The notes under the pieces: model-generated
Databases searched by the model: none
The model's input: only the letters and a program-made list of their open reading frames with translations
Told to the model about the DNA's origin: nothing
Program-made: the position numbers and the translations under genes
DNA from: Rhodanobacter sp. 7MK24
GTDB taxonomy: Bacteria; Pseudomonadota; Gammaproteobacteria; Xanthomonadales; Rhodanobacteraceae
NCBI RefSeq assembly: GCF_014842995.1
Contig: NZ_JACYXL010000003.1
Location: forward strand, 62,001-126,000
Direction: 5' to 3'
Length of the DNA stretch: 64,000 nt
Shown here: in pieces, positions 1 to 64,000 of the stretch
Numbering within the stretch: position 1 is the stretch's first letter
Layout: each line of letters starts with the position of its first letter

Positions 1-812
1 TGCATGAAGTCCGTGCCTTTCTGCTCGGCTTCGGCCAAGGGCATCGGCTTGAGGTTGCCGAGCACCGCGCCGCTCTCGCCGATCGCGCGCCGCATCAGCT
101 CTTTCGACAGCGGCGAGGCCATCAGCGCCGACACCGCCATCGAACCCGACGACTCGCCGCCGATGGTGATCTGTGCCGGGTCGCCGCCGAACGCGGCGAT
201 GTTGTCATGCACCCAATGCAATGCCGCCGTCATGTCCATCAGGCTGTAGTTGCCGGCGGCATGCTGCGGCGACTCGGCGGTCAGCGCAGGCAAGGCGAGC
301 AGTCCGAACACGTCCAGCCGGTAGTTCACCGTGACGGTCACGATGCCGCGCTGCGCGAGGCTCGCGCCGTCGTAGCGCAGCTCCGAACCATCGCCCGCGA
401 GCAGGCTGCCGCCGTAGAAATACACCAGCACCGGCAGCTTGCCTTTCTCCCGCTGCGCGGGCGTCCATACATTGAGGTAGAGACAGTCCTCGCTCATGCC
501 GTTGGAGCGGAACACCATGTCGCCGTAAAGCGGCCGTTGCATGCAGCGCGGCCCGAAGCGATCGGCAGCGCGCACGCCGCTCCACGCAACCACCGCTTGC
601 GGCGGCTTCCAGCGCAGCGCCCCAATCGGCGGCGCGGCATAGGGAATGCCCTTGAACTCGTCCAGCCCTTTCCCGGCATCGTGAAGGCCCGACAGGCTGC
701 CGGAGTCGACATGCGCCATGGGCGCCGCATCGGCGGCCATGGCCCAAGGGGCGGGCGATGCGAGCACCAGCCCCAGCAGGACGCGGCACGAACACGGAAG
801 AGCCTTGCGCAT
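1..812 (-). CDS. Carboxylesterase type B, N-terminal part (runs off window)
   Basis: Reading down from an ATG at 812 gives a signal peptide (MRKALPCSCRVLLGLVLA...) and then a type-B carboxylesterase/lipase fold: the family block EDCLYLNVWTP and the nucleophile elbow GGESSG, whose middle serine would be catalytic. The gene is open at position 1, so the Asp/Glu and His of the triad lie outside the window. The enzyme should be exported and hydrolyse ester bonds; the substrate cannot be told. The start is supported by an AAGG-type ribosome binding site in the 13 bases before it. The longer ORFs in other frames here are shadows. Confidence 0.88.
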   Translation of the reverse strand, partial: MRKALPCSCRVLLGLVLASPAPWAMAADAAPMAHVDSGSLSGLHDAGKGLDEFKGIPYAAPPIGALRWKPPQAVVAWSGVRAADRFGPRCMQRPLYGDMVFRSNGMSEDCLYLNVWTPAQREKGKLPVLVYFYGGSLLAGDGSELRYDGASLAQRGIVTVTVNYRLDVFGLLALPALTAESPQHAAGNYSLMDMTAALHWVHDNIAAFGGDPAQITIGGESSGSMAVSALMASPLSKELMRRAIGESGAVLGNLKPMPLAEAEQKGTDFM

Positions 813-909
813 GGTGAGCTGCCTTGATCGGTGGGCAAAGTTCCATCTTAGATCGGCGGGCGAACGGGAAAACATCCCGCCGCCCGCACGTCGGCCGGGA
901 ACGAACCGC

Positions 910-1395
910 TCAGCCCAGCGCCTTCTTCAACAGCGTAGCGATGCGCTTCTCCACCTCGGCGTTCATGGCCTTGAGTGCGAAGGTGGTCGGCCACATGGCG
1001 CCGTCGTCGAGCTTGGCCTTGTCGTTGAAACCGAGGGTGGCGTATCTGTCCTTGAACTTCTGCGCGTCCTTGAAGAAACAGACAACCTTGTCGTCTAGGG
1101 CATACGCCGGCATGCCGTACCAGGTCTTCGGCACCAGCGTCGAGGCATGCGCCTTGACGAGGGCATGGACCCGCGAGGCCAGGGCGCGGTCGGCTTCCGC
1201 CATCTTGGCGATCGCCGCCAGCACCTCGCGTTCGCCGTCCTCCCGACTCCTGTCGGCGCGTGCCTGCGCTTTCTGTTCTTGGGCATAGGCCTTCATCGCG
1301 GCCTTCTCCTCGACGCTGAAGGCGGCCTTCTTGCCAGGCGCCGCGCCGGTCTTGGATGGCGCTTTCTGCGCAACTTTCTTTGCAGCGGGACTCAT
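910..1395 (-). CDS. DUF1801-family protein
   Basis: A 161-residue protein with a Lys/Ala-rich, probably disordered N-terminus (about residues 1-45) followed by a DUF1801/YdhG-like domain. The domain is recognised by the LVPKTWYGMPAYALDDKVVCFF stretch, in which the W-x-G-M-P-A-Y signature is clear, and by the late TLGFNDKAKLDDG. Members are small cytosolic proteins; some are called iron-chaperone-like, but the activity is not established. It is the last gene of an apparent three-gene operon (AraC regulator, VOC protein, this one), 34 bases after the VOC stop. The family call is fairly sure, the function unknown. Confidence 0.75.
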   Translation of the reverse strand: MSPAAKKVAQKAPSKTGAAPGKKAAFSVEEKAAMKAYAQEQKAQARADRSREDGEREVLAAIAKMAEADRALASRVHALVKAHASTLVPKTWYGMPAYALDDKVVCFFKDAQKFKDRYATLGFNDKAKLDDGAMWPTTFALKAMNAEVEKRIATLLKKALG

Positions 1396-1429
1396 CGGAA
1401 ACTCCTTGCAATGGTCGATATCGAGAGGC

Positions 1430-1873
1430 TCAGCACCGTTCCTGCACGCGCAGCAGGTTGCCGGCGGGGTCGCGGATGGCGCAGTCGCGTACGCCGTAGG
1501 GCTGCATGGTCGGCTCTTCGACGATCTCGGTACCGCTGGCCTGGATTTTCTCGAACGCCGCGTCGAGATCCTTGGTGGCCAGCAGCATGGTTGCGAAGGT
1601 GCCCTTGGCCATCATCTCGGCGATGGTGCGCTTCTCGTCGTCGGTGACGCCAGAGCTGGCGACCGGCGGATACAGCACGATGGCGGTGCCCGGCTGGCCG
1701 GCCGGACCGACCGTGATCCAACGCATGCCGTTGTAGCCGACGTCGTTGCGTACCTCGAAGCCGAGGGTGTCGCGATAGAACGCCAGCGAGGCATCCGGGT
1801 CGCTGTGCGGGAGGAAGCTGGCGTGGATGCTGATGTCCATGAATGTCCTGTCGGGTGTGGAAGGAGCCGTCAT
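1430..1873 (-). CDS. VOC (glyoxalase/bleomycin-resistance fold) protein
   Basis: A 147-residue single VOC domain: ASLAFYRDTLGFEVRNDV at the start of the first beta-alpha-beta unit, and a C-terminal YGVRDCAIRDPAGNLLRVQE module with the usual D-P-x-G-N-x-L ending. Such proteins are metal-dependent lyases, dioxygenases or resistance proteins; the substrate cannot be inferred. The ATG at 1873 overlaps the TGA of the upstream AraC gene (ATGA), which supports this start and translational coupling. An internal ATG at 1840 (MDISIHASF) is the alternative and matches the usual domain start better. Confidence 0.82.
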   Translation of the reverse strand: MTAPSTPDRTFMDISIHASFLPHSDPDASLAFYRDTLGFEVRNDVGYNGMRWITVGPAGQPGTAIVLYPPVASSGVTDDEKRTIAEMMAKGTFATMLLATKDLDAAFEKIQASGTEIVEEPTMQPYGVRDCAIRDPAGNLLRVQERC

Positions 1874-2319
1874 GCTAGGTCCGACTCGGTGGCCGGCGCT
1901 TCTCGATTCCTGATCGGTCGCGTCACCTGTCGCGCGATGCAGGACGGCAGCCCTGCCGTCGCGAGCGCCGCTTCGCGCCGGTACACGCCGGGCGACATCC
2001 CGACCAGTTCGTTGAAGCGGGTGCTGAAGGTGCCCAGCGAGGCGCAGCCCACGGTGAAGCAGACCTCGGTGACGCTGAGGTCGCCGCGCCGCAGCAAGGC
2101 CATCGCGCGCTCGATGCGCCGCGTCATCAGATAGCTGTAGGGCGATTCGCCGAAGGCGAGCTTGAACTGGCGGCTGAGATGCCCGGCCGACATGCCGATG
2201 GTGTTCGCCAGGGACTCGACGTCCAGCGGCTGGGCGTATTCGCGATCGATGCGGTCGCGCACGCGGCGCAATCGGGCAAGGTCACGCAGATGTTGGGACG
2301 GAGCAGGCTTGTCGCTCAT
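1870..2319 (-). CDS. AraC-family transcriptional regulator, DNA-binding domain only
   Basis: About 149 residues, nearly all one AraC/XylS double helix-turn-helix: LDVESLANTIGMSAGHLSRQFKLAF is the first HTH and LSVTEVCFTVGCASLGTFSTRFNELVGMSPGVYRR the second, with the family signature. There is no separate ligand-binding domain, so it belongs to the short AraC regulators often found with VOC or DUF1801 genes. I chose the ATG at 2319 (MSDKPAPSQ); an upstream ATG at 2355 is possible. It overlaps the next gene by four bases and presumably regulates its own operon. Confidence 0.85.
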   Translation of the reverse strand: MSDKPAPSQHLRDLARLRRVRDRIDREYAQPLDVESLANTIGMSAGHLSRQFKLAFGESPYSYLMTRRIERAMALLRRGDLSVTEVCFTVGCASLGTFSTRFNELVGMSPGVYRREAALATAGLPSCIARQVTRPIRNREAPATESDLA

Positions 2320-2397
2320 CGCTGGAATCGTCCCACTTCGGTCGACGACCCTCAAGCGACAAGGAGCGCGCCACAGATGCGGGGTGGCGGACGCGCC

Positions 2398-3004
2398 TCA
2401 CTTCAACGGCCAGCGTTCGAGGTGTCTGTGTTCCGAATGGCCCACGAGGCTGGCCACCAGATCGACCGCCTCGACACGGAAGCTCAGCGGTTCGACCGAC
2501 CGGCGCTCGACCGGCAAACCGTCACGATAGCCCAGCGTGAGGAGCGCCTCGCTCATGCCGCGCGTCGCCACGAGCCCGACGTGCTGCTGCACTTCGGCCA
2601 AGGCCACGCGCAAGCCTTGCACGGCGCGCGTGTCGACCGCATCCGCCAGCGCGACGAAGGTGCGCCCATCCGCACCGAAACCGCCCGTCGTCGCATCCAG
2701 CGTGAGCTCGAAGGCTGATTAGGTGAACTGTTCGGCGGCGACGCGCAAAACCTCACGGAGAGGTTGCCACCGTCGGCGCGGGGTACCGCAGAGCGCGACG
2801 CTGGCATGCAGCAACCCACTGCGGCCGGGGCACGACATCGATCCGTCCGCAGATGCGCTGGCGCCAGGCGGCGACTCGTTGCAAGTCTTCCGCAGCGGGA
2901 CAGATCGCGAAGAACACCGGCACCAGGTGAGGAAGGGCATCGAAACCATCGGAGTCCGGTCCCGGCGATGCGGAAAAGAGATCGTCCGTGGGCTGCTTTC
3001 GCAT
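2398..3004 (-). pseudogene. thpR: 2'-5' RNA ligase (LigT/ThpR) family, broken
   Basis: Three pieces on the minus strand join into one 2'-5' RNA ligase. The first, from ATG 3004, carries HLVPVFFAICPAAEDLQRVA. After a one-base shift near 2811-2830 the second carries LLHASVALCG, matching the first H-x-T/S motif. It ends in an in-frame TAA at 2719-2721, and the same frame then continues AFELTLDATTGGFGADGRTFVAL through to the family-typical ending LERWPLK. One frameshift plus one nonsense codon means no full-length product. The second H-x-T/S motif is also altered (ALLTLGY). Families of this type join or cleave 2'-5' RNA linkages or cyclic phosphates. It lies divergent to pyrC. Confidence 0.7.
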
Positions 3005-3146
3005 AGGCACGCGCCGTGACGCAACACGGCCGGCGGCGACGCCATAGTGTCGTTCCGATACCATATGCAACCGCCCGGCGGTGCGCGCCCACCAACACGT
3101 CCCGAGGCTGCCGCCTGCCCTCTCCCGTCCCCGGAGCTTTATCGCC

Positions 3147-4187
3147 ATGTCGTCCGCGCGCCTCGAAATCACCCGTCCCGACGACTGGCATCTGCACTTG
3201 CGCGACGGCGCCGCTCTCGGCTCGGTGGTGGCCGACACTGCGCGGCAGTTCGGGCGCGCCATCGTGATGCCCAACCTCAAGCCGCCGGTGACCACGGTGG
3301 CCCAGGCCGAGGACTACCGTCGCCGCATCCTCGCATGCCTGCCGGCGGACACGCGCTTCCAGCCGCTGATGACGCTGTACCTCACCGAGGCCACCACGCC
3401 GGACGAAATCGCGCGCGCCAAGGCCAGCGGCATCGTGCATGCCGTGAAGTACTACCCGGCCGGCGCCACCACCAACTCGCAGGCCGGCGTGCGCGACCTG
3501 GCGAACGTGCAGGCCGCGCTCGAGGCCATGGAGCAGCACGGCCTGCCGCTGCTGATGCACGGCGAAGTCACCGACTCGAGCGTGGACATCTTCGACCGCG
3601 AGCAGGTGTTCATCGAACGCCACCTGATTCCGCTGCGCGAACGCTTTCCCGAGCTGCGCATGGTGCTGGAACACATCACCACGCGCGCCGCCGTGGAATT
3701 TGTGCGTGAAGCGCCCACGCACGTGGGCGCCACCATCACCGCGCACCACCTGTTGCTCAACCGCAACGCGATCTTCGAAGGCGGCATCCGCCCGCACCAT
3801 TACTGCCTGCCGGTGCTGAAGCGCGAAACGCATCGCACCGCTCTGGTAGAGGCCGCCACCAGCGGCGACGCGCACTTCTTCCTCGGCACCGACAGCGCGC
3901 CGCACGCGCAGGAAGCCAAGGAAGCGGCCTGCGGCTGCGCGGGCATCTACACCGCACACGCAGCCATCGAGCTGTATGCCGAAGCCTTCGAGCAGGCCGG
4001 CAAGCTGGACAGGCTCGAAGCCTTCGCCAGCTTCCATGGCCCGGACTTCTATGGCCTACCGCGCAACGCCGACACCATCGTGCTCGAGCGCAAGCCCTGG
4101 ACGGTGCCCGACGCGATACCTTTCGGCGAAAGCCAGTGCGTGCCGTTCCGCGCGGGGCAGTCCGTGGCCTGGTCGATCGCCGCCTAG
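3147..4187 (+). CDS. pyrC: Dihydroorotase (type II, PyrC)
   Basis: 346 residues, normal length for a class II dihydroorotase, the cytosolic zinc enzyme that interconverts carbamoyl-aspartate and dihydroorotate in pyrimidine synthesis. Zinc ligands are visible in order: H15 and H17 (HLHLRDG), K101 expected to be carboxylated ([12 protein letters not shown]), H138 (LMHGEV), H176 (LEHITT) and D249 (GTDSAPH). The [10 protein letters not shown]-like segment is also present as [10 protein letters not shown]. The ATG at 3147 has GGAG ten bases upstream; the longer in-frame extension to 3081 lacks homology to the family. It appears monocistronic and ends 13 bases from the convergent M23 peptidase gene. 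Confidence 0.96.
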
Positions 4188-4200
4188 CGCACGCGCGACC

Positions 4201-5355
4201 TCAATCCGGAAAACGCACGACCGCATTCTCTGCCGGCCACTCGCCACGCCGCTGTTCGGCTTCGTCCTCGCGACGCGGCTTCCAGGCCGCTTTGCCAAGT
4301 TGGCCCAGATCGTCGTAACTGCCCAGCAGGTCGAACGCGTCCAGCGCGAAAGGCCGCCCTTCAGCGCCGATCGGGGACGGCCCGTCGGCCACGTGGAAAT
4401 GCAGGTGCGGCCCAGTGGATGCACCGGTAAAACCGAGCCCGCCCAACACATCGCCACGATGCACGCGTTGGCCGGGACTGACCACGATGCTGCCTGGACG
4501 CAGGTGCTCGTAGAACGCGTACCGGCCATCACCGAGGCGGATCGTCACGAAATTGCCTGCGTCCTCGGCCAGCACATGCTTCGGATTGCCGGATACGCTG
4601 GCGGACTCGGCCATGCTGTCGCGCACGGCCACCACGGTGGCATCCGCGACAGCCAGCACGTCGACACCGTACCCCAGCCAGTTGCTCGGCACATCCCGGT
4701 CTCCCCGCGCCAGGTGTCCGGCCGCATCGACGCGCACCCAATCGATAGCAAAGCGCCCCGGAATGCGGGCCGTCCCGTCGACCACATTGAAGACACGGCG
4801 ATGGCCATTTGCCCATCCGGCGCCGTGGATCGCAACCCAAGGCCCGCCGCGCAACGGCGGCCCAAGCACCGCTCCTGTGGGATACGACACCGTGGCGCGT
4901 GCACCACGCACGACAACCGTTGACGCATCCGGCTGCGCCGTGTACTCCACCACATGCTCGACCGCCCGCGGCGCTTGACCGTGTGTGGACCATTCGATGT
5001 AGACCACGCCGCGCCGTCCCGGCGGAACGAGAAGATCTGGCGTCGTGGCGGCTGCGCCGATCAGCGCAAACCGCTGCCGCAACGCGTCGCCGATCCAAGC
5101 CGCCAGCAGGTGTCCATCCTGCGCGTCCACCGCCATGACACGGGACAGACGCAGTGGCGTCGCCGAGAAATTGGTCAGGTGCAGCTCCTGGAATACCTGC
5201 ATGCCAGCACTCGTGCTCACCGCCTGCGGCACATCTAGCACACGCAGCTCCAGGGATCCGGGAGCCTGCGGCCGCGCTTCCCTGGCAACGCATGTAATCA
5301 CCAGGCAGCATGCGAATAGACAGCATGCGAACAAAGTGCGAGTCACAGTATTCAT
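4201..5355 (-). CDS. Secreted M23-family metallopeptidase
   Basis: 384 residues beginning with an unusual Cys-rich signal peptide (TLFACCLFACCLVITCVA). The N-terminal half is a beta-rich domain of unknown role. The C-terminal half (about 190-345) is an M23/LytM domain: RFAIDWV supplies an Asp ligand, and GPHLHFH near residue 316 supplies the H-x-H pair. The family cleaves peptidoglycan cross-bridges or, when degenerate, activates amidases. The first His ligand probably comes from GHRRVFN about 20 residues before AIDW, so catalysis is likely but not certain. It is convergent with pyrC. Confidence 0.85.
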   Translation of the reverse strand: MNTVTRTLFACCLFACCLVITCVAREARPQAPGSLELRVLDVPQAVSTSAGMQVFQELHLTNFSATPLRLSRVMAVDAQDGHLLAAWIGDALRQRFALIGAAATTPDLLVPPGRRGVVYIEWSTHGQAPRAVEHVVEYTAQPDASTVVVRGARATVSYPTGAVLGPPLRGGPWVAIHGAGWANGHRRVFNVVDGTARIPGRFAIDWVRVDAAGHLARGDRDVPSNWLGYGVDVLAVADATVVAVRDSMAESASVSGNPKHVLAEDAGNFVTIRLGDGRYAFYEHLRPGSIVVSPGQRVHRGDVLGGLGFTGASTGPHLHFHVADGPSPIGAEGRPFALDAFDLLGSYDDLGQLGKAAWKPRREDEAEQRRGEWPAENAVVRFPD

Positions 5356-5823
5356 GCTTCACCCATGATCCGGAGCCGGGCACATTGAATCAAACCATTG
5401 GCCCGAACCCAGAGGACTGGGACAAGAGCGATGCATCACGGGATAAACGGCACCTTCAACGGGCCGAGCGGGAACGGGTCAGGTCAAGTTAGTGCCACCG
5501 CGCTGATCCGGACAGCACGATCCGATATCCCTGGCCACAATCATCCTCGCGGCCACGAGGCCACGCGATGGGCGGCTCGTTGCCCTCACCCCACGTTGTT
5601 CAAGGCCGACCGAAAAATTGCGTGCCGATCCGTCGTGATGCAGGCGGCAGGCATCATGCAATGGGCGCATGGCAAACCGACGGATACATGCTGCCATCAC
5701 CGATGGCAGTTAATCAGGCCATCCCTTGCCGTCCGCGCAAATCTGACCATGAAAGCAAGCGCCGCGTCGCTGCGGCGCTTGCCGTGAAGCGCTCGCTCCG
5801 GCGTTGACCGGAAGCGAAACCGC
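5356..5823 (-). other. Gene-free stretch between M23 peptidase and chitinase genes
   Basis: No credible coding sequence was seen in this 468-base stretch; short ORFs on both strands have arginine- and proline-rich shadow composition. It contains one member of the dispersed GGGTCAGG-type repeat near 5474-5497 and a hairpin at 5757-5780 that may terminate the chitinase transcript. Confidence 0.6.
5757..5780 (-). terminator. Hairpin, candidate terminator of the chitinase gene
   Basis: Perfect 9-bp arms (AAGCGCCGC and GCGGCGCTT) around a 6-base loop lie 44 bases past the chitinase stop. Read on the minus strand it is followed by GCTTTC, so the T tract is weak. Confidence 0.4.
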
Positions 5824-7425
5824 CTACCTTCCCAGATCGCCCAGGAAACTCTTGGTGTACTGCAGCGGCGTGCTGGTGGACACCGAGTTGCAGGTGGGCG
5901 AAGCGGTGCTCTGGCTGCACGGGGTGTCGCGATCGAGCGACCAGAAGTGGATGCCCGCCAGGCCATTGGAAACGGCATAGCTCGTCAACGTGCTGGCGTT
6001 GGCGATGGTGAAGTTCTCGCTGGACACGTCGTTGACGCCGATCATCGGAGTCAGCTCGATCTTGTTAGGCGAGATGCCATAGGTGTGTTCTAGGTTCACC
6101 GCGGCCTGGATCGCCGTCTGCGCCATGTCGCACGAACCATTCGACACCACGCAGACGCTGGAGCTGGCGGCGCCGTAATCCATCGTCATCAGGTTGATGG
6201 TGTAGTTGCTGAGCGTGGAGGCCTGCACGGCCCGTACCACCATGTCGCCCAGGCTGTTGACGCCACCGTAGCTCCCATCCGACGCGCCCAGCGTGGCCAC
6301 CGTGAACGAGAAGCGCAGGTTGGGATACAGCGACTGGCCGTACACCGCGGCAGCCACCAGATTGTTGATGTCGGCCTGAGACTGGCCGCCTTCGATGTCG
6401 AAGTCCACGCCCACCATCTGCGGCGACATGTAGCGTGACAGGAAAGCGGCGAAGTTCGCCGTGCTGCCGCAGGTGAAGGTGCCCGCCTGGCCACCGGTGG
6501 AAACCACATAGGGCAGGCCCGCGCTGGACAGCGCCGGGATATTGGCCGTGGCGAAGCTTGCGCCCGGCACGCCGCCCCAGTTCTCGCTGCCGCATTCGCC
6601 GGTGGCGAACGCCAGCGTGATCGCACTGAGATCGGATACGTAGTTCGAATAGAGGCTGCCCGTGCCGACCACCGGAATCGCCGAACCCGTCGCCGCGGCG
6701 GTCTGCATGGTGTCGGTGTTCCAGTTCATGTTGATCGTCACGTCCTTGTACGGACTGAACAGCAGTTTGGCACCGGTGCCCGGCGGATTCGCCGGACCGC
6801 TACCGCCGCCACTGGAGCCACCGCCGCTGCTGCCCCCGCCACTCGTTCCGCCACCGGAGGAACCGCTGCCGCTGCACGCGCCTTGCGAGGTCCAGGGTTC
6901 GCCCGAACCGGTCGCGCCGCTGTTCGTGGCCGGGTCGTTGCCCTGCGTCCACCAGTTGGCGACGTAATTGATGCTGTTCTCGCTAGCAACGGCGCCGCCG
7001 TTATAAGCCGTGGTCGCGCTCCACGCCGCCGCGCAGGCATTCCCCGAGCCGCTGCTGCCGCTGGAGCCAGTGGAGCCGCCACTGCCGCTGGAACCGCCAC
7101 TTCCACTCGAACCGGAACCCGAACCGCCGCACGCCCCTTGCGAAGTCCAGGGCTCGCCCGAACCGCTTGCGCCGCTGCTGGTGGCCGGATCGTTGCCTTG
7201 CGTCCACCAGTTGGCGACGTAGTTGGTGCCGTTCTCGCTGGCGACGGCCCCCCCGCTGTAGGCCGTGCCCGAATTCCACGCCGCCGCGCAGGCCGTTGCG
7301 GTTTGCGCGTGTACCACCTGCACCGGTGCCACCGTCATCAAGCTCATCGCCATCGCGCCACCTGCGGTGGTGCCGACTGCGTTGAATGCCGTGTGTAGCC
7401 AAACAACCGACTTCTTCATATGCAT
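5824..7425 (-). CDS. Secreted GH18-type chitinase with two chitin-binding modules
   Basis: 533 residues: a long signal peptide ending VVHAQ, two near-identical CBM5/12 modules (each with an AAW..TAY..GGAVASEN..NYVANWWTQGNDP pattern), Gly/Ser-rich linkers, then a catalytic domain from about residue 215. VGVDFDIEGG carries the D-x-D-x-E signature of glycoside hydrolase family 18 with E345 as the likely acid. LMTMDYG and IHFWSLDRDTPC fit the later strands of the barrel. It should be exported and cut chitin or chito-oligosaccharides by substrate-assisted catalysis. A palindrome at 7580 lies upstream. Substrate preference and chain-end mode are unknown. Confidence 0.9.
   Translation of the reverse strand: MHMKKSVVWLHTAFNAVGTTAGGAMAMSLMTVAPVQVVHAQTATACAAAWNSGTAYSGGAVASENGTNYVANWWTQGNDPATSSGASGSGEPWTSQGACGGSGSGSSGSGGSSGSGGSTGSSGSSGSGNACAAAWSATTAYNGGAVASENSINYVANWWTQGNDPATNSGATGSGEPWTSQGACSGSGSSGGGTSGGGSSGGGSSGGGSGPANPPGTGAKLLFSPYKDVTINMNWNTDTMQTAAATGSAIPVVGTGSLYSNYVSDLSAITLAFATGECGSENWGGVPGASFATANIPALSSAGLPYVVSTGGQAGTFTCGSTANFAAFLSRYMSPQMVGVDFDIEGGQSQADINNLVAAAVYGQSLYPNLRFSFTVATLGASDGSYGGVNSLGDMVVRAVQASTLSNYTINLMTMDYGAASSSVCVVSNGSCDMAQTAIQAAVNLEHTYGISPNKIELTPMIGVNDVSSENFTIANASTLTSYAVSNGLAGIHFWSLDRDTPCSQSTASPTCNSVSTSTPLQYTKSFLGDLGR
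6880..7255 (-). repeat. Internal duplication of the chitin-binding module
   Basis: Two copies of a roughly 110-120-base unit, about 6880-7020 and 7125-7265, encode the tandem CBM5/12 modules. Both contain the same CCTTGCGA-GTCCAGGG and CGTCCACCAGTTGGCGACGTA runs, separated by a Gly/Ser-rich linker. The near identity at DNA level indicates recent tandem duplication or gene conversion. Confidence 0.75.
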
Positions 7426-7579
7426 GAAAGCGTCTCCCTGGTTGAGTTGCGTTATCTAGAGGCGGAAGGTCTTCTCCGTGGCGAACGGCTTGCGATCCTT
7501 GGCGGTGTTCCCCTGTTTGGACATCCGGCCCACCACGGCCTGCCAAGACCGAAACGGTGGCGCCTGGATGTCTTGTAAT

Positions 7580-7591
7580 GACAACGTTGTC
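7580..7591. promoter_or_regulatory. LacI-type operator-like palindrome upstream of chitinase
   Basis: GACAACGTTGTC is a perfect 12-bp palindrome with a central CG, the shape of LacI/GalR-family operators. It sits 155 bases before the chitinase start. A one-mismatch copy is at 7801. The protein that binds it is not known; the LacI protein encoded at 10.7 kb seems to have a different operator. Confidence 0.5.
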
Positions 7592-7800
7592 TAAATCAGG
7601 TGACGCAAACCGTGACGGCAATCGTGGAAACGCAATGCAGGCAATGAACATTGCCACTTTCGAAAATAGCCAGTGAATTACCGCAATGCAGCGCCAAAGA
7701 TGACGCCGATATAGCTATTCGCATGCGGCATCGATGGTGCGATGCAACTAGATCGATTTAGACGTATGGACGTCCATGCGGTCCATAAAAGGACTTTCGT

Positions 7801-7812
7801 GACACCGTTGTC
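7801..7812. promoter_or_regulatory. Second copy of the GACA-CGTTGTC palindrome
   Basis: GACACCGTTGTC differs from the site at 7580 by one base and lies about 170 bases before the PLP-enzyme start, flanked by CTTTC and GAAAG, which extend the inverted symmetry. Confidence 0.45.
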
Positions 7813-7981
7813 TGAAAGCCCGCGAAAGCAGCGACGCCCACGGGCAGCACTGCTTGCCATCGGCGGCGACCGAAGAAAGATCTCCGGACAAAAACCCTTG
7901 GGCAGGGCCAGGCACAGCCATTGCGCGCCATTCCGCATGCGGCAAAACTGGCGCACTCCCAGAGATGACCAGAACGACTCC

Positions 7982-9181
7982 ATGGCTCCCTATATGTCGC
8001 AACTCGAGAAAGGCAGCCCCATCACCGGCCAGTCGTTGCTTGAAGACACAAGCCTGCCGGCTGCGGCCATCCTCGAATCGGCGCTGGCCAACAACATCGC
8101 GTGGATGCAGCGCTTCGCCGACGACCATGGCGCGCAACTCGCGCCGCACGGCAAGACCACGATGACGCCGGCGCTGTTCCGACGCCAGCTCGATGCCGGC
8201 GCCTGGGGTATCACGCTGGCCAACGCCGTGCAGTGCGCAGCGGCCTTTGAATATGGCATCACGCGCCTGCTGATGGCCAACCAGCTGGTTGGCTCGCCCA
8301 ACATGGCAATCATCGCCAGCCTTGTCGAACGCGGCGCGGACTACTGCTGCCTGGTCGACAGCGCGGCGAATGTCGAAGCCTTGAACCGCTTTTTCGCGGA
8401 ACGCGGCCTGACCCTGCAGGTGCTGGTCGAACTCGGCGTACCCGGCGGCCGTTGCGGGGTACGCGACGCATCCGCACTGACGGCGCTGGTCGATGCCATT
8501 GCGGCCGCGCCGGCAATCACGCTCTGCGGCATCGAAGGCTACGAGGGACTGATCGGCGGCGAGCATGCCGTGGAACGCGTCCGCACCTACGCCGGTCAGC
8601 TCGTCGCCACCTTGCGCGGACTCATGGATGCGGGTGCGTTTGGCGGCCGCAAGCCGATCGTCACCGCGGCCGGTTCGCAGTGGTTCGACCTGATCGCCGA
8701 AGCGTTCGACCAGGCGGATCTGCGCGAGCACTGCATGAGCATCCTGCGGCCGGGCTGTTATGTCGTCCACGACCATCGCTCGTACCGCGACGCACTGGCC
8801 GAAGTGAAGGAACGCCATCCTGAACTCGAAGGCGGACTGCAGCCGGCCCTGGCCGTGTTCGCCCACGTGCAGTCGCTGCCCGAACCCGGCTTGGCAGTGA
8901 TCGCCATGGGCAAGCGCGACATCTCCTGCGACCCCGATCTGCCGATTCCGCTGCAACGGCACCGCCCTGGCGAACCAGCGCGCCCGCTGCAGGATTGCGC
9001 GACCCGCAAGGTGATGGACCAGCACACCATGCTGGCGATCCCGGCCCAGTCCGACCTGCGTATCGGCGACGTCGTCTCGTTCGGCGCCTCGCATCCCTGT
9101 CTGACGTTCGACAAGTGGCGGCAGATCCTGCGTGTCGACGACGAACTGCGCGTGCTGGAAGCAATGCCGACGTTCTTCTGA
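7982..9181 (+). CDS. PLP-dependent D-amino-acid deaminase/aldolase-like enzyme (alanine-racemase N fold)
   Basis: 399 residues of the D-threonine aldolase / D-serine dehydratase-like family, which joins an alanine-racemase-type barrel to a C-terminal beta domain. The PLP lysine is K58 in APHGKTTMTP. The late SHPCLTFDKWR supplies the metal-binding H371 and C373 typical of the group. The reaction is probably deamination or retro-aldol cleavage of a D-amino acid, using PLP and a divalent metal. The start at 7982 is chosen from family alignment; ATG 7994 is an alternative and the ribosome binding site is weak. It follows a GACA-CGTTGTC operator-like site and may be co-controlled with the chitinase gene. 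Confidence 0.85.
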   Translation: MAPYMSQLEKGSPITGQSLLEDTSLPAAAILESALANNIAWMQRFADDHGAQLAPHGKTTMTPALFRRQLDAGAWGITLANAVQCAAAFEYGITRLLMANQLVGSPNMAIIASLVERGADYCCLVDSAANVEALNRFFAERGLTLQVLVELGVPGGRCGVRDASALTALVDAIAAAPAITLCGIEGYEGLIGGEHAVERVRTYAGQLVATLRGLMDAGAFGGRKPIVTAAGSQWFDLIAEAFDQADLREHCMSILRPGCYVVHDHRSYRDALAEVKERHPELEGGLQPALAVFAHVQSLPEPGLAVIAMGKRDISCDPDLPIPLQRHRPGEPARPLQDCATRKVMDQHTMLAIPAQSDLRIGDVVSFGASHPCLTFDKWRQILRVDDELRVLEAMPTFF

Positions 9182-9353
9182 TATCCGGATGCGGGAACTC
9201 CAAAGTCCACGCCAGTTTGTTGTCGCCCGTCCCGACGCCCATCGCACCCGCGATGCGGCCGTGGAAACCACGTATCGCCATTGAGGCGATCGACCCGGCT
9301 TTTCAACGCCAACCCGGTCATGGACAAGCGAGGGACCTGGATCTGGCTCTCGC

Positions 9354-10625
9354 TTAACGTACTCCGCGTACCGGCAGGATGGCCCACGCACCCAGCGCCA
9401 CGAAGACCGCCGCCGCGACGAACAGGGTCGCATAGCTCCCGCCGCTCAGGGACAAGATGCCCGGGGCAATTGCCGGCATCAGCGACTGCGGCAGGACACT
9501 GGCGATGTTGAAAATGCCCAGATTCCTGGCCGCATGGGTTTCGCGCTCCGGCAACACATCGTTCACCAGCGCGAGATCGGCGGCCAGATATACGCCCTGC
9601 GCGATGCCGGCCACGGCCATGCCCGCAAGGAACCAGGGATACGACGCGGCGAAGGCGATCACCAACAGGGCCAGCGCATAGGCGAGCGCCCCGCCGCACA
9701 CGAAAACCTTGCGCCGCCCGAGGGCGTCGGACAGGCCGCCTCCCAGAATGCTGAAGACAGCAACCGTGCAGGACTGCACCAGGGTGGACAGGAAGATCCA
9801 GCGCGGCACATCGGCCGGCGCGCAACCCAGTTGACGGATCAGGTAGAACTCCTGGTAGGTCATCAACAGTGCGACCCCGGCGTAGAGCAGGAAGCGGCTG
9901 TTCCAGGTCCAGGCGAAATCGGGGAAGCGCAGCGGATTGATCCAGAAGCTGCCGAGGAATTCGCGCCATCCGTAGCGTGGCCGTTGCGCCTCGGCCAAGC
10001 GGTGGTCAGGCAATGCCCAAGCCAGGATGAGCGCGCCGGCCAGGGCGACCGCAGCCGGCACCAGGAAAGTCGCGAGCGTGGAATCGGCGAGCGCCTCGAC
10101 CAGGAAGGTGCCGCCCGCCATGCCCAGCGGCAAGCTGATGTTCACGATGCCCGACACCATGCCCCGCTGCGACGCCGGGATCTGGTCCGAAAGGATCGCC
10201 GCCAGCGCGGCCAGCTGCGCGTTGTAAGCGAGCTGCGCGACGCACCAGCCCAGCAGCAGCTGCGGGACCGACGCGGCCGTCGCGATGATCGCCAATCCCG
10301 CCATTCCCCCCAGCGCGCCGGCAACCAGCCACGGCCGGCGCATGCCGAAGCGCGAGGTCGTGCGATCCGACAGGCGGCCGAAAAACGGATTGCCGAACAG
10401 CGCCATCAAGGCGCCCACGCCCACCACCAGCGACAGGCTGCCGGTCGCGTGCGCTGGCGCGATCTCGCGCACGCGCATCGCCAGACCCACCAGGATGGGC
10501 GGAAGCAGGGCCATCCACAGCCCCATGTACGCCAGGCCATAGATCAGGATGAACGGCCAGCCGGCACGGCGTGCGTACGGCGCCGCAACCGCATGCGCGC
10601 GCGCTTGCGGGGGAAGCCAACGCAT
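9354..10625 (-). CDS. MFS sugar transporter
   Basis: About 423 residues and twelve hydrophobic segments in two halves of six. The MFS loop-2 motif appears as GRLSDRTTSRFGMRRPWL, and the equivalent GGLSDALGRRKVF is in the second half. The GMRRPWL variant resembles glycoside/sucrose-type porters, fitting the surrounding LacI, TonB-dependent receptor and GH3 genes, so it probably takes up the sugar product across the inner membrane. The start is ATG 10625 (MRWLPPQ); a GTG at 10652 is a fair alternative. The upstream extension that overlaps lacI is not family-like. It lies 91 bases after the lacI stop, likely the same operon. Confidence 0.85.
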   Translation of the reverse strand: MRWLPPQARAHAVAAPYARRAGWPFILIYGLAYMGLWMALLPPILVGLAMRVREIAPAHATGSLSLVVGVGALMALFGNPFFGRLSDRTTSRFGMRRPWLVAGALGGMAGLAIIATAASVPQLLLGWCVAQLAYNAQLAALAAILSDQIPASQRGMVSGIVNISLPLGMAGGTFLVEALADSTLATFLVPAAVALAGALILAWALPDHRLAEAQRPRYGWREFLGSFWINPLRFPDFAWTWNSRFLLYAGVALLMTYQEFYLIRQLGCAPADVPRWIFLSTLVQSCTVAVFSILGGGLSDALGRRKVFVCGGALAYALALLVIAFAASYPWFLAGMAVAGIAQGVYLAADLALVNDVLPERETHAARNLGIFNIASVLPQSLMPAIAPGILSLSGGSYATLFVAAAVFVALGAWAILPVRGVR

Positions 10626-10716
10626 TGCGGCTTCAGCCTTGTCGTCGGTCACCTTCGTCGCCCCATGGATACGCGTGCCAGGCGTAGTCGAACCCGACGC
10701 CGGCAACGAACGAATA

Positions 10717-11730
10717 CTACGGTTTCCCGGGCGACGCGGTGGATCCGCGCAATTCCATCTGGTAGGGCACGCGCGCCTGCTGGCGAGCAGCGGGGTCGCG
10801 GATCGATTGCAATACGCTCTCGACAGCGAGGCAGCCAAGCTCGCGACACGGCTGGTGCACCGTCGTCAGGCTGGGCGAGATCAGCTGCGATACCGGCGTG
10901 CCGTCGAATCCGCAGACCGACAGGTCGGCGGGAATGGCCAGTCCGCGATCGTAGGCTTCGCGCATCACGCCGCAGGCCATGTCGTCGTTCGCCGCAAAGA
11001 TCGCCGTGGGCGGACGCCGGCGGTCGAGCAGCCATTTGGCGCCGGCCACGCCCGAAGCGAAAGCGAAATCCCCTTCCGCCACCAGCGACTCGTCGTACGC
11101 AATGCCGGCCTTGCGCAGCGCGTCGCGATAGCCGCTAAGCCGCCAGGTACGCGCACCGTGCCCCGGCAGCCCGGCGATATGCCCTATCCGCCGGTGCCCC
11201 AGCGAGATCAGGTGTTCGACGATCTCGGCGGCCGCCCTGCGCTCGTCGAAACCGACATCAATGCGCGACTGGCGCAATTTGGAGGAAATCGTCGAATAGG
11301 GAATGTCCAACTCGTCGAGGCGCTGCAGCAGTTTGGCGTTGTTTGCATGCGGCGGCACCAGCACCAGCGCGTCCGGCCGGTGCTGCGCCACGAAGCCGTC
11401 GATCCGTGCGGCCAGATCGTCGCCCGCGTCGAAGGGATGCAGCACGGCGTTGTACGGCGTTCCCTTGCACGCCTGCAGCACGCCCACGATCAATTCCATG
11501 GTGTAGCTGGAACCGGCCATCGGGTTGTCGTACAGCAGTGCGACCAGATGCGAACGATTCCCCGCAAGGCTGCGCGCGGACGCGTTGGGCACGTAGTTGA
11601 GCGCGCGGATCGAAGCCTCGATCCGCGTGCGCAGCGTGGCACGCACGCTCGGTTGGCCGTTGAGCACGCGGGATACCGTCTTGGTGGATACGCCCGCATG
11701 CGCAGCGACGTCTTCGATTCTCGCAGGCAT
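10717..11730 (-). CDS. LacI-family transcriptional repressor
   Basis: 337 residues. Residues 1-50 form the LacI helix-turn-helix plus hinge (RIEDVAAHAGVSTKTVSRVLNG, then YVPNASARSLAGNRS), and 60-330 a periplasmic-binding-type effector domain. AIFAANDDMACGVM and LSVCGFDGTPVSQLISPSLTTV are typical of sugar-responsive members. It is expected to be released from DNA by a sugar derived from the local substrate. Two operator-like sites with a CAGCGCTG core lie about 100 bases upstream, between this gene and the divergent receptor gene. It precedes the MFS porter on the same strand. Confidence 0.93.
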   Translation of the reverse strand: MPARIEDVAAHAGVSTKTVSRVLNGQPSVRATLRTRIEASIRALNYVPNASARSLAGNRSHLVALLYDNPMAGSSYTMELIVGVLQACKGTPYNAVLHPFDAGDDLAARIDGFVAQHRPDALVLVPPHANNAKLLQRLDELDIPYSTISSKLRQSRIDVGFDERRAAAEIVEHLISLGHRRIGHIAGLPGHGARTWRLSGYRDALRKAGIAYDESLVAEGDFAFASGVAGAKWLLDRRRPPTAIFAANDDMACGVMREAYDRGLAIPADLSVCGFDGTPVSQLISPSLTTVHQPCRELGCLAVESVLQSIRDPAARQQARVPYQMELRGSTASPGKP

Positions 11731-12173
11731 GTGCAGATACCGCCCCTGTGTGGCTTGCAGCGCTCCATGCTACCCCAAGCCGACGGCCCGCAGTCATCCG
11801 GATTCCGCCCATTTCGTCCAAAAGTACCAGCGCTGGTATTTTCTATTGACAGCGCTGGTACTTTTGACTAGCTTGCGAAACGCGCTAGAGCCCGTGCGCC
11901 ACGGAACGTAAGTGCAAGAGGGAAAGGGGAAGGTGTTCAGCCGGCGATCGCCGCGACGTGCCGCAGCAATTGCGCTGCCGCACGCATTCGCGAATGCGAT
12001 CGCTCCCCGCTTGGCCGCAACGGCCGCCGTGGCATGCAGGCTTGATCCGGTTTGCCGACCAGCGGCCGAAGGCGAAGCGGCCTGAATTCCGGGCCGCAGA
12101 CGGAACACGCCGGGCAGCGAGGGGACGAACACGCGCCGGCCGGACATTCACTGAACATTGGGGAGATATCGAA
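11731..12173. other. Intergenic control region between lacI and receptor gene
   Basis: 443 bases holding paired operators at 11825-11859, then a long 5' leader (11880-12173) before the receptor's GTG start. The leader has no convincing ORF; open frames across it on both strands lack family similarity. Confidence 0.6.
11825..11859. promoter_or_regulatory. Paired LacI-type operators overlapping a -35 box
   Basis: TACCAGCGCTGGTA at 11825-11838 is a perfect 14-bp palindrome. A second site, ACAGCGCTGGT at 11849-11859, keeps the CAGCGCTG core and right half. Their centres are 22 bp apart, two helical turns, so a dimer pair could bind one face. The TTGACA hexamer at 11846-11851 overlaps the second site and could be the -35 of the receptor promoter, so repression by steric exclusion is plausible. 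No good -10 was identified. Confidence 0.65.
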
Positions 12174-15100
12174 GTGAAGAAGCAGTCCATGCATTCGCAT
12201 GCAGGCAACGTCAACCAACTGCGCCTGCTGCCTTTCGCGATCGCGGCGACCTTGTTTGCGGCTGGCCCATCGCACGCGCAAGCCACACAGCCCGCGCCGC
12301 AGACCACCGACCAGACCGCGCCCACCGCCCCTGCTGCGGCGAAGGACGCCAAGACTGCGGACAAGAAAAAGGACGCCACCACGACGGCCAGCGAAAAGGA
12401 AGCGAAGCAACTCACCGGCATGACCGTCAACGGTTACTCGGGCAGCTTGAACCGCGCGCAGGAAATCAAGCGTTATGCCGACACGGTGGTCGATGCGATC
12501 TCGGCGCAGGACGCCGGCTCCCTGCCCGACACCTCGGTCACCGAGGCGTTGCAGCGCGTGCCGGGCGTGGCCGTGAGCGCCTTCGGCGTCGCGGCCGATC
12601 CGGATCACTTCTCCATCCAGGGTTCCGACATCAGCCTGCAAGGCCTGCCCTACACCAGCACGCTGTTCAACGGCCGCTCGGTGTTTTCCGCCGGCGGCGG
12701 CCAGGGGCTGAACTTCTCCACGGTGTCGCCGGAGCTTATCGGTTCGGTGGTGGTGAGCAAGAACCAGACGGCGGACATGCTCGAAGGCGGCATCGCCGGC
12801 TCGATCGATCTCAATACGCGTAAACCCTTCGACAGCAGCAAGGACACGCAGGCCTCCATCACGGTCGGCAATTACTGGGGCAGCCTCGACAAGAAGGGCA
12901 CGCCGCAGATCTCCGGCCTGCTCAGCCACAACTGGGATACCGACATCGGCCGTTTCGGCGTGCTGGGCAACATCGCCTACGACCGCATCGACCAGGCCGA
13001 CAACGCGATCTCGCTGGTCGATTTCCAGCGACGCTGCAACGGCTGCACGCTGCCGGGCTCGCGCAACGATGACTTCCCCGGCCTGGCGCCCGGTCAATAC
13101 GCCTACGTGCCGATCGGCGGCGACCTGCGTACCCAGGACGAAACCAGCACGCGCTTCGGCAGCGTGTTCGCGGCGCAGTGGGAAAGCCCGGACAAGGCCT
13201 TGCAGGCCACGCTGGAATGGGATCGCGCTTCGGACACGGAAACCGCCTACGAGCACACCCTGCAGGCTTCCACGGACGGTTGCGCCTGGTCGGATCCCAA
13301 CCAGTGCGACATCCCGCTGGCAGGCACCTACCCCACGTTCAATTCGCAGGGCGTGTTCCAGTCGGGCATCGTCACGGCGTTGCCCAGTGCGTACAACTAC
13401 CCGTCCACGTATGGCGGCCTGCCGACGCAGCTCGACAGCACGGCATACCGCAACCGCTACGTCACCAACGACTACAGCTTCAACCTGAAGTGGAACGTCA
13501 CCGACCGGTTGCACCTGAGCGCCGATGCGCAGGACACCAATTCCACCTACGACAACTTCTATTACTACATCCGCCAGTTGACCATGGCGAACTGGGACAT
13601 TGCCCTGCACGGCAACAACGTGCCCAGCATCAGCATTCTCTCGCCGGACCCCAACGAAACGACGGCGCAGTACTTCGGCAATCCCAACAACACCTACTGG
13701 GCGGCGGCGCAGGACCACGAGGAGCATTCCTGGGGCAACCAGCGCACCTTCCGCCTGGACGGCACCTTCGACATCGACAAGGGTTTCCTGGACAACCTCC
13801 AGTTCGGCGTCCGCCACTCCGACCAGAGCGAGGTGGTGCAGAACTCGGATTACAACTACGAGGCCGTCAGCTCGCCGAGCCCGGGGATCAGCGTGGTGAC
13901 CGCGGCCAACACGCCCGGCGACGTCGCCCCATACAACGTCAACCTGCCGGCCTTCAGCGGCGGCAACTTCGGCATCGTCGCGCCCTACTTCAACCTGAAT
14001 CCGCTCACGCAGTTCCAGCAAGCGGCCAGCGTGATGCAGCAGATCAACCAGCAATGGTTCGCGATGAATCCCGGCATGGCCGGCGGCCCGTACTACACCA
14101 ACTTCCAGCGCGAGCAGTACGTGGCAGGCGACGTCTTCGTGCCGGGCACGTATTACCTGCCGCAGGAAATCGCCTCCAACGAGGAAAAGACCAACGCCGC
14201 CTACCTGCGCCTGAACTTCGGCAACGACAACACCGATTTCCTCAGCGGCATCCAGATCAGCGGCAACATCGGCCTGCGCTACGTGCATACGCAGGACGAG
14301 GCCTCGGGCTTCCTGCTGCTGCCGAACATGAACCAGACGCTCAATGGCAAGACCATCGCGGAGTATTGCCAGCAGAGCGCGAGCGGCCCGGCGCCGCAGC
14401 CGGGCACGTTCTGCGCGCTGACACCTGCGCAGCAACAGCAGTACGTGAGCTTCGCCAACGGCGCGTACACGCCGATCACAGCCAGCCATTCCTACGGCAA
14501 CTGGCTGCCCAGCTTCAACCTGGCCATCGGCTGGACCAGTGACCTCGTCACCCGCTTCGCGTTCTCCGAGTCGATCTACCGGCCGACGCTCAACCAGTTG
14601 CAGGCCGGGCAGACGATCAGCGGGCTGTTGCCCTACGGCACCAACGGCAGCACGGCACCGACCCTGTCGAATGGCTATACCGGCGCGAACCCCTACCTCA
14701 CGCCCATCACGGCGCACAACTTCGACCTGACCCAGGAGTGGTATTTCGGCAACGTCGGCTCCCTGTCCGGCACGCTGTTCTGGAAGCAGTTGAACAACAC
14801 CATCCAGTACATCACCAACGTGGTCGACACCACGGTGACGAACAATGGCGTGAGCTTCCCGGAGCAGTATACGGCGGGCCTCGCCAACCTCGACCAGAAG
14901 GGCAGCGTGGGCGGCCTGGAACTGGCCTACCAGCAGAAATACGATTTCCTGCCCGGCTGGTTGTCCGGTTTCGGCACGCAGATGAACTACACCTACATCA
15001 AGCCGCACGGGCTGGGTTTCGGCGTGGTCGACTACTGCCCCTCCGGTTACGTGGCACCCACGCAGTGCGTCAATCAGCTCAAGCTGCCGCCGTCCGAACT

Positions 15101-15428
15101 GTCCCGCGACACCTACAACTTCACCGTGTATTACGAGAAGGGCCCGCTGTCCGCACGTCTCGCCTACAACTGGCGCTCGGCCTTCCTGATCACGGGCCAG
15201 GAGGCGGACTATCCGTTCCTGCCGGTGATGGCCGATTCGCAGGGCCAGTTGGACGCTTCGCTGATCTATGCGCTCAACGACCACGTCAAGATCTCGCTGC
15301 AGGCGGCCAACATCCTGAACTCCACGTTCAAGACCAGCGAAATCGTAAACACGGACGGCCTGGAAGTACCCAAGGGCTTCTTCCGCGACGACACCCGCTA
15401 CAACCTCAGCTTGCGCGCAAGCTTCTGA
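12174..15428 (+). CDS. TonB-dependent outer-membrane receptor (carbohydrate type)
   Basis: 1084 residues. A signal peptide ends SHAQ, a Lys/Ala/Thr-rich spacer follows, and then the plug domain: VDAISAQDAGSLPDTSVTEALQRVPGV and later SVVVSKNQTADMLEGGIAGSIDLNTRKPF. The rest is a long beta-barrel with repeated aromatic strands ending LSLRASF, with the C-terminal Phe required for insertion. This plug type is common in large Xanthomonadales and Caulobacter receptors for plant or chitin saccharides. The start is GTG 12174, eight bases after GGGGAG at 12160. The longer ATG at 11958 has no ribosome binding site. LacI and operators upstream suggest sugar-inducible expression; ligand unknown. Confidence 0.93.
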   Translation: MKKQSMHSHAGNVNQLRLLPFAIAATLFAAGPSHAQATQPAPQTTDQTAPTAPAAAKDAKTADKKKDATTTASEKEAKQLTGMTVNGYSGSLNRAQEIKRYADTVVDAISAQDAGSLPDTSVTEALQRVPGVAVSAFGVAADPDHFSIQGSDISLQGLPYTSTLFNGRSVFSAGGGQGLNFSTVSPELIGSVVVSKNQTADMLEGGIAGSIDLNTRKPFDSSKDTQASITVGNYWGSLDKKGTPQISGLLSHNWDTDIGRFGVLGNIAYDRIDQADNAISLVDFQRRCNGCTLPGSRNDDFPGLAPGQYAYVPIGGDLRTQDETSTRFGSVFAAQWESPDKALQATLEWDRASDTETAYEHTLQASTDGCAWSDPNQCDIPLAGTYPTFNSQGVFQSGIVTALPSAYNYPSTYGGLPTQLDSTAYRNRYVTNDYSFNLKWNVTDRLHLSADAQDTNSTYDNFYYYIRQLTMANWDIALHGNNVPSISILSPDPNETTAQYFGNPNNTYWAAAQDHEEHSWGNQRTFRLDGTFDIDKGFLDNLQFGVRHSDQSEVVQNSDYNYEAVSSPSPGISVVTAANTPGDVAPYNVNLPAFSGGNFGIVAPYFNLNPLTQFQQAASVMQQINQQWFAMNPGMAGGPYYTNFQREQYVAGDVFVPGTYYLPQEIASNEEKTNAAYLRLNFGNDNTDFLSGIQISGNIGLRYVHTQDEASGFLLLPNMNQTLNGKTIAEYCQQSASGPAPQPGTFCALTPAQQQQYVSFANGAYTPITASHSYGNWLPSFNLAIGWTSDLVTRFAFSESIYRPTLNQLQAGQTISGLLPYGTNGSTAPTLSNGYTGANPYLTPITAHNFDLTQEWYFGNVGSLSGTLFWKQLNNTIQYITNVVDTTVTNNGVSFPEQYTAGLANLDQKGSVGGLELAYQQKYDFLPGWLSGFGTQMNYTYIKPHGLGFGVVDYCPSGYVAPTQCVNQLKLPPSELSRDTYNFTVYYEKGPLSARLAYNWRSAFLITGQEADYPFLPVMADSQGQLDASLIYALNDHVKISLQAANILNSTFKTSEIVNTDGLEVPKGFFRDDTRYNLSLRASF

Positions 15429-15450
15429 CGAAGTGCGCCCGGCAAGCCCC

Positions 15451-15482
15451 GTCATGGCGCATGCCCAGGCATGCGCCATGAC
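15451..15482 (+). terminator. Perfect 15-bp inverted repeat after the receptor gene
   Basis: GTCATGGCGCATGCC, a two-base spacer and its exact complement form a strong hairpin 22 bases past the receptor stop. There is no T tract, so it may be an attenuator or an mRNA 3'-end stabiliser that lowers expression of the downstream genes relative to the receptor. Confidence 0.45.
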
Positions 15483-15529
15483 GACGGGATGAAACAGCAG
15501 CGCGGCTGCGCCCCTCCGCTTGGGTCAAC

Positions 15530-16834
15530 ATGGCGATCATCGAATTCGTTGCAACCGGATCCGACCAGGCACGGCGACGCTGGCTGGCCGGGAGCGCCGC
15601 CTGCCTGGCGCTTGCCATGTCTTCGATATCGCCCGTCCGCGCGGAAGCTGCGGCGTCGACGCCAGCCGCGGGCGCAGGTTCTCCGACCGCACGGATCGAG
15701 TCTCGCGCACGCGCCGGTTGCGATGCCATCGCTGCGCGCGTGGATGCGCTGCCGGGCAACACCCCGGTACTGCTGCGCAGTTACGACAACCGGCGCGGGC
15801 AAGGCGCCCCTGCCCTTTCGCCCATCCGCACGGCGGCGTTCACCTATGACAACGCGCTTGCCGTCATCGCCCTGCTCGCATGCCACAGGCAGCCTGAGGC
15901 GGAACGCATCGGCGAGGCATTGCGCCTCGCCGCAGTGAACGACACGCGACTGCGCGATGCGTATCGCGCCGGTCCCGTCGAAGGCGACAAGCCCTTGCCG
16001 AATGGATGGTGGGACGCCCGGCAGAAGCATTGGGTCGACGCTGCGCACCAATACGCCGGCGCGTATCAGGACGGCACATCGTGCGGAAACATCGCATGGA
16101 CTGCGCTGGCACTTCTGGCACTGCACGACGCCACCGGCGAAGTGCGCTGGCGCGATGCCGCCGTACATCTTGCCGACTGGGTCGTCGTCCACGCTGCGGA
16201 CCCGCACGACGCGGCTGGATTCTATGGCGGCGTCGAGTCCTTCCTGCTGGTGCCGCGGCAGGCGGCATGGAAATCGACCGAGCACAACATCGATCTTGCC
16301 GCGATGTTCGAATGGCTGCAGCGGATCTCCGCACCGGGAAACGACTGGAACACACAGGCGCGCAACGCCCGGGCTTTTGTGGTTGCGCAGTGGGATGCCG
16401 CGAGCGGGCACTTCTGGACGGGCACCGAGGGCGATGGCGCGACGCCGCTGCGCTCACCCTCCGCCCTCGACGTGCAACTCTGGGCGCAACTGCTGCCGGA
16501 AGCGCCGAAGACGTGGCAGCGCGCGCTGGCCTGGGTCGAGCGCATGCATGCCGTCGAAGGCGGCTTCGATTTCACCGACGTCCGCGACGGGATATGGACG
16601 GAAGGCACCGCGCAGGCCGCGCTCACCTACCGCTGGACCGGCGACGAAGCCAAGGCGGACGTGCTGCTTGCGTCGGTCGCGCAACAAACCTCATCGGGCG
16701 GCTTCCTGTACGCCACGCCAAAGCCGCGCATCACCGCGCTGTATTCCTACTACTACCACCGGCCGTGCCTCGCCGCGACGGCATGGGCCGTGATCGCCGC
16801 GTCCAATCGCAATCCGTATCTGCCAAAACCATGA
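15530..16834 (+). CDS. Exported protein with alpha/alpha-barrel glycosidase-like repeats, unclassified
   Basis: 434 residues. The N-terminus ARRRWLAGSAACLALA looks like a Tat or Sec signal ending near residue 40. The body has regularly spaced aromatic- and Ala-rich helix pairs (TYDNALAVIALLA, NIAWTALALLALHDATG, AALTYRWTGDEAKADVLL), as in six-hairpin glycosidases and related lyases. Conserved-looking acidic/aromatic clusters are NGWWDARQKHW, HQYAGAYQDG and GGFDFTDVRDGIWTEG. I cannot assign a known family. It lies between the receptor and GH3 genes, so a periplasmic role in the same saccharide's breakdown is likely. The ribosome binding site is weak. Confidence 0.7.
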   Translation: MAIIEFVATGSDQARRRWLAGSAACLALAMSSISPVRAEAAASTPAAGAGSPTARIESRARAGCDAIAARVDALPGNTPVLLRSYDNRRGQGAPALSPIRTAAFTYDNALAVIALLACHRQPEAERIGEALRLAAVNDTRLRDAYRAGPVEGDKPLPNGWWDARQKHWVDAAHQYAGAYQDGTSCGNIAWTALALLALHDATGEVRWRDAAVHLADWVVVHAADPHDAAGFYGGVESFLLVPRQAAWKSTEHNIDLAAMFEWLQRISAPGNDWNTQARNARAFVVAQWDAASGHFWTGTEGDGATPLRSPSALDVQLWAQLLPEAPKTWQRALAWVERMHAVEGGFDFTDVRDGIWTEGTAQAALTYRWTGDEAKADVLLASVAQQTSSGGFLYATPKPRITALYSYYYHRPCLAATAWAVIAASNRNPYLPKP

Positions 16835-16944
16835 GCTTGCCGTCCATGGGCGGGCGCACCGGAAATCGTGCACCATGCCTGTCGTCCCGCACCTGCGATG
16901 CGCGTGCTTCCAACCTGATTTTTTTGCAACCCGAAGGGAACGTC

Positions 16945-19212
16945 ATGGCACTTCACAAGACTCGCATAGCCTCCTTCATCGGCATGGCGCTGCTGGCATT
17001 CGGCGGCACCTGCGCGGCGGCGACCGCAGGCAGCGACGCGCGCCCGTGGATGAATCCCCGACTGTCGCCCGACCAGCGGGCCGAGCTGGTGCTGAAGGCG
17101 ATGACTCAGGACGAGAAGTTCCGCCTGATCCGCGTCGATTTCGGCGACACCGAGAACGGCCACGTCATGGCTCCGGGCGCATTGGGGTCCGCCGGCTACG
17201 GCCCGGCGATCGCGCGTCTGGGCCTCCCCGGCATCCAGGAAAGCGATGCCGGACTCGGCGTGGCCAAGCCGTTGAAGCTCGGTGCCACCGCGCTGCCTTC
17301 CGGCCTGGCGACGGCCGCCAGCTTCGACCCGACCGTGGCCTATGCCGGCGGCGCGATGATCGGCAGCGAGGCACATCGCCGCGGCTTCAACGTCATGCTG
17401 GCAGGCGGTGTGGACCTGGTGCGCGATCCGCGCAACGGCCGCAATTTCGAATACGCGGGCGAGGATCCGCTGCTGGCTGGCCAGATCGCCGGCAATGCCA
17501 TCGCCGGCATCCAGAGCCAGCACCTCGTTTCCACCATCAAGCATTACGCGTTCAACGACCTCGAGACCAACCGCAACGCGGTAAGCGCGAACATCGACAA
17601 GGCCTCCGCCCGCGAGTCCGACCTGCTCGCCTTCGAGATCGCCATTGCGGCCGGCCATCCGGGCTCGGTGATGTGCTCCTACAACCGCGTCAATGCGGTC
17701 TACGCCTGCGAGAACGACTGGCTGCTCAACGACGTGCTGAAGCGCGATTGGCACTACCCCGGCTTCGTGATGTCGGACTGGGGCGCCGTACACAGCGCCG
17801 CTAAATCCGCGCTGGCCGGCCTGGACCAGGAATCGGCCGGCGAGACCTTCGACAAGGAGGTGTATTTCGACAAACCGCTGCGCGCCGCAGTGACTTCCGG
17901 CGAGGTGCCGCAGTCGCGCATCGACGACATGGCGCGGCGCATCCTGCGCAGCCTGTTCGCGACTGGCGCCATCGACCATCCGGCCAAGCAGGCAGCCATC
18001 GATTTCGGCGCCGACCGCAAGGTGGCGCAACGCGCCGAGGAAGCCGGCGCGGTACTGCTGCGCAACCAGGACGCACTGCTGCCGCTGTCCGCTGCGCAAT
18101 CCGTGGCGGTGATCGGCGCCCACGCCGACAAGGGCGTGCTGACCGGTGGCGGTTCCTCCGCAGTGCAGTCGCCGCAAGGCAACGCGGTGCCTGGCCTTGC
18201 ACCCACCGACTGGCCCGGCCCACGCATCTACCAGCCCTCCGCGCCGTTGGCGGCGATCCAGCAGCGTGCACGCGGCACGGTGAGCTACGCCAGCGGCGAC
18301 GACATCGCCGCCGCCGCAAAGCTGGCTGCGCAAGCCAAGGTCGCGGTGGTATTCGTGGAGCAGTGGGCGGCGGAAAGTGTCGACACGCCGCACCTGACCC
18401 TGCCCGGCAACCAGGACGCGCTGGTCGAAGCCGTGGCCAAGGCCAACCCGCACACCATCGTGGTGCTGGAGAACAACGGCCCGGTGGCCATGCCCTGGCT
18501 GGCCAAGGTCGGCGCGGTGCTGGAAGCGTGGTACCCAGGCGCAGCCGGCGGCGAGGCCATCGCGCGCCTGCTCTACGGCGAAGTCGATCCGTCCGGTCGC
18601 CTGCCGCTGACCTGGCCGCGCGACGAATCGCAACTGCCGCGCCCGAAAATCCCCGGCGCCGTGCTCACCTCCATGGGCCAGCCGCCGCAAGGCCAACCGG
18701 CACAGGACGTGGACTACAACGTCGAAGGCGCCGACGTGGGCTACCGCTGGTACCAGCGCAAGCATCTTGAGCCACTGTTCCCGTTCGGCTACGGCCTCGC
18801 CTACACGCACTTCGATTACAGCGGCTTTGCACCGCGTGTGGCGAACGGCAAGGTCACCGCTTCGTTCACCGTGACCAACCGTGGCACGCGCGCGGGCGTG
18901 GACGTGCCGCAGCTCTACGTCACCCTGCCCGGCCCGAACGAAGTGCGTCGATTGGCCGGCTGGTGCCGCGTCGACCTCAAACCCGGCCAGTCCGCACACC
19001 TGACGGTGACCGCCGATCCGCGCCTGCTGGTGGACTTCGACCGCAAGAGCCAGCACTGGCAACAGCCCGCAGGCGATTACCAGCTGCAGCTGGGGCATTC
19101 GGCGACGTCGTTCCAGGGCGATGGCAAGGTGGCGTTGCCAGCGGCGAGCTGGGCTGCGGATGCATCGCCGGTCGGGACGGCGCAGCCTTGCGTGGCAAGC
19201 GGCGCGCCCTGA
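16945..19212 (+). CDS. GH3 beta-glycosidase, secreted
   Basis: 755 residues. A signal peptide ends CAAATA, followed by the GH3 N-terminal barrel with the nucleophile D278 in GFVMSDWG and substrate-binding KHYAFNDLETNR, the alpha/beta sandwich (about 355-560), and a C-terminal fibronectin-III-like domain (GYRWY, PFGYGLAYTHFDYSG). The domain order is that of periplasmic beta-glucosidases and xylosidases. It probably removes terminal beta-linked sugars from oligosaccharides entering by the receptor. ATG 16945 follows AAGGGAA; the open frame extends far upstream but only as a shadow of the previous gene. Exact linkage specificity is unknown. Confidence 0.93.
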   Translation: MALHKTRIASFIGMALLAFGGTCAAATAGSDARPWMNPRLSPDQRAELVLKAMTQDEKFRLIRVDFGDTENGHVMAPGALGSAGYGPAIARLGLPGIQESDAGLGVAKPLKLGATALPSGLATAASFDPTVAYAGGAMIGSEAHRRGFNVMLAGGVDLVRDPRNGRNFEYAGEDPLLAGQIAGNAIAGIQSQHLVSTIKHYAFNDLETNRNAVSANIDKASARESDLLAFEIAIAAGHPGSVMCSYNRVNAVYACENDWLLNDVLKRDWHYPGFVMSDWGAVHSAAKSALAGLDQESAGETFDKEVYFDKPLRAAVTSGEVPQSRIDDMARRILRSLFATGAIDHPAKQAAIDFGADRKVAQRAEEAGAVLLRNQDALLPLSAAQSVAVIGAHADKGVLTGGGSSAVQSPQGNAVPGLAPTDWPGPRIYQPSAPLAAIQQRARGTVSYASGDDIAAAAKLAAQAKVAVVFVEQWAAESVDTPHLTLPGNQDALVEAVAKANPHTIVVLENNGPVAMPWLAKVGAVLEAWYPGAAGGEAIARLLYGEVDPSGRLPLTWPRDESQLPRPKIPGAVLTSMGQPPQGQPAQDVDYNVEGADVGYRWYQRKHLEPLFPFGYGLAYTHFDYSGFAPRVANGKVTASFTVTNRGTRAGVDVPQLYVTLPGPNEVRRLAGWCRVDLKPGQSAHLTVTADPRLLVDFDRKSQHWQQPAGDYQLQLGHSATSFQGDGKVALPAASWAADASPVGTAQPCVASGAP

Positions 19213-19267
19213 CGCGTATCTTCAACGCTTCTGGCAACTTTCGAGTTGCTAGCGAGCTCCTTAGGTC

Positions 19268-19310
19268 TGCCTACGGTTCAAGGCAGACTTTGTCTGTCGG
19301 GCGTTAAAGT
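19268..19310 (+). repeat. Possible degenerate attC relic
   Basis: TGCCTACGGTTCAAGG, a GGCAGAC-TTT-GTCTGTC hairpin and GGGCGTTAAAG follow in the order of an attC site (R'' box, L'' box, stem, R' box). The R'' box has lost a base, the L' box is missing, and the R' box is not canonical. It sits just before the first gene of the possible cassette region. Confidence 0.35.
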
Positions 19311-19388
19311 AAAATTCGGAACAGAGATGCGCCTGTCGCTGATGAGCGTTGGGCGCATCATCGATGTGCGATCGAAGGGAAACGCCTC

Positions 19389-20066
19389 ATGAAAAGAACG
19401 GACATGGGTACGCTGACGCATTCGCGGCGACGGCAATGGGCATGGATGGGCGTCGTGGTCGCGAGCGCCCTGTTGGCGTCGACTGCCGCGTCGCAAGGCA
19501 CAGATGGCGTAGCGAACACCTATTACCCAGGGCCTAACGTCACTTACACGAATGAGGCTCCGTACAAGCTATTGATCACAGTGTCGCGGCCGACGAACGA
19601 CGACGCCGACGACCAATGGTTCGACTTCGTCCGGGCGGTTTTCCAGCGCTACGTATCGCCGACGGTATGGCCGGGCGCGTGGCCCGTGCTGGTCGGCCGC
19701 AGCGAAATGAGTGTGGGTTTGCGCGAGCGCGCAAACAACGTCTTCAAAGACTGGATTGCCGGCCGACGGCTGCAGCCTGGCGCCATCCTGGCCTTGGGCG
19801 GACCAAGCTCACGCGTCACCGCGGACACAATGATCAATAGCTTCAAGCACGCACCGCCAAACTGGGCCAAAGGCGCCACGCTCATGTTCATGGGATCCGC
19901 CGCCGACAAGGATCGCGTCTTCGCGGCACTCCGCCCGAGTGGCGCCACGTTGCGTTTCTTCGATCTAGACAGCGTGCAGGCGGCCACCCTCGAGCGGATC
20001 ATTCCACGTATCAAGGGGCCACTGCCGCCCGTACCGGCGCCACCGCCGCCGCCAAGAACGCATTGA
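19389..20066 (+). CDS. Secreted protein of unknown function
   Basis: 225 residues with a basic N-terminus and hydrophobic segment (WMGVVVASALLASTAASQG) consistent with a signal peptide, then a mixed domain containing WFDFVRAVFQRYVSP, LQPGAILALGGPSS and ATLMFMGSAADKDRVFAALRP, and a proline-rich tail. I do not recognise a family. The gene is preceded by a possible degenerate attC, so it may be an old cassette, but no attC follows it directly. Upstream GGGAAACG is a weak ribosome binding site. Confidence 0.65.
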   Translation: MKRTDMGTLTHSRRRQWAWMGVVVASALLASTAASQGTDGVANTYYPGPNVTYTNEAPYKLLITVSRPTNDDADDQWFDFVRAVFQRYVSPTVWPGAWPVLVGRSEMSVGLRERANNVFKDWIAGRRLQPGAILALGGPSSRVTADTMINSFKHAPPNWAKGATLMFMGSAADKDRVFAALRPSGATLRFFDLDSVQAATLERIIPRIKGPLPPVPAPPPPPRTH

Positions 20067-20434
20067 GCACGAGCGGGGGGCGCGATGCGAGGGCATCAAG
20101 CTTGCCGTAGTCAGGATTCAGAGTGACCTAAAAAACGCCAAATACTCTTTTTGCCCTGGCGTAACCTGCGCAAGAGACCATCTCGCGCCAAGCTGACAGG
20201 GTCAACTTTGGAAAAGTCCGTCCGGACATCCCTGCAGATTGGGACGGATAAGACATGGCACCAGGGAAAAAAGATTGCGTGCTGCGTAACGCACGATGCC
20301 GATACCGGCGCATGGGGTAAAGACTTGATCTCGTGTAGGATTTAGGCGAAGGAAGGGGACGACGGGCGCTGAACATCCCATGCATATTGGCGAATCGAGG
20401 CTTTACTGAGGCGTTAGCCGCAAGGGGGAAAGCC
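20067..20434 (+). other. Gene-free stretch ahead of the cassette array
   Basis: 368 bases, AT-richer than the surroundings. The only long frame is an antisense one with shadow composition. It contains GGGTCAACTTTGG at 20199-20211, related to the dispersed repeats, and ends with GCGTTAGCC at 20411-20419, which looks like the right end (R' box) of an attC or an attI-like junction. No integrase gene or attI was recognised. Confidence 0.5.
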
Positions 20435-20707
20435 ATGAAGCGACTCGGCTTATTGTTTGCGACAGCAGCCACGCTTGTGCTCGCAACCGGATCGGCGCAT
20501 GCCAATTGCGAGGATGGACACTGGGTTCAGTCTGTATCCTCTGACGGCGCTATCGTCGTACTTGAAGACGGCTCCGTATGGGAGATCGACCCAGCTGATC
20601 AAGTCGATACTGCGCTCTGGCTCCCCACCACTAACATAGTCGCGTGTGACGACAAACTCATCGACACAGACGATAACGAGATCGCAGCAGCTACACGCAT
20701 CAAGTGA
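20435..20707 (+). CDS. Cassette gene 1: small secreted protein
   Basis: 90 residues: a signal peptide (KRLGLLFATAATLVLATGSAHA) and a short acidic domain, NCEDGHWVQSVSSDGAIVVLEDGSVWEIDPAD, rich in short beta strands, with two cysteines that could pair. It resembles small secreted unknowns found in cassettes; no function can be given. ATG 20435 follows AAGGGGGAAAGCC, a good ribosome binding site. The gene ends 4 bases before the first attC, so it is clearly the payload of that cassette. Confidence 0.72.
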   Translation: MKRLGLLFATAATLVLATGSAHANCEDGHWVQSVSSDGAIVVLEDGSVWEIDPADQVDTALWLPTTNIVACDDKLIDTDDNEIAAATRIK

Positions 20708-20711
20708 CAGT

Positions 20712-20768
20712 GGCTAACAATTCGTTCAAGGCGGGCGGCTTTGCCGCCGCTTAACTCCTGCGTTAGGC
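20712..20768 (+). other. attC site 1
   Basis: The left box GGCTAAC pairs with the right box GTTAGGC. Internal boxes GTTCAAG and CTTAAC flank the stem GGCGGC-TTT-GCCGCC. The right box matches consensus GTTRRRY; the left box has one mismatch. Recombination is expected after the G of GTTAGGC. Confidence 0.88.
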
Positions 20769-20773
20769 AGCAG

Positions 20774-21253
20774 ATGCGGAACTCCGTAATCTTGATAGTT
20801 CCATTTCTGTTCTTTGTGCCGCCTGCAATGCGGGCGACACCGGAACCGGCATCACCATGCGCATCTTTCCGTGCATTCGCCGCGTCGGTACAGAAAGGTC
20901 AAACCGAGAGCATCGAATTCCACACGTCTTGGCTCGCGGACTTCAAGGATGGCAATCCCAAAGCCATAGGTGCCTTCACGCGGTGTTTCGATCGAGGCTA
21001 TGCACCGGGCCACGCCGTTTGTAGCTACCTTTCAAAAAATGGCGCTGTGGAATTTGCTGGCGACAACGCAAGACAGGCTTTGGCCTGCCTGTTGCCAGGC
21101 ACACGCTTTGGCCAACATGATCTAGCCTTGGAAGCTTTAGACGTTTCTTTTTACTTCGGCACACCGCAGCGTGGCAGCAACATGACCATTCGCTTCGAAT
21201 CTGACCAAAAGATGGGTGGCATGGTCCTCACAATCATTGCGGATGGTTACTAG
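20774..21253 (+). CDS. Cassette gene 2: secreted protein of unknown function
   Basis: 159 residues with a hydrophobic N-terminal signal (NSVILIVPFLFFVPPAMRA) and a domain with four to five Cys (SPCASF, TRCFDRG, AVCSYL, LACLLPG), suggesting a disulfide-stabilised extracytoplasmic fold. No family was recognised. The ATG at 20774 lies only five bases after the attC right box, with AGGCAG as a poor ribosome binding site partly inside attC. The gene ends 10 bases before attC site 2. Codon use is more AT-rich than in the flanking chromosomal genes. Confidence 0.72.
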   Translation: MRNSVILIVPFLFFVPPAMRATPEPASPCASFRAFAASVQKGQTESIEFHTSWLADFKDGNPKAIGAFTRCFDRGYAPGHAVCSYLSKNGAVEFAGDNARQALACLLPGTRFGQHDLALEALDVSFYFGTPQRGSNMTIRFESDQKMGGMVLTIIADGY

Positions 21254-21263
21254 CCATGCTGCT

Positions 21264-21320
21264 GTCTAACAACTCGTCCGAGGCGGACGCCTCCGGTGCC
21301 GCTTAACTCAAGCGTTAGGC
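21264..21320 (+). other. attC site 2
   Basis: GTCTAAC (perfect RYYYAAC) and GTTAGGC (perfect GTTRRRY) bound a 57-base site with internal CTTAAC and the stem GGCGGACGCC-TCC-GGTGCCGC. This is the best of the three sites. Confidence 0.9.
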
Positions 21321-21336
21321 TCCTCACAAGAACTCC

Positions 21337-21906
21337 ATGAGCGATCCGACACTTACCTTTTCAAGTCAAGCAGAGTGGGAGTCCTGGCTTGAGCTCAACG
21401 GAAGCTCCGCAGCGGGCGCCTGGCTTCGCCTGGCAAAAAAAACTGCCGAGCGACCAACGATCTCCTATGCCGAGGCAGTCGAGAGCGCTCTTTGTCACGG
21501 CTGGATTGACGGTCAGAAGAAAGCGGAAAATGAACACCATTGGCTGCAACGATTCACGCCTAGAACAGCAAAAAGCATCTGGTCCAAGATCAACAAGGCA
21601 AAAGCTGAAATCCTAATCACCGCGGGAAGAATGCATCCTACTGGACTGCGCGAGATCGAGCGAGCCAAGCAAGATGGACGCTGGGATGCGGCATATTCAT
21701 CAGCGAGTACATCTATCGTCCCTGACGACTTGCAACAAGCCCTTGAGGCCAATAAAAAGGCTAAGGCATTTTTTGCAACACTAGACAGTCAGAACCGATA
21801 TGCCATTTTGTTCAGGATTCAGAATGTCAAAAAGGCAGAAACCCGCGCCAAAAAAATTGCTGGGTTCATCGAAATGCTGGCCAATGGCAAAAAAATTCAC
21901 CCGTAG
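21337..21906 (+). CDS. Cassette gene 3: YdeI/OmpD-associated family protein
   Basis: 189 residues matching the YdeI (bacteriocin-protection/OmdA) family: LTFSSQAEWESWLELN, the ISYAEAVESALCHGWIDGQKK block, FTPRTAKSIWSKINKAKAE and the Lys-rich end KAETRAKKIAGFIEML. Members are small cytosolic proteins; some are reported to affect envelope-stress or bacteriocin tolerance, with unknown biochemistry. Composition is clearly foreign (several 60-base lines at 40-50% G+C, and poly-A runs). It starts 16 bases after attC site 2 and ends 8 bases before attC site 3. Confidence 0.85.
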   Translation: MSDPTLTFSSQAEWESWLELNGSSAAGAWLRLAKKTAERPTISYAEAVESALCHGWIDGQKKAENEHHWLQRFTPRTAKSIWSKINKAKAEILITAGRMHPTGLREIERAKQDGRWDAAYSSASTSIVPDDLQQALEANKKAKAFFATLDSQNRYAILFRIQNVKKAETRAKKIAGFIEMLANGKKIHP

Positions 21907-21914
21907 CGCCAGTG

Positions 21915-21972
21915 GCCTGACAATGCATTCAAGGTGAACGCCTTCGGCGTCACCTGAACCCCGGCGTTGACC
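21915..21972 (+). other. attC site 3 (diverged)
   Basis: GCCTGAC and GTTGACC bound a 58-base site with TTCAAGGTGAACGCC-TTC-GGCGTCACCTGAA as stem. The boxes show GAC in place of AAC and a C at the third purine position, so the site is diverged but still symmetric. Confidence 0.72.
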
Positions 21973-22229
21973 GTCCGCCCTTGGCCAATTCGAGCCCGCG
22001 TGCCATGCGGATCAGAGTGCCGGCGAGCCGATCATGACCGACAGGTTCAAGTGATCAATTTCATCGGCATGCACAGCAAGAATGTCAGCAAGCCTGTCAA
22101 GGTCCCTGCCGATCCAAAGAGGATGCTGATTGGGAGGCATGGTGTGCAAGATTGCATAGCCAACCGCACGGAAGTGGGCATGATCGACATGGCAGGCATT
22201 GCGTTTCTCACCAAGAGGCAACCAAGCAT
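21973..22229. other. Short unassigned stretch after the last attC
   Basis: 257 bases with open frames on both strands (plus to 22284; minus 22221 to 22012, starting MPLGEKRNACHVDHAHF). Neither has a ribosome binding site or a family I recognise. It could be a decayed cassette or spacer. Confidence 0.35.
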
Positions 22230-22610
22230 ATGCACCATTCCAGACTCTGTGCCGTGCTCATCGATTGCAATGTTCCCGATGTAGATGAGGCCGCGGGCTT
22301 CTGGGCCGAAGCATTGGGACGCCCCATAGATCCCGATCATCCGGGTACGCGCGGCAACTACCGCATGCTGGAGACGCCACCCGACGAGCCCATCGTGCAA
22401 ATTCAACGCGTCACCCACGAGAGCAGGGTGCACATCGACATTGAGACGGATGACATTCCTGCAGAGGTGCTTCGTCTGGAAAAGCTGGGCGCCACGGTCG
22501 TCAGCCGCCTTGAACGTTGGGTGGTGATGCAGGCTCCCACCGGGCAACGATTCTGCGTGGTGCGTGTGCAGCGCCCGGGATTTCCCAAAAACGCCAATCG
22601 CTGGGACTAG
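22230..22610 (+). CDS. VOC-family protein (glyoxalase-like)
   Basis: 126 residues: LCAVLIDCNVPDVDEAAGFWAEALGRPIDPDHPGTRGNYRML opens a VOC/glyoxalase-like domain. VHIDIETDDIPAEVLRLEKLGATVV and APTGQRFCVVRVQ complete it, as in Glyoxalase_6-type proteins. ATG 22230 lies 12 bases after an AGAGG. It follows the cassette array on the same strand, but no attC was found after it and its base composition is like the host's, so I place it outside the array. Confidence 0.8.
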   Translation: MHHSRLCAVLIDCNVPDVDEAAGFWAEALGRPIDPDHPGTRGNYRMLETPPDEPIVQIQRVTHESRVHIDIETDDIPAEVLRLEKLGATVVSRLERWVVMQAPTGQRFCVVRVQRPGFPKNANRWD

Positions 22611-22736
22611 GTCTCTTGCCCGTCAGATAAGCGCATCGAGTCCCTAAAGACGGTTTGCGTCCGGGCATGCAGCGCCCACGCTTGAGTGGCGGAACAACTC
22701 ACCGCGCGTCATCTCTCGAAATCGATGTTGCCGGCT

Positions 22737-23177
22737 TCAGCGTTCGCTGCGATCAATCCGCTCCAGGATGCGGCGAAGATGTGCGAGGTCGGTCTTGGAG
22801 AGCGCCTGGAAGGCCGCCGGAGCGTCGTCGCGCACGGTGCTGTGGATCCGGTCGACGATCTGTCGTCCCGTACGTGTGAGTGACACCAGTTTCGCGCGCC
22901 GGCTTTCCGGGTGCGGCTGCCGCTCGACGAGGCCGCGGCCCTCCAGGTCGTTCACCGCCACCGTGGTGGCCGGCGCATCGCTGCCGGTGTCATCGGCGAT
23001 CTGCTTCAGGGTCATGGGCGCCTCTTCCAGCCGCCACAGGATGCGCACGCGGCTGAAGGGCAATCCGGTGGCCTCGCCCACTTTGCGCCGCCATTCGCGG
23101 CGCGTTTCCCACACCAGACCGACCATCAACTGCCAGAGGGCATCGGCCTCGCTGCCACCGCTGGTGTGTCGGATCAT
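22737..23177 (-). CDS. MarR-family transcriptional regulator
   Basis: 146 residues with the winged-helix core of MarR proteins: LPFSRVRILWRLEEAPMTLKQIADDTGSDAPATTVAVNDLEGRGLVERQPHPESRRAKLVSLT. The DxR-type wing ESRRAKLVSLT is present. Dimeric repressors of this type respond to small hydrophobic compounds. The ATG at 23177 overlaps the stop of the upstream efflux gene (ATGA), so I reject the longer N-terminal extension to 23303. It presumably represses the pump operon at the boxes near 24.6 kb. Confidence 0.9.
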   Translation of the reverse strand: MIRHTSGGSEADALWQLMVGLVWETRREWRRKVGEATGLPFSRVRILWRLEEAPMTLKQIADDTGSDAPATTVAVNDLEGRGLVERQPHPESRRAKLVSLTRTGRQIVDRIHSTVRDDAPAAFQALSKTDLAHLRRILERIDRSER

Positions 23178-24616
23178 GCGGTCGCTCCAGCCGGCGTTTC
23201 TTCCAGCAAGTGTGCCGCGTGGCGCGTCGTCTCGTGCGCCCAGCGCGTGCTGGACAGCCAACCAAGCAGCAACACGATGATCCCGCCGCCGGTGATGAGC
23301 CACCAGAAGGGATGCGATGCCTCCGCGAAACCTTCATGGATATGCGCGCCAAGGATGGTGCCGGCGAGTGCCACGCCGAGCGACGCGCCGATCTGCCGGC
23401 TGGTGGATGCCACGGCCGCGGCGAGACCGGCCTGCGCCTTAGGCATGCCGGATACCGCCGTATTGGTGATGGGTGCATTCACCATGCCGAAGCCGACGCC
23501 GAAGATAGCGTAGGTCAGCAAGAGCAGCGGCAACGGCGTCGTTGCCGTCAGCTGTGTCATCAGCAGCGCGCTGGCAATGGTGGCCATGCCGGAAACGAGC
23601 AAGGACGGTCGCGTCCCGTACGTGCCAATGAGTCTCCCGGAAAATGGCGAGCAGAGAATGGTTGCCAGGGCGAGCGGCAGCGTGCACAGGCCGGTGTGGA
23701 AGGCCGATAGCCCCCGCACTTCCTGCAGATAAAGCGCGTTGAGGAAGAGGAAGCCGGAGAACGCGGAGAAGCTGCACACCGCGATCAGGGTCGCGCCGCT
23801 GAATGGTGCGCTCCTGAAAAAGCGCACATCGATCAGCGGTTCGCGACGGCGCGGCTCGTAGACGAGCAAGGCGACCAGCGAAAGCGCGGCCGCGGTGAAG
23901 AAGCCGATGATCGTCGTCGAGCCCCACCCCGCCTGGTGACCTTCGATGACCGCATAGGTCACGCTCGCCAGCAAAGCGAACACGAGCAGTTGCCCGACCG
24001 GATCGACGCGGCGCGGACGCGGCGCCTTCGATTCCGGGATGTAGCGCATCGCCAGCACCATCGCCGCGGCGCCCACAGGCAGGTTCACCCAGAAAATCGA
24101 ACGCCAGCCGACGCTCTCGGTCAGTGCGCCACCGATCACGGGACCGATTGCCATCGACACGCCGGCCACCGCGCCCCAGATGCCGATGGCGCGCGCCCTG
24201 GCCTTGGGCTCGTGGAACGTGTTGGCGATGATCGACATGGCCACCGGGTTGAGCATCGTGGCGCCCAGTGCCTGGACGATGCGGAACGCGACCAGTCCGT
24301 GGATGTTCGGTGCGACGCTGCACAACAGCGAGCCGAGCATGAACAGCGCCATGCCCGAGAGGAACACGCGGCGCCGCCCGAAGCGATCGGCCATCGACCC
24401 GGCCAGCATGAGCAGGCTCGCTACCACCAGGGTGTAGGCATCGATCACCCATTGCAGCCCGGAGATCGAGGCAGCCAGATCGTGCCGGATCGAAGGCAGC
24501 GCGACGTTCACGATGGTGGCGTCCATGGCCACCATCAAAAGGCTCAGGCAGCAGATGCCGAGGATGAAGTTCGGGTGGGTTTCGGCCCGATGGCCGGCAG
24601 CAATAGTTGTATTCAT
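23174..24616 (-). CDS. DHA2-type (EmrB/QacA) MFS drug efflux pump
   Basis: 480 residues, about 14 membrane helices. Visible DHA2 signatures are MVAMDATIVNVALPSI (motif D1), LAGSMADRFGRRRVFL (motif A) and GAVAGVSMAIGPVIGGAL (motif C, antiporter). Proton-driven export of drugs or organic compounds from the cytoplasm is expected. It is first in a two-gene operon with its MarR repressor, overlapping by four bases. Repeated CAACTATTG boxes surround its start codon and would place repressor over promoter and initiation region. Confidence 0.92.
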   Translation of the reverse strand: MNTTIAAGHRAETHPNFILGICCLSLLMVAMDATIVNVALPSIRHDLAASISGLQWVIDAYTLVVASLLMLAGSMADRFGRRRVFLSGMALFMLGSLLCSVAPNIHGLVAFRIVQALGATMLNPVAMSIIANTFHEPKARARAIGIWGAVAGVSMAIGPVIGGALTESVGWRSIFWVNLPVGAAAMVLAMRYIPESKAPRPRRVDPVGQLLVFALLASVTYAVIEGHQAGWGSTTIIGFFTAAALSLVALLVYEPRRREPLIDVRFFRSAPFSGATLIAVCSFSAFSGFLFLNALYLQEVRGLSAFHTGLCTLPLALATILCSPFSGRLIGTYGTRPSLLVSGMATIASALLMTQLTATTPLPLLLLTYAIFGVGFGMVNAPITNTAVSGMPKAQAGLAAAVASTSRQIGASLGVALAGTILGAHIHEGFAEASHPFWWLITGGGIIVLLLGWLSSTRWAHETTRHAAHLLEETPAGATA

Positions 24617-24657
24617 TCAACTATTGTTTTTCAACAATTGTTTTTAGTCAACTATTA
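24601..24657. promoter_or_regulatory. Repeated MarR-type operator boxes
   Basis: CAATAGTTG at 24601-24609 is the exact inverse of CAACTATTG at 24618-24626; CAACAATTG follows at 24632-24640 and CAACTATTA at 24649-24657. Box starts are 14-17 bases apart and straddle the efflux-pump start codon (24614-24616). The AT-rich run would also contain the promoter. Confidence 0.65.
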
Positions 24658-24745
24658 AATCTGCGCTACGAGATGACCCAAGGCGCTGGCGACCCTCGCC
24701 TTCGCCCCGATCCTGATCAGCTGCACCGGCCTCGCCCGCGCGCGA

Positions 24746-25279
24746 TCAGGCAGGAGCGTACGTCAACCGGATCACGTCACCGACGATCAAATCGCTGGCC
24801 ACCAGACGCAAACGCGAGCGCCGACCGGCGAAGAACGGCTTGCCATGGCCAACCACGATGGGGTGCAGATAGATTCGATATTCATCGATGAGACCAAGCT
24901 CGGCCAGGCTCCGCGCCAGTTCCGAGCCGGCGACCTCGACTTCGCCGGCAAGCTCGGCCTTCAGTCGCCGCACCGCCGTCTCGACGTCAGCGGAAATGAG
25001 GGAGGCATTGGATCCGACCGACTCCAACGAGCGCGACACGACCCATTTCGGCTTGCGCTGCCATGCCGCCGCATAGTCGCGTTCGTCCGCGTCCCAATCG
25101 GGCGAGTCTTCGTCCCAATAGCGCATGACTTCGTACATGCGGCTGCCGTACAGCATGCCCGTCAGGTTGCGCACTCGTTCCGTGAAGTGGCGAAAGAGCG
25201 CCGCATCGGGCGGCCCGAACGCCTGGTGGTCGATATAGCCATCCAGCGACTGGTTCATTTCGGTTACAAACTTCGCCAT
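24746..25279 (-). CDS. DHFR/RibD-fold reductase, copy 1
   Basis: 177 residues of the RibD C-terminal/dihydrofolate-reductase-like family: TEMNQSLDGYI at the N-terminus, MLYGSRMYEVMRYW in the middle, and EVEVAGSELARSLAELGLIDEYRIYLHPIVVGHGKPFF near the end. These bind NADPH, but most have no known substrate. The start at 25279 (MAKFVTEM) is preceded by GGGGG; the frame continues upstream but without homology. It lies 58 bases downstream of a second member of the same family. Confidence 0.85.
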   Translation of the reverse strand: MAKFVTEMNQSLDGYIDHQAFGPPDAALFRHFTERVRNLTGMLYGSRMYEVMRYWDEDSPDWDADERDYAAAWQRKPKWVVSRSLESVGSNASLISADVETAVRRLKAELAGEVEVAGSELARSLAELGLIDEYRIYLHPIVVGHGKPFFAGRRSRLRLVASDLIVGDVIRLTYAPA

Positions 25280-25337
25280 GAGAGACCCCCGTGCGGACAC
25301 CAAGGCGTATGCAGGCTGATTGATGTCTGGGACGTAT

Positions 25338-25958
25338 TCAGACCGGCCGATAGACCTGCAGCACCGCACCGAGCGGAAAGGCCTTCGAGCTGACCAGCCC
25401 AAGCGGCAGCGGCGCAGGCAAGTCGGAGAAGATCGGCCTGCCTTTGCCCAACGCGATCGGATGAACCATCAGGGCCAATTCGTCGACCAACTTGTGGGCG
25501 ATAAGGCTGCGCGCGAAGGCGGCTCCTCCGAGGGCGACGATCGGTTTGCCATCCTGGGCCTTCAGCCTGGCGACTTCCTGGGCAAGATCGCCGCTGGCCA
25601 CGTAGGCCTCGGTCCAGCTTTCAGCGCCGGGCTGAAGTTGCCTGGCATCGTCGACCTGGGCCCGGGCATCCCTGATTGCCTTGATCGCCGGCTCCAACAC
25701 CGCCGGGCCCTGTTTCGAAAAGACCGCCTTGGGGATCCGGTTCATCGCCGGCGCGAACACCAGGGTGGAAGTCGGCCAGAACGGAGCCATATCCCGGAAG
25801 GAATGGCTACCCATGATGATCAGTCCGGCCTTCCACAGGTTCTCCACCTTCCAGGCTATGGCCTCCTGGTCGCCGTTGAGCATCCATTGGACTTCGCCCT
25901 CGGGGCCGCTGACAAAACCGTCGAGCGACGTGGCCATGGTCAGGATCAACTTTCTCAT
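25338..25958 (-). CDS. DHFR/RibD-fold reductase, copy 2
   Basis: 206 residues of the same family: RKLILTMATSLDGFVSGPEGEVQWM, AGLIIMGSHSFRDMAPFWP, then DGKPIVALGGAAFARSLIAHKLVDELALMVHPIALGKGRPIFSDL. It is only distantly similar to the neighbour, so this is an old pair rather than a recent duplication. Cytosolic NADPH-dependent reductase is the best guess; substrate unknown. Confidence 0.87.
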   Translation of the reverse strand: MRKLILTMATSLDGFVSGPEGEVQWMLNGDQEAIAWKVENLWKAGLIIMGSHSFRDMAPFWPTSTLVFAPAMNRIPKAVFSKQGPAVLEPAIKAIRDARAQVDDARQLQPGAESWTEAYVASGDLAQEVARLKAQDGKPIVALGGAAFARSLIAHKLVDELALMVHPIALGKGRPIFSDLPAPLPLGLVSSKAFPLGAVLQVYRPV

Positions 25959-26421
25959 CGCTTGCTCCTAGCATCAGGGAATCCGGAACGGGCCAGATCA
26001 ATCGGCGGGCAAGCCAATTCGCCGGCCTTCATCATCCCGACGAACGACGGGATCCGAAATCGACATGACCGGAAAACCTTGGAACGCCTGACCGTGGCGA
26101 GCGTCCACATGCAATCGTCCCGATCCGGATCGCGGCTTCGGGCAGGGAAATGTCCTCGGAGCCTGCGCGCGATCTCCCGTGACCCGCCCCTGGAACGCTT
26201 GCGCGCAGGCGAAGGAAGAACGAGGGAGTGGACGTCCATACACGATTGAGTGATGACGCAGGCATGCAGACAAACTGATCTGGCCCTTTGGGCTGCGGTG
26301 TCATGGTCACCATGCGGCAACGCGCGGCTTGACCTGTCAGCCAGGCAGGCACTGCGCCACGCGCCACCACTGACAGCCACGATGAAGCGCGCGAGTCATC
26401 GGGATGATCGTGAGCAGGCTC
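25959..26421. other. Gene-free stretch
   Basis: 463 bases; the long minus-strand frame (25955-26380) is arginine/serine-rich and looks non-coding. It contains a small hairpin ATCCCG-acgaacga-CGGGAT at 26034-26053. The 16-base run TCATCCCGACGAACGA recurs near 62666. Confidence 0.5.
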
Positions 26422-26925
26422 TCAGGCCGGCCGCAGCGACGACCGCAGCGCCTGCGTGGCCGATGCAACCGTAACCGCCAGGTCGGCGCCAGCCTCCAGC
26501 ACGATGGCACGCTCGTCCGCCGCAGGTTCTTCCAATGTCGCCAGCTGGCTGTCGAGCAACGCAGGCGGCATGAAATGCCGGCGCCGTCCCATGCGGCGTG
26601 CGAGCTCGTCGCGCGGCACGCGCAGGTAGAGCAGGCGCAGCGCCGGATCGGCCTGGCGCAAATGGTCTCGATAGATACGACGCAGGGCCGAACAGGCCAC
26701 CACCACGCCCTGCCCGCGATGCACCGCGATCGCCGCGGCAATCGCCTCGAGCCAGGGTCGGCGATCCGCGTCGTCCAGCGGAATACCGGCGCTCATCTTG
26801 GCGATGTTCGCGGGCGGGTGCAGGTCGTCGCCTTCCACGAAGTCCACGCCGCAGGCGCGCGCCAGGGCAGCACCGACGTGACTCTTGCCGCTGCCGGAAA
26901 CACCCATCACGACGACGGTCGGCAT
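26422..26925 (-). CDS. gntK: Gluconokinase
   Basis: 167 residues, the normal size for the small thermoresistant-type gluconokinase: P-loop GVSGSGKS at residues 8-15, FVEGDDLHPPANIAKMSAGIPLDDADRRPWL (gluconate-binding region), VVACSALRRIYRDHLR, and LYLRVPRDELARRMGRRRHFMPPALLDSQLATLEEP. It phosphorylates gluconate to 6-phosphogluconate with ATP in the cytosol. ATG 26925 starts the conserved region. It lies 16 bases after the DUF3455 gene, probably in the same transcript. Confidence 0.94.
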   Translation of the reverse strand: MPTVVVMGVSGSGKSHVGAALARACGVDFVEGDDLHPPANIAKMSAGIPLDDADRRPWLEAIAAAIAVHRGQGVVVACSALRRIYRDHLRQADPALRLLYLRVPRDELARRMGRRRHFMPPALLDSQLATLEEPAADERAIVLEAGADLAVTVASATQALRSSLRPA

Positions 26926-26941
26926 TGCGGGCGTCAAGGAA

Positions 26942-27424
26942 TCACCCCCGGAAGAACAGATACACCGCGTTGTAGGGCACGCGCGCCTCGGCGCCCGCGT
27001 GACCCGCGTCGCAACCCGAAGCAGGCGCTGCGCCACCTTCGGTGTGCGCGCGCACGATGTATTGCACTGATGCCATCAGCCCGCTGCCCTTGTGCGATTT
27101 GGCCCGCAGCACCAGCCACGGTATGGCGCCGGCATCGGGCGAAGGCGAGGCGTTCAAGGATGCGCCCACCGCCGTGCTGCCGTCGTTGGCCTGCCAGCTC
27201 GGCCCGGCGAAGTGCCTGCCGATCACCTTCCCCTTGGCATCCGACAATGTGGCGTCAGGCGCCTTCAACGCCCATGCATAGGTGTTGCCGGAAACCTTGC
27301 ATGCATAGATCTGCACGCCCTTGCCGAACGCTTCGAAGGCGGCAGTCTTGGACAGCTCTTGGGCATGCGCTGAGCCGGCAAACGCCGCAGCGATCAAGGC
27401 GCAACACTTCAACGAATTCCGCAT
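26942..27424 (-). CDS. DUF3455-family secreted protein
   Basis: 160 residues: signal peptide MRNSLKCCALIAAAFAGSAHA, then a domain with GKGVQIYACK, YAWALKAPDATLSDAKGKVIGRHFAGPSWQANDGS, IPWLVLRAKSHKGSGLMASVQYI and GGAAPASGCDA, the DUF3455 pattern. Function is unknown; relatives are exported. It has a strong AAGGAG ribosome binding site and is followed closely by gntK. Confidence 0.85.
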   Translation of the reverse strand: MRNSLKCCALIAAAFAGSAHAQELSKTAAFEAFGKGVQIYACKVSGNTYAWALKAPDATLSDAKGKVIGRHFAGPSWQANDGSTAVGASLNASPSPDAGAIPWLVLRAKSHKGSGLMASVQYIVRAHTEGGAAPASGCDAGHAGAEARVPYNAVYLFFRG

Positions 27425-27586
27425 GACTGGTCTCCTTACGACCTAACGGTTTTCCATCGCACGCGCGAAGCGCGTCCGGCGACTGAACACGCCTTGGCAA
27501 ACGCCATTGAAGCACCAATCCGGCAAGCGCACTTCGCCCAGGCCCCGCGGGCTAGACTGGCTCCACCTCCTGCAAGGGCAGTGTCC

Positions 27587-27967
27587 ATGATCCCCTACTT
27601 CAGCGACCTCTCCGCCAACGAACGCACCTACCTGGCCTGGATCCGCACTGCAGTGTCGCTGATGGGCTTCGGTTTCCTGATCGAACGCTTCGACGTGTTC
27701 CTCGTCTACACGACCCGCGGCGCGGTGTTGAACAATGGCCTGCACATGCGCGCCTCCGAATGGCTGGGCCTGGGCATGATCCTGCTGGGCGCCGTGCTGA
27801 TCCTGCTGGCCACCCGCACCTTCTACCGCAACTGCCGGTTGATCCAGGCCGAAGCCGAAACCCCGTACCACGGCACCACGGTCGAACGTGGGCTGACGGC
27901 GCTGCTGGTCGCACTGGCGCTGTTTCTGGTGCTGTACGTGGGATACCAGCTCACCAGCCTGAACTAA
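27587..27967 (+). CDS. DUF202 (YidH-like) inner-membrane protein
   Basis: 126 residues with three membrane helices (MGFGFLIERFDVFLV, WLGLGMILLGAVLILLA, LTALLVALALFLVLYVGY). The DUF202 signature SANERTYLAWIRTAVSLMGFGF is near the N-terminus. Function is unknown in bacteria. ATG 27587 follows AAGGGCAG and begins the family domain; the in-frame region from 27494 is not conserved-looking. It is divergent from DUF3455. Confidence 0.87.
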   Translation: MIPYFSDLSANERTYLAWIRTAVSLMGFGFLIERFDVFLVYTTRGAVLNNGLHMRASEWLGLGMILLGAVLILLATRTFYRNCRLIQAEAETPYHGTTVERGLTALLVALALFLVLYVGYQLTSLN

Positions 27968-28567
27968 GCGCCTGCTTGCGGTCTCAACATTACCCTGCGC
28001 CGGAAACTGCGCAGCGCAGAGAACGCCCGTAGGGCGCACCCAAAGGGTGAGCGCAGCAAGTCACTCTGTAGCGATGACCGCCCATCCCGGGCATGCAGTC
28101 ACTGGACCCCAGCCTTCGCTGGGATGACGGGCGTGAGGACCCTCCGTTTCGTGTAGGCCCTCAGTTTCCAGATACGGCGCGATGCGGCCTCATGGCAGGT
28201 CGTGTCGCCGGGCGTTGATCCAATCCCTTCGACACAGCCTGCCCGTAGTCCCGGCGAATCCAACTAGCTCATTTCTCTTGGTTCCATTTCTGACTCCGAG
28301 CATTCAACCCGTCGCCTTTCGGGCCGGCTTCGCCGTTCGCCACCGCAGCTGCGGTGGCATGGGCCAGCAAAGAGAAGGAACTCGGGCGCCGGCAGGTGAC
28401 CGCAACCGCGTTGAAACTTGCGACAGTGAAATCAACGTCTCCCACAAGACGCAAGGTCGCGAGACAGGACATCGTGAGCCAGTTCCAACGACTGGACGCC
28501 CCAAGACCACAATGCACGACCGTGGTAGCTTCCCCCACGCGATCATGACCAAGAGGACACCACCCCC
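27968..28567. other. Gene-free stretch with dispersed hairpin repeat
   Basis: 600 bases without a credible gene. It contains CCCAGC-cttc-GCTGGG at 28108-28123 followed by ATGACGG, the common Xanthomonadales intergenic repeat type read as GGATCCCAGC-GCTGGGATGAC. The remainder shows nothing I can name. Confidence 0.55.
28108..28123. repeat. CCCAGC/GCTGGG hairpin repeat
   Basis: Six-base perfect arms around CTTC, flanked by GGAC and ATGACGG. The motif is of the kind scattered between genes in related genomes; only one copy is clear in this window. Confidence 0.45.
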
Positions 28568-30514
28568 ATGAAGACTGCCGCCCTGCGCCCGGCGCTCCTT
28601 CCGCTCGCCTGCCTGCTGTCAGCCGCCGCGTTCACGACACCCGCGACAGGCCAGGACTCGTCGAAAGTGACGCCCGACATGATCCAGACCGCGTCGGACA
28701 TCCCGGCCAGCTGGCAGACGCCGCAGGGCGGCTTCGACTACGTCAAGCGCGACGTGATGATCCCGATGCGCGACGGCGTGAAGCTGCACACGGTGATCGT
28801 GATCCCGAAGAACGCGCACGACCGGCCGATGCTGCTGGAGCGCACGCCGTACAACGCCAGCGGCTTCCTGGATGGCAACAGCCTGCACATGGCCGACGCC
28901 GTGTGGTCGGGCGACAAGGACTGGGCCAACGCCGGCTACATCCTGGTGTGGCAGGACGTGCGCGGCAAATACGGCTCGGAAGGCAAATACATCATGACGC
29001 GGCCGCCGATCGGGCCGCTCAACCCGACTACCACCGACGACACCACCGACGCGTGGGACACTGTCGACTGGCTGGTGAAGAACATCAAGGAGTCGGACGG
29101 CAAGGTCGGCATGATCGGTTCGTCCTACGACGGTTGGACCGTCGCCATGGCCCTGCTCCACCCGCATCCCGCACTCAAGGTCGCCGCGCCGGAAAGCCCG
29201 ATGGTCGACGGCTGGATGGGCGACGACTGGTACCACTACGGCGCCTTGCGCCAGATCAACCTCGACTACTTCACCGAACAGATGAGCGCCAAGGGTTCGG
29301 GAGAACCGGTGCCGCGCGAGAACAGCGACGACTACACCAACTTCCTCGCCGCCGGTTCGGCCGGCGACTACGCCGTCGCCAGCGGCTTCAAGCAGCTGCC
29401 GTGGTGGAACCGTTTCTCGGCCCACCCCGCCTACGACGCCTTCTGGCAGCTGCAGGCGCTGGACAAGCTGCTGCCCGCGCATCCCTCCGACGTACCCACG
29501 ATGTGGCTGCAGGGCCTGTGGGACCAGGAGGACATCTATGGCGCCGTGCATGCCTGGGAAGCGCTGGACAAGGCCGGCCACAGCGGCAACAACCACCTGG
29601 TGATGGGCCCGTGGTGGCACAGCCAGATCAACCGCGCGGGCTGGAACCTGGGGCCGCTCAAGTGGCCCGGCGACACCACCGCCCAGTTCCGCCAGCAGGT
29701 CATGATCCCGTGGTTCGACCACTACCTGCGCGGCACGCCGCTGGCCACGCCACTGCCCGAGGCGATGATCTACAACCCGGTCGAGAAGCGCTGGGACAGC
29801 TTCGCCCACTGGAAGCCCGCCAGCGCCCAGCAACTCACCCCGATCTACCTGCAGGCGAACATGGGGCTGGGCTTCGGACAGCCGGAAAGCGGCAGCGACA
29901 GCTACGTTTCCGACCCGGCCAAGCCCGTGCCCTACCTGCCCCGCCCGATCAAGGCCAACAACGAGGACCGCTGGCGCACCTGGCTGGTGCACGACCAGCG
30001 CTTCGCGGTGGACCGCGCCGACGTGCTCTCCTACACCACGCCCGTGCTGACCCAGACCGTGACCGTGCAGGGTGCGCCGATCGCCGACCTGTTCGCCAGC
30101 ACCACTGGCACCGACGGCGACTTCGTGGTCAAGCTGATCGACGTCTACCCGGGCACCGACGCCACCGACCCCGACATGAGCGGCTACGAGCTGCCGGTGT
30201 CGCTGGATATCTTCCGCGGCCGCTACCGCAAGAGCTTCGCGAACCCGGAGGCCATCCCGGCGAACACGGTGCAGGAATACAAGTTCCGCCTGCCTACCGT
30301 GAACTACGAGTTCAAGCCAGGCCACCGCATCATGGTGCAGATCCAGTCCAGCCTGTTCCCGCTGTACGACCGCAACCCGCAGACGTTCGTACCCAACATC
30401 CTGTTCGCCAAGCCGGATGACTACAGGAAAGCGACGGTGACCATCGAGCACGGCGCAGACGGGCGCAGCGCCGTGCTGTTGCCGGTGGTGGCTGACGGAT
30501 CGGCCGACCGCTGA
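28568..30514 (+). CDS. Alpha-amino-acid ester hydrolase / CocE-NonD family hydrolase
   Basis: 648 residues with a signal peptide ending near ATGQ. The alpha/beta-hydrolase domain has VWQDVRGKYGSEG and the nucleophile S186 in GSSYDG (G-x-S-Y-x-G), D319 in LWDQED and H351 in GPWWHSQ. It is followed by the X-Pro peptidase-type C-terminal jelly roll (SLDIFRGRYRKSF, PGHRIMVQIQSSLFPLYDRNPQ). This layout matches the alpha-amino-acid ester hydrolases of Xanthomonas and Acetobacter, which hydrolyse or transfer amino-acid esters and act on beta-lactam side chains. It is periplasmic by prediction and stands alone. Confidence 0.92.
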   Translation: MKTAALRPALLPLACLLSAAAFTTPATGQDSSKVTPDMIQTASDIPASWQTPQGGFDYVKRDVMIPMRDGVKLHTVIVIPKNAHDRPMLLERTPYNASGFLDGNSLHMADAVWSGDKDWANAGYILVWQDVRGKYGSEGKYIMTRPPIGPLNPTTTDDTTDAWDTVDWLVKNIKESDGKVGMIGSSYDGWTVAMALLHPHPALKVAAPESPMVDGWMGDDWYHYGALRQINLDYFTEQMSAKGSGEPVPRENSDDYTNFLAAGSAGDYAVASGFKQLPWWNRFSAHPAYDAFWQLQALDKLLPAHPSDVPTMWLQGLWDQEDIYGAVHAWEALDKAGHSGNNHLVMGPWWHSQINRAGWNLGPLKWPGDTTAQFRQQVMIPWFDHYLRGTPLATPLPEAMIYNPVEKRWDSFAHWKPASAQQLTPIYLQANMGLGFGQPESGSDSYVSDPAKPVPYLPRPIKANNEDRWRTWLVHDQRFAVDRADVLSYTTPVLTQTVTVQGAPIADLFASTTGTDGDFVVKLIDVYPGTDATDPDMSGYELPVSLDIFRGRYRKSFANPEAIPANTVQEYKFRLPTVNYEFKPGHRIMVQIQSSLFPLYDRNPQTFVPNILFAKPDDYRKATVTIEHGADGRSAVLLPVVADGSADR

Positions 30515-30761
30515 TCCGGATTTCGGCACGCGCACAAAAAGCACTGACTGTCACACAAGCCACGCCGTGACAGTGACGGACAGGCTCCGGGCGGCTGCAG
30601 CACCAGCTTCAGAAGCGGCCACCATGGTCGATACGCAGATGAGTGCATGGCCATATCCGCGGCGGACGGTGGAACCGACCGCCACGGACGTGGCTTGCGC
30701 GCTCACCGGCATGGGGCCGACATTGTCGGCAGACCGAGACCGCCTGGATACCGGGGTAACC

Positions 30762-33662
30762 GTGAAAGGTCGATTCGTGTGCTTCGCGTGGCTGTGCTGC
30801 GTTGCGCTCGTGGCGCCGCTCGCGGCTGCGCCCATGCCCGTCTCACCCACGCGCATCCGCGTGGTCGCCCCGGGAAGCTACTCGCCCTACCTGTTCCGCA
30901 ACACCGACGGCCAGGTGAGCGGCTACGTGGCGGATCGCTGGCGGCTGTTCGAGAAGCACACCGGCATCCACGTCGAACTCGACCTGATCGACTGGAACGC
31001 CGCCAAGCAGGACGTGCTGACCGGAAGCGCCGACGCGATCGACATGATCTACCACACCGACGCGCGCGAGGCCCAGTTCGACTTTTCCGCACCCTACGTC
31101 ACCCTGCCGCTGGGCATCTACGTAGGCTCGTCCGATACCACTCTGCATGACACGGCTTCGCTGCGCGGCCTCACGGTGAACGTGGGCCGCGGCAGCGCCT
31201 GCGCAAAGACGCTGGCCGGACTCGGCTTCGCCGACCTGCGGCAGTTCGATGAATACCAGGACGCGGTGACGGCGGCCATCCGCACGGAACCGCACATCTT
31301 CTGCATGGACGAATACCGCGCCTACTACTACCTCAGCAAGGTTGGAGCGCAAAGGCTCTTCAATCGTGCATTCGTGCTCGATACCGGCCATTTCCACGTG
31401 GCGGTGCGCAAGGGCAATACCGCGATGCTGCAAGTGATCGAACGCGGCATGGCCAGCATCACGCCTGCAGAGAACAGCGCACTGGACGAGCGCTGGCTGC
31501 AGAAGTCGCCGCCGCTGTCGCCCTACGGGCGCATTGCGGCCGTTGCGTTGGCTGTGGCGCTTACTCTCGGCATGTTGATGCTGGCGTGGATCTGGGCATT
31601 GCGGCGCAGCGTGGCCACGCGCACGCGCGAACTGCAGGCGGGCGAAGCCAAGCTGCGCGCGCTGTTCGACGCCAATCCCGACGCGATGTGGATGAAGGAC
31701 CTGCAAGGCGTCTACCGCGTGTGCAACGACCGCGTGTTCGAGCTGCTGCACATGGAACGCAAGGAACTGGTCGGCCACACCGATGTCGGGCTGTTCCCGC
31801 CGGCCAAGGCCGCCGAAGTGCGCGAGATGGACGCCCGCGCGATACGTCGCGGCACTCAGGACACCTACGTGCTGTCCACCGAGGGCGGCGATGGCGAGCG
31901 GCTGCAGCTCGAGGTCATCAACGTCCCGTTGTGCGACGCCGACGGCACCGCCTACGCCACGCTTGGCGTGGCACGCGACGTCACCGAACGCAAACGCGCG
32001 GAGGCCGAGTTGCGGCTCGCCGCGGTGGCCTTCGAGTCCCAGGACGCGTTGCTGGTGATGGACGTCGACCACATCATCCAGCGCATCAACCGCGCATTTA
32101 CCGCGCTCACCGGCCATGCCCCCGAAGCGCTGATCGGCCGACCGGTGAACCTGCTGCGCTCGCGCTATCACGACGCCGCGTTCTACGACCAGTTGTGGGC
32201 GCAGGTGGGGCATAGCGGCGCCTGGCACGGCGAGCTGTGGCTGCAAGCCGCGCAGGGCGAGCCCAAGGCCGCGCGCATGACGGTGTCGCATGTGATCGAT
32301 ACCGACGGCAACGTCAGCCATTACGTCTGCTCCATCGTCGACCTGACGCGCGAGCGCGAGGCGTACGCCAGCGTCGACCACATGACGTACTTCGATCCGC
32401 TGACCGACCTGCCCAACCGCTACTTCCTGCATGCCCGCCTGCAGCACCTGCTGGAGTCCGCCGGCAACGGCGGTGTGCTTTTGCTGGCCGACCTCGACCA
32501 TTTCAAGCGGATCAACGATCTGCGCGGCCATGCCGCCGGCGACCGCCTGCTAATCATGATTGCGCAGCGCCTGCGCCATGGACTGGACGAACACCGCGCA
32601 CTCAGCCGTTTCAGTGGCGGCACCTTCGCGCTGCTGGAAACCTGCGCGGACGGCGAGGCGATGTCGCCGGCGCGGGCCGCCGAATGCGCCGAGAACCTGC
32701 GCCAGGCCCTGCATGAGCCGTTCCTGCTCGACGGCACGCCGGTAGTGGTCACCCTCAGCATCGGCTGGACCGTGCTGGTGCCGCATCAAGGCACCTCCGA
32801 ATCGGTACTGAAAGAGGCCGAGCTGGCGATGTACCACGCCAAGGCAGCCGGCCGCGACCAGGTGTGCTGCTACGAACCGGCAATGCAGGATGAACTGGCG
32901 CAATACGAGGCGCTGGTCGTGGACCTGCGCCAGGCCGTCGCCGTCGGCGCGCTGGAGCTGCATTACCAGCCGCAGGTGAACCGGCTCGGCGACATCATGG
33001 GCGCCGAGGCGCTGCTGAGATGGACGCGCCCCGACGGCACCCGCATCGCGCCCGCCGTGTTCATTCCCATCGCCGAGGAAAACGGGCTGATCCTGCCCCT
33101 GGGAAGCTGGGTGCTGCGGCAAGCCTGCGCGCAACTGGTCGCCTGGGCGGGCGATACGCGCCGCGGCGGGCTGTCGCTCGCCGTCAACGTGAGCGCACGC
33201 CAGTTCGCCCAGGCCGATTTCGTGGACGACGTGCGCACCGCGCTGGCCATCACCGGCGCCGACCCCACGCGGCTCAAGCTGGAAGTCACCGAGACGGCGA
33301 TCCTGGACGACCTCGACGACTCCGCCGCCAAGCTTGCGCAGTTGCGCGCGCTGGGAATCCATGCCGCGCTGGACGACTTCGGCACCGGCTATTCCTCGCT
33401 GGCCTATCTGTCGCGCCTGCCGCTGGACCAGCTCAAGATCGACCAGTCCTTCGTGGCGCGCCTGCCGGCCGACCCCAACGATGCAATGGTGGCGCAGACC
33501 ATCATCGCAATGGGCCACGGACTGGGCATGGAAGTGATCGCCGAGGGCGTGGAAACGGATGCGCAGCGACAGTTCCTGCTGGCCCAGGGTTGCGATGCGT
33601 TCCAGGGCTTCCTGATCTCGCGGCCACTGCCGCTGGCCGCGTTCGAGGCATTGCTCGCCTAG
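30762..33662 (+). CDS. Periplasmic-sensor PAS-PAS-GGDEF(degenerate)-EAL protein, likely c-di-GMP phosphodiesterase
   Basis: 966 residues. Order: signal/membrane anchor (1-25), SBP_bac_3-type periplasmic sensor (about 30-245), transmembrane helix (258-280), PAS (about 299-410), PAS (about 417-530), GGDEF domain (about 540-700) and EAL domain (about 725-960). The GGDEF signature is replaced by SGGTF near 617, so cyclase activity should be lost. The EAL site is intact: EALLRW, NVSARQF, EVTETA, DDFGTGYSSL, LKIDQSFV, EGVET. It should hydrolyse c-di-GMP in response to a periplasmic ligand. The start is GTG 30762 after GGGG; a longer ATG at 30567 is unlikely. Confidence 0.9.
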   Translation: MKGRFVCFAWLCCVALVAPLAAAPMPVSPTRIRVVAPGSYSPYLFRNTDGQVSGYVADRWRLFEKHTGIHVELDLIDWNAAKQDVLTGSADAIDMIYHTDAREAQFDFSAPYVTLPLGIYVGSSDTTLHDTASLRGLTVNVGRGSACAKTLAGLGFADLRQFDEYQDAVTAAIRTEPHIFCMDEYRAYYYLSKVGAQRLFNRAFVLDTGHFHVAVRKGNTAMLQVIERGMASITPAENSALDERWLQKSPPLSPYGRIAAVALAVALTLGMLMLAWIWALRRSVATRTRELQAGEAKLRALFDANPDAMWMKDLQGVYRVCNDRVFELLHMERKELVGHTDVGLFPPAKAAEVREMDARAIRRGTQDTYVLSTEGGDGERLQLEVINVPLCDADGTAYATLGVARDVTERKRAEAELRLAAVAFESQDALLVMDVDHIIQRINRAFTALTGHAPEALIGRPVNLLRSRYHDAAFYDQLWAQVGHSGAWHGELWLQAAQGEPKAARMTVSHVIDTDGNVSHYVCSIVDLTREREAYASVDHMTYFDPLTDLPNRYFLHARLQHLLESAGNGGVLLLADLDHFKRINDLRGHAAGDRLLIMIAQRLRHGLDEHRALSRFSGGTFALLETCADGEAMSPARAAECAENLRQALHEPFLLDGTPVVVTLSIGWTVLVPHQGTSESVLKEAELAMYHAKAAGRDQVCCYEPAMQDELAQYEALVVDLRQAVAVGALELHYQPQVNRLGDIMGAEALLRWTRPDGTRIAPAVFIPIAEENGLILPLGSWVLRQACAQLVAWAGDTRRGGLSLAVNVSARQFAQADFVDDVRTALAITGADPTRLKLEVTETAILDDLDDSAAKLAQLRALGIHAALDDFGTGYSSLAYLSRLPLDQLKIDQSFVARLPADPNDAMVAQTIIAMGHGLGMEVIAEGVETDAQRQFLLAQGCDAFQGFLISRPLPLAAFEALLA

Positions 33663-33904
33663 GTGATGGGCGGCGAGCCCGCATCGCGCCGCATCCGGGA
33701 ACCGACGGGTTTCCAATTCGCCTCGACGAGGGCTGCGCGGATCGGGAACAGACTCTTGGCATTACCGATGGCTAAGGCGGAAGAAAAAGGACGTTCCTGT
33801 GGGCCAGGCTCCGAGGTGCTCCGCCGTCGGAAAGGAACCGGGGCATCATCGATCGGAGCGCCCGCCAAGGCTTAAGCGCTTCGTGCTCAGAAGGGACGCA
33901 TGGA

Positions 33905-34945
33905 TCAGCGCCCGGGCCTGCCCTTGCGCTGGCGCTTCACGGCGTACATCGCCACGTCGGCGCGAGCCAGCACGGCGTCGATGTCGGATTCGTGCCGCTC
34001 CGCCGTCACCACGCCGATGCTGGGACCGCCGTAGTCGAACTCCAGGCCGTCGTCCAGCACATAGTGGCCGCTGGTCGCTTCCCGCAGCCGCACGCCGACC
34101 GCGTCGGACACCTCCGCAGCCACGTCGCGACGCGCCGCGGACAGCACGACGAACTCGTCGCCGCCTACCCGCGCGACGAAATCGCCATCGCGCAGGGCAG
34201 CGTGCAAGCGCTTGCCGATGGCGATCAGGAAACGGTCGCCGGCATCGTGTCCATGGTTGTCGTTGATCGCCTTGAAGCCGTCGAGATCGATGAAAGCCAC
34301 CAGCAGCACCTCGTTGTCCGGCACGACCAGGAGTCGACGGCGCATCTCGTCCAGCAGTGCTCGACGATTGGGCAGCCGCGTGGTGGCATCGGTGTGTGCG
34401 GTCACCGCCAACGCATCGTTGGCCTGGCGCAGCGAACGAATCGTGCGCTCGCGATCGATCTGCTGCGCAATCAACCGGGAAAACATTTCCAGCACCTGTG
34501 ACGCGCCCGCGACCTGCGGCTTGCGCTCGTCGCTGGCCGCACACAACGTGCCGTACAACTTGCCGTCGTCGGTGTGCACCGGCGTGCTCACATAGGTGGC
34601 GATGCCCAGTTCGCGCGCCGCTCCGGAATCGCCCCAGCGCGTGCCCACGTCGTCGGCATACGGTTGCCGCTCGTCCAGCGCACGGCGGCACAGCGTGTCG
34701 CCCCACGGCACGACGAGGCCTTCGGCAATCTGCAGGCGTCGCGTATTGCGTGCATACAGCACATGCTGCAGACCCGCTTCGATGTCGATGCTGGTGAGGT
34801 AGGTGGACTCCAGCCCGGTCACCTTCTCCAGCAATTCCAGCAAGGGTCGCACCAGTTCTTCCAGCGTGCCGGCATGCGCCAGCGATTCGGCGATCTTGTC
34901 GATCGAATCGGGGGCGACGCCTGTTTCAGAAATCGAAATGCTCAC
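33905..34945 (-). CDS. GAF-GGDEF diguanylate cyclase
   Basis: 346 residues, soluble: an N-terminal GAF domain (about 15-165; TGLESTYLTSID, GTLCAASDERKP), a short coil, and a GGDEF domain with an intact RVGGDEFVVL active site. The inhibitory I-site RDGD sits exactly five residues upstream. It should make c-di-GMP from two GTP with product feedback. It is convergent with the phosphodiesterase gene 242 bases away, so opposing enzymes sit side by side. The GAF ligand is unknown. Confidence 0.93.
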   Translation of the reverse strand: MSISISETGVAPDSIDKIAESLAHAGTLEELVRPLLELLEKVTGLESTYLTSIDIEAGLQHVLYARNTRRLQIAEGLVVPWGDTLCRRALDERQPYADDVGTRWGDSGAARELGIATYVSTPVHTDDGKLYGTLCAASDERKPQVAGASQVLEMFSRLIAQQIDRERTIRSLRQANDALAVTAHTDATTRLPNRRALLDEMRRRLLVVPDNEVLLVAFIDLDGFKAINDNHGHDAGDRFLIAIGKRLHAALRDGDFVARVGGDEFVVLSAARRDVAAEVSDAVGVRLREATSGHYVLDDGLEFDYGGPSIGVVTAERHESDIDAVLARADVAMYAVKRQRKGRPGR

Positions 34946-35227
34946 AGCAGCCCCCCCTCATCGCGAAAGCGTCGCTTCACCACTCCTTACGGCTGCAGCC
35001 GCAAGGGAAAATCACGGCGCCATTGTGCCGGTATTCCCCGCTCCCGTCGTAGGAGCCCGATCAAGATTTTCGTGCCTGGAGCCACGTTCCTGGAGTTCCT
35101 GAACAGGTTCCCCGGCCCGTTGAGGGCCCACCCGCGGAATCCGCGCATCCTGGATGACTTCGACCACCAAACGCTATGCTCCACCGATACGGCGCTGGGG
35201 CGCCGATCATCAGGGGAGAGGGGCGCC

Positions 35228-36127
35228 ATGGCGACGCGATCGATGGGAGCGGGGGTCGGCTTTCGCTGGCTGTCCGACGGCATCCGTGTGGGTTTCAGTC
35301 ACCCGAAGCCATTGTTCGGAGGCGCCGCGGTACTGGTGGGGGTGTGCCTGCTGCCATCGCTGATCACGCTGCCGGTGCAATTCCACGAAATGAGCGCCGG
35401 CCGGCCGCCGAGCGCAACCCTTTCGTTCATGCTCATGGCGCTCTCCGCGCTGTTCGGGCTACTGATCATTCCGCTCTACGCGGGCTACCTGCAGCTGGTG
35501 GATGCAGCCGAACGGGAGCGGGAAGCACGCGTATCCGGCATTTTCAATCCCTACCGGCAAGGCGAGGCGTGGCGGTTGATCGGGCTCGGCGTGGCGAATT
35601 TCGTGGTCTACATCGCCGGGGTCGCGATCATCGTTCTGGCCACCGGAGGCGGCATCGCCCGCTGGTACATGCAGGTGTTGGCGGGACAGGCCGCCCACCA
35701 GTTGCCGCCGGCGCTCCCCGATGGCTTCTGGAGCGCCATCGCCTTGTTCATGGTGTTTGGCCTCTGGATGATGGGCTACTACGCAATCAGCCTCGGCCAG
35801 GTGGCCCTGAACAAGCGCAGCGTGTTCGGCGCCATCGGCGACGGCGCCATCGGCGCATTCAAGAACGCATTGCCGCTCTTCGTGTTTGCCTTGGTTTCCG
35901 TTCTTCTCTGGCTCGCCGCGGTCGTCGTCTTTGTCATCGTGGCGATGGTGCTTGCCTTGGTCGCGAGGCTGATCAGCCCCTGGCTGACGTTCGTGGTGCT
36001 GATCCCGCTGTATGTCGGGCTGCTGTTGTTTATGTTCAGCGCAATGTTCGGGGTCATGTACCACTTGTGGCGCGACGTGTGCGGTGGCGACACGGCGATC
36101 GCCATGCCTCCGCCGCTGATCGCCTGA
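35228..36127 (+). CDS. Multi-pass membrane protein (BPSS1780-like)
   Basis: 299 residues with about six hydrophobic helices (LFGGAAVLVGVCLLPSLI, LMALSALFGLLIIPLYAGY, FVVYIAGVAIIVLATGG, FWSAIALFMVFGLWMMGYYAI, LFVFALVSVLLWLAAVVVFV, LTFVVLIPLYVGLLLFMF) and an N-terminal WLSDGIRVGFSHP segment. It resembles the BPSS1780 membrane-protein family of unknown function. A strong AGGGGAGAGGGG precedes ATG 35228. Confidence 0.8.
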   Translation: MATRSMGAGVGFRWLSDGIRVGFSHPKPLFGGAAVLVGVCLLPSLITLPVQFHEMSAGRPPSATLSFMLMALSALFGLLIIPLYAGYLQLVDAAEREREARVSGIFNPYRQGEAWRLIGLGVANFVVYIAGVAIIVLATGGGIARWYMQVLAGQAAHQLPPALPDGFWSAIALFMVFGLWMMGYYAISLGQVALNKRSVFGAIGDGAIGAFKNALPLFVFALVSVLLWLAAVVVFVIVAMVLALVARLISPWLTFVVLIPLYVGLLLFMFSAMFGVMYHLWRDVCGGDTAIAMPPPLIA

Positions 36128-36166
36128 TCCGCGCCCTTCGCGCGCAAGCCAGGGCGGCGGCGGAAA

Positions 36167-36193
36167 GGGGCGTGCAGTGACGGATCACGCCCC
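36167..36193. terminator. Inverted repeat between convergent genes
   Basis: GGGGCGTG and CACGCCCC (8-bp perfect arms, 11-base loop) sit between the membrane-protein and RidA genes. There is no T tract; a possible bidirectional terminator. Confidence 0.3.
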
Positions 36194-36199
36194 TGGACT

Positions 36200-36544
36200 T
36201 CAGATCGCCGCGGTTACCACGATTTCCACCTTCCACTCCGGCCTGGCCAGCCTCGCCTCCACCGTGGCACGCGCCGGCCCTTGGCCAGGCACCACCCATT
36301 CGTCCCACACCCGGTTCATGTCGGCGAAGTCGGCGATGTCGGCAAGGAAGATCTGTGCGCGGAGGATGCGTGTCTTGTCGCTGCTCGCCTGCGCCAGCAG
36401 CGCATCGATGGCCGCCAAGACCTGACGCGTCTGCCCCGCGACATCCGCGCTGTCGTCCTCGGCGACCTGGCCGGCGAGATAGGCGATGCCGTTGTGGACC
36501 GTGGCCTCGGACATGCGCGGGCCGGCGTCGATGCGGTGGATCAT
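36200..36544 (-). CDS. RidA-family (YjgF/UK114) protein
   Basis: 114 residues covering one YjgF/RidA domain: MIHRIDAGPRMSEATVHNGIAYLAGQVAED, then LAAIDALLAQASSDKTRILRAQIFLADIADFADMNRVWDEWV and the terminal PARATVEARLARPEWKVEIVVTAA with the conserved arginine (PARATVE). The family deaminates reactive enamine/imine intermediates; this shorter R-T-V-E version may be a paralogue with another substrate. ATG 36544 has GGAG twelve bases upstream. Confidence 0.9.
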   Translation of the reverse strand: MIHRIDAGPRMSEATVHNGIAYLAGQVAEDDSADVAGQTRQVLAAIDALLAQASSDKTRILRAQIFLADIADFADMNRVWDEWVVPGQGPARATVEARLARPEWKVEIVVTAAI

Positions 36545-36689
36545 GCGGGAGAACTCCGTCAGTGAATGGAAAGACGTCGGTGCGTGGCGCCGACGTCGAG
36601 ACGAAGCATCGGTCACCGCGCATCGACCGGCAAGCGCAGCCGGAAAGCGCTGCGCATCATCGCCAGGCAACGCCGTGCCCTCACCGCTC

Positions 36690-37409
36690 CTACATCGACG
36701 GCGCAGGCGTTCCGTCCGACCATTTGTCGGTCGGTATCATGAACTCGTCGATCGGTTCGGGGAGACCGTGAAACTGCGGGTTCAGCATCACCGGCGAACC
36801 CGGCAAGTCGGCGCCCCAATTCGTGCCAAGCGGGGTATAGAACATCAGGTGCGGGACCCAGTGTCCCGCCTCGTCGTTCAGATAGCCCTGCTTCGACATC
36901 ATGTAGCACATCGCGCCGGGTTCCAGCGGCGGGAACGCCTTGCTCGCCAGCGCAGCCTTGATGTCGCCCATGATCTGGTCCTTGGATCGTCCAGCGAGCG
37001 CCAGCTCCGTCCGCTTGAAGGTCATCGGCAGGATCGATCGCGCCGCCGGCGGATTCAGGCACATCGGTCCGCGCAATCTGGGATTCCAGAATTCCGGAAA
37101 ATCGAACTGCGCCGTCCAGGCTCGGTCGACCAGGCACACAAAGCCGTTCTTGCCCTTGACCGCCGTGACGTAACCGTGGGGCCCGAGCACCAGGACCGTT
37201 GCGTCCCCGGTAATGGACTTGGGCGCCGCGCTGCGTGCCAGGGCGATTTCCGCATCGCGATCTGCCATCAGGTATTGCGACAGCGGTGCCATGACCGGAT
37301 AGGCATGCGGCGGATTCTGGGCTGGCGAACCTTGTGCAGCGGCCACGACCATGGCCAGGAACACGCCAAGTGTCTTGCCGATCTTCCAGCGGCCGGTAAC
37401 TTGCTTCAT
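36690..37409 (-). CDS. Secreted protein of unknown function
   Basis: 239 residues. Signal peptide KIGKTLGVFLAMVVAAAQGSPAQ, then a domain with VLVLGPHGYVTAVKGKNGFVCLVDRAW, FWNPRLRGPMCLNPPAARSILPM and HLMFYTPLGTNWGADLPGSPVM. I know similar exported proteins only as hypothetical. The start has GGGAG twelve bases upstream. Confidence 0.75.
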   Translation of the reverse strand: MKQVTGRWKIGKTLGVFLAMVVAAAQGSPAQNPPHAYPVMAPLSQYLMADRDAEIALARSAAPKSITGDATVLVLGPHGYVTAVKGKNGFVCLVDRAWTAQFDFPEFWNPRLRGPMCLNPPAARSILPMTFKRTELALAGRSKDQIMGDIKAALASKAFPPLEPGAMCYMMSKQGYLNDEAGHWVPHLMFYTPLGTNWGADLPGSPVMLNPQFHGLPEPIDEFMIPTDKWSDGTPAPSM

Positions 37410-37636
37410 TGCAGTTCTCCCGTCTGATCGCGTAGGTGTGGTGGATTCGGAACTGGCTCGATCCGGATCGCTTCCCGCTGGCATCCACGGCTGCTGGCAC
37501 CAGCGGGCGATCCTCGCCTATGACGAACGAGGAAGCAGGAAATCGACATACCGGGCACCGAGCCCTGCTCGATCGCGGCACACGTACGCCCGGCAACCCA
37601 AGAGGGCTCTGTCCGATTACATCCGGGTCGACGCAG

Positions 37637-38305
37637 TCAGCTCAGCGCGTAAGGGCCGCCGCGCTCCAGCGCGCGGCGATAGGCCGGCCGTTGCTGCACG
37701 CGGCTCACGAAAGCGGCGACATGCGGCAGCCTGCCGCCCAATCCGCTGCGCGCCATGGCCACTTCCATCGGAAAGCTCATCTGGATGTCGGCCGCACTGA
37801 ATTCGTCACCCACGAACCAGCCAGTCTGCGCCAGCTCGTTGTTGACGTAATCCAGGTGCAACGCCAGTTGCGGATCGACGAAGGCCGACTGCAACTTGCC
37901 GGCGATCCGCTGCGCGATCGGCCTGGCGAAGAACGACATGGGCGCCGTGGCGATGCGCATCGCCACCAGCTTGAGCAGCAGCGGCGGCATGGCCGAACCC
38001 TCGGCGTAATGCAGCCAATAGTTGAAGCGCAGCCTTTCCGGCGTGCCGCGCGGCGGTGCCAGGCGGCCCGTGTCGTAGCGGTCGACGAGGTAGTCGACGA
38101 TCGCTCCCGACTCCGCGATCACTTGGCCGCCATCCTCGATCAACGGTGACTTGCCCAGCGGATGGACCGCCCGCAGCTCCGACGGCGCCAGCATCGTCTT
38201 CGGATCGCGCTGGTACTTGCGGATCTCGTAGGGGACGTCCAGTTCCTCCAACAGCCAGAGCACGCGCTGGGAGCGCGAGTTGTTGAGGTGGTGGACGGTC
38301 AGCAT
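37637..38305 (-). CDS. Glutathione S-transferase family protein
   Basis: 222 residues: an N-terminal thioredoxin-like domain (LTVHHLNNSRSQRVLWLLEELDVPYEI, HPLGKSPLIEDGGQVIAESGAIVDYLV, with the S-x-R catalytic region and the E-S-G-A glutathione-binding turn) and a C-terminal helical domain (GDEFSAADIQMSFPMEVA). Expected to be a cytosolic GST; substrate unknown. The upstream ribosome binding site is weak. Confidence 0.92.
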   Translation of the reverse strand: MLTVHHLNNSRSQRVLWLLEELDVPYEIRKYQRDPKTMLAPSELRAVHPLGKSPLIEDGGQVIAESGAIVDYLVDRYDTGRLAPPRGTPERLRFNYWLHYAEGSAMPPLLLKLVAMRIATAPMSFFARPIAQRIAGKLQSAFVDPQLALHLDYVNNELAQTGWFVGDEFSAADIQMSFPMEVAMARSGLGGRLPHVAAFVSRVQQRPAYRRALERGGPYALS

Positions 38306-38593
38306 GGCGCGTCACCGGTACAGTGGGTGAGGTGGCCAGAAGGCTAGCATGGTGACCGGCACGTAGATGTACAAAGCGCCAACGAGGCACCACGCCAATC
38401 CGCACGGAACCCTTGGTGAAAAAATCTGTCTACCGGTGTCGGTCGCGACACGCGCTGACGACATGCGTAAGTTTGCGCGGGCAATCGGCTTGAATGAGGC
38501 TTTGTCATCGAACGTTCCGGGCAGGGCCTACATCAACGCGAGGGGGATCGTACGCGCGGCCTGGCCTGGCTCGACGGCGAAACGCGTGCGAAC

Positions 38594-39580
38594 TTGAGTC
38601 AGCGGCGCTGGCGACAACCAGGGCTGACGCGTCAGACGCGGGTGCTCGTGCTGGCCTCGGTATTGGCACTGCACGCAGTGTTCGCATGGATGATGTGGTA
38701 CGCGATGCAGCTCGCGCCGCAACATCCGGCGGCAGTGTCTGCCGATGGCGATCAAGTGCTGATCGTGCGCGTGCTGGACCGTTCCAGCACGCCACGCGCC
38801 GTGTCGCCGCCTGCGCCACTCGCGCTGCCAAAGCCAGTGCCCCAACAACAGATTGCAGCCCCACCCGCTCACCCCGTGTCGCACGAGAAATCGCGTCGTG
38901 ACGCGATGGTCGTGCAGGATCATTCAGCGGCCCCTGTGCCGGCGGCCTCCGCAGCTACGCCGGACACCAGCAGCCTGTTCGCCAAGGACGGATCGATACG
39001 GCTGCCGTCCTCGCTGACGGACACCTCGACCGCAGCAAGCGCCGAGACCAAGCCGGCCAAACCGGCGGACGATCGCCGGATCATGCAGCACGACAGCAAC
39101 CACATGCACTACAAGGCAACCCGTTTCGAAAAATACTTCCCGCCGCCTAACGAGACGGCCGGCGGTGCGGTAGGTCGCCATATCGGCGATGCCATCCAGG
39201 CGATCGCCAAAAGCGTGTGCGACCCCAGCAAGCGCAGCACCGCTTCCAACCTGCTTTGCGGCGTGTCGCCCCCGCCACCCTCGCCCAAGGATGGCGACGA
39301 GCGCCTCAATCTGCCGCCGCCACCGCTGGCCGCCGATCCGCATCCAGCCAAGCTTCCGCCGTTGTCCACCTGCATCGCCGAGTACAACGACACCAAGCCG
39401 CTGTCGGACGGCTGTCCGATAAACACGCCCGACCTGGCCTTCAAGGCCGAGATGCGGGAGTGCATCGATCTGTTCCGTGCAGGCAAGCGCCTCAAGACCT
39501 GGTGCCCGGCCGATACGGCCAGGCGCGCTGCCGCCGAGTCGTCCACGCCGGCGGCTTCCGCGAGCACAGGCTTGCACTGA
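38594..39580 (+). CDS. Membrane-anchored proline-rich protein of unknown function
   Basis: Up to 328 residues: one N-terminal transmembrane helix (VLVLASVLALHAVFAWMMWYAM), a Pro/Ala-rich linker (about 60-165), then a C-terminal domain with five Cys (SVCDPS, LLCGVS, STCIAEYND, DGCPIN, RECIDLF). The layout is TonB-like, but no TonB C-terminal motif is seen. The start is uncertain: TTG 38594 is the first candidate in an open frame that continues further upstream without an ATG, so an upstream non-ATG start is possible. Confidence 0.65.
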   Translation: MSQRRWRQPGLTRQTRVLVLASVLALHAVFAWMMWYAMQLAPQHPAAVSADGDQVLIVRVLDRSSTPRAVSPPAPLALPKPVPQQQIAAPPAHPVSHEKSRRDAMVVQDHSAAPVPAASAATPDTSSLFAKDGSIRLPSSLTDTSTAASAETKPAKPADDRRIMQHDSNHMHYKATRFEKYFPPPNETAGGAVGRHIGDAIQAIAKSVCDPSKRSTASNLLCGVSPPPPSPKDGDERLNLPPPPLAADPHPAKLPPLSTCIAEYNDTKPLSDGCPINTPDLAFKAEMRECIDLFRAGKRLKTWCPADTARRAAAESSTPAASASTGLH

Positions 39581-40070
39581 TGCGCGAATCCCGGCGCTTT
39601 CCTTCCGGGAACCACCGCACGCGACGACAGTCATAGACCGTGGCGTGAGATCGGGAAGGCTTGCAGCCGGGCAGCCACAGATCGGGTGTGCGGGCAGCAA
39701 CCATGTATCTGCGGCACCGGCTGCAAACCTTCCCGATTTCCGCGGCGTCGGGCAAAAGATCGCGAGGACCATGCGGGCGCCGCGGCGAACCCACTCGCCC
39801 CCACTTCGCCCCATGCACACCCGGTCGAATCCCGACACTCGCCCTCGCCCCTGGACGCAGAAACACGATCTTCCAGCGCCTTTCCGCTGCGCAAGCTTCT
39901 TCGCTTGAAATGGACGTCCAAACGATTCGAACGAAAAAGAACGACCCTCTAGTCAAGTGCACACGACTTTTGGCACGGCTCCTTCTGGCACATGTGCGCC
40001 CGCGCCCCGATGAACTTCCATGGGCACCGCCGGCGACTCTGCGCTCGGCCAACCCAAAGGAATTGAGTCC
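39581..40070. other. Gene-free stretch with long imperfect hairpin
   Basis: 490 bases; the minus-strand frames here are Arg-rich shadows. Its notable content is the 94-base stem-loop at 39647-39740. A good ribosome binding site (AAAGGA) for the next gene is at its right end. Confidence 0.6.
39647..39740. repeat. Long inverted repeat (24-bp arms)
   Basis: The left arm 39647-39670 (GAGATCGGGAAGG then TTGCAGCCGG) pairs with the right arm 39717-39740 (CCGGCTGCAA then CCTTCCCGATTTC) with one mismatch and one G-T pair. The 46-base loop holds a second, smaller stem (GCCACAGAT with ATCTGCGGC). It could be a folded RNA, or a REP/MITE-like element. Confidence 0.7.
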
Positions 40071-41231
40071 ATGTCTAAAGTCACATTGGCTGTGGCGATT
40101 GTTCTCTCCATCGCGGCGCTCCACGCAAATGCGGCTGTCGCCACTCCGATGACGTCCGGCGATGAAGTCGATCAGGCCGTCAAGCAGTACATGCAGGCTC
40201 ACAAGATCCCCGGCGCCTCCGTTGCCATCATCGAAGACGGCAAGGTGGTGAAGGAGTCCAACTACGGCCTGGCCAGCGTCGAGCTTGGCGTGCCGGTAAC
40301 CAACGACACGCAGTACACACTCGCTTCCACCACCAAGGAGTTCACCGCGGTCGCGATCATGACCCTGGTGCAAGAGGGCAAACTGTCGCTGGACAAACCC
40401 GTCCGCAGCTACTTGCCGGAGCTTCCGGCCAGCTGGGGTGCGGTGACCCTGCGGCATTGCCTCTCGCACACATCAGGCCTGCCCGATGCGGTTGCCGCCG
40501 ACGACGTCAACGTCACGCCGCTGGCGGGCACGCAGGCCGAGTTGATGAAGCTGCTGGTCACCCGCCCGGTGGGCGAACCCGGTGCAAAAACGGTCTACAA
40601 CCAGACCGAATACATGCTGTTGGCGGAAGTGATCGAGCGCGTCACTGGCAAGCCCTTCAGGACTTACATCGATGATCGTCTCCTCAAGCCTCTCGGCATC
40701 ACCGATATGCACTGGGGCGATTCCTGGGAGGTGATCCCGGGACGCGCGTCGCTCTACACCACGCTGGAGCCGACGCCCGATCGCTCGAAGCTGCAACTGG
40801 ATGCCAAGGGCCGGCCCGTGGAGTCCACGTCCGGCATCCACGCCTTCGGATCGAAAGGCATTCCCGAGTTCCTGTCGCCCGCAGCGGGGCTCAACGCGAA
40901 CATCGGCGCGATAGCGAAATGGGAATCCGCGCTCTGGAGCGGAAAGGTCATCAAGCCGGAAACCCTGGCCATGATGGGCACGCCCTACAAACTCCACGAC
41001 GGGTCTGCGGGCGATTTCGGCTTGGAGTTGATGCCCTATCCGCTGCCTGCGACGGGAGAGTCCAGCGTGTCCTCGGGCGGTGGCGCAGCCGTGTGGATCA
41101 CCACGATCCCCGGGAGCCATCTCACGGCCATCGTGCTGACCAATCTCCAGGGGTGCATGCCCCCGATGCTGGCAGCGGAAGTGCTGCAGGCCTACGAGAA
41201 GCAGGCCAGGGTCACAGGGCGAAAATCGTAG
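40071..41231 (+). CDS. Beta-lactamase-family serine hydrolase
   Basis: 386 residues. A signal peptide ends ANAAVA, then a class-C beta-lactamase/DD-peptidase-like domain: catalytic S86-x-x-K89 in LASTTKEFTAVAIM, LRHCLSHTSGLPD, and VYNQTEYMLLAEVIERVTGK at the tyrosine motif (Y-N-Q rather than the common Y-S-N). SVSSGGGAAVWITTIP stands where the third motif belongs. Probably a periplasmic esterase or peptidase rather than an antibiotic-resistance enzyme. ATG 40071 follows AAAGGA. Confidence 0.88.
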   Translation: MSKVTLAVAIVLSIAALHANAAVATPMTSGDEVDQAVKQYMQAHKIPGASVAIIEDGKVVKESNYGLASVELGVPVTNDTQYTLASTTKEFTAVAIMTLVQEGKLSLDKPVRSYLPELPASWGAVTLRHCLSHTSGLPDAVAADDVNVTPLAGTQAELMKLLVTRPVGEPGAKTVYNQTEYMLLAEVIERVTGKPFRTYIDDRLLKPLGITDMHWGDSWEVIPGRASLYTTLEPTPDRSKLQLDAKGRPVESTSGIHAFGSKGIPEFLSPAAGLNANIGAIAKWESALWSGKVIKPETLAMMGTPYKLHDGSAGDFGLELMPYPLPATGESSVSSGGGAAVWITTIPGSHLTAIVLTNLQGCMPPMLAAEVLQAYEKQARVTGRKS

Positions 41232-41286
41232 ATCGAAGCGCGCACGTATCGCCCACGCCAATCCGACAAAAAGCGACAAGGACAAC

Positions 41287-41314
41287 GAGGGCGATGCCCC
41301 ATGGCATCGCCCTC
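41287..41314. terminator. Hairpin between convergent genes
   Basis: GAGGGCGATGCC, loop CCAT and GGCATCGCCCTC: perfect 12-bp arms, 55 bases past the serine-hydrolase stop and 86 before the end of the convergent gene. No T tract follows on either strand. Confidence 0.5.
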
Positions 41315-41400
41315 CAACTGTTCGATGTCACAGCACGCCGCACCCGCACGTCGTACGCGCCGGCCGACACCCGCCAGGCATTGTCCCGACACCTTTTCCC

Positions 41401-42051
41401 TTAACGAACCATCGATGGCGGCGGTGGCGGCGGCGCGGGTGGAGCCGGCGGCTCGCCTGTGAGCGAGTGATGCGCCAGATACAACTGGCCATGCCCCATG
41501 GCGAGAAATTGTCCATCGTCGGCGCAAGGTTGGCGATACATCGAACCGAGAACCAGCCCGGCGATCCGCATGTTTGCCACGTTGTAGGCCGTGGTGCCCG
41601 TTTCAGGGAAAGTCGGCGCCCAGTGCCACGCGGCGGGAACGTGTTTCAGGGTGACTACGTCTTTCGCTATTCCCTGTATGTACGTGCCGTCTTTGAACAA
41701 CACCCAGTAGAACAGGCGCGAGTGACCGTTCCTCCCGCATGCGGTGCTTCCCTGCTCCTTCGCCAGACCTTCGCGAAAACCGTCGGCGAACGCCTGGCGG
41801 ATGCTGCGCAACTTCGCACCGTGGTCCGGCAGATCATCGGGTTGCACACCTGCTGCCGGTTCGTCCAGATAAGGAGCCTGCACGGAAAACGGAAAATCGC
41901 CCAGCTTGCTTGCGTAGTAATCGCCGCCATACTCGATGCTCAGCCAATGCGGCGGCATGAGTTCGTTTGCGTTGCTGCCACTGCTGGAATCGGCGGCGTA
42001 AAGCACACCGCTGAACATAAGGAACGCGGCGACAAAGAGCCTCCTGCACAT
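41401..42051 (-). CDS. Secreted protein of unknown function with proline tail
   Basis: 216 residues: signal peptide CRRLFVAAFLMFSGVLYAADS, a domain with PPHWLSIEYGGDYYASKLGDFPFSV, RSIRQAFADGFREGLAKEQG and RLFYWVLFKDGTYIQGIAKDVVTL, and a C-terminal proline run (PPAPPAPPPPPP). No family recognised. ATG 42051 follows AAGGAAGG, so I reject the in-frame extension to 42126. Confidence 0.72.
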   Translation of the reverse strand: MCRRLFVAAFLMFSGVLYAADSSSGSNANELMPPHWLSIEYGGDYYASKLGDFPFSVQAPYLDEPAAGVQPDDLPDHGAKLRSIRQAFADGFREGLAKEQGSTACGRNGHSRLFYWVLFKDGTYIQGIAKDVVTLKHVPAAWHWAPTFPETGTTAYNVANMRIAGLVLGSMYRQPCADDGQFLAMGHGQLYLAHHSLTGEPPAPPAPPPPPPSMVR

Positions 42052-42264
42052 CCGGCACCTTCCTTTCAGATTGATGGGTTCCGACTCGTCTGCCGCCAAA
42101 AGCGCGCTCTGACCGCCGTGTCGCACCGGTCATGCCGACGGAGTCCTTACGGCAAGTGGATCCCAGTCCGCTTTTCCAAGTCAGACAAAGTAGCGGCAAA
42201 CTCTCAGCGGGCGATGGCGCCGCGAGCACGCCGCACCATGACGGCCACGCCGCGCATCAACACT

Positions 42265-42654
42265 TCAATCGATGCGCAACCAGTTCAGGAACAGGCCATG
42301 CTCATGGTCTTCAGCCCGATACCCCTCGCGCACTTCGACCACCTGTCCCCAACCCATATGGGCGGCGCCATCGTCCTGCTGGCTGTCGACCCTCAGGCGC
42401 TCTCCCAGCGGGACGGGGAAGCGCGTCACCAGCACCATGGTGGTCTCGTTCCGAGCGACCATCAGCGCTGGCTTGCTGATCGTGCTGGCCTTCACCCAGT
42501 CCGTGTTGATGTGGATCCGCACTTCCTGCGGCGGCAGGTTGCTGCGATTCTCCAGCCGCCAGCTGTCGGCTTTCTCCAGCAGCGAACTCAGAAGCGGATC
42601 GCTCCAGTCGACCGCGCCGATTGAAACGCTAGAGCGTGACTTCTCGTGGCCCAT
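42265..42654 (-). CDS. Small soluble protein of unknown function
   Basis: 129 residues: MGHEKSRSSVSIGAVDW, then a beta-rich domain with EVRIHINTDWVKASTISKPALMVARNETTMVLVTRFPVPLGERLRVDSQQ and GWGQVVEVREGYRAEDHEHGLFLNWL. The VxxxFPVPLGERLRV...GxVV pattern recalls PilZ-type barrels, but the RxxxR motif is not evident, so I leave it unnamed. GAGGGGGAGCC before ATG 42654 supports this start over 42831. Confidence 0.65.
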   Translation of the reverse strand: MGHEKSRSSVSIGAVDWSDPLLSSLLEKADSWRLENRSNLPPQEVRIHINTDWVKASTISKPALMVARNETTMVLVTRFPVPLGERLRVDSQQDDGAAHMGWGQVVEVREGYRAEDHEHGLFLNWLRID

Positions 42655-43116
42655 GGCTCCCCCTCGTTGGACCGGGCGCGAACGCGCGCGTGCGCGATCG
42701 TGGACAGTCCGGCAGCGATACGCGACGAAGCCGCACCGCAACAGTAGCCATGCAAGCCTGGCTATCGCGGCAACATACCAGAACTGCCGCCGAGTGGCGG
42801 AGCGTGGTCGCCCGGGTTCATGCCGCACCATGCCGCGGCATCATGCAGGCCCGGAAGCGGGCCAACGAGGCCAGGCCCATTCCCAGTCGCGTGCCGGCCA
42901 AACGTGCCCCTCCGAGCCGCATTTTCTTCGATCGCCCTGGCTATGCCGGCCCGATGCAGCTGGCCCGTCGTACCAACGGACCGACCAGGAATGATCGGCA
43001 TGCAAAATCTTGCGAACCCGGATCTGTGCCGAAGGAAGCGCGTCCCGCCCTGCCTCTTCCTTGAGAAAACGCACTCCGCCCTGATGCTCTTGGCCATCTG
43101 CCCTGTCCACGTGGCC
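42655..43116. other. Gene-free stretch ahead of mtfA
   Basis: 462 bases without a convincing gene; the open frame into mtfA from 42820 has shadow composition. It contains a small perfect hairpin GGCCCG-gaag-CGGGCC at 42848-42863. Confidence 0.5.
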
Positions 43117-43872
43117 ATGCTCGACAAAATCAGAAACTGGCGCGTACGCCGCCTCGTCGCCCGGCACCCGATCGCCGAACCGCTATGGCAGGACGCGCTC
43201 CGACGATGCGCCGTGGCGCGTGCGCTGGGGGCTTCCGACCAGGCCGCGCTGCGTGTGCTGGCAACGCTGTTCCTGGACAGCAAGTCGCTGGAACCGACCA
43301 AGGGCTTGCAGCTCGACGACGCCGACCGTGTCCTGCTCGCGGCGCACGCCTGCGTACCCATACTGAAACTGGGCCTGGACTGGTACGACGGTTGGCACAG
43401 CGTCATCGTCTACCCGGATGCCTTCGTACCACACCGTACAAAAACCGATGCCGCAGGCGTGGTTCACCAGACCGCCACCGCGCTGGCCGGCGAGGCCTGG
43501 GGGCGCGGGCCGGTGATCCTGTCGTGGGCAGATGTGCTGAATGCCGGGAAGAAGCCGGGGCACAACGTGGTGATCCACGAAATGGCGCACAAGCTCGATC
43601 TGCTCAACGGGGACGCCAACGGCTTCCCGCCCCTGCACCGTCGCATGGACCGCCGCGTGTGGACACGGGTTTTCTCCAGCGCGTGGGATCACCTGCAGGA
43701 GCAGCAACGCAACGGCACCGAGTTGCCGCTCGACCCGTATGCCCTGGAGAGCCCGGCCGAATTCTTTGCGGTAGCTAGCGAGCAGTTTTTCGAGAGCCCG
43801 GCAGTCTTGCGTCAGCAGCTGCCGGACGTCTATCGGCAACTCGAGCAGTTTTACCGGCAGCATCCATTCTGA
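43117..43872 (+). CDS. mtfA: MtfA-family zinc peptidase
   Basis: 251 residues of the MtfA family: ALRVLATLFLDSKSLEPTKGLQLDD, HTKTD-like HRTKTDAAGVV, GPVILSWADVL, and the zinc site HEMAHKLD (H154, E155, H158) with the third-ligand region SPAEFFAVASEQFFE. In E. coli MtfA is a cytosolic aminopeptidase that binds the Mlc glucose repressor; whether that partner exists here is unknown. The start is uncertain between ATG 43117 (MLDKIRNW) and 43084. It is not linked to sugar-transport genes. Confidence 0.9.
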   Translation: MLDKIRNWRVRRLVARHPIAEPLWQDALRRCAVARALGASDQAALRVLATLFLDSKSLEPTKGLQLDDADRVLLAAHACVPILKLGLDWYDGWHSVIVYPDAFVPHRTKTDAAGVVHQTATALAGEAWGRGPVILSWADVLNAGKKPGHNVVIHEMAHKLDLLNGDANGFPPLHRRMDRRVWTRVFSSAWDHLQEQQRNGTELPLDPYALESPAEFFAVASEQFFESPAVLRQQLPDVYRQLEQFYRQHPF

Positions 43873-43959
43873 GTGTCGCTACGGGCACCCCGAGCATCGA
43901 GAAGCACGTGGTGAGGTCGGCTTGCAGAACCGCAGGATGGTACGTATTGCATTGCGCGC

Positions 43960-44460
43960 TTACGGCTTTGACGCGGGTGTCGCCTGATAAAACACATTCG
44001 ACCAGGCACCCTTCCGCTTCATCCACAAAGACGAGGCGTAGCTGTCGAGCCGGAAGGCTTTCCCGTGATCGAGGCCCGCCGCCACCACGCGATAGGTGAC
44101 GAGCGCAGCATTCTGCGCGACGAAGCGAACCTCGAATCCCGAGAGCGCACATTGATCGAAGCGCACCTGCGCATCCATGGCAGATTCCTCGCTGGCGCCC
44201 CTTCCCACCACGCCACTCTCGGTAAGCGTGATGAAGTCCGGGGCATGAAAGGCCTGGTAAGCACTGGCGTTGCGCTGGATCGCCAAGTTCCAGCTGGCCC
44301 GTTCTTCCGCAATCAAGCGCTGGGCAACGGCGTCGTTCGTCGCTGCGGCGGCAGGAAGAGGGTTGGAGGCAGCACTGCACACGGCCAGCGGAGTGGCGTG
44401 GACGGCCCATGGCAGGCAGATGATGGCCACAAAGGCAAAAGATATTCGGATATTTGTCAT
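43960..44460 (-). CDS. Secreted DUF4440/SnoaL-like (NTF2-fold) protein
   Basis: 166 residues: signal peptide ISFAFVAIICLPWAVHA, then a cone-shaped NTF2-like domain with AEERASWNLAIQRNASAYQAFHAPDFITLTESGVVGRG, ALVTYRVVAAG and SSLWMKRKGAWSNVFYQATP, the DUF4440 pattern. Ligand or activity unknown. It is divergent from the Lrp-type gene with only 55 bases between, so it may be that regulator's target. Confidence 0.85.
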   Translation of the reverse strand: MTNIRISFAFVAIICLPWAVHATPLAVCSAASNPLPAAAATNDAVAQRLIAEERASWNLAIQRNASAYQAFHAPDFITLTESGVVGRGASEESAMDAQVRFDQCALSGFEVRFVAQNAALVTYRVVAAGLDHGKAFRLDSYASSLWMKRKGAWSNVFYQATPASKP

Positions 44461-44492
44461 AAATTCAGAATGTCATTAGGATCAATAAACCG

Positions 44493-44505
44493 TCAATCGA
44501 ATTGA
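44493..44505. promoter_or_regulatory. Inverted repeat in the DUF4440 / Lrp divergent promoter
   Basis: TCAAT-CGA-ATTGA, 5-bp perfect arms, eleven bases before the Lrp-type start. A plausible autoregulatory site; the surrounding 55 bases are AT-rich. Confidence 0.4.
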
Positions 44506-44515
44506 TTTCGTAACC

Positions 44516-44986
44516 ATGGCCGCCGCGACTGACCTCGACCGAACAGATTTCGCCATCCTGCACCTTTTGGCGAAGGACGCCTGGCTATCCAACAAGCAGA
44601 TCGCGGCATCGGTAGGCCTGGCAGCGTCAAGCTGCCATGAGCGGATCAAATCCCTCAGGGCGCGCGGAGTCTTGCTGGGCGCTCACGCCGAGGTAAATCT
44701 CGAGGCGATCGGGCTCGCATTGGAGGCCGTGCTGTTCGTGCAGCTCGGCAAACTGGAAATCGGCGTGGTCGACGACTTCGTCAGTACCACCGCCACCCTT
44801 CCAGAGGTGCGCAGCGTATTCCTGGTGTCGGGTCGCTCCGATCTGATTGTCGCCGTTGCCGTACGCGACATGCAGCATTTGAAAGCGATCATCTCCGAGC
44901 ATTTCAATCGTCACGACGTCGTGCTGCGCGTGGAAACATCCGTCGTGTTCGACAGCCGGCAACAACACGCCATACCGGCGCCGTAG
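44516..44986 (+). CDS. Lrp/AsnC-family transcriptional regulator
   Basis: 156 residues: N-terminal helix-turn-helix (LDRTDFAILHLLAKDAWLSNKQIAASVGLAASSCHERIKSLRARGVL) and a C-terminal RAM/AsnC effector domain (VVDDFVSTTATLPEVRSVFLVSGRSDLIVAVAVRDMQHLKAII). It should form octamers or dimers that respond to an amino acid or similar ligand. It is divergently transcribed from the DUF4440 gene. Confidence 0.93.
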   Translation: MAAATDLDRTDFAILHLLAKDAWLSNKQIAASVGLAASSCHERIKSLRARGVLLGAHAEVNLEAIGLALEAVLFVQLGKLEIGVVDDFVSTTATLPEVRSVFLVSGRSDLIVAVAVRDMQHLKAIISEHFNRHDVVLRVETSVVFDSRQQHAIPAP

Positions 44987-45568
44987 CGTGCAACAGGCGC
45001 CAGGACGATTTGAATCGAGATCGTTCCCAAGTTGGCCGCGCCGTCTTCGGCCCCACCTATCTGGCTAGCGGAACTCTCCCGGTGAATCGGAAGCTGATGA
45101 TGCGTGAAGCTGCACGTCGCGACGCGAACGCTGCGAACGTGGTTCGTGCTGCATCACCGCCGGTCGTGCGCAACGGATTCGTGGGAGTACCCCGGTACGC
45201 AGCGACCGCTCGGCCGGCCGTTCCAGGAAGGCACGTCGAGCCGTGCCGGCCAAGCATGGAAGGCTAAGAAGCGGCAGCCGATGAGCGTCCGGCGGTGTCC
45301 TGATTCGTGCGGTTTGATCCGATCGGCGCAATCGAAAGTGTGTCGGACAACGGGGTCGCTTTTTGTGGCGCTGCCAATGGCGCTGGCGCGATGGGCCATG
45401 ACGCAATCCGACATTCAGCCGGGAAAGATTTGATTCCCGCCGGCCCCGATCCGAAGCGTATGCTGTTGTGGCTCCGTCTATTCCGGAGTTGCCGGGGGAA
45501 CGCCAATACCGTACCGAATCGCGGCTGCTAGCCACGCAGCCGCGAGCCATCGACTGGAAGATGACCAC
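44987..45568. other. Gene-free stretch
   Basis: 582 bases. Several overlapping open frames exist on both strands (the longest minus, 45065-45589), but all are Arg/Ser-rich and none carries a recognisable motif or ribosome binding site. I see no repeat or terminator here. Confidence 0.5.
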
Positions 45569-46375
45569 ATGAACACGACGCTGCAACACAGTCGTCTATT
45601 GTTCGCCGCCGCCATGATCGCCTTGGGTGTGACGGGCCTCGTCAACGGTGACTTCGCCCTTGCGTGGCAACAGGTTCCCATCCATCACCCGCCGACGCGC
45701 ACCGCCGTCGCCTATGCCTGCGCCTTTGTCGAACTGGCGCTAGGCATCGGTCTCTTGCTGAAACGCACGCTGCTGCCAACCTGCAGAGCGCTGTTTCCAT
45801 ACATGATGCTGTGGCTGGCGCTGCTGGAAATTCCCGGCGTGGTGCAGGCGCCGCAGGAAGTCGGCAATTGGGGCAGTTTCGGCGAGATCGCCATCATCAC
45901 GGCAGGTGCGTGGTGCCTGTTCGTCGAGCAGGCCGGCGTCGGCAACGCGCGGCGTTTTGGATTCGCTGTCGGGCCCCGTGGCCTTCGCGCGGCGCGCTGG
46001 CTGCTGGTCGTCGCACTCCCCATGATCGGCGTGGAGGTCATCGTGGATGCGGTGAAATTCGGCGACCACGTCATGCAACCCTGGCTGCAATGGTTGCCCT
46101 GGCCCATGGCCTGGGCCTGCCTGACCGGTGTCGGCAGCATCGCGACCTGCCTGGCTTTGCTGTTCGGTGTCTGGCCGCGGCTCGCGGCAACGGCGGAAGC
46201 CGCCATGCTGGGCATCATTACCGTCACCTATTGGGGGCCCGATCTTTACACCGGTCGCACGGCAACCAGCGCCCTCATCATTTCCTTCCTGATCACCGCC
46301 GGCGTCTGGCTGGTCGCCGACACCTATCACGGCATGCCGTGGCTCGCCAAGGGACGGCCTGTCTGGAATAACTGA
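45569..46375 (+). CDS. Multi-pass membrane protein, DoxX-like
   Basis: 268 residues with about seven hydrophobic helices. The N-terminal part (LLFAAAMIALGVTGLVNGDFALAWQQVP, AYACAFVELALGIGLLL) resembles DoxX-type quinone-associated membrane proteins, repeated loosely in the second half. Function unknown. A weak GAAGATGACC precedes ATG 45569. Confidence 0.75.
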   Translation: MNTTLQHSRLLFAAAMIALGVTGLVNGDFALAWQQVPIHHPPTRTAVAYACAFVELALGIGLLLKRTLLPTCRALFPYMMLWLALLEIPGVVQAPQEVGNWGSFGEIAIITAGAWCLFVEQAGVGNARRFGFAVGPRGLRAARWLLVVALPMIGVEVIVDAVKFGDHVMQPWLQWLPWPMAWACLTGVGSIATCLALLFGVWPRLAATAEAAMLGIITVTYWGPDLYTGRTATSALIISFLITAGVWLVADTYHGMPWLAKGRPVWNN

Positions 46376-46841
46376 TTTCGTCGCGCTGGCCGATCCAGCA
46401 TCGACATGGGGGAAGACATGGCTATGCACATGGAAGAGTGCTCAGCATCAAGCGACTTCTGGGTAATGCCGCCTGGACGGCCAGCGTCGGCTCCATCGGC
46501 ATCGGCATCGGCATCGGCATCGGCATCGGCGTAATCGCAGAGAGCGTGAGTGTCGTTCGTCGTAGCCACCCTCCCTGGCATTCCCCGGAAGTGCTCTACA
46601 TTCGCCCCTAGAAGGCCCGGTGAAACTCCAAGCACCAGAGCAGAGCAAAAAATGCCGGGGAACCCTAAATGTCGGAACATTCGAAACGCTGAAGTCGGAC
46701 CATGCGTGGCAGCGTCCCTTTCCGGCCATCGGCAAGGACTCAAGGCAGCCTCGCCCCAAATCTGCAACCATCGTCGGAGTGTCCCTGATACCTTCTCCCC
46801 TCTTTGACAACCGAATTCCAAACAACGCGAGGATTCCATAC
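46376..46841. other. Stretch with hexanucleotide repeat and possible tiny ORFs
   Basis: 466 bases with no firm gene. It holds six tandem ATCGGC units (46495-46530). Two overlapping small frames run through them: ATG 46406-46534 (Ser-Ala repeats) and GTG 46438-46611 (Ile-Gly repeats forming a hydrophobic segment, 57 residues). Neither has a clear ribosome binding site. Confidence 0.4.
46495..46530 (+). repeat. Tandem hexanucleotide (ATCGGC)x6
   Basis: Six exact head-to-tail ATCGGC units. Slippage would change copy number by six bases, leaving any frame intact, so it could vary protein length but not switch a gene off. Confidence 0.9.
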
Positions 46842-47714
46842 ATGCCACGTTTCCATTTTCTCCGCAGCACCGCCATGGGAGTGAGCCTCGGCGTGGCCGC
46901 TGCCTGCATGGCGCTGCCCGCCTTTGCCGCCACGCCGGTCACGGTGACCTTCGAGGCAAACAGTGTATGGGCGCAGGAAATCGGCCATCTCGACCATGCC
47001 GACGGCTCGCAGGACTACACGGTAGCGGTCGCGGCAGGCAAGACCTTGCAGGTCAACCTCATCAGCAGCAATGCGAACGTGTATTTCAAGGTGAACGACC
47101 AGGGCCGCGACCAACAAGTGCTCGACTCCCATAAAACGGGCGTCTCCACCTGGTCGACTCCAAACGCGACGGCCACCACGTACACGATCCAGGTCTACAT
47201 GGACCCTGCCGCGGTAGACCGCGACGAAACCGCGAAATACGCCTTGCAGATCGGGCAATACGGTGCCGAAGACCTGCGCCCCCCGACGACCGCCGTGACG
47301 TTCCAGCCCAACAAGCCCTGGGCGGAAGAAGACGGCAGCCTGGCTTCTGGCGCTACCGCACACGACTTCACCGTTTCCATCGCGGCAGGCATGACAGTCG
47401 CCGTCAACCTCGTCTCGAGCAATCCCCAGGTGCATTTCAAGGTGGAGGACCAGACCCACCAAAAGCTGGCCGACACCAGCACGACCGCGACGAATACCTG
47501 GTCCGACTCGGTGGCGAAGACGACGGCGACGACCTACATGATTGAGGTGTATGCCGATCCGGCGGCGATGCCGGCTGGACAACGGGCGCCGTTCGCCCTG
47601 CAGGTCGGGCAATTCGAAGCTGGGGCCGCACAGCCCACGCAACCCGCAGGTGCGACCACCACGTCGTCGCCGGCCGCGACGACGTCGGCATCGACGCCTC
47701 CGGCCGCGACATAA
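46842..47714 (+). CDS. Secreted protein with two tandem beta-sandwich-like repeats
   Basis: 290 residues: signal peptide GVSLGVAAACMALPAFA, two homologous repeats of about 110 residues (VTFEANSVWAQEIGHLDHADGSQDYTVAVAAGKTLQVNLISSN and VTFQPNKPWAEEDGSLASGATAHDFTVSIAAGMTVAVNLVSSN, both continuing to YALQIGQ/FALQVGQ), and a Thr/Ala/Pro-rich tail. The repeat resembles PPC-type adhesive or inhibitor-like domains, but I cannot name it firmly. ATG 46842 follows AGGA. The amidase gene is next, 124 bases on. Confidence 0.75.
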   Translation: MPRFHFLRSTAMGVSLGVAAACMALPAFAATPVTVTFEANSVWAQEIGHLDHADGSQDYTVAVAAGKTLQVNLISSNANVYFKVNDQGRDQQVLDSHKTGVSTWSTPNATATTYTIQVYMDPAAVDRDETAKYALQIGQYGAEDLRPPTTAVTFQPNKPWAEEDGSLASGATAHDFTVSIAAGMTVAVNLVSSNPQVHFKVEDQTHQKLADTSTTATNTWSDSVAKTTATTYMIEVYADPAAMPAGQRAPFALQVGQFEAGAAQPTQPAGATTTSSPAATTSASTPPAAT

Positions 47715-47838
47715 AGGATCAAGACGGTCCAGAGCCTCTTCCGGCGGCGAAGTAAGAGGCTCCGACACCTTTTCCAAGCTGCATCCTCGCCGGATTCGAC
47801 TGCAACGCGCTTCCGCTGGTGGCGCATCGGGGAGAACC

Positions 47839-49647
47839 ATGAAAACTCGTCGCGATTTCCTCACCCAGGCACCGCTGGGCCTGCTGGGTGCCATGGTGGC
47901 TGGCGGCGCGTTGGCGCAGACCGGCGAGAACCCCGCACCAACCACGCCGCCGCCCGGCTCGCCCGGCGCCTTCAACACCGCGCCGCCGGCGGGGCCGAAG
48001 CTCACCACGGCTACCTTCGTCGAGGCGGAAAAGCTGGCGCAGGTGAGCATGACCGAAGCGCAGCGTGCAATGGCCGTGGCCAACTGGCCCACTTCCATGG
48101 CCGCGCTGCTGGAGCGCCGCACCGGCCCGCGCAAGGTGGCGCTGGAAGAAGGGCTGGCCCCCGCCACTACCTGGTTCCCTGCGATGGGCCGTGCGCATGT
48201 CGGACCTGCGCACGACCGCTTCGCGCCGTCCACCGTGGCGACCTCGGCGCTGCCGGCGAAGGACGAGGACATCGCCTTCGCCTCCGTCGCCCAGCTCGGC
48301 GCGTGGATCCACACGCGCAAGCTCACTTCCACCCGGCTGACCAAGATCTATCTCGCACGCCTGAAGCATTTCGCCCCGCAACTGCGCTGCGTCATCACCC
48401 TGTGCGAGGACCACGCGCTGGCGCAGGCCGCGCAGGCGGACAAGGAGATCGCCGCCGGCCACTACCGCGGCCCGCTGCACGGCATCCCGTGGGGTGCAAA
48501 GGACCTGCTCGACACCGCCGGCATCGCCACCACCTACGGCGCGGAGCCGTTCCGCCACCGCGTGCCGAAAGACGACGGCGCGGTCACCCGCAAGCTCAAC
48601 GAGGCAGGCGCAGTGCTGGTGGCCAAACTCAGCCTGGGCGCGCTGGCGCTCAACGACATCTGGTTCGGCGGCCAGACCATGAACCCGTGGCTGCTCAAGG
48701 AAGGCGCCTCCGGCTCCAGCGCCGGCCCTGCCTCGGCCACAGCGGCCGGACTGGTGGCGTTCGCCATCGGCAGCGAAACCCAGGGCAGCATCATCAGCCC
48801 GTGCATGCGCTGCGGCACCACCGGCCTGCGCCCCACCTACGGCCGCGTGCCGCGCACCGGCGCCATGACGCTGTGCTGGACGATGGACAAGCTTGGCCCC
48901 ATCGCCCGCTCGGTGGAAGACACCCTGCTGGTGCTCAACGCCATCCGCGGCACCGACCCAGGCGACAGCGCCAGCGTGCCAGCACACCTGGACTACGACG
49001 CGGCCACCCCGATCAAGGGCCTCAAGGTCGGTTACTTCCCTGGCTGGATGAAGGAAGCGCCGGCCACCGACCTGGACCGCGCCGCACTCGATCAACTGCG
49101 CGCGCTTGGCCTGGTGCCCACCGAAGTGTCCCTGCCCGACTGGCCCTACGACGACCTCAACGTGCTGCTGTTCGCCGAGGCCGCCGCCGCCTTCGAAGAA
49201 CTCACGCTCTCCGGCGCCGCCGACCAGATGCGCGTGCAGACCCCGGACGGCTGGCCCAACCTGTTCCGCGAATCGCGCTTCCTCTCCGCCGTAGACTTCG
49301 TGCAAGCCGACCGCCTGCGCCGCAAGGTGGCGAAGGAGATGGAACGCGTGATGGGCGAAGTGGACCTGCTGCTGGTGCCTTCGCTGCGCGACGAGATGAT
49401 GGTGATCTCCAACATGACCGGCCAGCCCTCGCTCACCCTGCGCACCGGCTTCGTCGAAGTGGACCAGGTGCGCAGCGACTGGGCGCCCGACCCGAGCCAT
49501 CCGCTGCCGAAGCTGGCAAAGCCGCACCGCGTGCCCTACGGCATCACCCTGATCGGCCGGCTGTTCGAGGAAGGCACGCTGGGCCGCGTCGGCCGTGCGC
49601 TGGAGGCGAAAGTGGCTGTGGCCGGGGAGCGGCCACCTGGATTCTGA
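47839..49647 (+). CDS. Tat-exported amidase (amidase-signature family)
   Basis: 602 residues. N-terminal KTRRDFLTQAPLGLLGAMVAGGALA is a twin-arginine signal. The amidase-signature core follows: the catalytic Lys K221 in GIPWGAKDLLDTAG, the Gly/Ser segment EGASGSSAGPASATAAGLVAFAIGSE, and the nucleophile region TQGSIISP with S317. The enzyme should hydrolyse amides in the periplasm; substrate unknown. GGGGAGAACC precedes ATG 47839. The last 250 bases are duplicated at 50.6 kb. A good terminator follows 30 bases after the stop. Confidence 0.92.
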   Translation: MKTRRDFLTQAPLGLLGAMVAGGALAQTGENPAPTTPPPGSPGAFNTAPPAGPKLTTATFVEAEKLAQVSMTEAQRAMAVANWPTSMAALLERRTGPRKVALEEGLAPATTWFPAMGRAHVGPAHDRFAPSTVATSALPAKDEDIAFASVAQLGAWIHTRKLTSTRLTKIYLARLKHFAPQLRCVITLCEDHALAQAAQADKEIAAGHYRGPLHGIPWGAKDLLDTAGIATTYGAEPFRHRVPKDDGAVTRKLNEAGAVLVAKLSLGALALNDIWFGGQTMNPWLLKEGASGSSAGPASATAAGLVAFAIGSETQGSIISPCMRCGTTGLRPTYGRVPRTGAMTLCWTMDKLGPIARSVEDTLLVLNAIRGTDPGDSASVPAHLDYDAATPIKGLKVGYFPGWMKEAPATDLDRAALDQLRALGLVPTEVSLPDWPYDDLNVLLFAEAAAAFEELTLSGAADQMRVQTPDGWPNLFRESRFLSAVDFVQADRLRRKVAKEMERVMGEVDLLLVPSLRDEMMVISNMTGQPSLTLRTGFVEVDQVRSDWAPDPSHPLPKLAKPHRVPYGITLIGRLFEEGTLGRVGRALEAKVAVAGERPPGF

Positions 49648-49677
49648 TCGGCGACGCCTGATGCGGTCGATGGGAGC

Positions 49678-49711
49678 AAAAGCGCGCCGGATCGCCCCGG
49701 CGCACTTTTTT
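49678..49711 (+). terminator. Rho-independent terminator of the amidase gene
   Basis: AAA, then GCGCGCCGG and CCGGCGCAC pairing eight of nine positions around ATCGCC, then six T's. The most canonical terminator in the window. Confidence 0.85.
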
Positions 49712-49936
49712 AGATGAAGCCCCACTGCGCTATTGCGGCGGACACGGACACAGTGACCCACTTTCCATCCGGAAGTACGCCTAATTTCCCTTGAGCACGC
49801 CGAGTCGTAGACGCCAACTGTTTCTGTGATTGCAGTTGCACCGAGAGCGTCAGCCGCACATAGCTTTGAGACACCGGTTTAGCAAAAGCTCACTCCGTCC
49901 CGCGGGTTCGGTTCGAAACGTCCGGGGACTGAGTCC

Positions 49937-50227
49937 TTACGCAGCAATCCGCTCAATCTGGTCGACAGCCTTGCCGAGTGTTCGGTGAGCCTCTTCCAGA
50001 TCGTAGTCCGCCTGAAGTCCCAGCCAGAAACGCTCGCTGGTCCCCAGGGCAGCAGCCAGACGCACGGCGGTATCTGCCGTGACACCGCGCTTGCCAAGCA
50101 CGATCTCGTTGATGCGGCGCGGCGGCACGCCGGCAGCGCGTGCCAAGGCGTTCTGGCTGATGCCCATGGGCGTCAGGAACTCCTCGAGCAGTACTTCGCC
50201 GGGATGGATGTTGGGCAGGCTATTCAT
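49937..50227 (-). CDS. higA: HigA-type antitoxin
   Basis: 96 residues: PNIHPGEVLLEEFLTPMGISQNALARAAGVPPRRINEIVLGKRGVTADTAVRLAAALGTSERFWLGLQADYDLE, the typical HigA/VapI helix-turn-helix protein that neutralises HigB and represses the operon. ATG 50227 (MNSLPNIHPGEVL) fits the family; the frame extends to 50278 into the toxin gene. It follows the toxin by 16 bases, the HigBA toxin-first order. Confidence 0.92.
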   Translation of the reverse strand: MNSLPNIHPGEVLLEEFLTPMGISQNALARAAGVPPRRINEIVLGKRGVTADTAVRLAAALGTSERFWLGLQADYDLEEAHRTLGKAVDQIERIAA

Positions 50228-50243
50228 GATCGACTCGTTAGCG

Positions 50244-50531
50244 TCAGTGATAGTCGACGATTTCCACGTCGTGGGCATCGCCGTCGATCCATCGGAAACA
50301 GATGCGCCATTGATCGTTGATGCGGATGCTGTGCTGGCCTTTGCGTTGGCCCTTCAAGGCTTCCAGTCGATTGGCCGGAGGAATGCGCAGATCATCCAGC
50401 ACCGAAGCGTTTGACAACATGCGCAGCTTGCGGCGCGCCACGGACTGAATATCGGCAGGCAGGCGCCGAGAGGGCGTTCCGTCCCAGATCTTTTCCGCTT
50501 CCTTGTCGGCAAAGTTCCTGATCACGGGCAA
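50244..50531 (-). CDS. higB: HigB-type toxin (RelE-like mRNA interferase)
   Basis: 95 residues: VIRNFADKEAEKIWDGTPSRRLPADIQSVARRKLRMLSNASVLDDLRIPPANRLEALKGQRKGQHSIRINDQWRICFRWIDGDAHDVEIVDYH. This is the full HigB/RelE-superfamily pattern with the R-I-N-D-Q-W-R-I-C-F block and terminal VEIVDYH. It should cleave mRNA on translating ribosomes. It is first in a two-gene operon with HigA and has a palindromic operator 15 bases upstream. The module sits between the amidase gene and a duplicated copy of its 3' end. Confidence 0.93.
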   Translation of the reverse strand: MPVIRNFADKEAEKIWDGTPSRRLPADIQSVARRKLRMLSNASVLDDLRIPPANRLEALKGQRKGQHSIRINDQWRICFRWIDGDAHDVEIVDYH

Positions 50532-50545
50532 ACCATAACGCCATC

Positions 50546-50568
50546 CGTCATATGACGCAAATCGTCAT
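50546..50568. promoter_or_regulatory. Operator of the higBA operon
   Basis: CGTCATATGACG at 50546-50557 is a perfect 12-bp palindrome and is followed by a half-site CGTCAT at 50563-50568. Its position 15 bases before the higB start suits HigA autorepression. Confidence 0.6.
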
Positions 50569-50615
50569 AGCCTGGGCGGCGACAACACCAGCCATTTCCG
50601 CAGACTCCTTTCCCC

Positions 50616-50851
50616 AACTTGACCGGCCAGCCCTCGCTCACCTGCGCACCGGCTTCGTGGAAGTGGGCCAGGTGCGCAGCGACTGGGCGCCCGACCCGCA
50701 ACACCCACATCCCAAGCTGGCCAAGCCGCACCGCGTGCTCTACGGCATCACCCTGATCGGCCGGCTGTTCGAGGAAGGCACACTGGGCCGAGTCGGCCGT
50801 GCGCTGGAGGCGAAGGTGGCTGTGGCCGGGGAGCGGCCGCCTGGATTCTGA
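50616..50851 (+). pseudogene. Duplicated 3' fragment of the amidase gene
   Basis: Bases 50616-50866 repeat 49411-49662 (amidase codons from TGQPSL to the stop and about 15 bases beyond), with roughly 8-10% differences by eye. A single-base deletion after CTCAC shifts the start of the copy. The remaining frame reads LRTGFVEVGQVRSDWAPDP... to ...AVAGERPPGF, with four substitutions in about 70 residues. There is no start codon or promoter for it. It is a remnant of a second amidase gene or of a segmental duplication. Confidence 0.85.
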
Positions 50852-50921
50852 TCGGCGACGTCTGATTCGACCGTTCGGGTTGAGCGCTGAGACTCCCGGT
50901 AAACCCGATGGTGACGAATCG

Positions 50922-51266
50922 TTACGCCGCCGCTTCGCCGGACGAGGCGGAGCCCTTCAGCTGCCACAACGTCGCATAGTTCATGATGGGGCGCTCGAAC
51001 GTCGCCCCCTTTGCGATGAAGGGTTTCCCCAGATCAAGCATCGGCTGGAACGTGTCCAGCTGCTTGGCGGCTTCGAGGCTGGTCCAAAGGCTGACATTCG
51101 TCAACGAAGATGTCGCCTCATCCGCCCCGAAATAGAAGGACAGCAATCCGTCCATGGCCTCTATGCCGGGACGCAGGACGGAATCGGCCTCCGCCGCCAT
51201 TTGCCGGAGCTCGGCGAAGTGCTCCGGAGCACACCGCAGAATCGACACGCGCACCACTGGCTTCAT
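50922..51266 (-). CDS. Antibiotic-biosynthesis-monooxygenase-fold protein
   Basis: 114 residues: KPVVRVSILRCAPEHFAELRQMAAEADSVLRPGIEAMDGLLSFYFGADEATSSLTNVSLWTSLEAAKQLDTFQPM, a dimeric alpha/beta-barrel of the ABM type (heme-degrading, quinol-oxidising or unknown activity). I take ATG 51266, nine bases after AAGG, rather than 51275. It stands alone. Function cannot be narrowed. Confidence 0.78.
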   Translation of the reverse strand: MKPVVRVSILRCAPEHFAELRQMAAEADSVLRPGIEAMDGLLSFYFGADEATSSLTNVSLWTSLEAAKQLDTFQPMLDLGKPFIAKGATFERPIMNYATLWQLKGSASSGEAAA

Positions 51267-51662
51267 ACACCGCATCCTTGTTGTCGTTCGGCTCGCCCCA
51301 CACGGGGAGGCGGCAATCTAACAATGGGCAAATTCGCTCACAAGTGCGTTCCAGCGCCGATCCGTTTCAAGGGCCGAGCACCTGTAACGGTCGACGGATG
51401 ACATTCATGGCCCACCGATCGGCGTAACCACTGGTGTGCCGCCAACGCCCCCAGTTCGGAAGCAACAAACGCACCTGACTCCGTTTTGGAATTCACGTGC
51501 TCCCGACCCTCCCCGAAGGTGGCCCGCTGACTTTCGAGCTAGAGCCGTCGGCCCTTGGGCGTTCGACGACGCGACCGCGAGTAGCCAATGTCGATTTCTG
51601 GAGACCCCATTCGTCATCCTGTCATAGGGCCGACAAGGCCGAACTCAGGAGGATGACGAACG
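51267..51662. other. Gene-free stretch with the left GST-flanking repeat
   Basis: 396 bases without a gene. It contains the 24-base direct repeat ACCTGACTCCGTTTTGGA... at 51473-51496, whose partner lies just beyond the next gene, and a strong AGGAGG before the GST start. Confidence 0.55.
51473..51496 (+). repeat. Left direct repeat flanking GST gene
   Basis: ACCTGACTCCGTTTTGGA then ATTCAC; 21 of 24 bases match the copy at 52363-52386. Related to the dispersed GGGTCAGG family by its CCTGAC-CC-TTTT core. Confidence 0.75.
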
Positions 51663-52307
51663 ATGATTACGGTCTTTGGTGAGGGAAGAGGCTTCCGGGT
51701 CGTCTGGCTGCTGGAAGAGATGGGACTCGCGCACCGGCTGCGACCGGTGGATCTTCTGGCCGGCGTTGAGAACGACCCGGAGTTCCTGGCCATCAACCCC
51801 GCCGGTTTCATCCCGGCGATCCGGGACGGCGACGTCACCATGGTCGAGTCCATCGCGATCATGGAGTACCTGATGGCCCGCTACGGACCCACGCCACTGG
51901 CACCCGCCCCGCACGATCCGGCGTTCCCTGCTTACCAGCAGTTCCTCCACCTTGGCGAAGCCGGCCTCGCGGCCTCCGTCTACTTCGTCGTCGGCGCGCG
52001 CAGTTTCGCGCCGGAGTCCGAGCGGGAGAACTGGAGCGCCGGTCAGGCGCTGGACGTTTTCCAAACACGACTGGGTCTGGTGACACGGCAGCTGGCGCGC
52101 ACGCCCTACCTCGCCGGTGACAGGTTCACGGCCGCCGACATCTCGGTGACGTACGCGCTGGAGTTGGCGCAACATGGCGCAGGCATCGCCCTGGGCGAAA
52201 CAGAGAAAGCCTATCTCGCCCGCACCAGCGCACGCGCAAGCTACCAGCGCGCCATGGAGACCTGCGAGTCCCGGAAGGCGTGGTTCGCCAGAACGCCGGT
52301 TCAATAA
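51663..52307 (+). CDS. Glutathione S-transferase family protein
   Basis: 214 residues: the N-terminal thioredoxin-like domain has GEGRGFRVVWLLEEMGLAHRLRPVDLLAG and NPAGFIPAIRDGDVTMVESIAIMEYLMARYGP, with the E-S-I glutathione-binding turn. The C-terminal domain has LARTPYLAGDRFTAADISVTYALELA. A cytosolic detoxification or dehalogenase-type GST is likely. It has a strong AGGAGG ribosome binding site and is flanked on both sides by 24-base direct repeats. It is not closely similar to the GST at 37.6 kb. Confidence 0.92.
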   Translation: MITVFGEGRGFRVVWLLEEMGLAHRLRPVDLLAGVENDPEFLAINPAGFIPAIRDGDVTMVESIAIMEYLMARYGPTPLAPAPHDPAFPAYQQFLHLGEAGLAASVYFVVGARSFAPESERENWSAGQALDVFQTRLGLVTRQLARTPYLAGDRFTAADISVTYALELAQHGAGIALGETEKAYLARTSARASYQRAMETCESRKAWFARTPVQ

Positions 52308-52362
52308 CCCCCGTTTCTTCAGCTCTGACACTCCCCGCCGTGAGTGCCCAGCCAAGAAATAA

Positions 52363-52386
52363 ACCTGACTCCATTTTGGAGTTGAC
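52363..52386 (+). repeat. Right direct repeat flanking GST gene
   Basis: ACCTGACTCCATTTTGGA then GTTGAC, 21/24 identical to 51473-51496, in the same orientation. It lies 56 bases past the GST stop and 22 before the next gene. Confidence 0.75.
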
Positions 52387-52407
52387 CCTTGCGATGAGGC
52401 GAACGCA

Positions 52408-53253
52408 ATGCTGAGCTGGCAAGTCGGTCGAGTGAAGATCACCCGCGTTGTCGAGATGGATTTGCCGGTGCCGATTGCCTGCCTGCGACAGGCCACGACG
52501 GCTGAGCTGCGCAAGTCGCCATGGCTGTATCCGCACTTCGTAAGCGAGGACGACAGCACGCTGAAGCTCAGCATCCATGCGCTGCTGGTCGAAGCGCCAG
52601 GGTTGAAGCTGGTCGTCGACACCTGCATCGGCAACGACCGGCCACGCGAGATCACCTGCGACCAACCCTTGTCGACGCCGTTTCTGGAGCAGCTGGGCGA
52701 AGTCGGCTGGTCGCGCGAGGGTGTCGACGCCGTGGTATGCACGCATCTGCATGTCGACCATGTCGGCTGGAACACCATGCTCGAAAACGGTCAGTGGGTG
52801 CCGACCTTCCCGAAGGCGCGCTACCTCATCGGCCGGCAGGAATACGACTTCTGGCGCCACCATGACGACGCCGAGCAACAGGCGATGCTCGGCGACAGCA
52901 TCCAACCGGTCTTCGATGCCGGGCTCGTGCAATTGGTGGAGCTGGACCACGTGATATCGCCGGAAGTCCGGCTCACGCCTTCCATCGGCCACACGCCGGG
53001 ACACGTCAGCGTGCTGATCGAATCCGAGGGTGCGCGCGCGGTGATCACCGGCGACATGACCCACCACCCTTGCCAACTGGCGCACCCCGACTGGGTATTC
53101 GGCGACCACGACCCGGAAGCCGCCGTGCTCACCCGTTCGCGCCTCTTCGCCGAATGGGCCGACCAGCCCCTGCTGGTCATCGGCACCCACTTTGCCGCAC
53201 CAACTGCTGGCCACGTTGTTCGCGATGGCGCAGCGTTCCGGTTCGTGGTGTGA
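52408..53253 (+). CDS. MBL-fold metallo-hydrolase
   Basis: 281 residues with a complete metallo-beta-lactamase-fold site: THLHVDH (H113, H115, D117, H118), HTPGH, GDMTHHP and the late GTHFA. The TEMDLPVPI-like start and the YPHFVSEDD segment resemble AHL-lactonase/AttM-like or alkylsulfatase-related hydrolases without a signal peptide. A dinuclear zinc ester or lactone hydrolase is likely; substrate unknown. GAGGCGAACGCA precedes ATG 52408. Confidence 0.92.
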   Translation: MLSWQVGRVKITRVVEMDLPVPIACLRQATTAELRKSPWLYPHFVSEDDSTLKLSIHALLVEAPGLKLVVDTCIGNDRPREITCDQPLSTPFLEQLGEVGWSREGVDAVVCTHLHVDHVGWNTMLENGQWVPTFPKARYLIGRQEYDFWRHHDDAEQQAMLGDSIQPVFDAGLVQLVELDHVISPEVRLTPSIGHTPGHVSVLIESEGARAVITGDMTHHPCQLAHPDWVFGDHDPEAAVLTRSRLFAEWADQPLLVIGTHFAAPTAGHVVRDGAAFRFVV

Positions 53254-53396
53254 GGGCGATCACGGCCGCTCCCGTGGCCGTGGCGTCCATCAAAAACGGG
53301 GCATTGGGAAGCAACCGATGTATCCGCAAGCAGAGCGCACCAGACAAGTGAATTTGGCCGGTCATCGCTACTTCGTTTGAAGCCGCAGGCGTGCGC

Positions 53397-53912
53397 TCAC
53401 CATTGCGGCCTGGACCACCAACTCTGGCCGCGTGCATCGCGTTCGCCGGGAATGTCGGCAAACCAATCCCAGAACGCGTCATCGTAATTCAGGTAGAACA
53501 GCCGGATGGACGCCACCTTCGGATTCCGGTGCTTGACGACGACGCACATCCATCGCGTACGGGTCAGGTAGCACGCAGCGATATCCTTGCGCAGCATGCG
53601 TGCCGTCCTGGAGAACGTCTGGGTGACGATGAGCGACGTAGCGGTCAGCTCGACCTTCTTCGCGACGACGACCGACCTTAGGCAGGCCGTCACGCAACCG
53701 ATCAGGATCAAGAGGATCAATGCGTATGCCAGATGGTCACTGGTCTGGTGCACAGGAGGCACCACCTGGGTGATGACGTGGAGGATGTAAAGAAAGGCCA
53801 CCGCCAGGCCCAATCGCCACAAGCGAAAAGAAACGGGGGTGCGATAGCTCCGCGGGTACGCGCCAGGAGTGAGTGCGCCTCGATCCTCACTCGGAAGCAG
53901 ATCCTGTTTCAT
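53397..53912 (-). CDS. Membrane protein, two helices plus PH-like domain, unknown function
   Basis: About 171 residues: two transmembrane helices (LGLAVAFLYILHVITQVV, LAYALILLILIGCVTAC), then a beta-rich cytosolic domain (KKVELTATSLIVTQTFSRTARMLRKDIAACYLTRTRWMCVVVKHRNP) resembling bacterial PH-like domains. Function unknown. The start could also be ATG 53927; I chose MKQDLLPSED. Confidence 0.65.
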   Translation of the reverse strand: MKQDLLPSEDRGALTPGAYPRSYRTPVSFRLWRLGLAVAFLYILHVITQVVPPVHQTSDHLAYALILLILIGCVTACLRSVVVAKKVELTATSLIVTQTFSRTARMLRKDIAACYLTRTRWMCVVVKHRNPKVASIRLFYLNYDDAFWDWFADIPGERDARGQSWWSRPQW

Positions 53913-54218
53913 GCGACGAGCCGCCACCCTGATTGAGCCGGGCCCATTATGAACCGGCCCGGCTTGGCGTTGCCGCAGGCGATTGGGTTTGAGTCACGCC
54001 GTCATGGGCGGCGAACTCTTGGGTGATAGCTATCGCTTCGGCTCTGACAGGCGTGCAGCCACCGATCGACGAGAGCAAGCGCGATGGTTGTGAGGCCTCC
54101 TCATCGACCTGATCGAGGGTGCCGATATGGCTGCTCGGAGATCGCCAAAACGGCATCCTGATGAGTTAGCCTCACTCGCCGTTGCGTTGTGTCTATCCAA
54201 CAAAAAGGGGACGTTGTG

Positions 54219-54917
54219 ATGCGCAAGAGATGGATCGTTTTGGCGCTTTTGGCTGGCTTGGCGGGATGTGTTCCGCCGTCACAGCATCGGGCCATGCTGG
54301 ATGGTGCGCCATGGCCGCTGGACGCCGATGGAAACATCGTTACCGGGGAAACCGTATTGCTGATACTCGTCGATTATCACGGAGTCGCGGTAGAAGCCTG
54401 CATCGAGAAAAGCAGCGGCAACAATGCGTTGGATGCTTCCGCGCTAAGGCGTACGACTACGTCACAGTACAACCCGGAGATAAAGAATGGATTTTTTGCC
54501 TCCGCCTATGCTCGAGTTCCCGTGAATTTCGTACCAGAAGGAACCCCATCAGTGGCATTGCCGCCTGTGCCGCCCCACAGGGAGTGCCAGCCACAGCCGG
54601 TGCCCGGCGTTTCCCCTGCGGAACTGGCGCTGGTGTCAGGCAAGCAGTTCACGATTTCACCCACGCAAGCAAGGGAGGTACCGGGAGTCGACCAGCCGTG
54701 GCCTACAGACGCGAATGGTAGGCCGGTCACTGTTGACGCCTGGGAGAAAGTCTTGGTGGATACGTCAGGGCGCATTGTTGCAATCGATAGCCTCAAGCCC
54801 AGCAAATACCCGGCTTTCAGCGCGAATGCGGCGCAGACGGTAGCCAAGATGACCTTCGCATCCAGCGACGTGCAGCATTGGGACGTGGTGTCGTTCCATT
54901 TCCACGGAGGCGAATGA
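54219..54917 (+). CDS. Lipoprotein with TonB-C-like domains
   Basis: 232 residues: lipobox LLAGLAGC places Cys near residue 17, giving an outer- or inner-membrane lipoprotein. Two domains follow of the TonB C-terminal type used for fixed protein-protein contact (GETVLLILVDYHGVAVEACIEKSSGNNALDASALR; WEKVLVDTSGRIVAIDSLKPSKYPAFSANAAQTVAKMTF), joined by a Pro-rich stretch. Ribosome binding site AAAGGGGAC precedes ATG 54219. A decayed copy of its middle part lies at 63.6 kb. Confidence 0.8.
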   Translation: MRKRWIVLALLAGLAGCVPPSQHRAMLDGAPWPLDADGNIVTGETVLLILVDYHGVAVEACIEKSSGNNALDASALRRTTTSQYNPEIKNGFFASAYARVPVNFVPEGTPSVALPPVPPHRECQPQPVPGVSPAELALVSGKQFTISPTQAREVPGVDQPWPTDANGRPVTVDAWEKVLVDTSGRIVAIDSLKPSKYPAFSANAAQTVAKMTFASSDVQHWDVVSFHFHGGE

Positions 54918-55140
54918 GCTGCAAACCACTTCAGAGAGGGCGTCGAGAGATGGTTCTCCGCATCCATCTCCGCGCCCTTGGCCTGCCCCGCTTCGCGATG
55001 ACCGATAGCACCGATCGTCAATGACCAACGCGCGGAAACTAGCCGGTACGCCTCCAGATATCTCAGGGATCAGCCGGAAACGCCGCTTGGCCAAAGCGCA
55101 CCGACTCTCTTAATGTAGCGTCGATATCAGGGGGCACTTC

Positions 55141-55629
55141 ATGAAACTGACGCCGATGGCTGGGATGCTTTGCGCGACCATGCTTCTGACGTCCTGCGTG
55201 CCGCAATATGCATCGCCGCCCGCCAGCAGCGACACCGCCCAGCTGCTGATGATTGGAAAGCCGGAGTACACGCTTGCCACTCATGTTTATCGTGATGCGG
55301 AAACCTGCGCGGGCCGGCAATGGGTTTCCGGTGGGGTGGCCGGCCCGCCGAAGTGGATCAACGTGACGGGCGGCCACCCCATCACCATTTCCGTCGACGT
55401 CGGGAATAGCTGGGGCACCTGCCCGGCCATCGGCACCTTCATTCCGGAGCGCGGCAAACGCTACGTTGCGCACGCGGTAACGGAAGACGGCATCCAGCAT
55501 TGCTACCTTGCCGTAGACGAAGTGCTCGCCTCCGGTTCGACGGGACAGCCCGTCCCTGTAACACAGCGCAGATTTCGCACTGGACTGGCCGAGAGTTCGA
55601 GTTGGTGCAAGCCCGATTCGCAGCGTTAG
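55141..55629 (+). CDS. Lipoprotein of unknown function
   Basis: 162 residues: lipobox MLLTSC, then a domain with four further Cys (AETCAGRQW, WGTCPAIG, IQHCYLAV, SSWCKPD) and a beta-rich pattern (TISVDVGNSWG, YVAHAVTEDG). No family recognised. It lies 223 bases after the TonB-C-like lipoprotein on the same strand. The start ATG 55141 is preceded by GGGGGCACTTC. Confidence 0.72.
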   Translation: MKLTPMAGMLCATMLLTSCVPQYASPPASSDTAQLLMIGKPEYTLATHVYRDAETCAGRQWVSGGVAGPPKWINVTGGHPITISVDVGNSWGTCPAIGTFIPERGKRYVAHAVTEDGIQHCYLAVDEVLASGSTGQPVPVTQRRFRTGLAESSSWCKPDSQR

Positions 55630-55689
55630 TCGGGATCGTTGCAGGCAGCAACACACGAACTGGGCCAGGTTCGCTTTGATCTTCGCAAA

Positions 55690-56217
55690 TCAAATGGGAC
55701 GGCCGCTGCATGCCAGCTTGGCAAGCAACCAATGCATGCACGCCAAATGGCGCGAATCGTGATCGCACAGCAGGTGAACCAAGCCAGCGAGAGTGATCTC
55801 GCCGTATTGCGCCAAATCAGCCTTGCGCTGAAGTTGCTGGTCGTCCAGCGCCTTGATCGTGGCCACCGTCGCCTGGCGGGCGGCCACGAAATCCGCGATG
55901 GCCTCGAGCGGATGGATTTCCGAGTAGCGGCGCTTTGCAGCGAGTTCGTTGCCGAAGACACGCTCGAACCTGGGGTGACTCTCGTCGCGTGTTCGCTGTA
56001 TGCGAACGTGATAGACCAAGGTGTCGAAGTCGAGCATGTGGCAAGCATGTTCGCGAAAGGAAAATTCCTCCCCTGGGCAGGCCTCCCACGAAGCCGGTTT
56101 CCAGTCCCAGTAGGACGCCGGCATCGTGCGATAGAGCCGGTCGAGTCGTGCCGGAACGCTTTCCAGCGAATGCACCGTGTCAGACAAGACGTCCACGCAT
56201 CTCCCTGCCTTGGCCAA
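55690..56217 (-). CDS. DinB-like four-helix protein
   Basis: 175 residues: LSDTVHSLESVPARLDRLYRTMPASYWDWKPASW, FSFREHACHMLDFDTLVYHVRIQRT and the terminal HLLCDHDSRHLACMHWLLAKL. The three His positions (HACHML and DHDSRHLACM) fit the DinB/YfiT metal-binding superfamily, whose members are often thiol-transferases or unknown. The other minus-strand frame across this region is a shadow. Confidence 0.82.
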   Translation of the reverse strand: MAKAGRCVDVLSDTVHSLESVPARLDRLYRTMPASYWDWKPASWEACPGEEFSFREHACHMLDFDTLVYHVRIQRTRDESHPRFERVFGNELAAKRRYSEIHPLEAIADFVAARQATVATIKALDDQQLQRKADLAQYGEITLAGLVHLLCDHDSRHLACMHWLLAKLACSGRPI

Positions 56218-56259
56218 TCAAGTACGAAGTGAGGAGTAGCTATATTAGGGCAGCCCAAC

Positions 56260-56280
56260 GGGGTCAGGTTCACTTCCCGG
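56260..56280 (+). repeat. Dispersed GGGGTCAGGTTCACTT repeat copy
   Basis: GGGGTCAGGTTCACTTCCCGG matches the core shared by the repeat copies at 5.5, 57.1, 57.6, 61.7 and 62.1 kb. It sits between the DinB-like gene and the short ORF at 56.36 kb. Confidence 0.6.
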
Positions 56281-56358
56281 TCACCCGGAGTTCCGAGCAA
56301 GGAACCCGACGCTACACGGTCTCGTTTGACTTCAGCATTCCAACGGAAGGAGAGAAGC

Positions 56359-56469
56359 ATGGCAAAGCGCAAGAGTGGTGGCTTCGAGCTATTCGCATCG
56401 ATGTCCTGGCCTGTTCCGCTGGTGCTTGACGTCATCGCCTTCGTGGGCGTCCGATACGGCATCGGCTAG
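56359..56469 (+). pseudogene. Short ORF, probable truncated N-terminus of a restriction-endonuclease-like membrane protein
   Basis: 36 codons, MAKRKSGGFELFASMSW then one hydrophobic helix (VPLVLDVIAFVGVRYGIG), ended by TAG. The pattern of a basic N-terminus, a Trp-Pro/Trp-Trp motif and one membrane helix is that of N-terminally anchored Mrr-like restriction-endonuclease proteins, here cut after the helix. A very good GGAAGGAGAG ribosome binding site remains. It may be a remnant or a functional tiny membrane protein. Confidence 0.45.
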
Positions 56470-56531
56470 ATACTGTTTCAGTACCGTTTCATTTTATCGA
56501 CGAGCAACAAGACCAAAGCCAGGGGGGCTCC

Positions 56532-57011
56532 ATGAATCTTTTGCGGTTATTACTGCTGCTCGCCGCAGTCGGATTTGCGTATCACATGTGGGGCCCGCGA
56601 CGGCCTTTGAGCCCGTTTGAACAAATAGAGCAGGCTCAAGCCCGGATTGACGCTCCAGTTCAAGCCGACGCTGACGCTCAGGGCTTTATTCCAACTGACG
56701 TGCCGACCGGGGTGGAGCACGGTGTCGTGCTCGTCCTGGCCGCACTCAACTGCCCCAAAGATGCCTCCCAACGCGCTGATGACATGGTGGAGCGGCTCCG
56801 TGGCATGGGTATTCCCGCCAAGCGCGACGATCACCTCCCCGTCCCTAGGGCGATTCGCATGGATCAGCTGGACTCGTTCAAGCGCGCGAACCTGGTTATG
56901 AGCCGCGGAGCACCTTCGGTTTTCATCAACGGCATGGGCAAGTCCAATCCCACGCTCCATGAGGTCGTGGCGGAGTACAAGCAGACGCAGGGATCAGCGG
57001 ACTCAGATTGA
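56532..57011 (+). CDS. Membrane-anchored thioredoxin-like protein of unknown function
   Basis: 159 residues: one N-terminal helix (LLRLLLLLAAVGFAYHMWG), a spacer, then a domain GVVLVLAALNCPKDASQRADDMVERLRGMGIPAKRDDHLP and RGAPSVFINGMGKSNPTLHEVVAEYKQ. The N-C-P-K-D turn and the later A-P-S-V-F-I-N-G (cis-Pro position) look like a thioredoxin/glutaredoxin fold with a single Cys. Function unknown. It follows the short truncated ORF by 62 bases on the same strand. Confidence 0.7.
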   Translation: MNLLRLLLLLAAVGFAYHMWGPRRPLSPFEQIEQAQARIDAPVQADADAQGFIPTDVPTGVEHGVVLVLAALNCPKDASQRADDMVERLRGMGIPAKRDDHLPVPRAIRMDQLDSFKRANLVMSRGAPSVFINGMGKSNPTLHEVVAEYKQTQGSADSD

Positions 57012-57064
57012 CCTGATTAGCCCATCAACCCGCTTTGAGGGTACAAGCCGAGAACAAAGCAAAT

Positions 57065-57120
57065 GGGTCAGAACACTTTTCTAGACGGCGGGTGCTGAGG
57101 ATAAAAATGCACTCTGACCC
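57065..57120. repeat. Small element with GGGTCAGA inverted ends
   Basis: GGGTCAGAACACTTTT at the left and TGAGGATAAAAATGCACTC then TGACCC at the right form imperfect terminal inverted repeats around 56 bases. The right end recurs with 22 of 25 bases identical at 61662-61686. It directly precedes a truncated hydrolase gene. Confidence 0.7.
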
Positions 57121-57144
57121 GGTTTCCGACCCCGGTTTCTCGCG

Positions 57145-57579
57145 ACCAATAAAGAACTGAGCCAGTGCCTCGGCGAGCCCAACCCGCACGCCAGCGCCAA
57201 GCTCAACGCGGTGAACGTGGCCCTGATGTCGAAGCCTGCGTACCGGCACACCGTGCTGTCGATGCTCCAGAACAACCCCGCGGTGTTCAAGCCGCCGGTG
57301 TCAATGCAGGAGACGCACGGCGCGGCGCCCCTGATCGTGCTGTCCGCCGCCAACACCTTTGCCGATGCGCTGCCGCGCGACCGCCAAGGGCTGGAAGCAG
57401 CGCGCGCCCACACGCAGGCGCAGATCGTCGCCACCTCCCCCCGCGGCACGCTGGTGCACGTGGCAGATACCTCGCATGACATCCAGGTCGATCAGCCGGG
57501 GGCGATGGTCAAGGCGGTCATGCAGGCACTGAGAATGGCTGAAGGTGCAGCAAAGGGGGACGGACCTCGTTCTTCCTGA
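57145..57579 (+). pseudogene. C-terminal fragment of an alpha/beta hydrolase
   Basis: An open frame without its own start reads TNKELSQCLGEPNPHASAKLNAVNVALMSKPAYRHTV, then APLIVLSAANTFADALPRDRQ and GTLVHVADTSHDIQVDQPGAMVKAVMQAL. The last block carries the catalytic-His region of alpha/beta hydrolases. About two thirds of the expected protein, including the nucleophile elbow, is missing. The break at about 57140 abuts a dispersed repeat, and another repeat piece follows at 57575. An internal ATG at 57211 could start a 122-residue product, but a functional hydrolase is excluded. Confidence 0.75.
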
Positions 57580-57590
57580 CCCCGTTCTTC
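57575..57590 (+). repeat. Dispersed repeat piece CCTGACCCCGTTCTTC
   Basis: Same CCTGAC-CC-TT core as the other copies, directly after the hydrolase fragment, so the fragment is bracketed by repeat pieces. Confidence 0.5.
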
Positions 57591-57635
57591 AGTCAGCAAC
57601 AGGAGCCGACCGGCCGGCCTTGGCCAAGCGCAGGC

Positions 57636-58778
57636 CTACGGTAATTGCGCCCCAAACTTGATCATGGCGCTCACCACCTCGGTCGGGTTCGACAGGAAGA
57701 TGAAGTGGTGGCCGTAGGGTATTCGCACGACCGTTGCCGACGGCTGCTGACGCTGGAGCGTGGCGATCTCCTGCTCCTGCATGCGGGTGTGCAGCTCTTC
57801 GGCCGCCTGGCGTTTCGCCTTATCGCTGCCGACAGGGAGATCCGACGCGCGCGGGACGGGGACAATGGCGAGTATGGGCACGTCGGGTGCGTGGAAGCGC
57901 TCTTCGCCTTCAAGGATGGCGTTGTAGACGAACGCCGGCGCCTTCTGTTCCCCGACGCCACCCGTGGCGGTGGCCGCAAACGTCTGGCGTATCTCGTCTT
58001 CGGGTATGACTCCGCCGAGTTGTGCGGAAACGAAGCAGCGAAACGCGGGGAAGCTGGCCAGATCCGCGGGCGTTGGGTCGGAAGGCGCGGCGCCGGTCGT
58101 GCTTGCGTCATCGGCGGCGATCCCCGCGAGCTCGGCTCGAAGGCTGCGTTGCAGAACGGAGACTTCGTCCAGCAGTGCAGTCATCTGTGACTTGTCCGAA
58201 GGGCCGTCGTGCATGCGCGATATCTGCGCAGCCAGGTGACCGAGGTCCGGAAGATAAGCCCCGCGATCCGGATCATAGATCGCATAACCGTGTGCGGCAT
58301 CGAGGTAGATCAAGCCTGCGATCTGGCTTTGATAACGGGTTCCTATCGCGCTCAACTCCTCGCCGGCGATCGAATGGCCTGCAAGGATGGGCCGGCGGAT
58401 GTCGAGCGCCTTGACGACGGCCATGACGTCGTCGGCCAACCGATCCGCACCATAGCCGCTCTTGGGGATCGACGAAGCGCCGAAGCCCCGCCCGGTAATG
58501 CCGTAGACGTGAAAATGGCGCGCCAATGCCGGGGCGATCGAATCAAACACATGCGCCGTGTTGCCCAGGCCCGGCAAGAGCACGAGAGGTCGCCCGGTTC
58601 CGCCCCAATCGAGTACTTCCAGCCGCACGCCATCCGTCACTGAAACAAATTGTCGGTGGTGGCCGGCACTTTCCGCCTGGAAGGTCGAAGCCGCCGAGCA
58701 AGCTGTGGCCCCTGAAGCCGCATGCATGAAGGCCATGCCCAGGATGACCGCTGCACACGCCCTGCTGATGGTTGGCAT
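57636..58778 (-). CDS. Secreted alpha/beta hydrolase
   Basis: 380 residues: signal peptide ACAAVILGMAFMHAASGATA, then an alpha/beta hydrolase with VLLPGLGNTAHVFDSIAPALARHFHVYGITGRGFGASS, the nucleophile elbow LAGHSIAGEE and a late VRIPYGHHFIFLSNP holding the catalytic His. ATG 58778 follows AAGGAGT. Two tandem palindromes 10-55 bases upstream suggest control by a TetR-type repressor that is not encoded next to it. Substrate unknown. Confidence 0.88.
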   Translation of the reverse strand: MPTISRACAAVILGMAFMHAASGATACSAASTFQAESAGHHRQFVSVTDGVRLEVLDWGGTGRPLVLLPGLGNTAHVFDSIAPALARHFHVYGITGRGFGASSIPKSGYGADRLADDVMAVVKALDIRRPILAGHSIAGEELSAIGTRYQSQIAGLIYLDAAHGYAIYDPDRGAYLPDLGHLAAQISRMHDGPSDKSQMTALLDEVSVLQRSLRAELAGIAADDASTTGAAPSDPTPADLASFPAFRCFVSAQLGGVIPEDEIRQTFAATATGGVGEQKAPAFVYNAILEGEERFHAPDVPILAIVPVPRASDLPVGSDKAKRQAAEELHTRMQEQEIATLQRQQPSATVVRIPYGHHFIFLSNPTEVVSAMIKFGAQLP

Positions 58779-58787
58779 CTTGCACTC

Positions 58788-58832
58788 CTTGACTACTCGT
58801 GTAGTCAAGCTAACCCATGGCTACACGTGTAG
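58788..58832. promoter_or_regulatory. Tandem palindromic operators upstream of the hydrolase gene
   Basis: CTTGACTAC-TCGT-GTAGTCAAG (58788-58809, perfect 9-bp arms) and CTACACGTGTAG (58821-58832, perfect palindrome). Both share the GTAGTCAA right half, and their centres are 28 bp apart. Perfect symmetry of this length next to a start codon is typical of TetR-family operators. Confidence 0.65.
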
Positions 58833-59177
58833 TCAACCTGTCCAAGGTTACGCAAGCGACCCAGGTGGTGAATCGTCGGAAATTTACAGCTCGCGGGGAA
58901 CAACCACGGAGTATTCCGGCGCGAAATAAACGTCTACCTCGCAGCGAATGCACCGTTCGGTCGACCGTCGCCCGTCACCCTGCCGGCAGTATGATCAGCC
59001 GCCTGCTTCCGCCGATCGGCTCGAACCAACTCAAGTCGGGCGGCCGAAGCGGGTTGCTGTCGGCACTGGTCAGCGACGAGGGTTCGTGTGGGCAACCTCA
59101 TATATGACCGCCCATCCGCGTAGGGCACTTATGCGGCGTGCGAAAGCGGCAATGAAAACCTTGACCAAGGATCATTC
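58833..59177. other. Gene-free stretch
   Basis: 345 bases between divergent genes, beyond the operators. Short frames on both strands look random; no hairpin, repeat or promoter stood out. Confidence 0.5.
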
Positions 59178-60422
59178 ATGACACGTGGAAGAGCGGATGC
59201 GTTGCCTTCCTCCATCGATGCAGCGGCACAACCCGTCGCGGACAAGGACCGCATCCGCTCCATCGACATACTTCGTGGCATCGCCTTGTTCGGCGTGCTT
59301 GTAGTCAACCTGGTCGATGAGTTCCGGGTATCGCTGTTCCAGCAGTTCCTGCCCTATCAACCATCGGCGCTTCCGCTTGAAGGTGCCATTGCACGCTTCA
59401 TCTCCATGTTCCTCGAGATGAAGGCATTCGCACTCTTTTCCATTCTGTTCGGCGTCGGCCTGGCGATCCAGTTCGAGCGTCTGGCTCGTCGCGGTCCGCG
59501 GCGGCGTCTGCTCATCCGTCGCCTGCTGATATTGCTGGCCATCGGCCTGGCGCACCTGCTGCTGCTCTGGAACGGCGACATCCTCACCGAGTACGCGTTG
59601 GCGGGATTCGTGGTGCTGCCGTTTTTGTGGGTTCCGGCGAGAGCCGCCGCGCTCGCCGCCGCCGGACTGCTGACTTTTTATGCGGCCATGCCAGCCCTTT
59701 CGCTACCGATCGCCTGGCCTTCCGTGGCGTGGCTGCAGCATCACGTCGTTGCGGCAAACCACGTCTATGCGACGGGCACATACGGAAGGATCGTGCGCTT
59801 CAGCTGGGCCGAGCTGCCCTACATCCTGTCGCTGCACGTATACGTGTTTCCGCGCACCTTGGGGCTTTTCCTGCTCGGCATGGCAGCGTGGCGTACCGGT
59901 GTGCTGCGCGATCCGCAACGACACCGGCGATTGTTGTCGGCGGTGGCGGGCTTCGGGCTGATACTTGGCACGTTGATGGGCATGCCGGATGTGCTGCGAA
60001 CAGCAGCGCCCTGGCTCACGTCCGCCGCGGCAAGCGCCTGTCTCGCAAACGCAGCCAACATCTTCATGGGCCTGGGATACGCTGCGGCGGTCATCGTACT
60101 CGTTGAGTTCACCCGCGCTTCGCGCGTGCTCAGAGTCTTTGCGCCGCTTGGCCGCATGGCCTTCACCAACTACCTGATGCAGTCCGTGATCTTTACCTGG
60201 GTATTTTTTGGCTATGGGCTGGGGTATTTCGGGCGAATGGGGCTGGCCGAAGCACTCGTCCTTGGCGTGGTCGTCTACATGTGCCAAATCGGCCTCAGCG
60301 CCGTCTGGCTCCGCCGATACCGATTCGGACCCGTCGAGTGGTTATGGCGCACCTGCATGTATGGAGCACGCCAGCCGATGACTCCATCCAGCACCGCGCG
60401 CCAGGTAAGCCTTCTCCGCTAG
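59178..60422 (+). CDS. DUF418 multi-pass membrane protein
   Basis: 414 residues, about ten helices. The N-terminal RIRSIDILRGIALFGVLVVNLV is the DUF418/DUF1624-type start (D-x-L-R-G), FALFSILFGVGLAIQFERLARRG follows, and the C-terminal DUF418 block is APLGRMAFTNYLMQSVIFTWVFFGYGLGYFGRMG with VWLRRYRFGPVEWLWRTCMYG. The family is thought to be acyltransferase-like transporters or modifiers of envelope glycans, with no firm function. Start ATG 59178 has weak upstream signals. The stop overlaps the end of a possible small minus-strand frame. Confidence 0.9.
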   Translation: MTRGRADALPSSIDAAAQPVADKDRIRSIDILRGIALFGVLVVNLVDEFRVSLFQQFLPYQPSALPLEGAIARFISMFLEMKAFALFSILFGVGLAIQFERLARRGPRRRLLIRRLLILLAIGLAHLLLLWNGDILTEYALAGFVVLPFLWVPARAAALAAAGLLTFYAAMPALSLPIAWPSVAWLQHHVVAANHVYATGTYGRIVRFSWAELPYILSLHVYVFPRTLGLFLLGMAAWRTGVLRDPQRHRRLLSAVAGFGLILGTLMGMPDVLRTAAPWLTSAAASACLANAANIFMGLGYAAAVIVLVEFTRASRVLRVFAPLGRMAFTNYLMQSVIFTWVFFGYGLGYFGRMGLAEALVLGVVVYMCQIGLSAVWLRRYRFGPVEWLWRTCMYGARQPMTPSSTARQVSLLR

Positions 60423-60637
60423 CTGGTAGACGCTTTGCCGGCATCCAGCCCGCGCCGCCCACTTTCGCGTCCGACAGGCAAACCTGCCCCGCTCGCAGAG
60501 TGCGTTGCCGGCACTGGGACGATGCCGACTCCGATGCCAGCCGCCGCTTTCGGCGAAAGCTTCTGCCCGTCGACCTGATCGAGGATCTTCCGCATGGTGA
60601 GCGCCACGTTGAAGTTGGCCTCCGCCAGCGTCGACAC
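60419..60637 (-). CDS. Possible small protein downstream of the deaminase-like gene
   Basis: About 72 codons from GTG 60637: VSTLAEANFNVALTMRKILDQVDGQKLSPKAAAGIGVGIVPVP, then a Gly/Ser/Arg-rich end. The first 45 residues have coding-like composition, unlike the shadows around them, and lie only 26 bases past the deaminase-like stop in another frame. No ribosome binding site is visible, and the frame is open upstream without an ATG. It could be a partner or immunity-type gene, or a decayed end of the previous gene. Confidence 0.3.
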   Translation of the reverse strand: MSTLAEANFNVALTMRKILDQVDGQKLSPKAAAGIGVGIVPVPATHSASGAGLPVGRESGRRGLDAGKASTS

Positions 60638-60663
60638 GATCTGCGCATGCAGGGCTCGAAACC

Positions 60664-61467
60664 CTACACCGGAAAGTACCGATCGACATCCAGCGCCTTG
60701 ATCCCCGAGGGATGCGCCTGCGCCTGGTAATTCTCGATCGCGGGATCGTCGTGGGCGCGGCAATTGAGGTAGCGATAAGACGACGCCACTTTCGGGATCG
60801 CCTTGTCGAACACGCCTTTGCAAATGCTGCATTGCTGCTTGCAGCCATACAGCGCCAGCGTGCCGCGAACATTGTCGGGCACCCGGCTCAAGGCCGCGAG
60901 CAGCTTCTGCTCGGCGTGCTCATTGTCCCCCGAGCCGGCCACACCTTCGTAGTTGCCGGTGACAAAAACGATGCCCGAGACCGCCGGCCCTTCACCCGTT
61001 CCCGGCGACTTCAGCGCGTAGCCGACGGGCTTTTTGCCGGCGATGGGCAAGGCGCCGAGGGCGGGTGGATAAGTCAGGTCACGTTTGTCCCCGGCATCGT
61101 CGAGGCCAGCGAGTTCGGCAAGCAGGATTTCTGCGGGTGAGCCGGGCGGCACGAAAATCTCCTTCGCACCAAGTTTCATGCGCTCGAAGACGCGTGTCTG
61201 GAAAGCCTCGACATGCTCAATCAGTGCCTCGGGCGTACCGATCTTCAGCTTATCGAGTATGTCTTTCTGCAACGCCGTGTCGGCATCGTCGTTATTGGCG
61301 ACCCACAGTGCGTCGCGCACGAAGAGTATCTGCGTCTCCTGCAGATTGCCCCCGCCACTGAGCTTTGGCGCCCCTGGCCCCATCAGATATCGGAGATCGC
61401 CATCTGCCTTGACCCGTGCGGCAGCAAGGTTGAGATACAGGGCAACCTGATTCATTGAGTAAGCCAT
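60664..61467 (-). CDS. Putative nucleic-acid/nucleotide deaminase-fold protein
   Basis: 267 residues with no signal or membrane segment. The C-terminal half contains GIVFVTGNYEG, then H184-A-E186 in NEHAEQKLLAAL and, 22 residues later, C209-x3-C213-x2-C216 (GCKQQCSIC). H-x-E followed by C-x-x-C about 26 residues on is the zinc site of the cytidine-deaminase superfamily, as in many bacterial toxin-type deaminases. The N-terminal half (residues 1-140) is helical, with unknown role. Its spacing and lack of a Pro before CxxC point to a divergent branch. Substrate and any immunity partner are unknown. Confidence 0.65.
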   Translation of the reverse strand: MAYSMNQVALYLNLAAARVKADGDLRYLMGPGAPKLSGGGNLQETQILFVRDALWVANNDDADTALQKDILDKLKIGTPEALIEHVEAFQTRVFERMKLGAKEIFVPPGSPAEILLAELAGLDDAGDKRDLTYPPALGALPIAGKKPVGYALKSPGTGEGPAVSGIVFVTGNYEGVAGSGDNEHAEQKLLAALSRVPDNVRGTLALYGCKQQCSICKGVFDKAIPKVASSYRYLNCRAHDDPAIENYQAQAHPSGIKALDVDRYFPV

Positions 61468-61917
61468 GGGAATCCTTTCGACGATCCGTAGTCACGAAAC
61501 GGCAGCACAGCCCCAAAGGAGTATTGAGCCAAAGCCATGCCGCAGTCGATCGGCACGATGTCGTGCTGCAGCAGCTAGCGGGCGGGCGGCAATTCTTTAC
61601 CGCGACCCGGTAGGCGCCCACGGTCGAGCGACCGAAAAATCCGGCGGCAGAGTGCGCTTTTTGAGGATAAAAATGTGCTCTGCCCCTTGTCTGAAAGGGA
61701 TCAGGTTCATTTTCCTGCCGCCGGACGGAGTGGAAAAATGAACCTTCCCTTTTTACGGCATGCATGACCACCCGCTGGCTATGGACGTACAGCCATGATC
61801 GCCCGAACATGGCGTGCGGCAGCATCACGTCGATGCGGAACTGACGCTCACCGCATCGGCCAGTGCGCTCCTTCGTAAACGTCCAAGTGCCTCCTCTTCA
61901 AGGAACAGGACATCACC
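61468..61917. other. Repeat-rich gene-free stretch
   Basis: 450 bases with no gene. They hold the repeat TGAGGATAAAAATG... at 61662-61686, GGGATCAGGTTCATTTTCC at 61697-61715 and its inverse GGAAAAATGAACC at 61732-61744. A good ribosome binding site for the small gene at 61918 is at the right end. Confidence 0.65.
61662..61744. repeat. Cluster of dispersed repeats with inverted pair
   Basis: TGAGGATAAAAATGTGCTC then TGCCCC (22/25 identical to 57096-57120), followed by GGTTCATTTTCC and its inverse GGAAAAATGAACC about 16 bases apart, able to form a stem. Confidence 0.7.
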
Positions 61918-62082
61918 ATGAATCGCTACAGCTACAGCGGCACCGGCATCACCCTGGGCAGCCTGCTGGCCGTGCTGATCAGCTGGTCGCACAACCACTC
62001 GATCTTCTGGGCGATCATCGATTTCTTCCTGTCATGGATTTACGTGATCTATGCCTTGCTCGGATTCCCGCCGCTTAGGTGA
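61918..62082 (+). CDS. Small two-helix membrane protein
   Basis: 54 residues: MNRYSYSGTGITLGSLLAVLISW, a short polar HNHS turn, then IFWAIIDFFLSWIYVIYALLGFPPLR. Two hydrophobic helices with a polar turn, a good ribosome binding site (AAGGAACAGG) and host-like codon use argue that it is real. It resembles small inner-membrane proteins annotated as hypothetical in related genomes. Function unknown. Confidence 0.7.
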   Translation: MNRYSYSGTGITLGSLLAVLISWSHNHSIFWAIIDFFLSWIYVIYALLGFPPLR

Positions 62083-62117
62083 TCACGGCAAGCGCGCTTC
62101 GAGCACCTCGCCTTCTG

Positions 62118-62172
62118 AAACGGAGTGAGGTTCGCTTGAGGGTCAAATAAATGAGCCTGACACCGTTTTTGG
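62118..62172. repeat. Dispersed repeat with inverted ends
   Basis: AAACGGAGTGAGGTTCGC at the left and GAGCCTGACACCGTTTTT at the right are imperfect inverted copies. The core AGG-TC/GAGCCTGAC-CC-TTTT is that of the family. Confidence 0.55.
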
Positions 62173-62176
62173 TTCC

Positions 62177-62560
62177 CTAAACCCGGGACGCGACTGCCGA
62201 TGCCGTTGACGGCTTCCTAGGCATCAGAGCGATCAGCGGCACGCCGATGACGACCAAGATGGCGGACATGCCGAACAACTCCGGCCGGCCGGCAATGTTG
62301 CCGTAGGCCTGAACCAGCATCACGCCCGCATGCGCGAAGCTGGACCACGCCGCGAACCCGATGAGGCTGCGATGCTCCGAGGGGTTCCGCACCGCCATCA
62401 GCAGGAAAGCCCCGAGCGTGACGTAAAGGCTGAGGAACATCGGCATGAGGACATCGACGTGCTGCCACTGCCATAACGACATGGCCAGCGGATAGACGGC
62501 CGCCAGAAAAAGCAGCCCGCTTACGACCATCACGATTTTCAGCGCCCATTCTCGCGACAT
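62177..62560 (-). CDS. Small multi-pass membrane protein
   Basis: 127 residues with four hydrophobic helices: LKIVMVVSGLLFLAAVYPLAMSLW, LMPMFLSLYVTLGAFLLMAV, LIGFAAWSSFAHAGVMLVQAY and FGMSAILVVIGVPLIALM, with a conserved-looking NPSEHRSL loop. It matches a widespread DUF of small membrane proteins (DUF6632-like); function unknown. ATG 62560 follows GGGGAGGGCACC, so the frame's extension to 62830 is rejected. Confidence 0.78.
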   Translation of the reverse strand: MSREWALKIVMVVSGLLFLAAVYPLAMSLWQWQHVDVLMPMFLSLYVTLGAFLLMAVRNPSEHRSLIGFAAWSSFAHAGVMLVQAYGNIAGRPELFGMSAILVVIGVPLIALMPRKPSTASAVASRV

Positions 62561-62858
62561 GGTGCCCTCCCCTGCGGGTTCGATGCTGTACGGCAGCGTA
62601 GTCAATCCCGGCTCGATCCACGGAAGGTGATACACCCTGTGGGAGCCTGGCCTCACGTGCCGGTCGTCATCCCGACGAACGATATGCTGCCGCGGCAAAA
62701 ACAAAAACAGCGGCAAATGCACAAAAGCGGAACGGAGGAAGTCAAGCAAAGACCTTGCAACTTTCACCGCTCCGGTTTCCTCCGGACAGAGGACAGGGCT
62801 CAGGTTTCCGTGGCAGGCTAGGAGCCTCACAAACGTCGATCACAGGGGATCAACGCGA

Positions 62859-63500
62859 ATGGAATCATCGACACTGACGTTTGCCATGCTGGACAAGCGG
62901 ATCGAAAGCTTGCCGCTACATCCGTCCTACCAGTTCACTCCCAGCCGCCGCATGGCATGGGGCAACAGCATCGGCTTCGCGTCAGCCTTGCTTGGCCAGA
63001 TCATCAGCAAGACGCTGCCCAACAGTCGCTGGGCACTTGCCACCGTCGTGGTGCTGCTGGTCATCGAGCTGACCGCATTCATTGTGGCTTGGACCGCAGA
63101 ACTTCCAGGCTTCAACTTGAAGCCGTCCAGCGAGCGACGCGAGTCTGCCGAGATCCTGGACTTCGACATGCCGCATCACGAAGCGCTGATCGATTGGCTG
63201 CGGGATTTTCCGCGCGAACGCCTGCAGGCCATGAGCGACTTCGCCGGTTTCCGCGTGGAGCGGTTGCGCAGCAAACTCCCGCTGCTGATCGGCGGGCTGG
63301 ACAGGTTGGGCATCCTGCCGATCCTCGCAGCCCTGGTCATCCAGCTCAAGGATATGCATTGGCCGCCACAGGCAAGCTGGCCCGAAGTCTTCCTGTTTGC
63401 TTTGCTGATGGGCCTTTACTGGCTGAGCGTGTTGCAGGTTGGAGTGCGATTTCGCCTGGAGCTGTACGACATGCTTCTGAAAAAAGCGCTCGCACCGTGA
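62859..63500 (+). CDS. Membrane protein of unknown function
   Basis: 213 residues: two N-terminal helices around WGNSIGFASALLGQIISKTL and WALATVVVLLVIELTAFIVAW, an acidic cytosolic stretch (ESAEILDFDMPHHEALIDWLRDFPRERLQAMSDFAGFRVERLRSKLPLLIGGLDRLGILP), and a C-terminal helix pair (VFLFALLMGLYWLSVLQVGV). Similar proteins are known only as hypothetical. The upstream region has weak start signals. Confidence 0.72.
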   Translation: MESSTLTFAMLDKRIESLPLHPSYQFTPSRRMAWGNSIGFASALLGQIISKTLPNSRWALATVVVLLVIELTAFIVAWTAELPGFNLKPSSERRESAEILDFDMPHHEALIDWLRDFPRERLQAMSDFAGFRVERLRSKLPLLIGGLDRLGILPILAALVIQLKDMHWPPQASWPEVFLFALLMGLYWLSVLQVGVRFRLELYDMLLKKALAP

Positions 63501-63574
63501 CGCGGACGTGCACCAAGCCGGCCTGAGCTGATCTTTCGGCTCAACGAGCACGCGCGTTCTTGTCCAGCGTTCCC

Positions 63575-63780
63575 AGCCTCCGCCTATGTTCGAGTCCCGG
63601 TGAATTTCGGAGCGACGGAGGCTGCGCCAGCGGCATTGCCACCGTTACGGCCCGACACGGAATGCCATCCGCAGCCTGTGCCAGACATTTCCCCGGCAAA
63701 ACTGGCGCAGGTGGCACGTAGGCAGTTCACAGTGTTCCCGACGCCAGCGAGAGTGGAAACGAATGCGCTGCAGCCCCCTC
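63575..63780 (+). pseudogene. Fragment of a TonB-C-like lipoprotein gene
   Basis: The stretch from GCCTCCGCCTATGTTCGAG onward aligns with the middle of the lipoprotein gene at 54498-54690. It encodes VNFGATEAAPAALPPLRPDTECHPQPVPDISPAKLAQVARRQFTVFPTPAR, against VNFVPEGTPSVALPPVPPHRECQPQPVPGVSPAELALVSGKQFTISPTQAR. Neither the lipobox start nor the second TonB-C-like domain is present. A paralogue relic with no start of its own. Confidence 0.75.
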
Positions 63781-63850
63781 CGGGAAAGGTGTCGGGAGAC
63801 TACGCCCGACACCTTCTCCGTGACCTGGGCCTGGCTGGCGCGATGCGTTG

Positions 63851-64000
63851 TCAGGCCGGCTGCCACGTCTTCGCCAACTCCGTCGCGAAATCGCGATAGC
63901 TGCGCGGCGCGTGGCCCAGCAGACCGGTGAGGACATCGGCCGCACCCGGCTTGCCGAGCATGCCGTCGGCATGGAAACGCCCCAGCATCAGACGCAGATC
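63851..64000 (-). CDS. C-terminal end of an NmrA/SDR-type NAD(P)-binding protein (runs off window)
   Basis: The last 49 codons read DLRLMLGRFHADGMLGKPGAADVLTGLLGHAPRSYRDFATELAKTWQPA. This matches the C-terminal tail of NmrA-like atypical short-chain dehydrogenases (LLGHAPRSYRDFATE). The Rossmann domain is outside the window, so the assignment rests on the tail only. Confidence 0.6.
   Translation of the reverse strand, partial: DLRLMLGRFHADGMLGKPGAADVLTGLLGHAPRSYRDFATELAKTWQPA

What the first reader, a model, noticed from the sequence alone, without database searches (positions are those of the whole stretch)
20411..21972. Integrase-less integron cassette array (CALIN) in a Xanthomonadales-like chromosome
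Three attC-like sites (20712-20768, 21264-21320, 21915-21972) with R''/R' and L''/L' boxes alternate with three small plus-strand genes of lower G+C. All genes lie in the sense orientation and end just before the next attC. attC architecture is established knowledge. That this is a stranded cluster is inference, because no intI or attI is visible. The payloads (two secreted Cys-containing unknowns and a YdeI-like protein) are candidates for defence, toxin or envelope-stress functions.
Basis: partly seen in the sequence, partly recalled or inferred. Interest (0 to 1): 0.82.

Follow-up and report, generated by a model that had tools for sequence, protein, structure and literature searches.

The report
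Integrase-less integron that kept its attI
Three gene cassettes sit at a bacterial gene-capture site that has lost its own enzyme but kept its docking site, and related genomes hold several such docking sites that may be loaded by one enzyme encoded elsewhere.

Summary
The three attC sites are real. A covariance model built from 21 attCs outside the window scores them 73.3, 72.4 and 30.2 bits; the next hit in 64 kb is 13.6. Window 20206-20413 is homologous to the intI-attI region of a relative's complete integron and keeps the intI start codon and about 12 codons; the rest of intI is gone. An attI model built without the window hits 20329-20416 (38.8 bits, E=1.5e-10). So this is an intI-less integron with attI, not a stray cassette cluster. 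The only intI found over cut-off is on another contig and its C-terminal end is out of frame. Relative G003 lacks the element between the same two genes.

Nine of 15 genomes of the genus carry, in all, 23 attI hits (32 bits or more) without adjacent intI, up to five per genome. At two orthologous intI-less loci both species carry arrays that share no orthologous cassette; at three more the DNA after attI differs. This fits IntI acting in trans; differential loss is not excluded. Activity at the window is untested. No defence or toxin role is supported.

The parts
20206..20413 (+). Leader: former intI-attI intergenic region plus intI 5' tip
   Evidence: Local alignment to G002 leaders; score 197 against shuffle maximum 49, and without the attI part 86 against 37; tree places it with two G002 leaders at 100/99.
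20221..20256 (-). Relic of intI: start codon and about 12 codons (MSYPSQSAGMSG against MSYPPPSAGISD in G002, 8 of 12 identical)
   Evidence: beyond about 20204 no intI homology above shuffles.
20329..20416 (+). attI site, crossover at 20413/20414
   Evidence: Model R2 built without the window: 38.8 bits, E = 1.5e-10.
20414..20762 (+). Cassette 1; gene 20435-20707 (90 aa, no family above cut-off)
   Evidence: relatives in 4 other of 117 family genomes.
20712..20768 (+). attC 1
   Evidence: 73.3 bits, E = 1.5e-16.
20763..21314 (+). Cassette 2; gene 20774-21253 (159 aa, no family)
   Evidence: relatives in 11 other of 117 family genomes.
21264..21320 (+). attC 2
   Evidence: 72.4 bits, E = 2.5e-16.
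21315..21966 (+). Cassette 3; gene 21337-21906 (189 aa, YdeI/OmdA family)
   Evidence: PF13376, 80.3 bits against cut-off 25.6.
21915..21971 (+). attC 3, diverged
   Evidence: 30.2 bits, E = 2.1e-5.
19218..22205 (.). Stretch absent from relative G003 between beta-glucosidase and glyoxalase-like genes (holds ORF 19389-20066, leader, cassettes and a 239-bp tail)
   Evidence: Flank alignments end at 19217 and resume at 22206; 32 bp lie between them in G003.

Best explanation
This is an integron platform whose intI has been removed except for its 5' tip. The leader, the attI site and three cassettes remain. The cassettes were inserted one after another at this attI by an integron integrase, either an intI once present here or one acting from elsewhere. 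Any further gain or loss now needs an integrase in trans, for which the only candidate found in this genome is the intI on contig C6, whose C-terminal end is out of frame. Shown: attC sites, attI, leader and intI tip by homology; no intI nearby; absence of the element in one relative. Inferred: the order of events, loading at this attI, any present activity, and expression from a promoter in the leader.
For: attC model built without the window scores all three sites. attI model built without the window hits 20329-20416. Leader homology to G002 holds even without the attI part (86 against shuffle maximum 37) and the leader tree joins window and G002 at 100/99. The intI start codon and tip remain on the reverse strand. 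One intI over cut-off in the genome, on C6. Relative G003 has the flanking genes 32 bp apart. Low G+C of leader and cassettes, 54.1% and 51.6-56.1%.
Against: The attI score is the lowest of the seven. The window leader does not match the genome's own C6 leader above shuffles outside attI (29 against maximum 39), so the remaining intI is not its obvious partner. No sigma-70-like promoter was found in 20180-20460. The third attC is weak. attI function is by homology only.
Confidence: 0.85

Rival explanations
1. Working satellite platform: the array is one of several intI-less attI sites kept in working order and loaded in trans by the single intI of the genome.
For: 23 attI hits without adjacent intI in 9 of 15 genomes. 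15 of 22 such loci other than the window have sense attC hits within 2 kb. Two orthologous pairs carry arrays with no orthologous cassette in common, three more differ after attI. The attI core (45 nt) is 83-98% identical in seven intI-less comparisons and exceeds the -700 to -200 flank in five of them.
Against: No occupied orthologue of the window locus was found, so turnover here is untested. Own intI is C-terminally altered and its leader is of another type. Differential loss from larger ancestral arrays would give the same contrast. In three of the five pairs one side has no attC hit.
Confidence: 0.3
2. Off-target insertion: cassettes were placed by IntI at a non-attI chromosomal site (attG) and the cluster never had an attI.
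For: A published CALIN origin (PMC8618304, passages; attG work cited in PMC12444791, passages). The genome has four isolated attC hits and two clusters without an attI hit.
Against: attI and 208 bp of leader with the intI tip lie directly upstream of cassette 1.
Confidence: 0.05
3. Chance or repeat: the sites are not attC.
For: Folding is unremarkable; the third site is weak.
Against: 73.3 and 72.4 bits against 13.6 for the next hit, gene-attC alternation in one orientation, matching G|TT boundaries.
Confidence: 0.01

Closest known systems
CALIN (cluster of attC sites lacking an integron integrase)
   Same: Three attC sites, no intI beside them.
   Different: attI, leader and intI tip are retained. 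IntegronFinder does not detect attI outside class 1 integrons (PMC9024848, passages), so it would be labelled a plain CALIN.
Complete chromosomal integron of relative G002 (L041, L052)
   Same: Same leader and attI type, 69% identical over 195 columns; same attC type.
   Different: G002 has a full intI and a longer array; here only the tip of intI remains.
Second integron copy of G002 (L044, L053)
   Same: intI truncated, leader, attI and cassettes kept.
   Different: More of intI remains there: homology to G002's intact copy reaches -335 from the attI cut against about -210 in the window.
Xanthomonas integrons and CALINs (PMC12444791, passages seen)
   Same: intI often inactivated; about half of genomes carry CALINs away from the ilvD locus, at relatively conserved positions.
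   Different: The passages I saw do not report attI at those CALINs; I did not test them.

Membership tests
CALIN | two or more attC sites | tested here: met
   Three.
CALIN | no intI nearby | tested here: met
   Only intI over cut-off is on C6; 64-kb window and 593-kb contig C31 without one.
Complete integron | intact intI next to attI | tested here: not met
   Start codon and about 12 codons only.
Complete integron | attI next to the first cassette | tested here: met
   20329-20416, E = 1.5e-10; homology only.
Complete integron | cassette promoter Pc | tested here: inconclusive
   No sigma-70-like match in 20180-20460; the leader is conserved with G002.
attG (off-target) insertion | cassettes at a site that is not attI | tested here: not met
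   attI and leader upstream.
Satellite attI platform loaded in trans (proposed here) | cassette turnover at this attI without intI in cis | not tested
   No occupied orthologous locus was found for the window; shown only for other loci of the genus.
Satellite attI platform loaded in trans (proposed here) | recombination at attI by an IntI from elsewhere | not testable with these tools
   Needs an assay.

The most novel reading that the evidence does not exclude
Hub-and-satellite integrons: in this genus one intI serves several dispersed attI platforms, each with its own leader, so a share of CALINs are not fossils but loading sites worked in trans; the window is one of that set.
Probability: 0.4. 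Interest if true: 0.8.

Novelty: new variant of a known kind. Interest (0 to 1): 0.58.

Why it matters
[quoted passage not shown] If some keep attI and are loaded in trans, the cassette capacity of a genome is underestimated and one integrase could diversify several loci at once. This is directly testable. My searches of the held library for orphan, multiple or intI-less attI listed no paper whose title or abstract start describes this; I opened passages of four papers only, and the library lacks most subscription journals. Loss of intI as an origin of CALINs is itself already proposed (PMC8618304, passages).

Tried and rejected
Stray off-target insertion: rejected because attI and leader lie upstream. 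A longer intI relic upstream of the leader: not supported; 21, 98, 77 and 106 of 300 shuffles reach the observed score against four references, so the longer weak alignment to G002's second copy is not used. Rfam: no hit. Defence families: no hit. Plasmids: relatives of cassette 3 in 82 records, best 72.5% identity, no close copy. Folding of attC strands: weak evidence. Structure of the cassette 2 protein: single-sequence model of low confidence (mean pLDDT 61.9); Foldseek against PDB gave no match with E up to 0.001, so nothing is taken from it. Paper search matched 192 papers, 25 listed, nearly all on 'attitude'.

Corrections made on re-reading: the shared upstream boundary of leaders holds for 12 of 23 loci, not 13 (my note says 13; recounted); the C11 array at 296-300 kb has 8 attC hits, not 9 as in my note; G013:C25 has 7 downstream attC hits.

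Full report
Observation. The window is G000:C31:62001-126000, inside a 593-kb contig. The repeat finder gave three copies of a 58-nt unit at 20711, 21263 and 21914. I gathered 21 attC sites outside the window by a motif pattern, aligned them and built covariance model R1 with 12 base pairs. R1 scores the window's sites 73.3, 72.4 and 30.2 bits; the fourth hit is 13.6 bits, E = 0.4. In the whole genome R1 finds 27 sites at E up to 0.05: one beside intI at the start of C6, clusters of 4 and 8 on C11, 3 and 3 on C31 (one is the window) and 4 at the end of C37, and four isolated sites (C5, C22, C36, C11:634640). Several lie near contig ends.

The missed attI. A search of the genus with 19389-20410 gave two places in relative G002 that match the 187 bases before cassette 1 at 75 and 72%, besides four weaker hits. 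One lies between a complete intI and its first cassette. Alignment with intI-linked leaders shows a shared attI ending in GCG|TTA. From ten attI sites, eight next to intI (one a pseudogene) and two not, window excluded, I built a sequence-only model R2. In 19 sources of 218 kb it gives seven hits at E up to 1: the window (20329-20416, 38.8 bits, E = 1.5e-10) and six other attIs, five of which are in the training set. Leader homology holds without the attI part against G002 (86 against shuffle maximum 37; 68 against 36 for its second copy) but not against the genome's own C6 leader (29 against 39). A tree of 31 leaders puts the window with the two G002 leaders at 100/99; 13 of its 28 inner branches are open.

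State of intI. The reverse strand keeps the intI start codon and a tip that agrees with G002's in 8 of 12 residues; further upstream nothing exceeds shuffles. The only intI over cut-off in the genome is at C6:1750-2655. It ends in other residues after the conserved tyrosine segment, where the four relatives printed to their end share a further stretch. This may be real or an assembly error.

Context. In relative G003 the beta-glucosidase and glyoxalase-like genes that flank the window's element are 32 bp apart; here 2988 bp lie between them. ORF 19389-20066 in that stretch has chromosomal G+C (63.3%); it matched no Pfam or NCBIfam family and no held locus other than copies of the window region. 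The leader and cassettes have 51.6-56.1%.

Genus-wide pattern. R2 in 15 genomes: 10 have a hit at E up to 0.05, 38 rows in all. I dropped seven rows below 32 bits. Of the 31 kept, 8 lie next to an intI (one a pseudogene) and 23 do not, in 9 genomes: G006 and G010 five each, G000 three, G002, G009, G013 and G014 two each, G001 and G004 one each. Two of the 23 were in the training set. intI over cut-off was found in 9 of 15 genomes, one locus each; that of G005 is partial and has no attI hit. Against universality: G003 has 17 attC hits but no attI hit and no intI over cut-off, and two clusters of the window's genome (C31:550 kb, C37) have no attI hit. I fetched 20 intI-less loci and already held two more. 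Of these 22, 15 have sense attC hits within 2 kb of attI, two are cut off by a contig end within 361 bp, and five have none.

Cassette turnover. Pairs of intI-less loci with matching upstream flanks (84-94% identity) were compared downstream of attI. C11:3k against G013:C25 share by DNA only pieces of 45-76 bp at attC positions; by protein, attC-encoded peptides and one pair of 32% over 93 aa among the rows shown. C11:300k against G013:C10 share attC pieces and one 287-bp match of 68.6%. In three more pairs the flank resumes at 89-94% identity after different lengths: G014:C26 and G010:1015k (1688 and 971), G006:C13 and G010:1570k (614 and 342), G006:C33 and G010:418k (891 and 2973, after a 78% piece at 666 and 2664). 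In each of these three, one side (G014:C26, G010:1570k, G006:C33) has no attC hit, so cassette content is shown on one side only. G006:C37 and G006:C5 run into contig ends. Two intI-linked pairs differ in the same way (one shares 65 bp, the other nothing). This fits IntI acting in trans, but differential loss would also fit. The attI core of 45 nt is 83-98% identical in seven intI-less comparisons, which are not all independent, and 96 and 93% in two intI-linked ones; it exceeds the -700 to -200 flank in five of the seven.

Unexplained. Homology to intI-linked leaders starts at -182 to -201 from the attI cut in 12 of 23 intI-less loci (15 of 23 at -169 to -215, the window at -210). Eight of them, some orthologous, also share a repeat of about 300 bp further upstream. 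A shared unit of duplication or a shared functional boundary would both explain this.

Family. R2 in 117 genomes of the family: 29 have a hit at E up to 1e-5, 17 of these two or more, 12 of the 17 in other genera. intI was not counted there, so these are not shown to be intI-less.

Payloads. Cassette 3 encodes a YdeI/OmdA protein. A scan of named genomes gave 480 relatives, best 80 kept. I read flanks of 16 of the 80 and scanned 13 with R1. Strong attC hits lie directly upstream in L076 (Rhodanobacter sp. C01, 64.8 bits) and L078 (Methylobacillus sp. MM3, 58.5); weak ones in L073 (Rhodanobacter glycinis, 22.4) and L068 (Chitinolyticbacter albus, 21.0). L071 (Geothrix limicola) shows repeats of 14-18 bits, a level also seen inside a gene in L079. 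The others scanned show no adjacent hit at E up to 1 except a 16-bit antisense one in L075. Cassette 1 has relatives in 4 other of 117 family genomes; one of the four loci (L222) has attC hits of 26 and 61 bits just upstream. Cassette 2 has relatives in 11 others; none of 9 loci scanned has a hit. A low-confidence model of its protein matched nothing. No function beyond YdeI/OmdA membership is assigned.

Literature. Three CALIN origins are proposed: off-target insertion, loss of recognisable intI, rearrangement (PMC8618304, passages). attI outside class 1 is not detected by IntegronFinder (PMC9024848, passages). About half of Xanthomonas genomes carry CALINs away from ilvD (PMC12444791, passages). 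Shewanella CALINs and single sites are in PMC9229058 (passages).

Verdict. Anatomy: intI-less integron with attI, 0.85. The boldest reading left open, a set of satellite platforms worked in trans that includes the window, 0.4; present activity of the window's own attI, 0.3.

Noticed in passing
L001/L054 (G000:C6:1750-2655): The genome's only intI over cut-off ends in other residues after its conserved tyrosine segment, where relatives share a further stretch; real or assembly error unknown.
   Followed up: partly
L010 (G000:C11:1-3146) and L148 (C11:296-301 kb): Two more intI-less attI arrays in the same genome, with 4 and 8 attC hits.
   Followed up: yes
L149 (G000:C31:549869-551471) and L150 (G000:C37:163284-165178): Two further attC clusters without an attI hit; the second lies at a contig end.
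   Followed up: no
L192, L193, L194, L196, L197, L198, L201, L203, about 200-520 bp upstream of attI: Eight intI-less attI loci share a dispersed repeat of about 300 bp just upstream of the leader.
   Followed up: partly
intI-linked leaders and many intI-less ones: By eye, inverted TGCATATC / GATATGCA motifs flank the intI start; the window and G002 leaders lack them.
   Followed up: no
window 19389-20066 (+): 225-aa ORF with chromosomal G+C inside the stretch absent from G003; no Pfam or NCBIfam family.
   Followed up: partly
window 22012-22221 (-): 69-aa ORF in the tail after attC 3; no NCBIfam family and no match in held loci other than window copies.
   Followed up: partly
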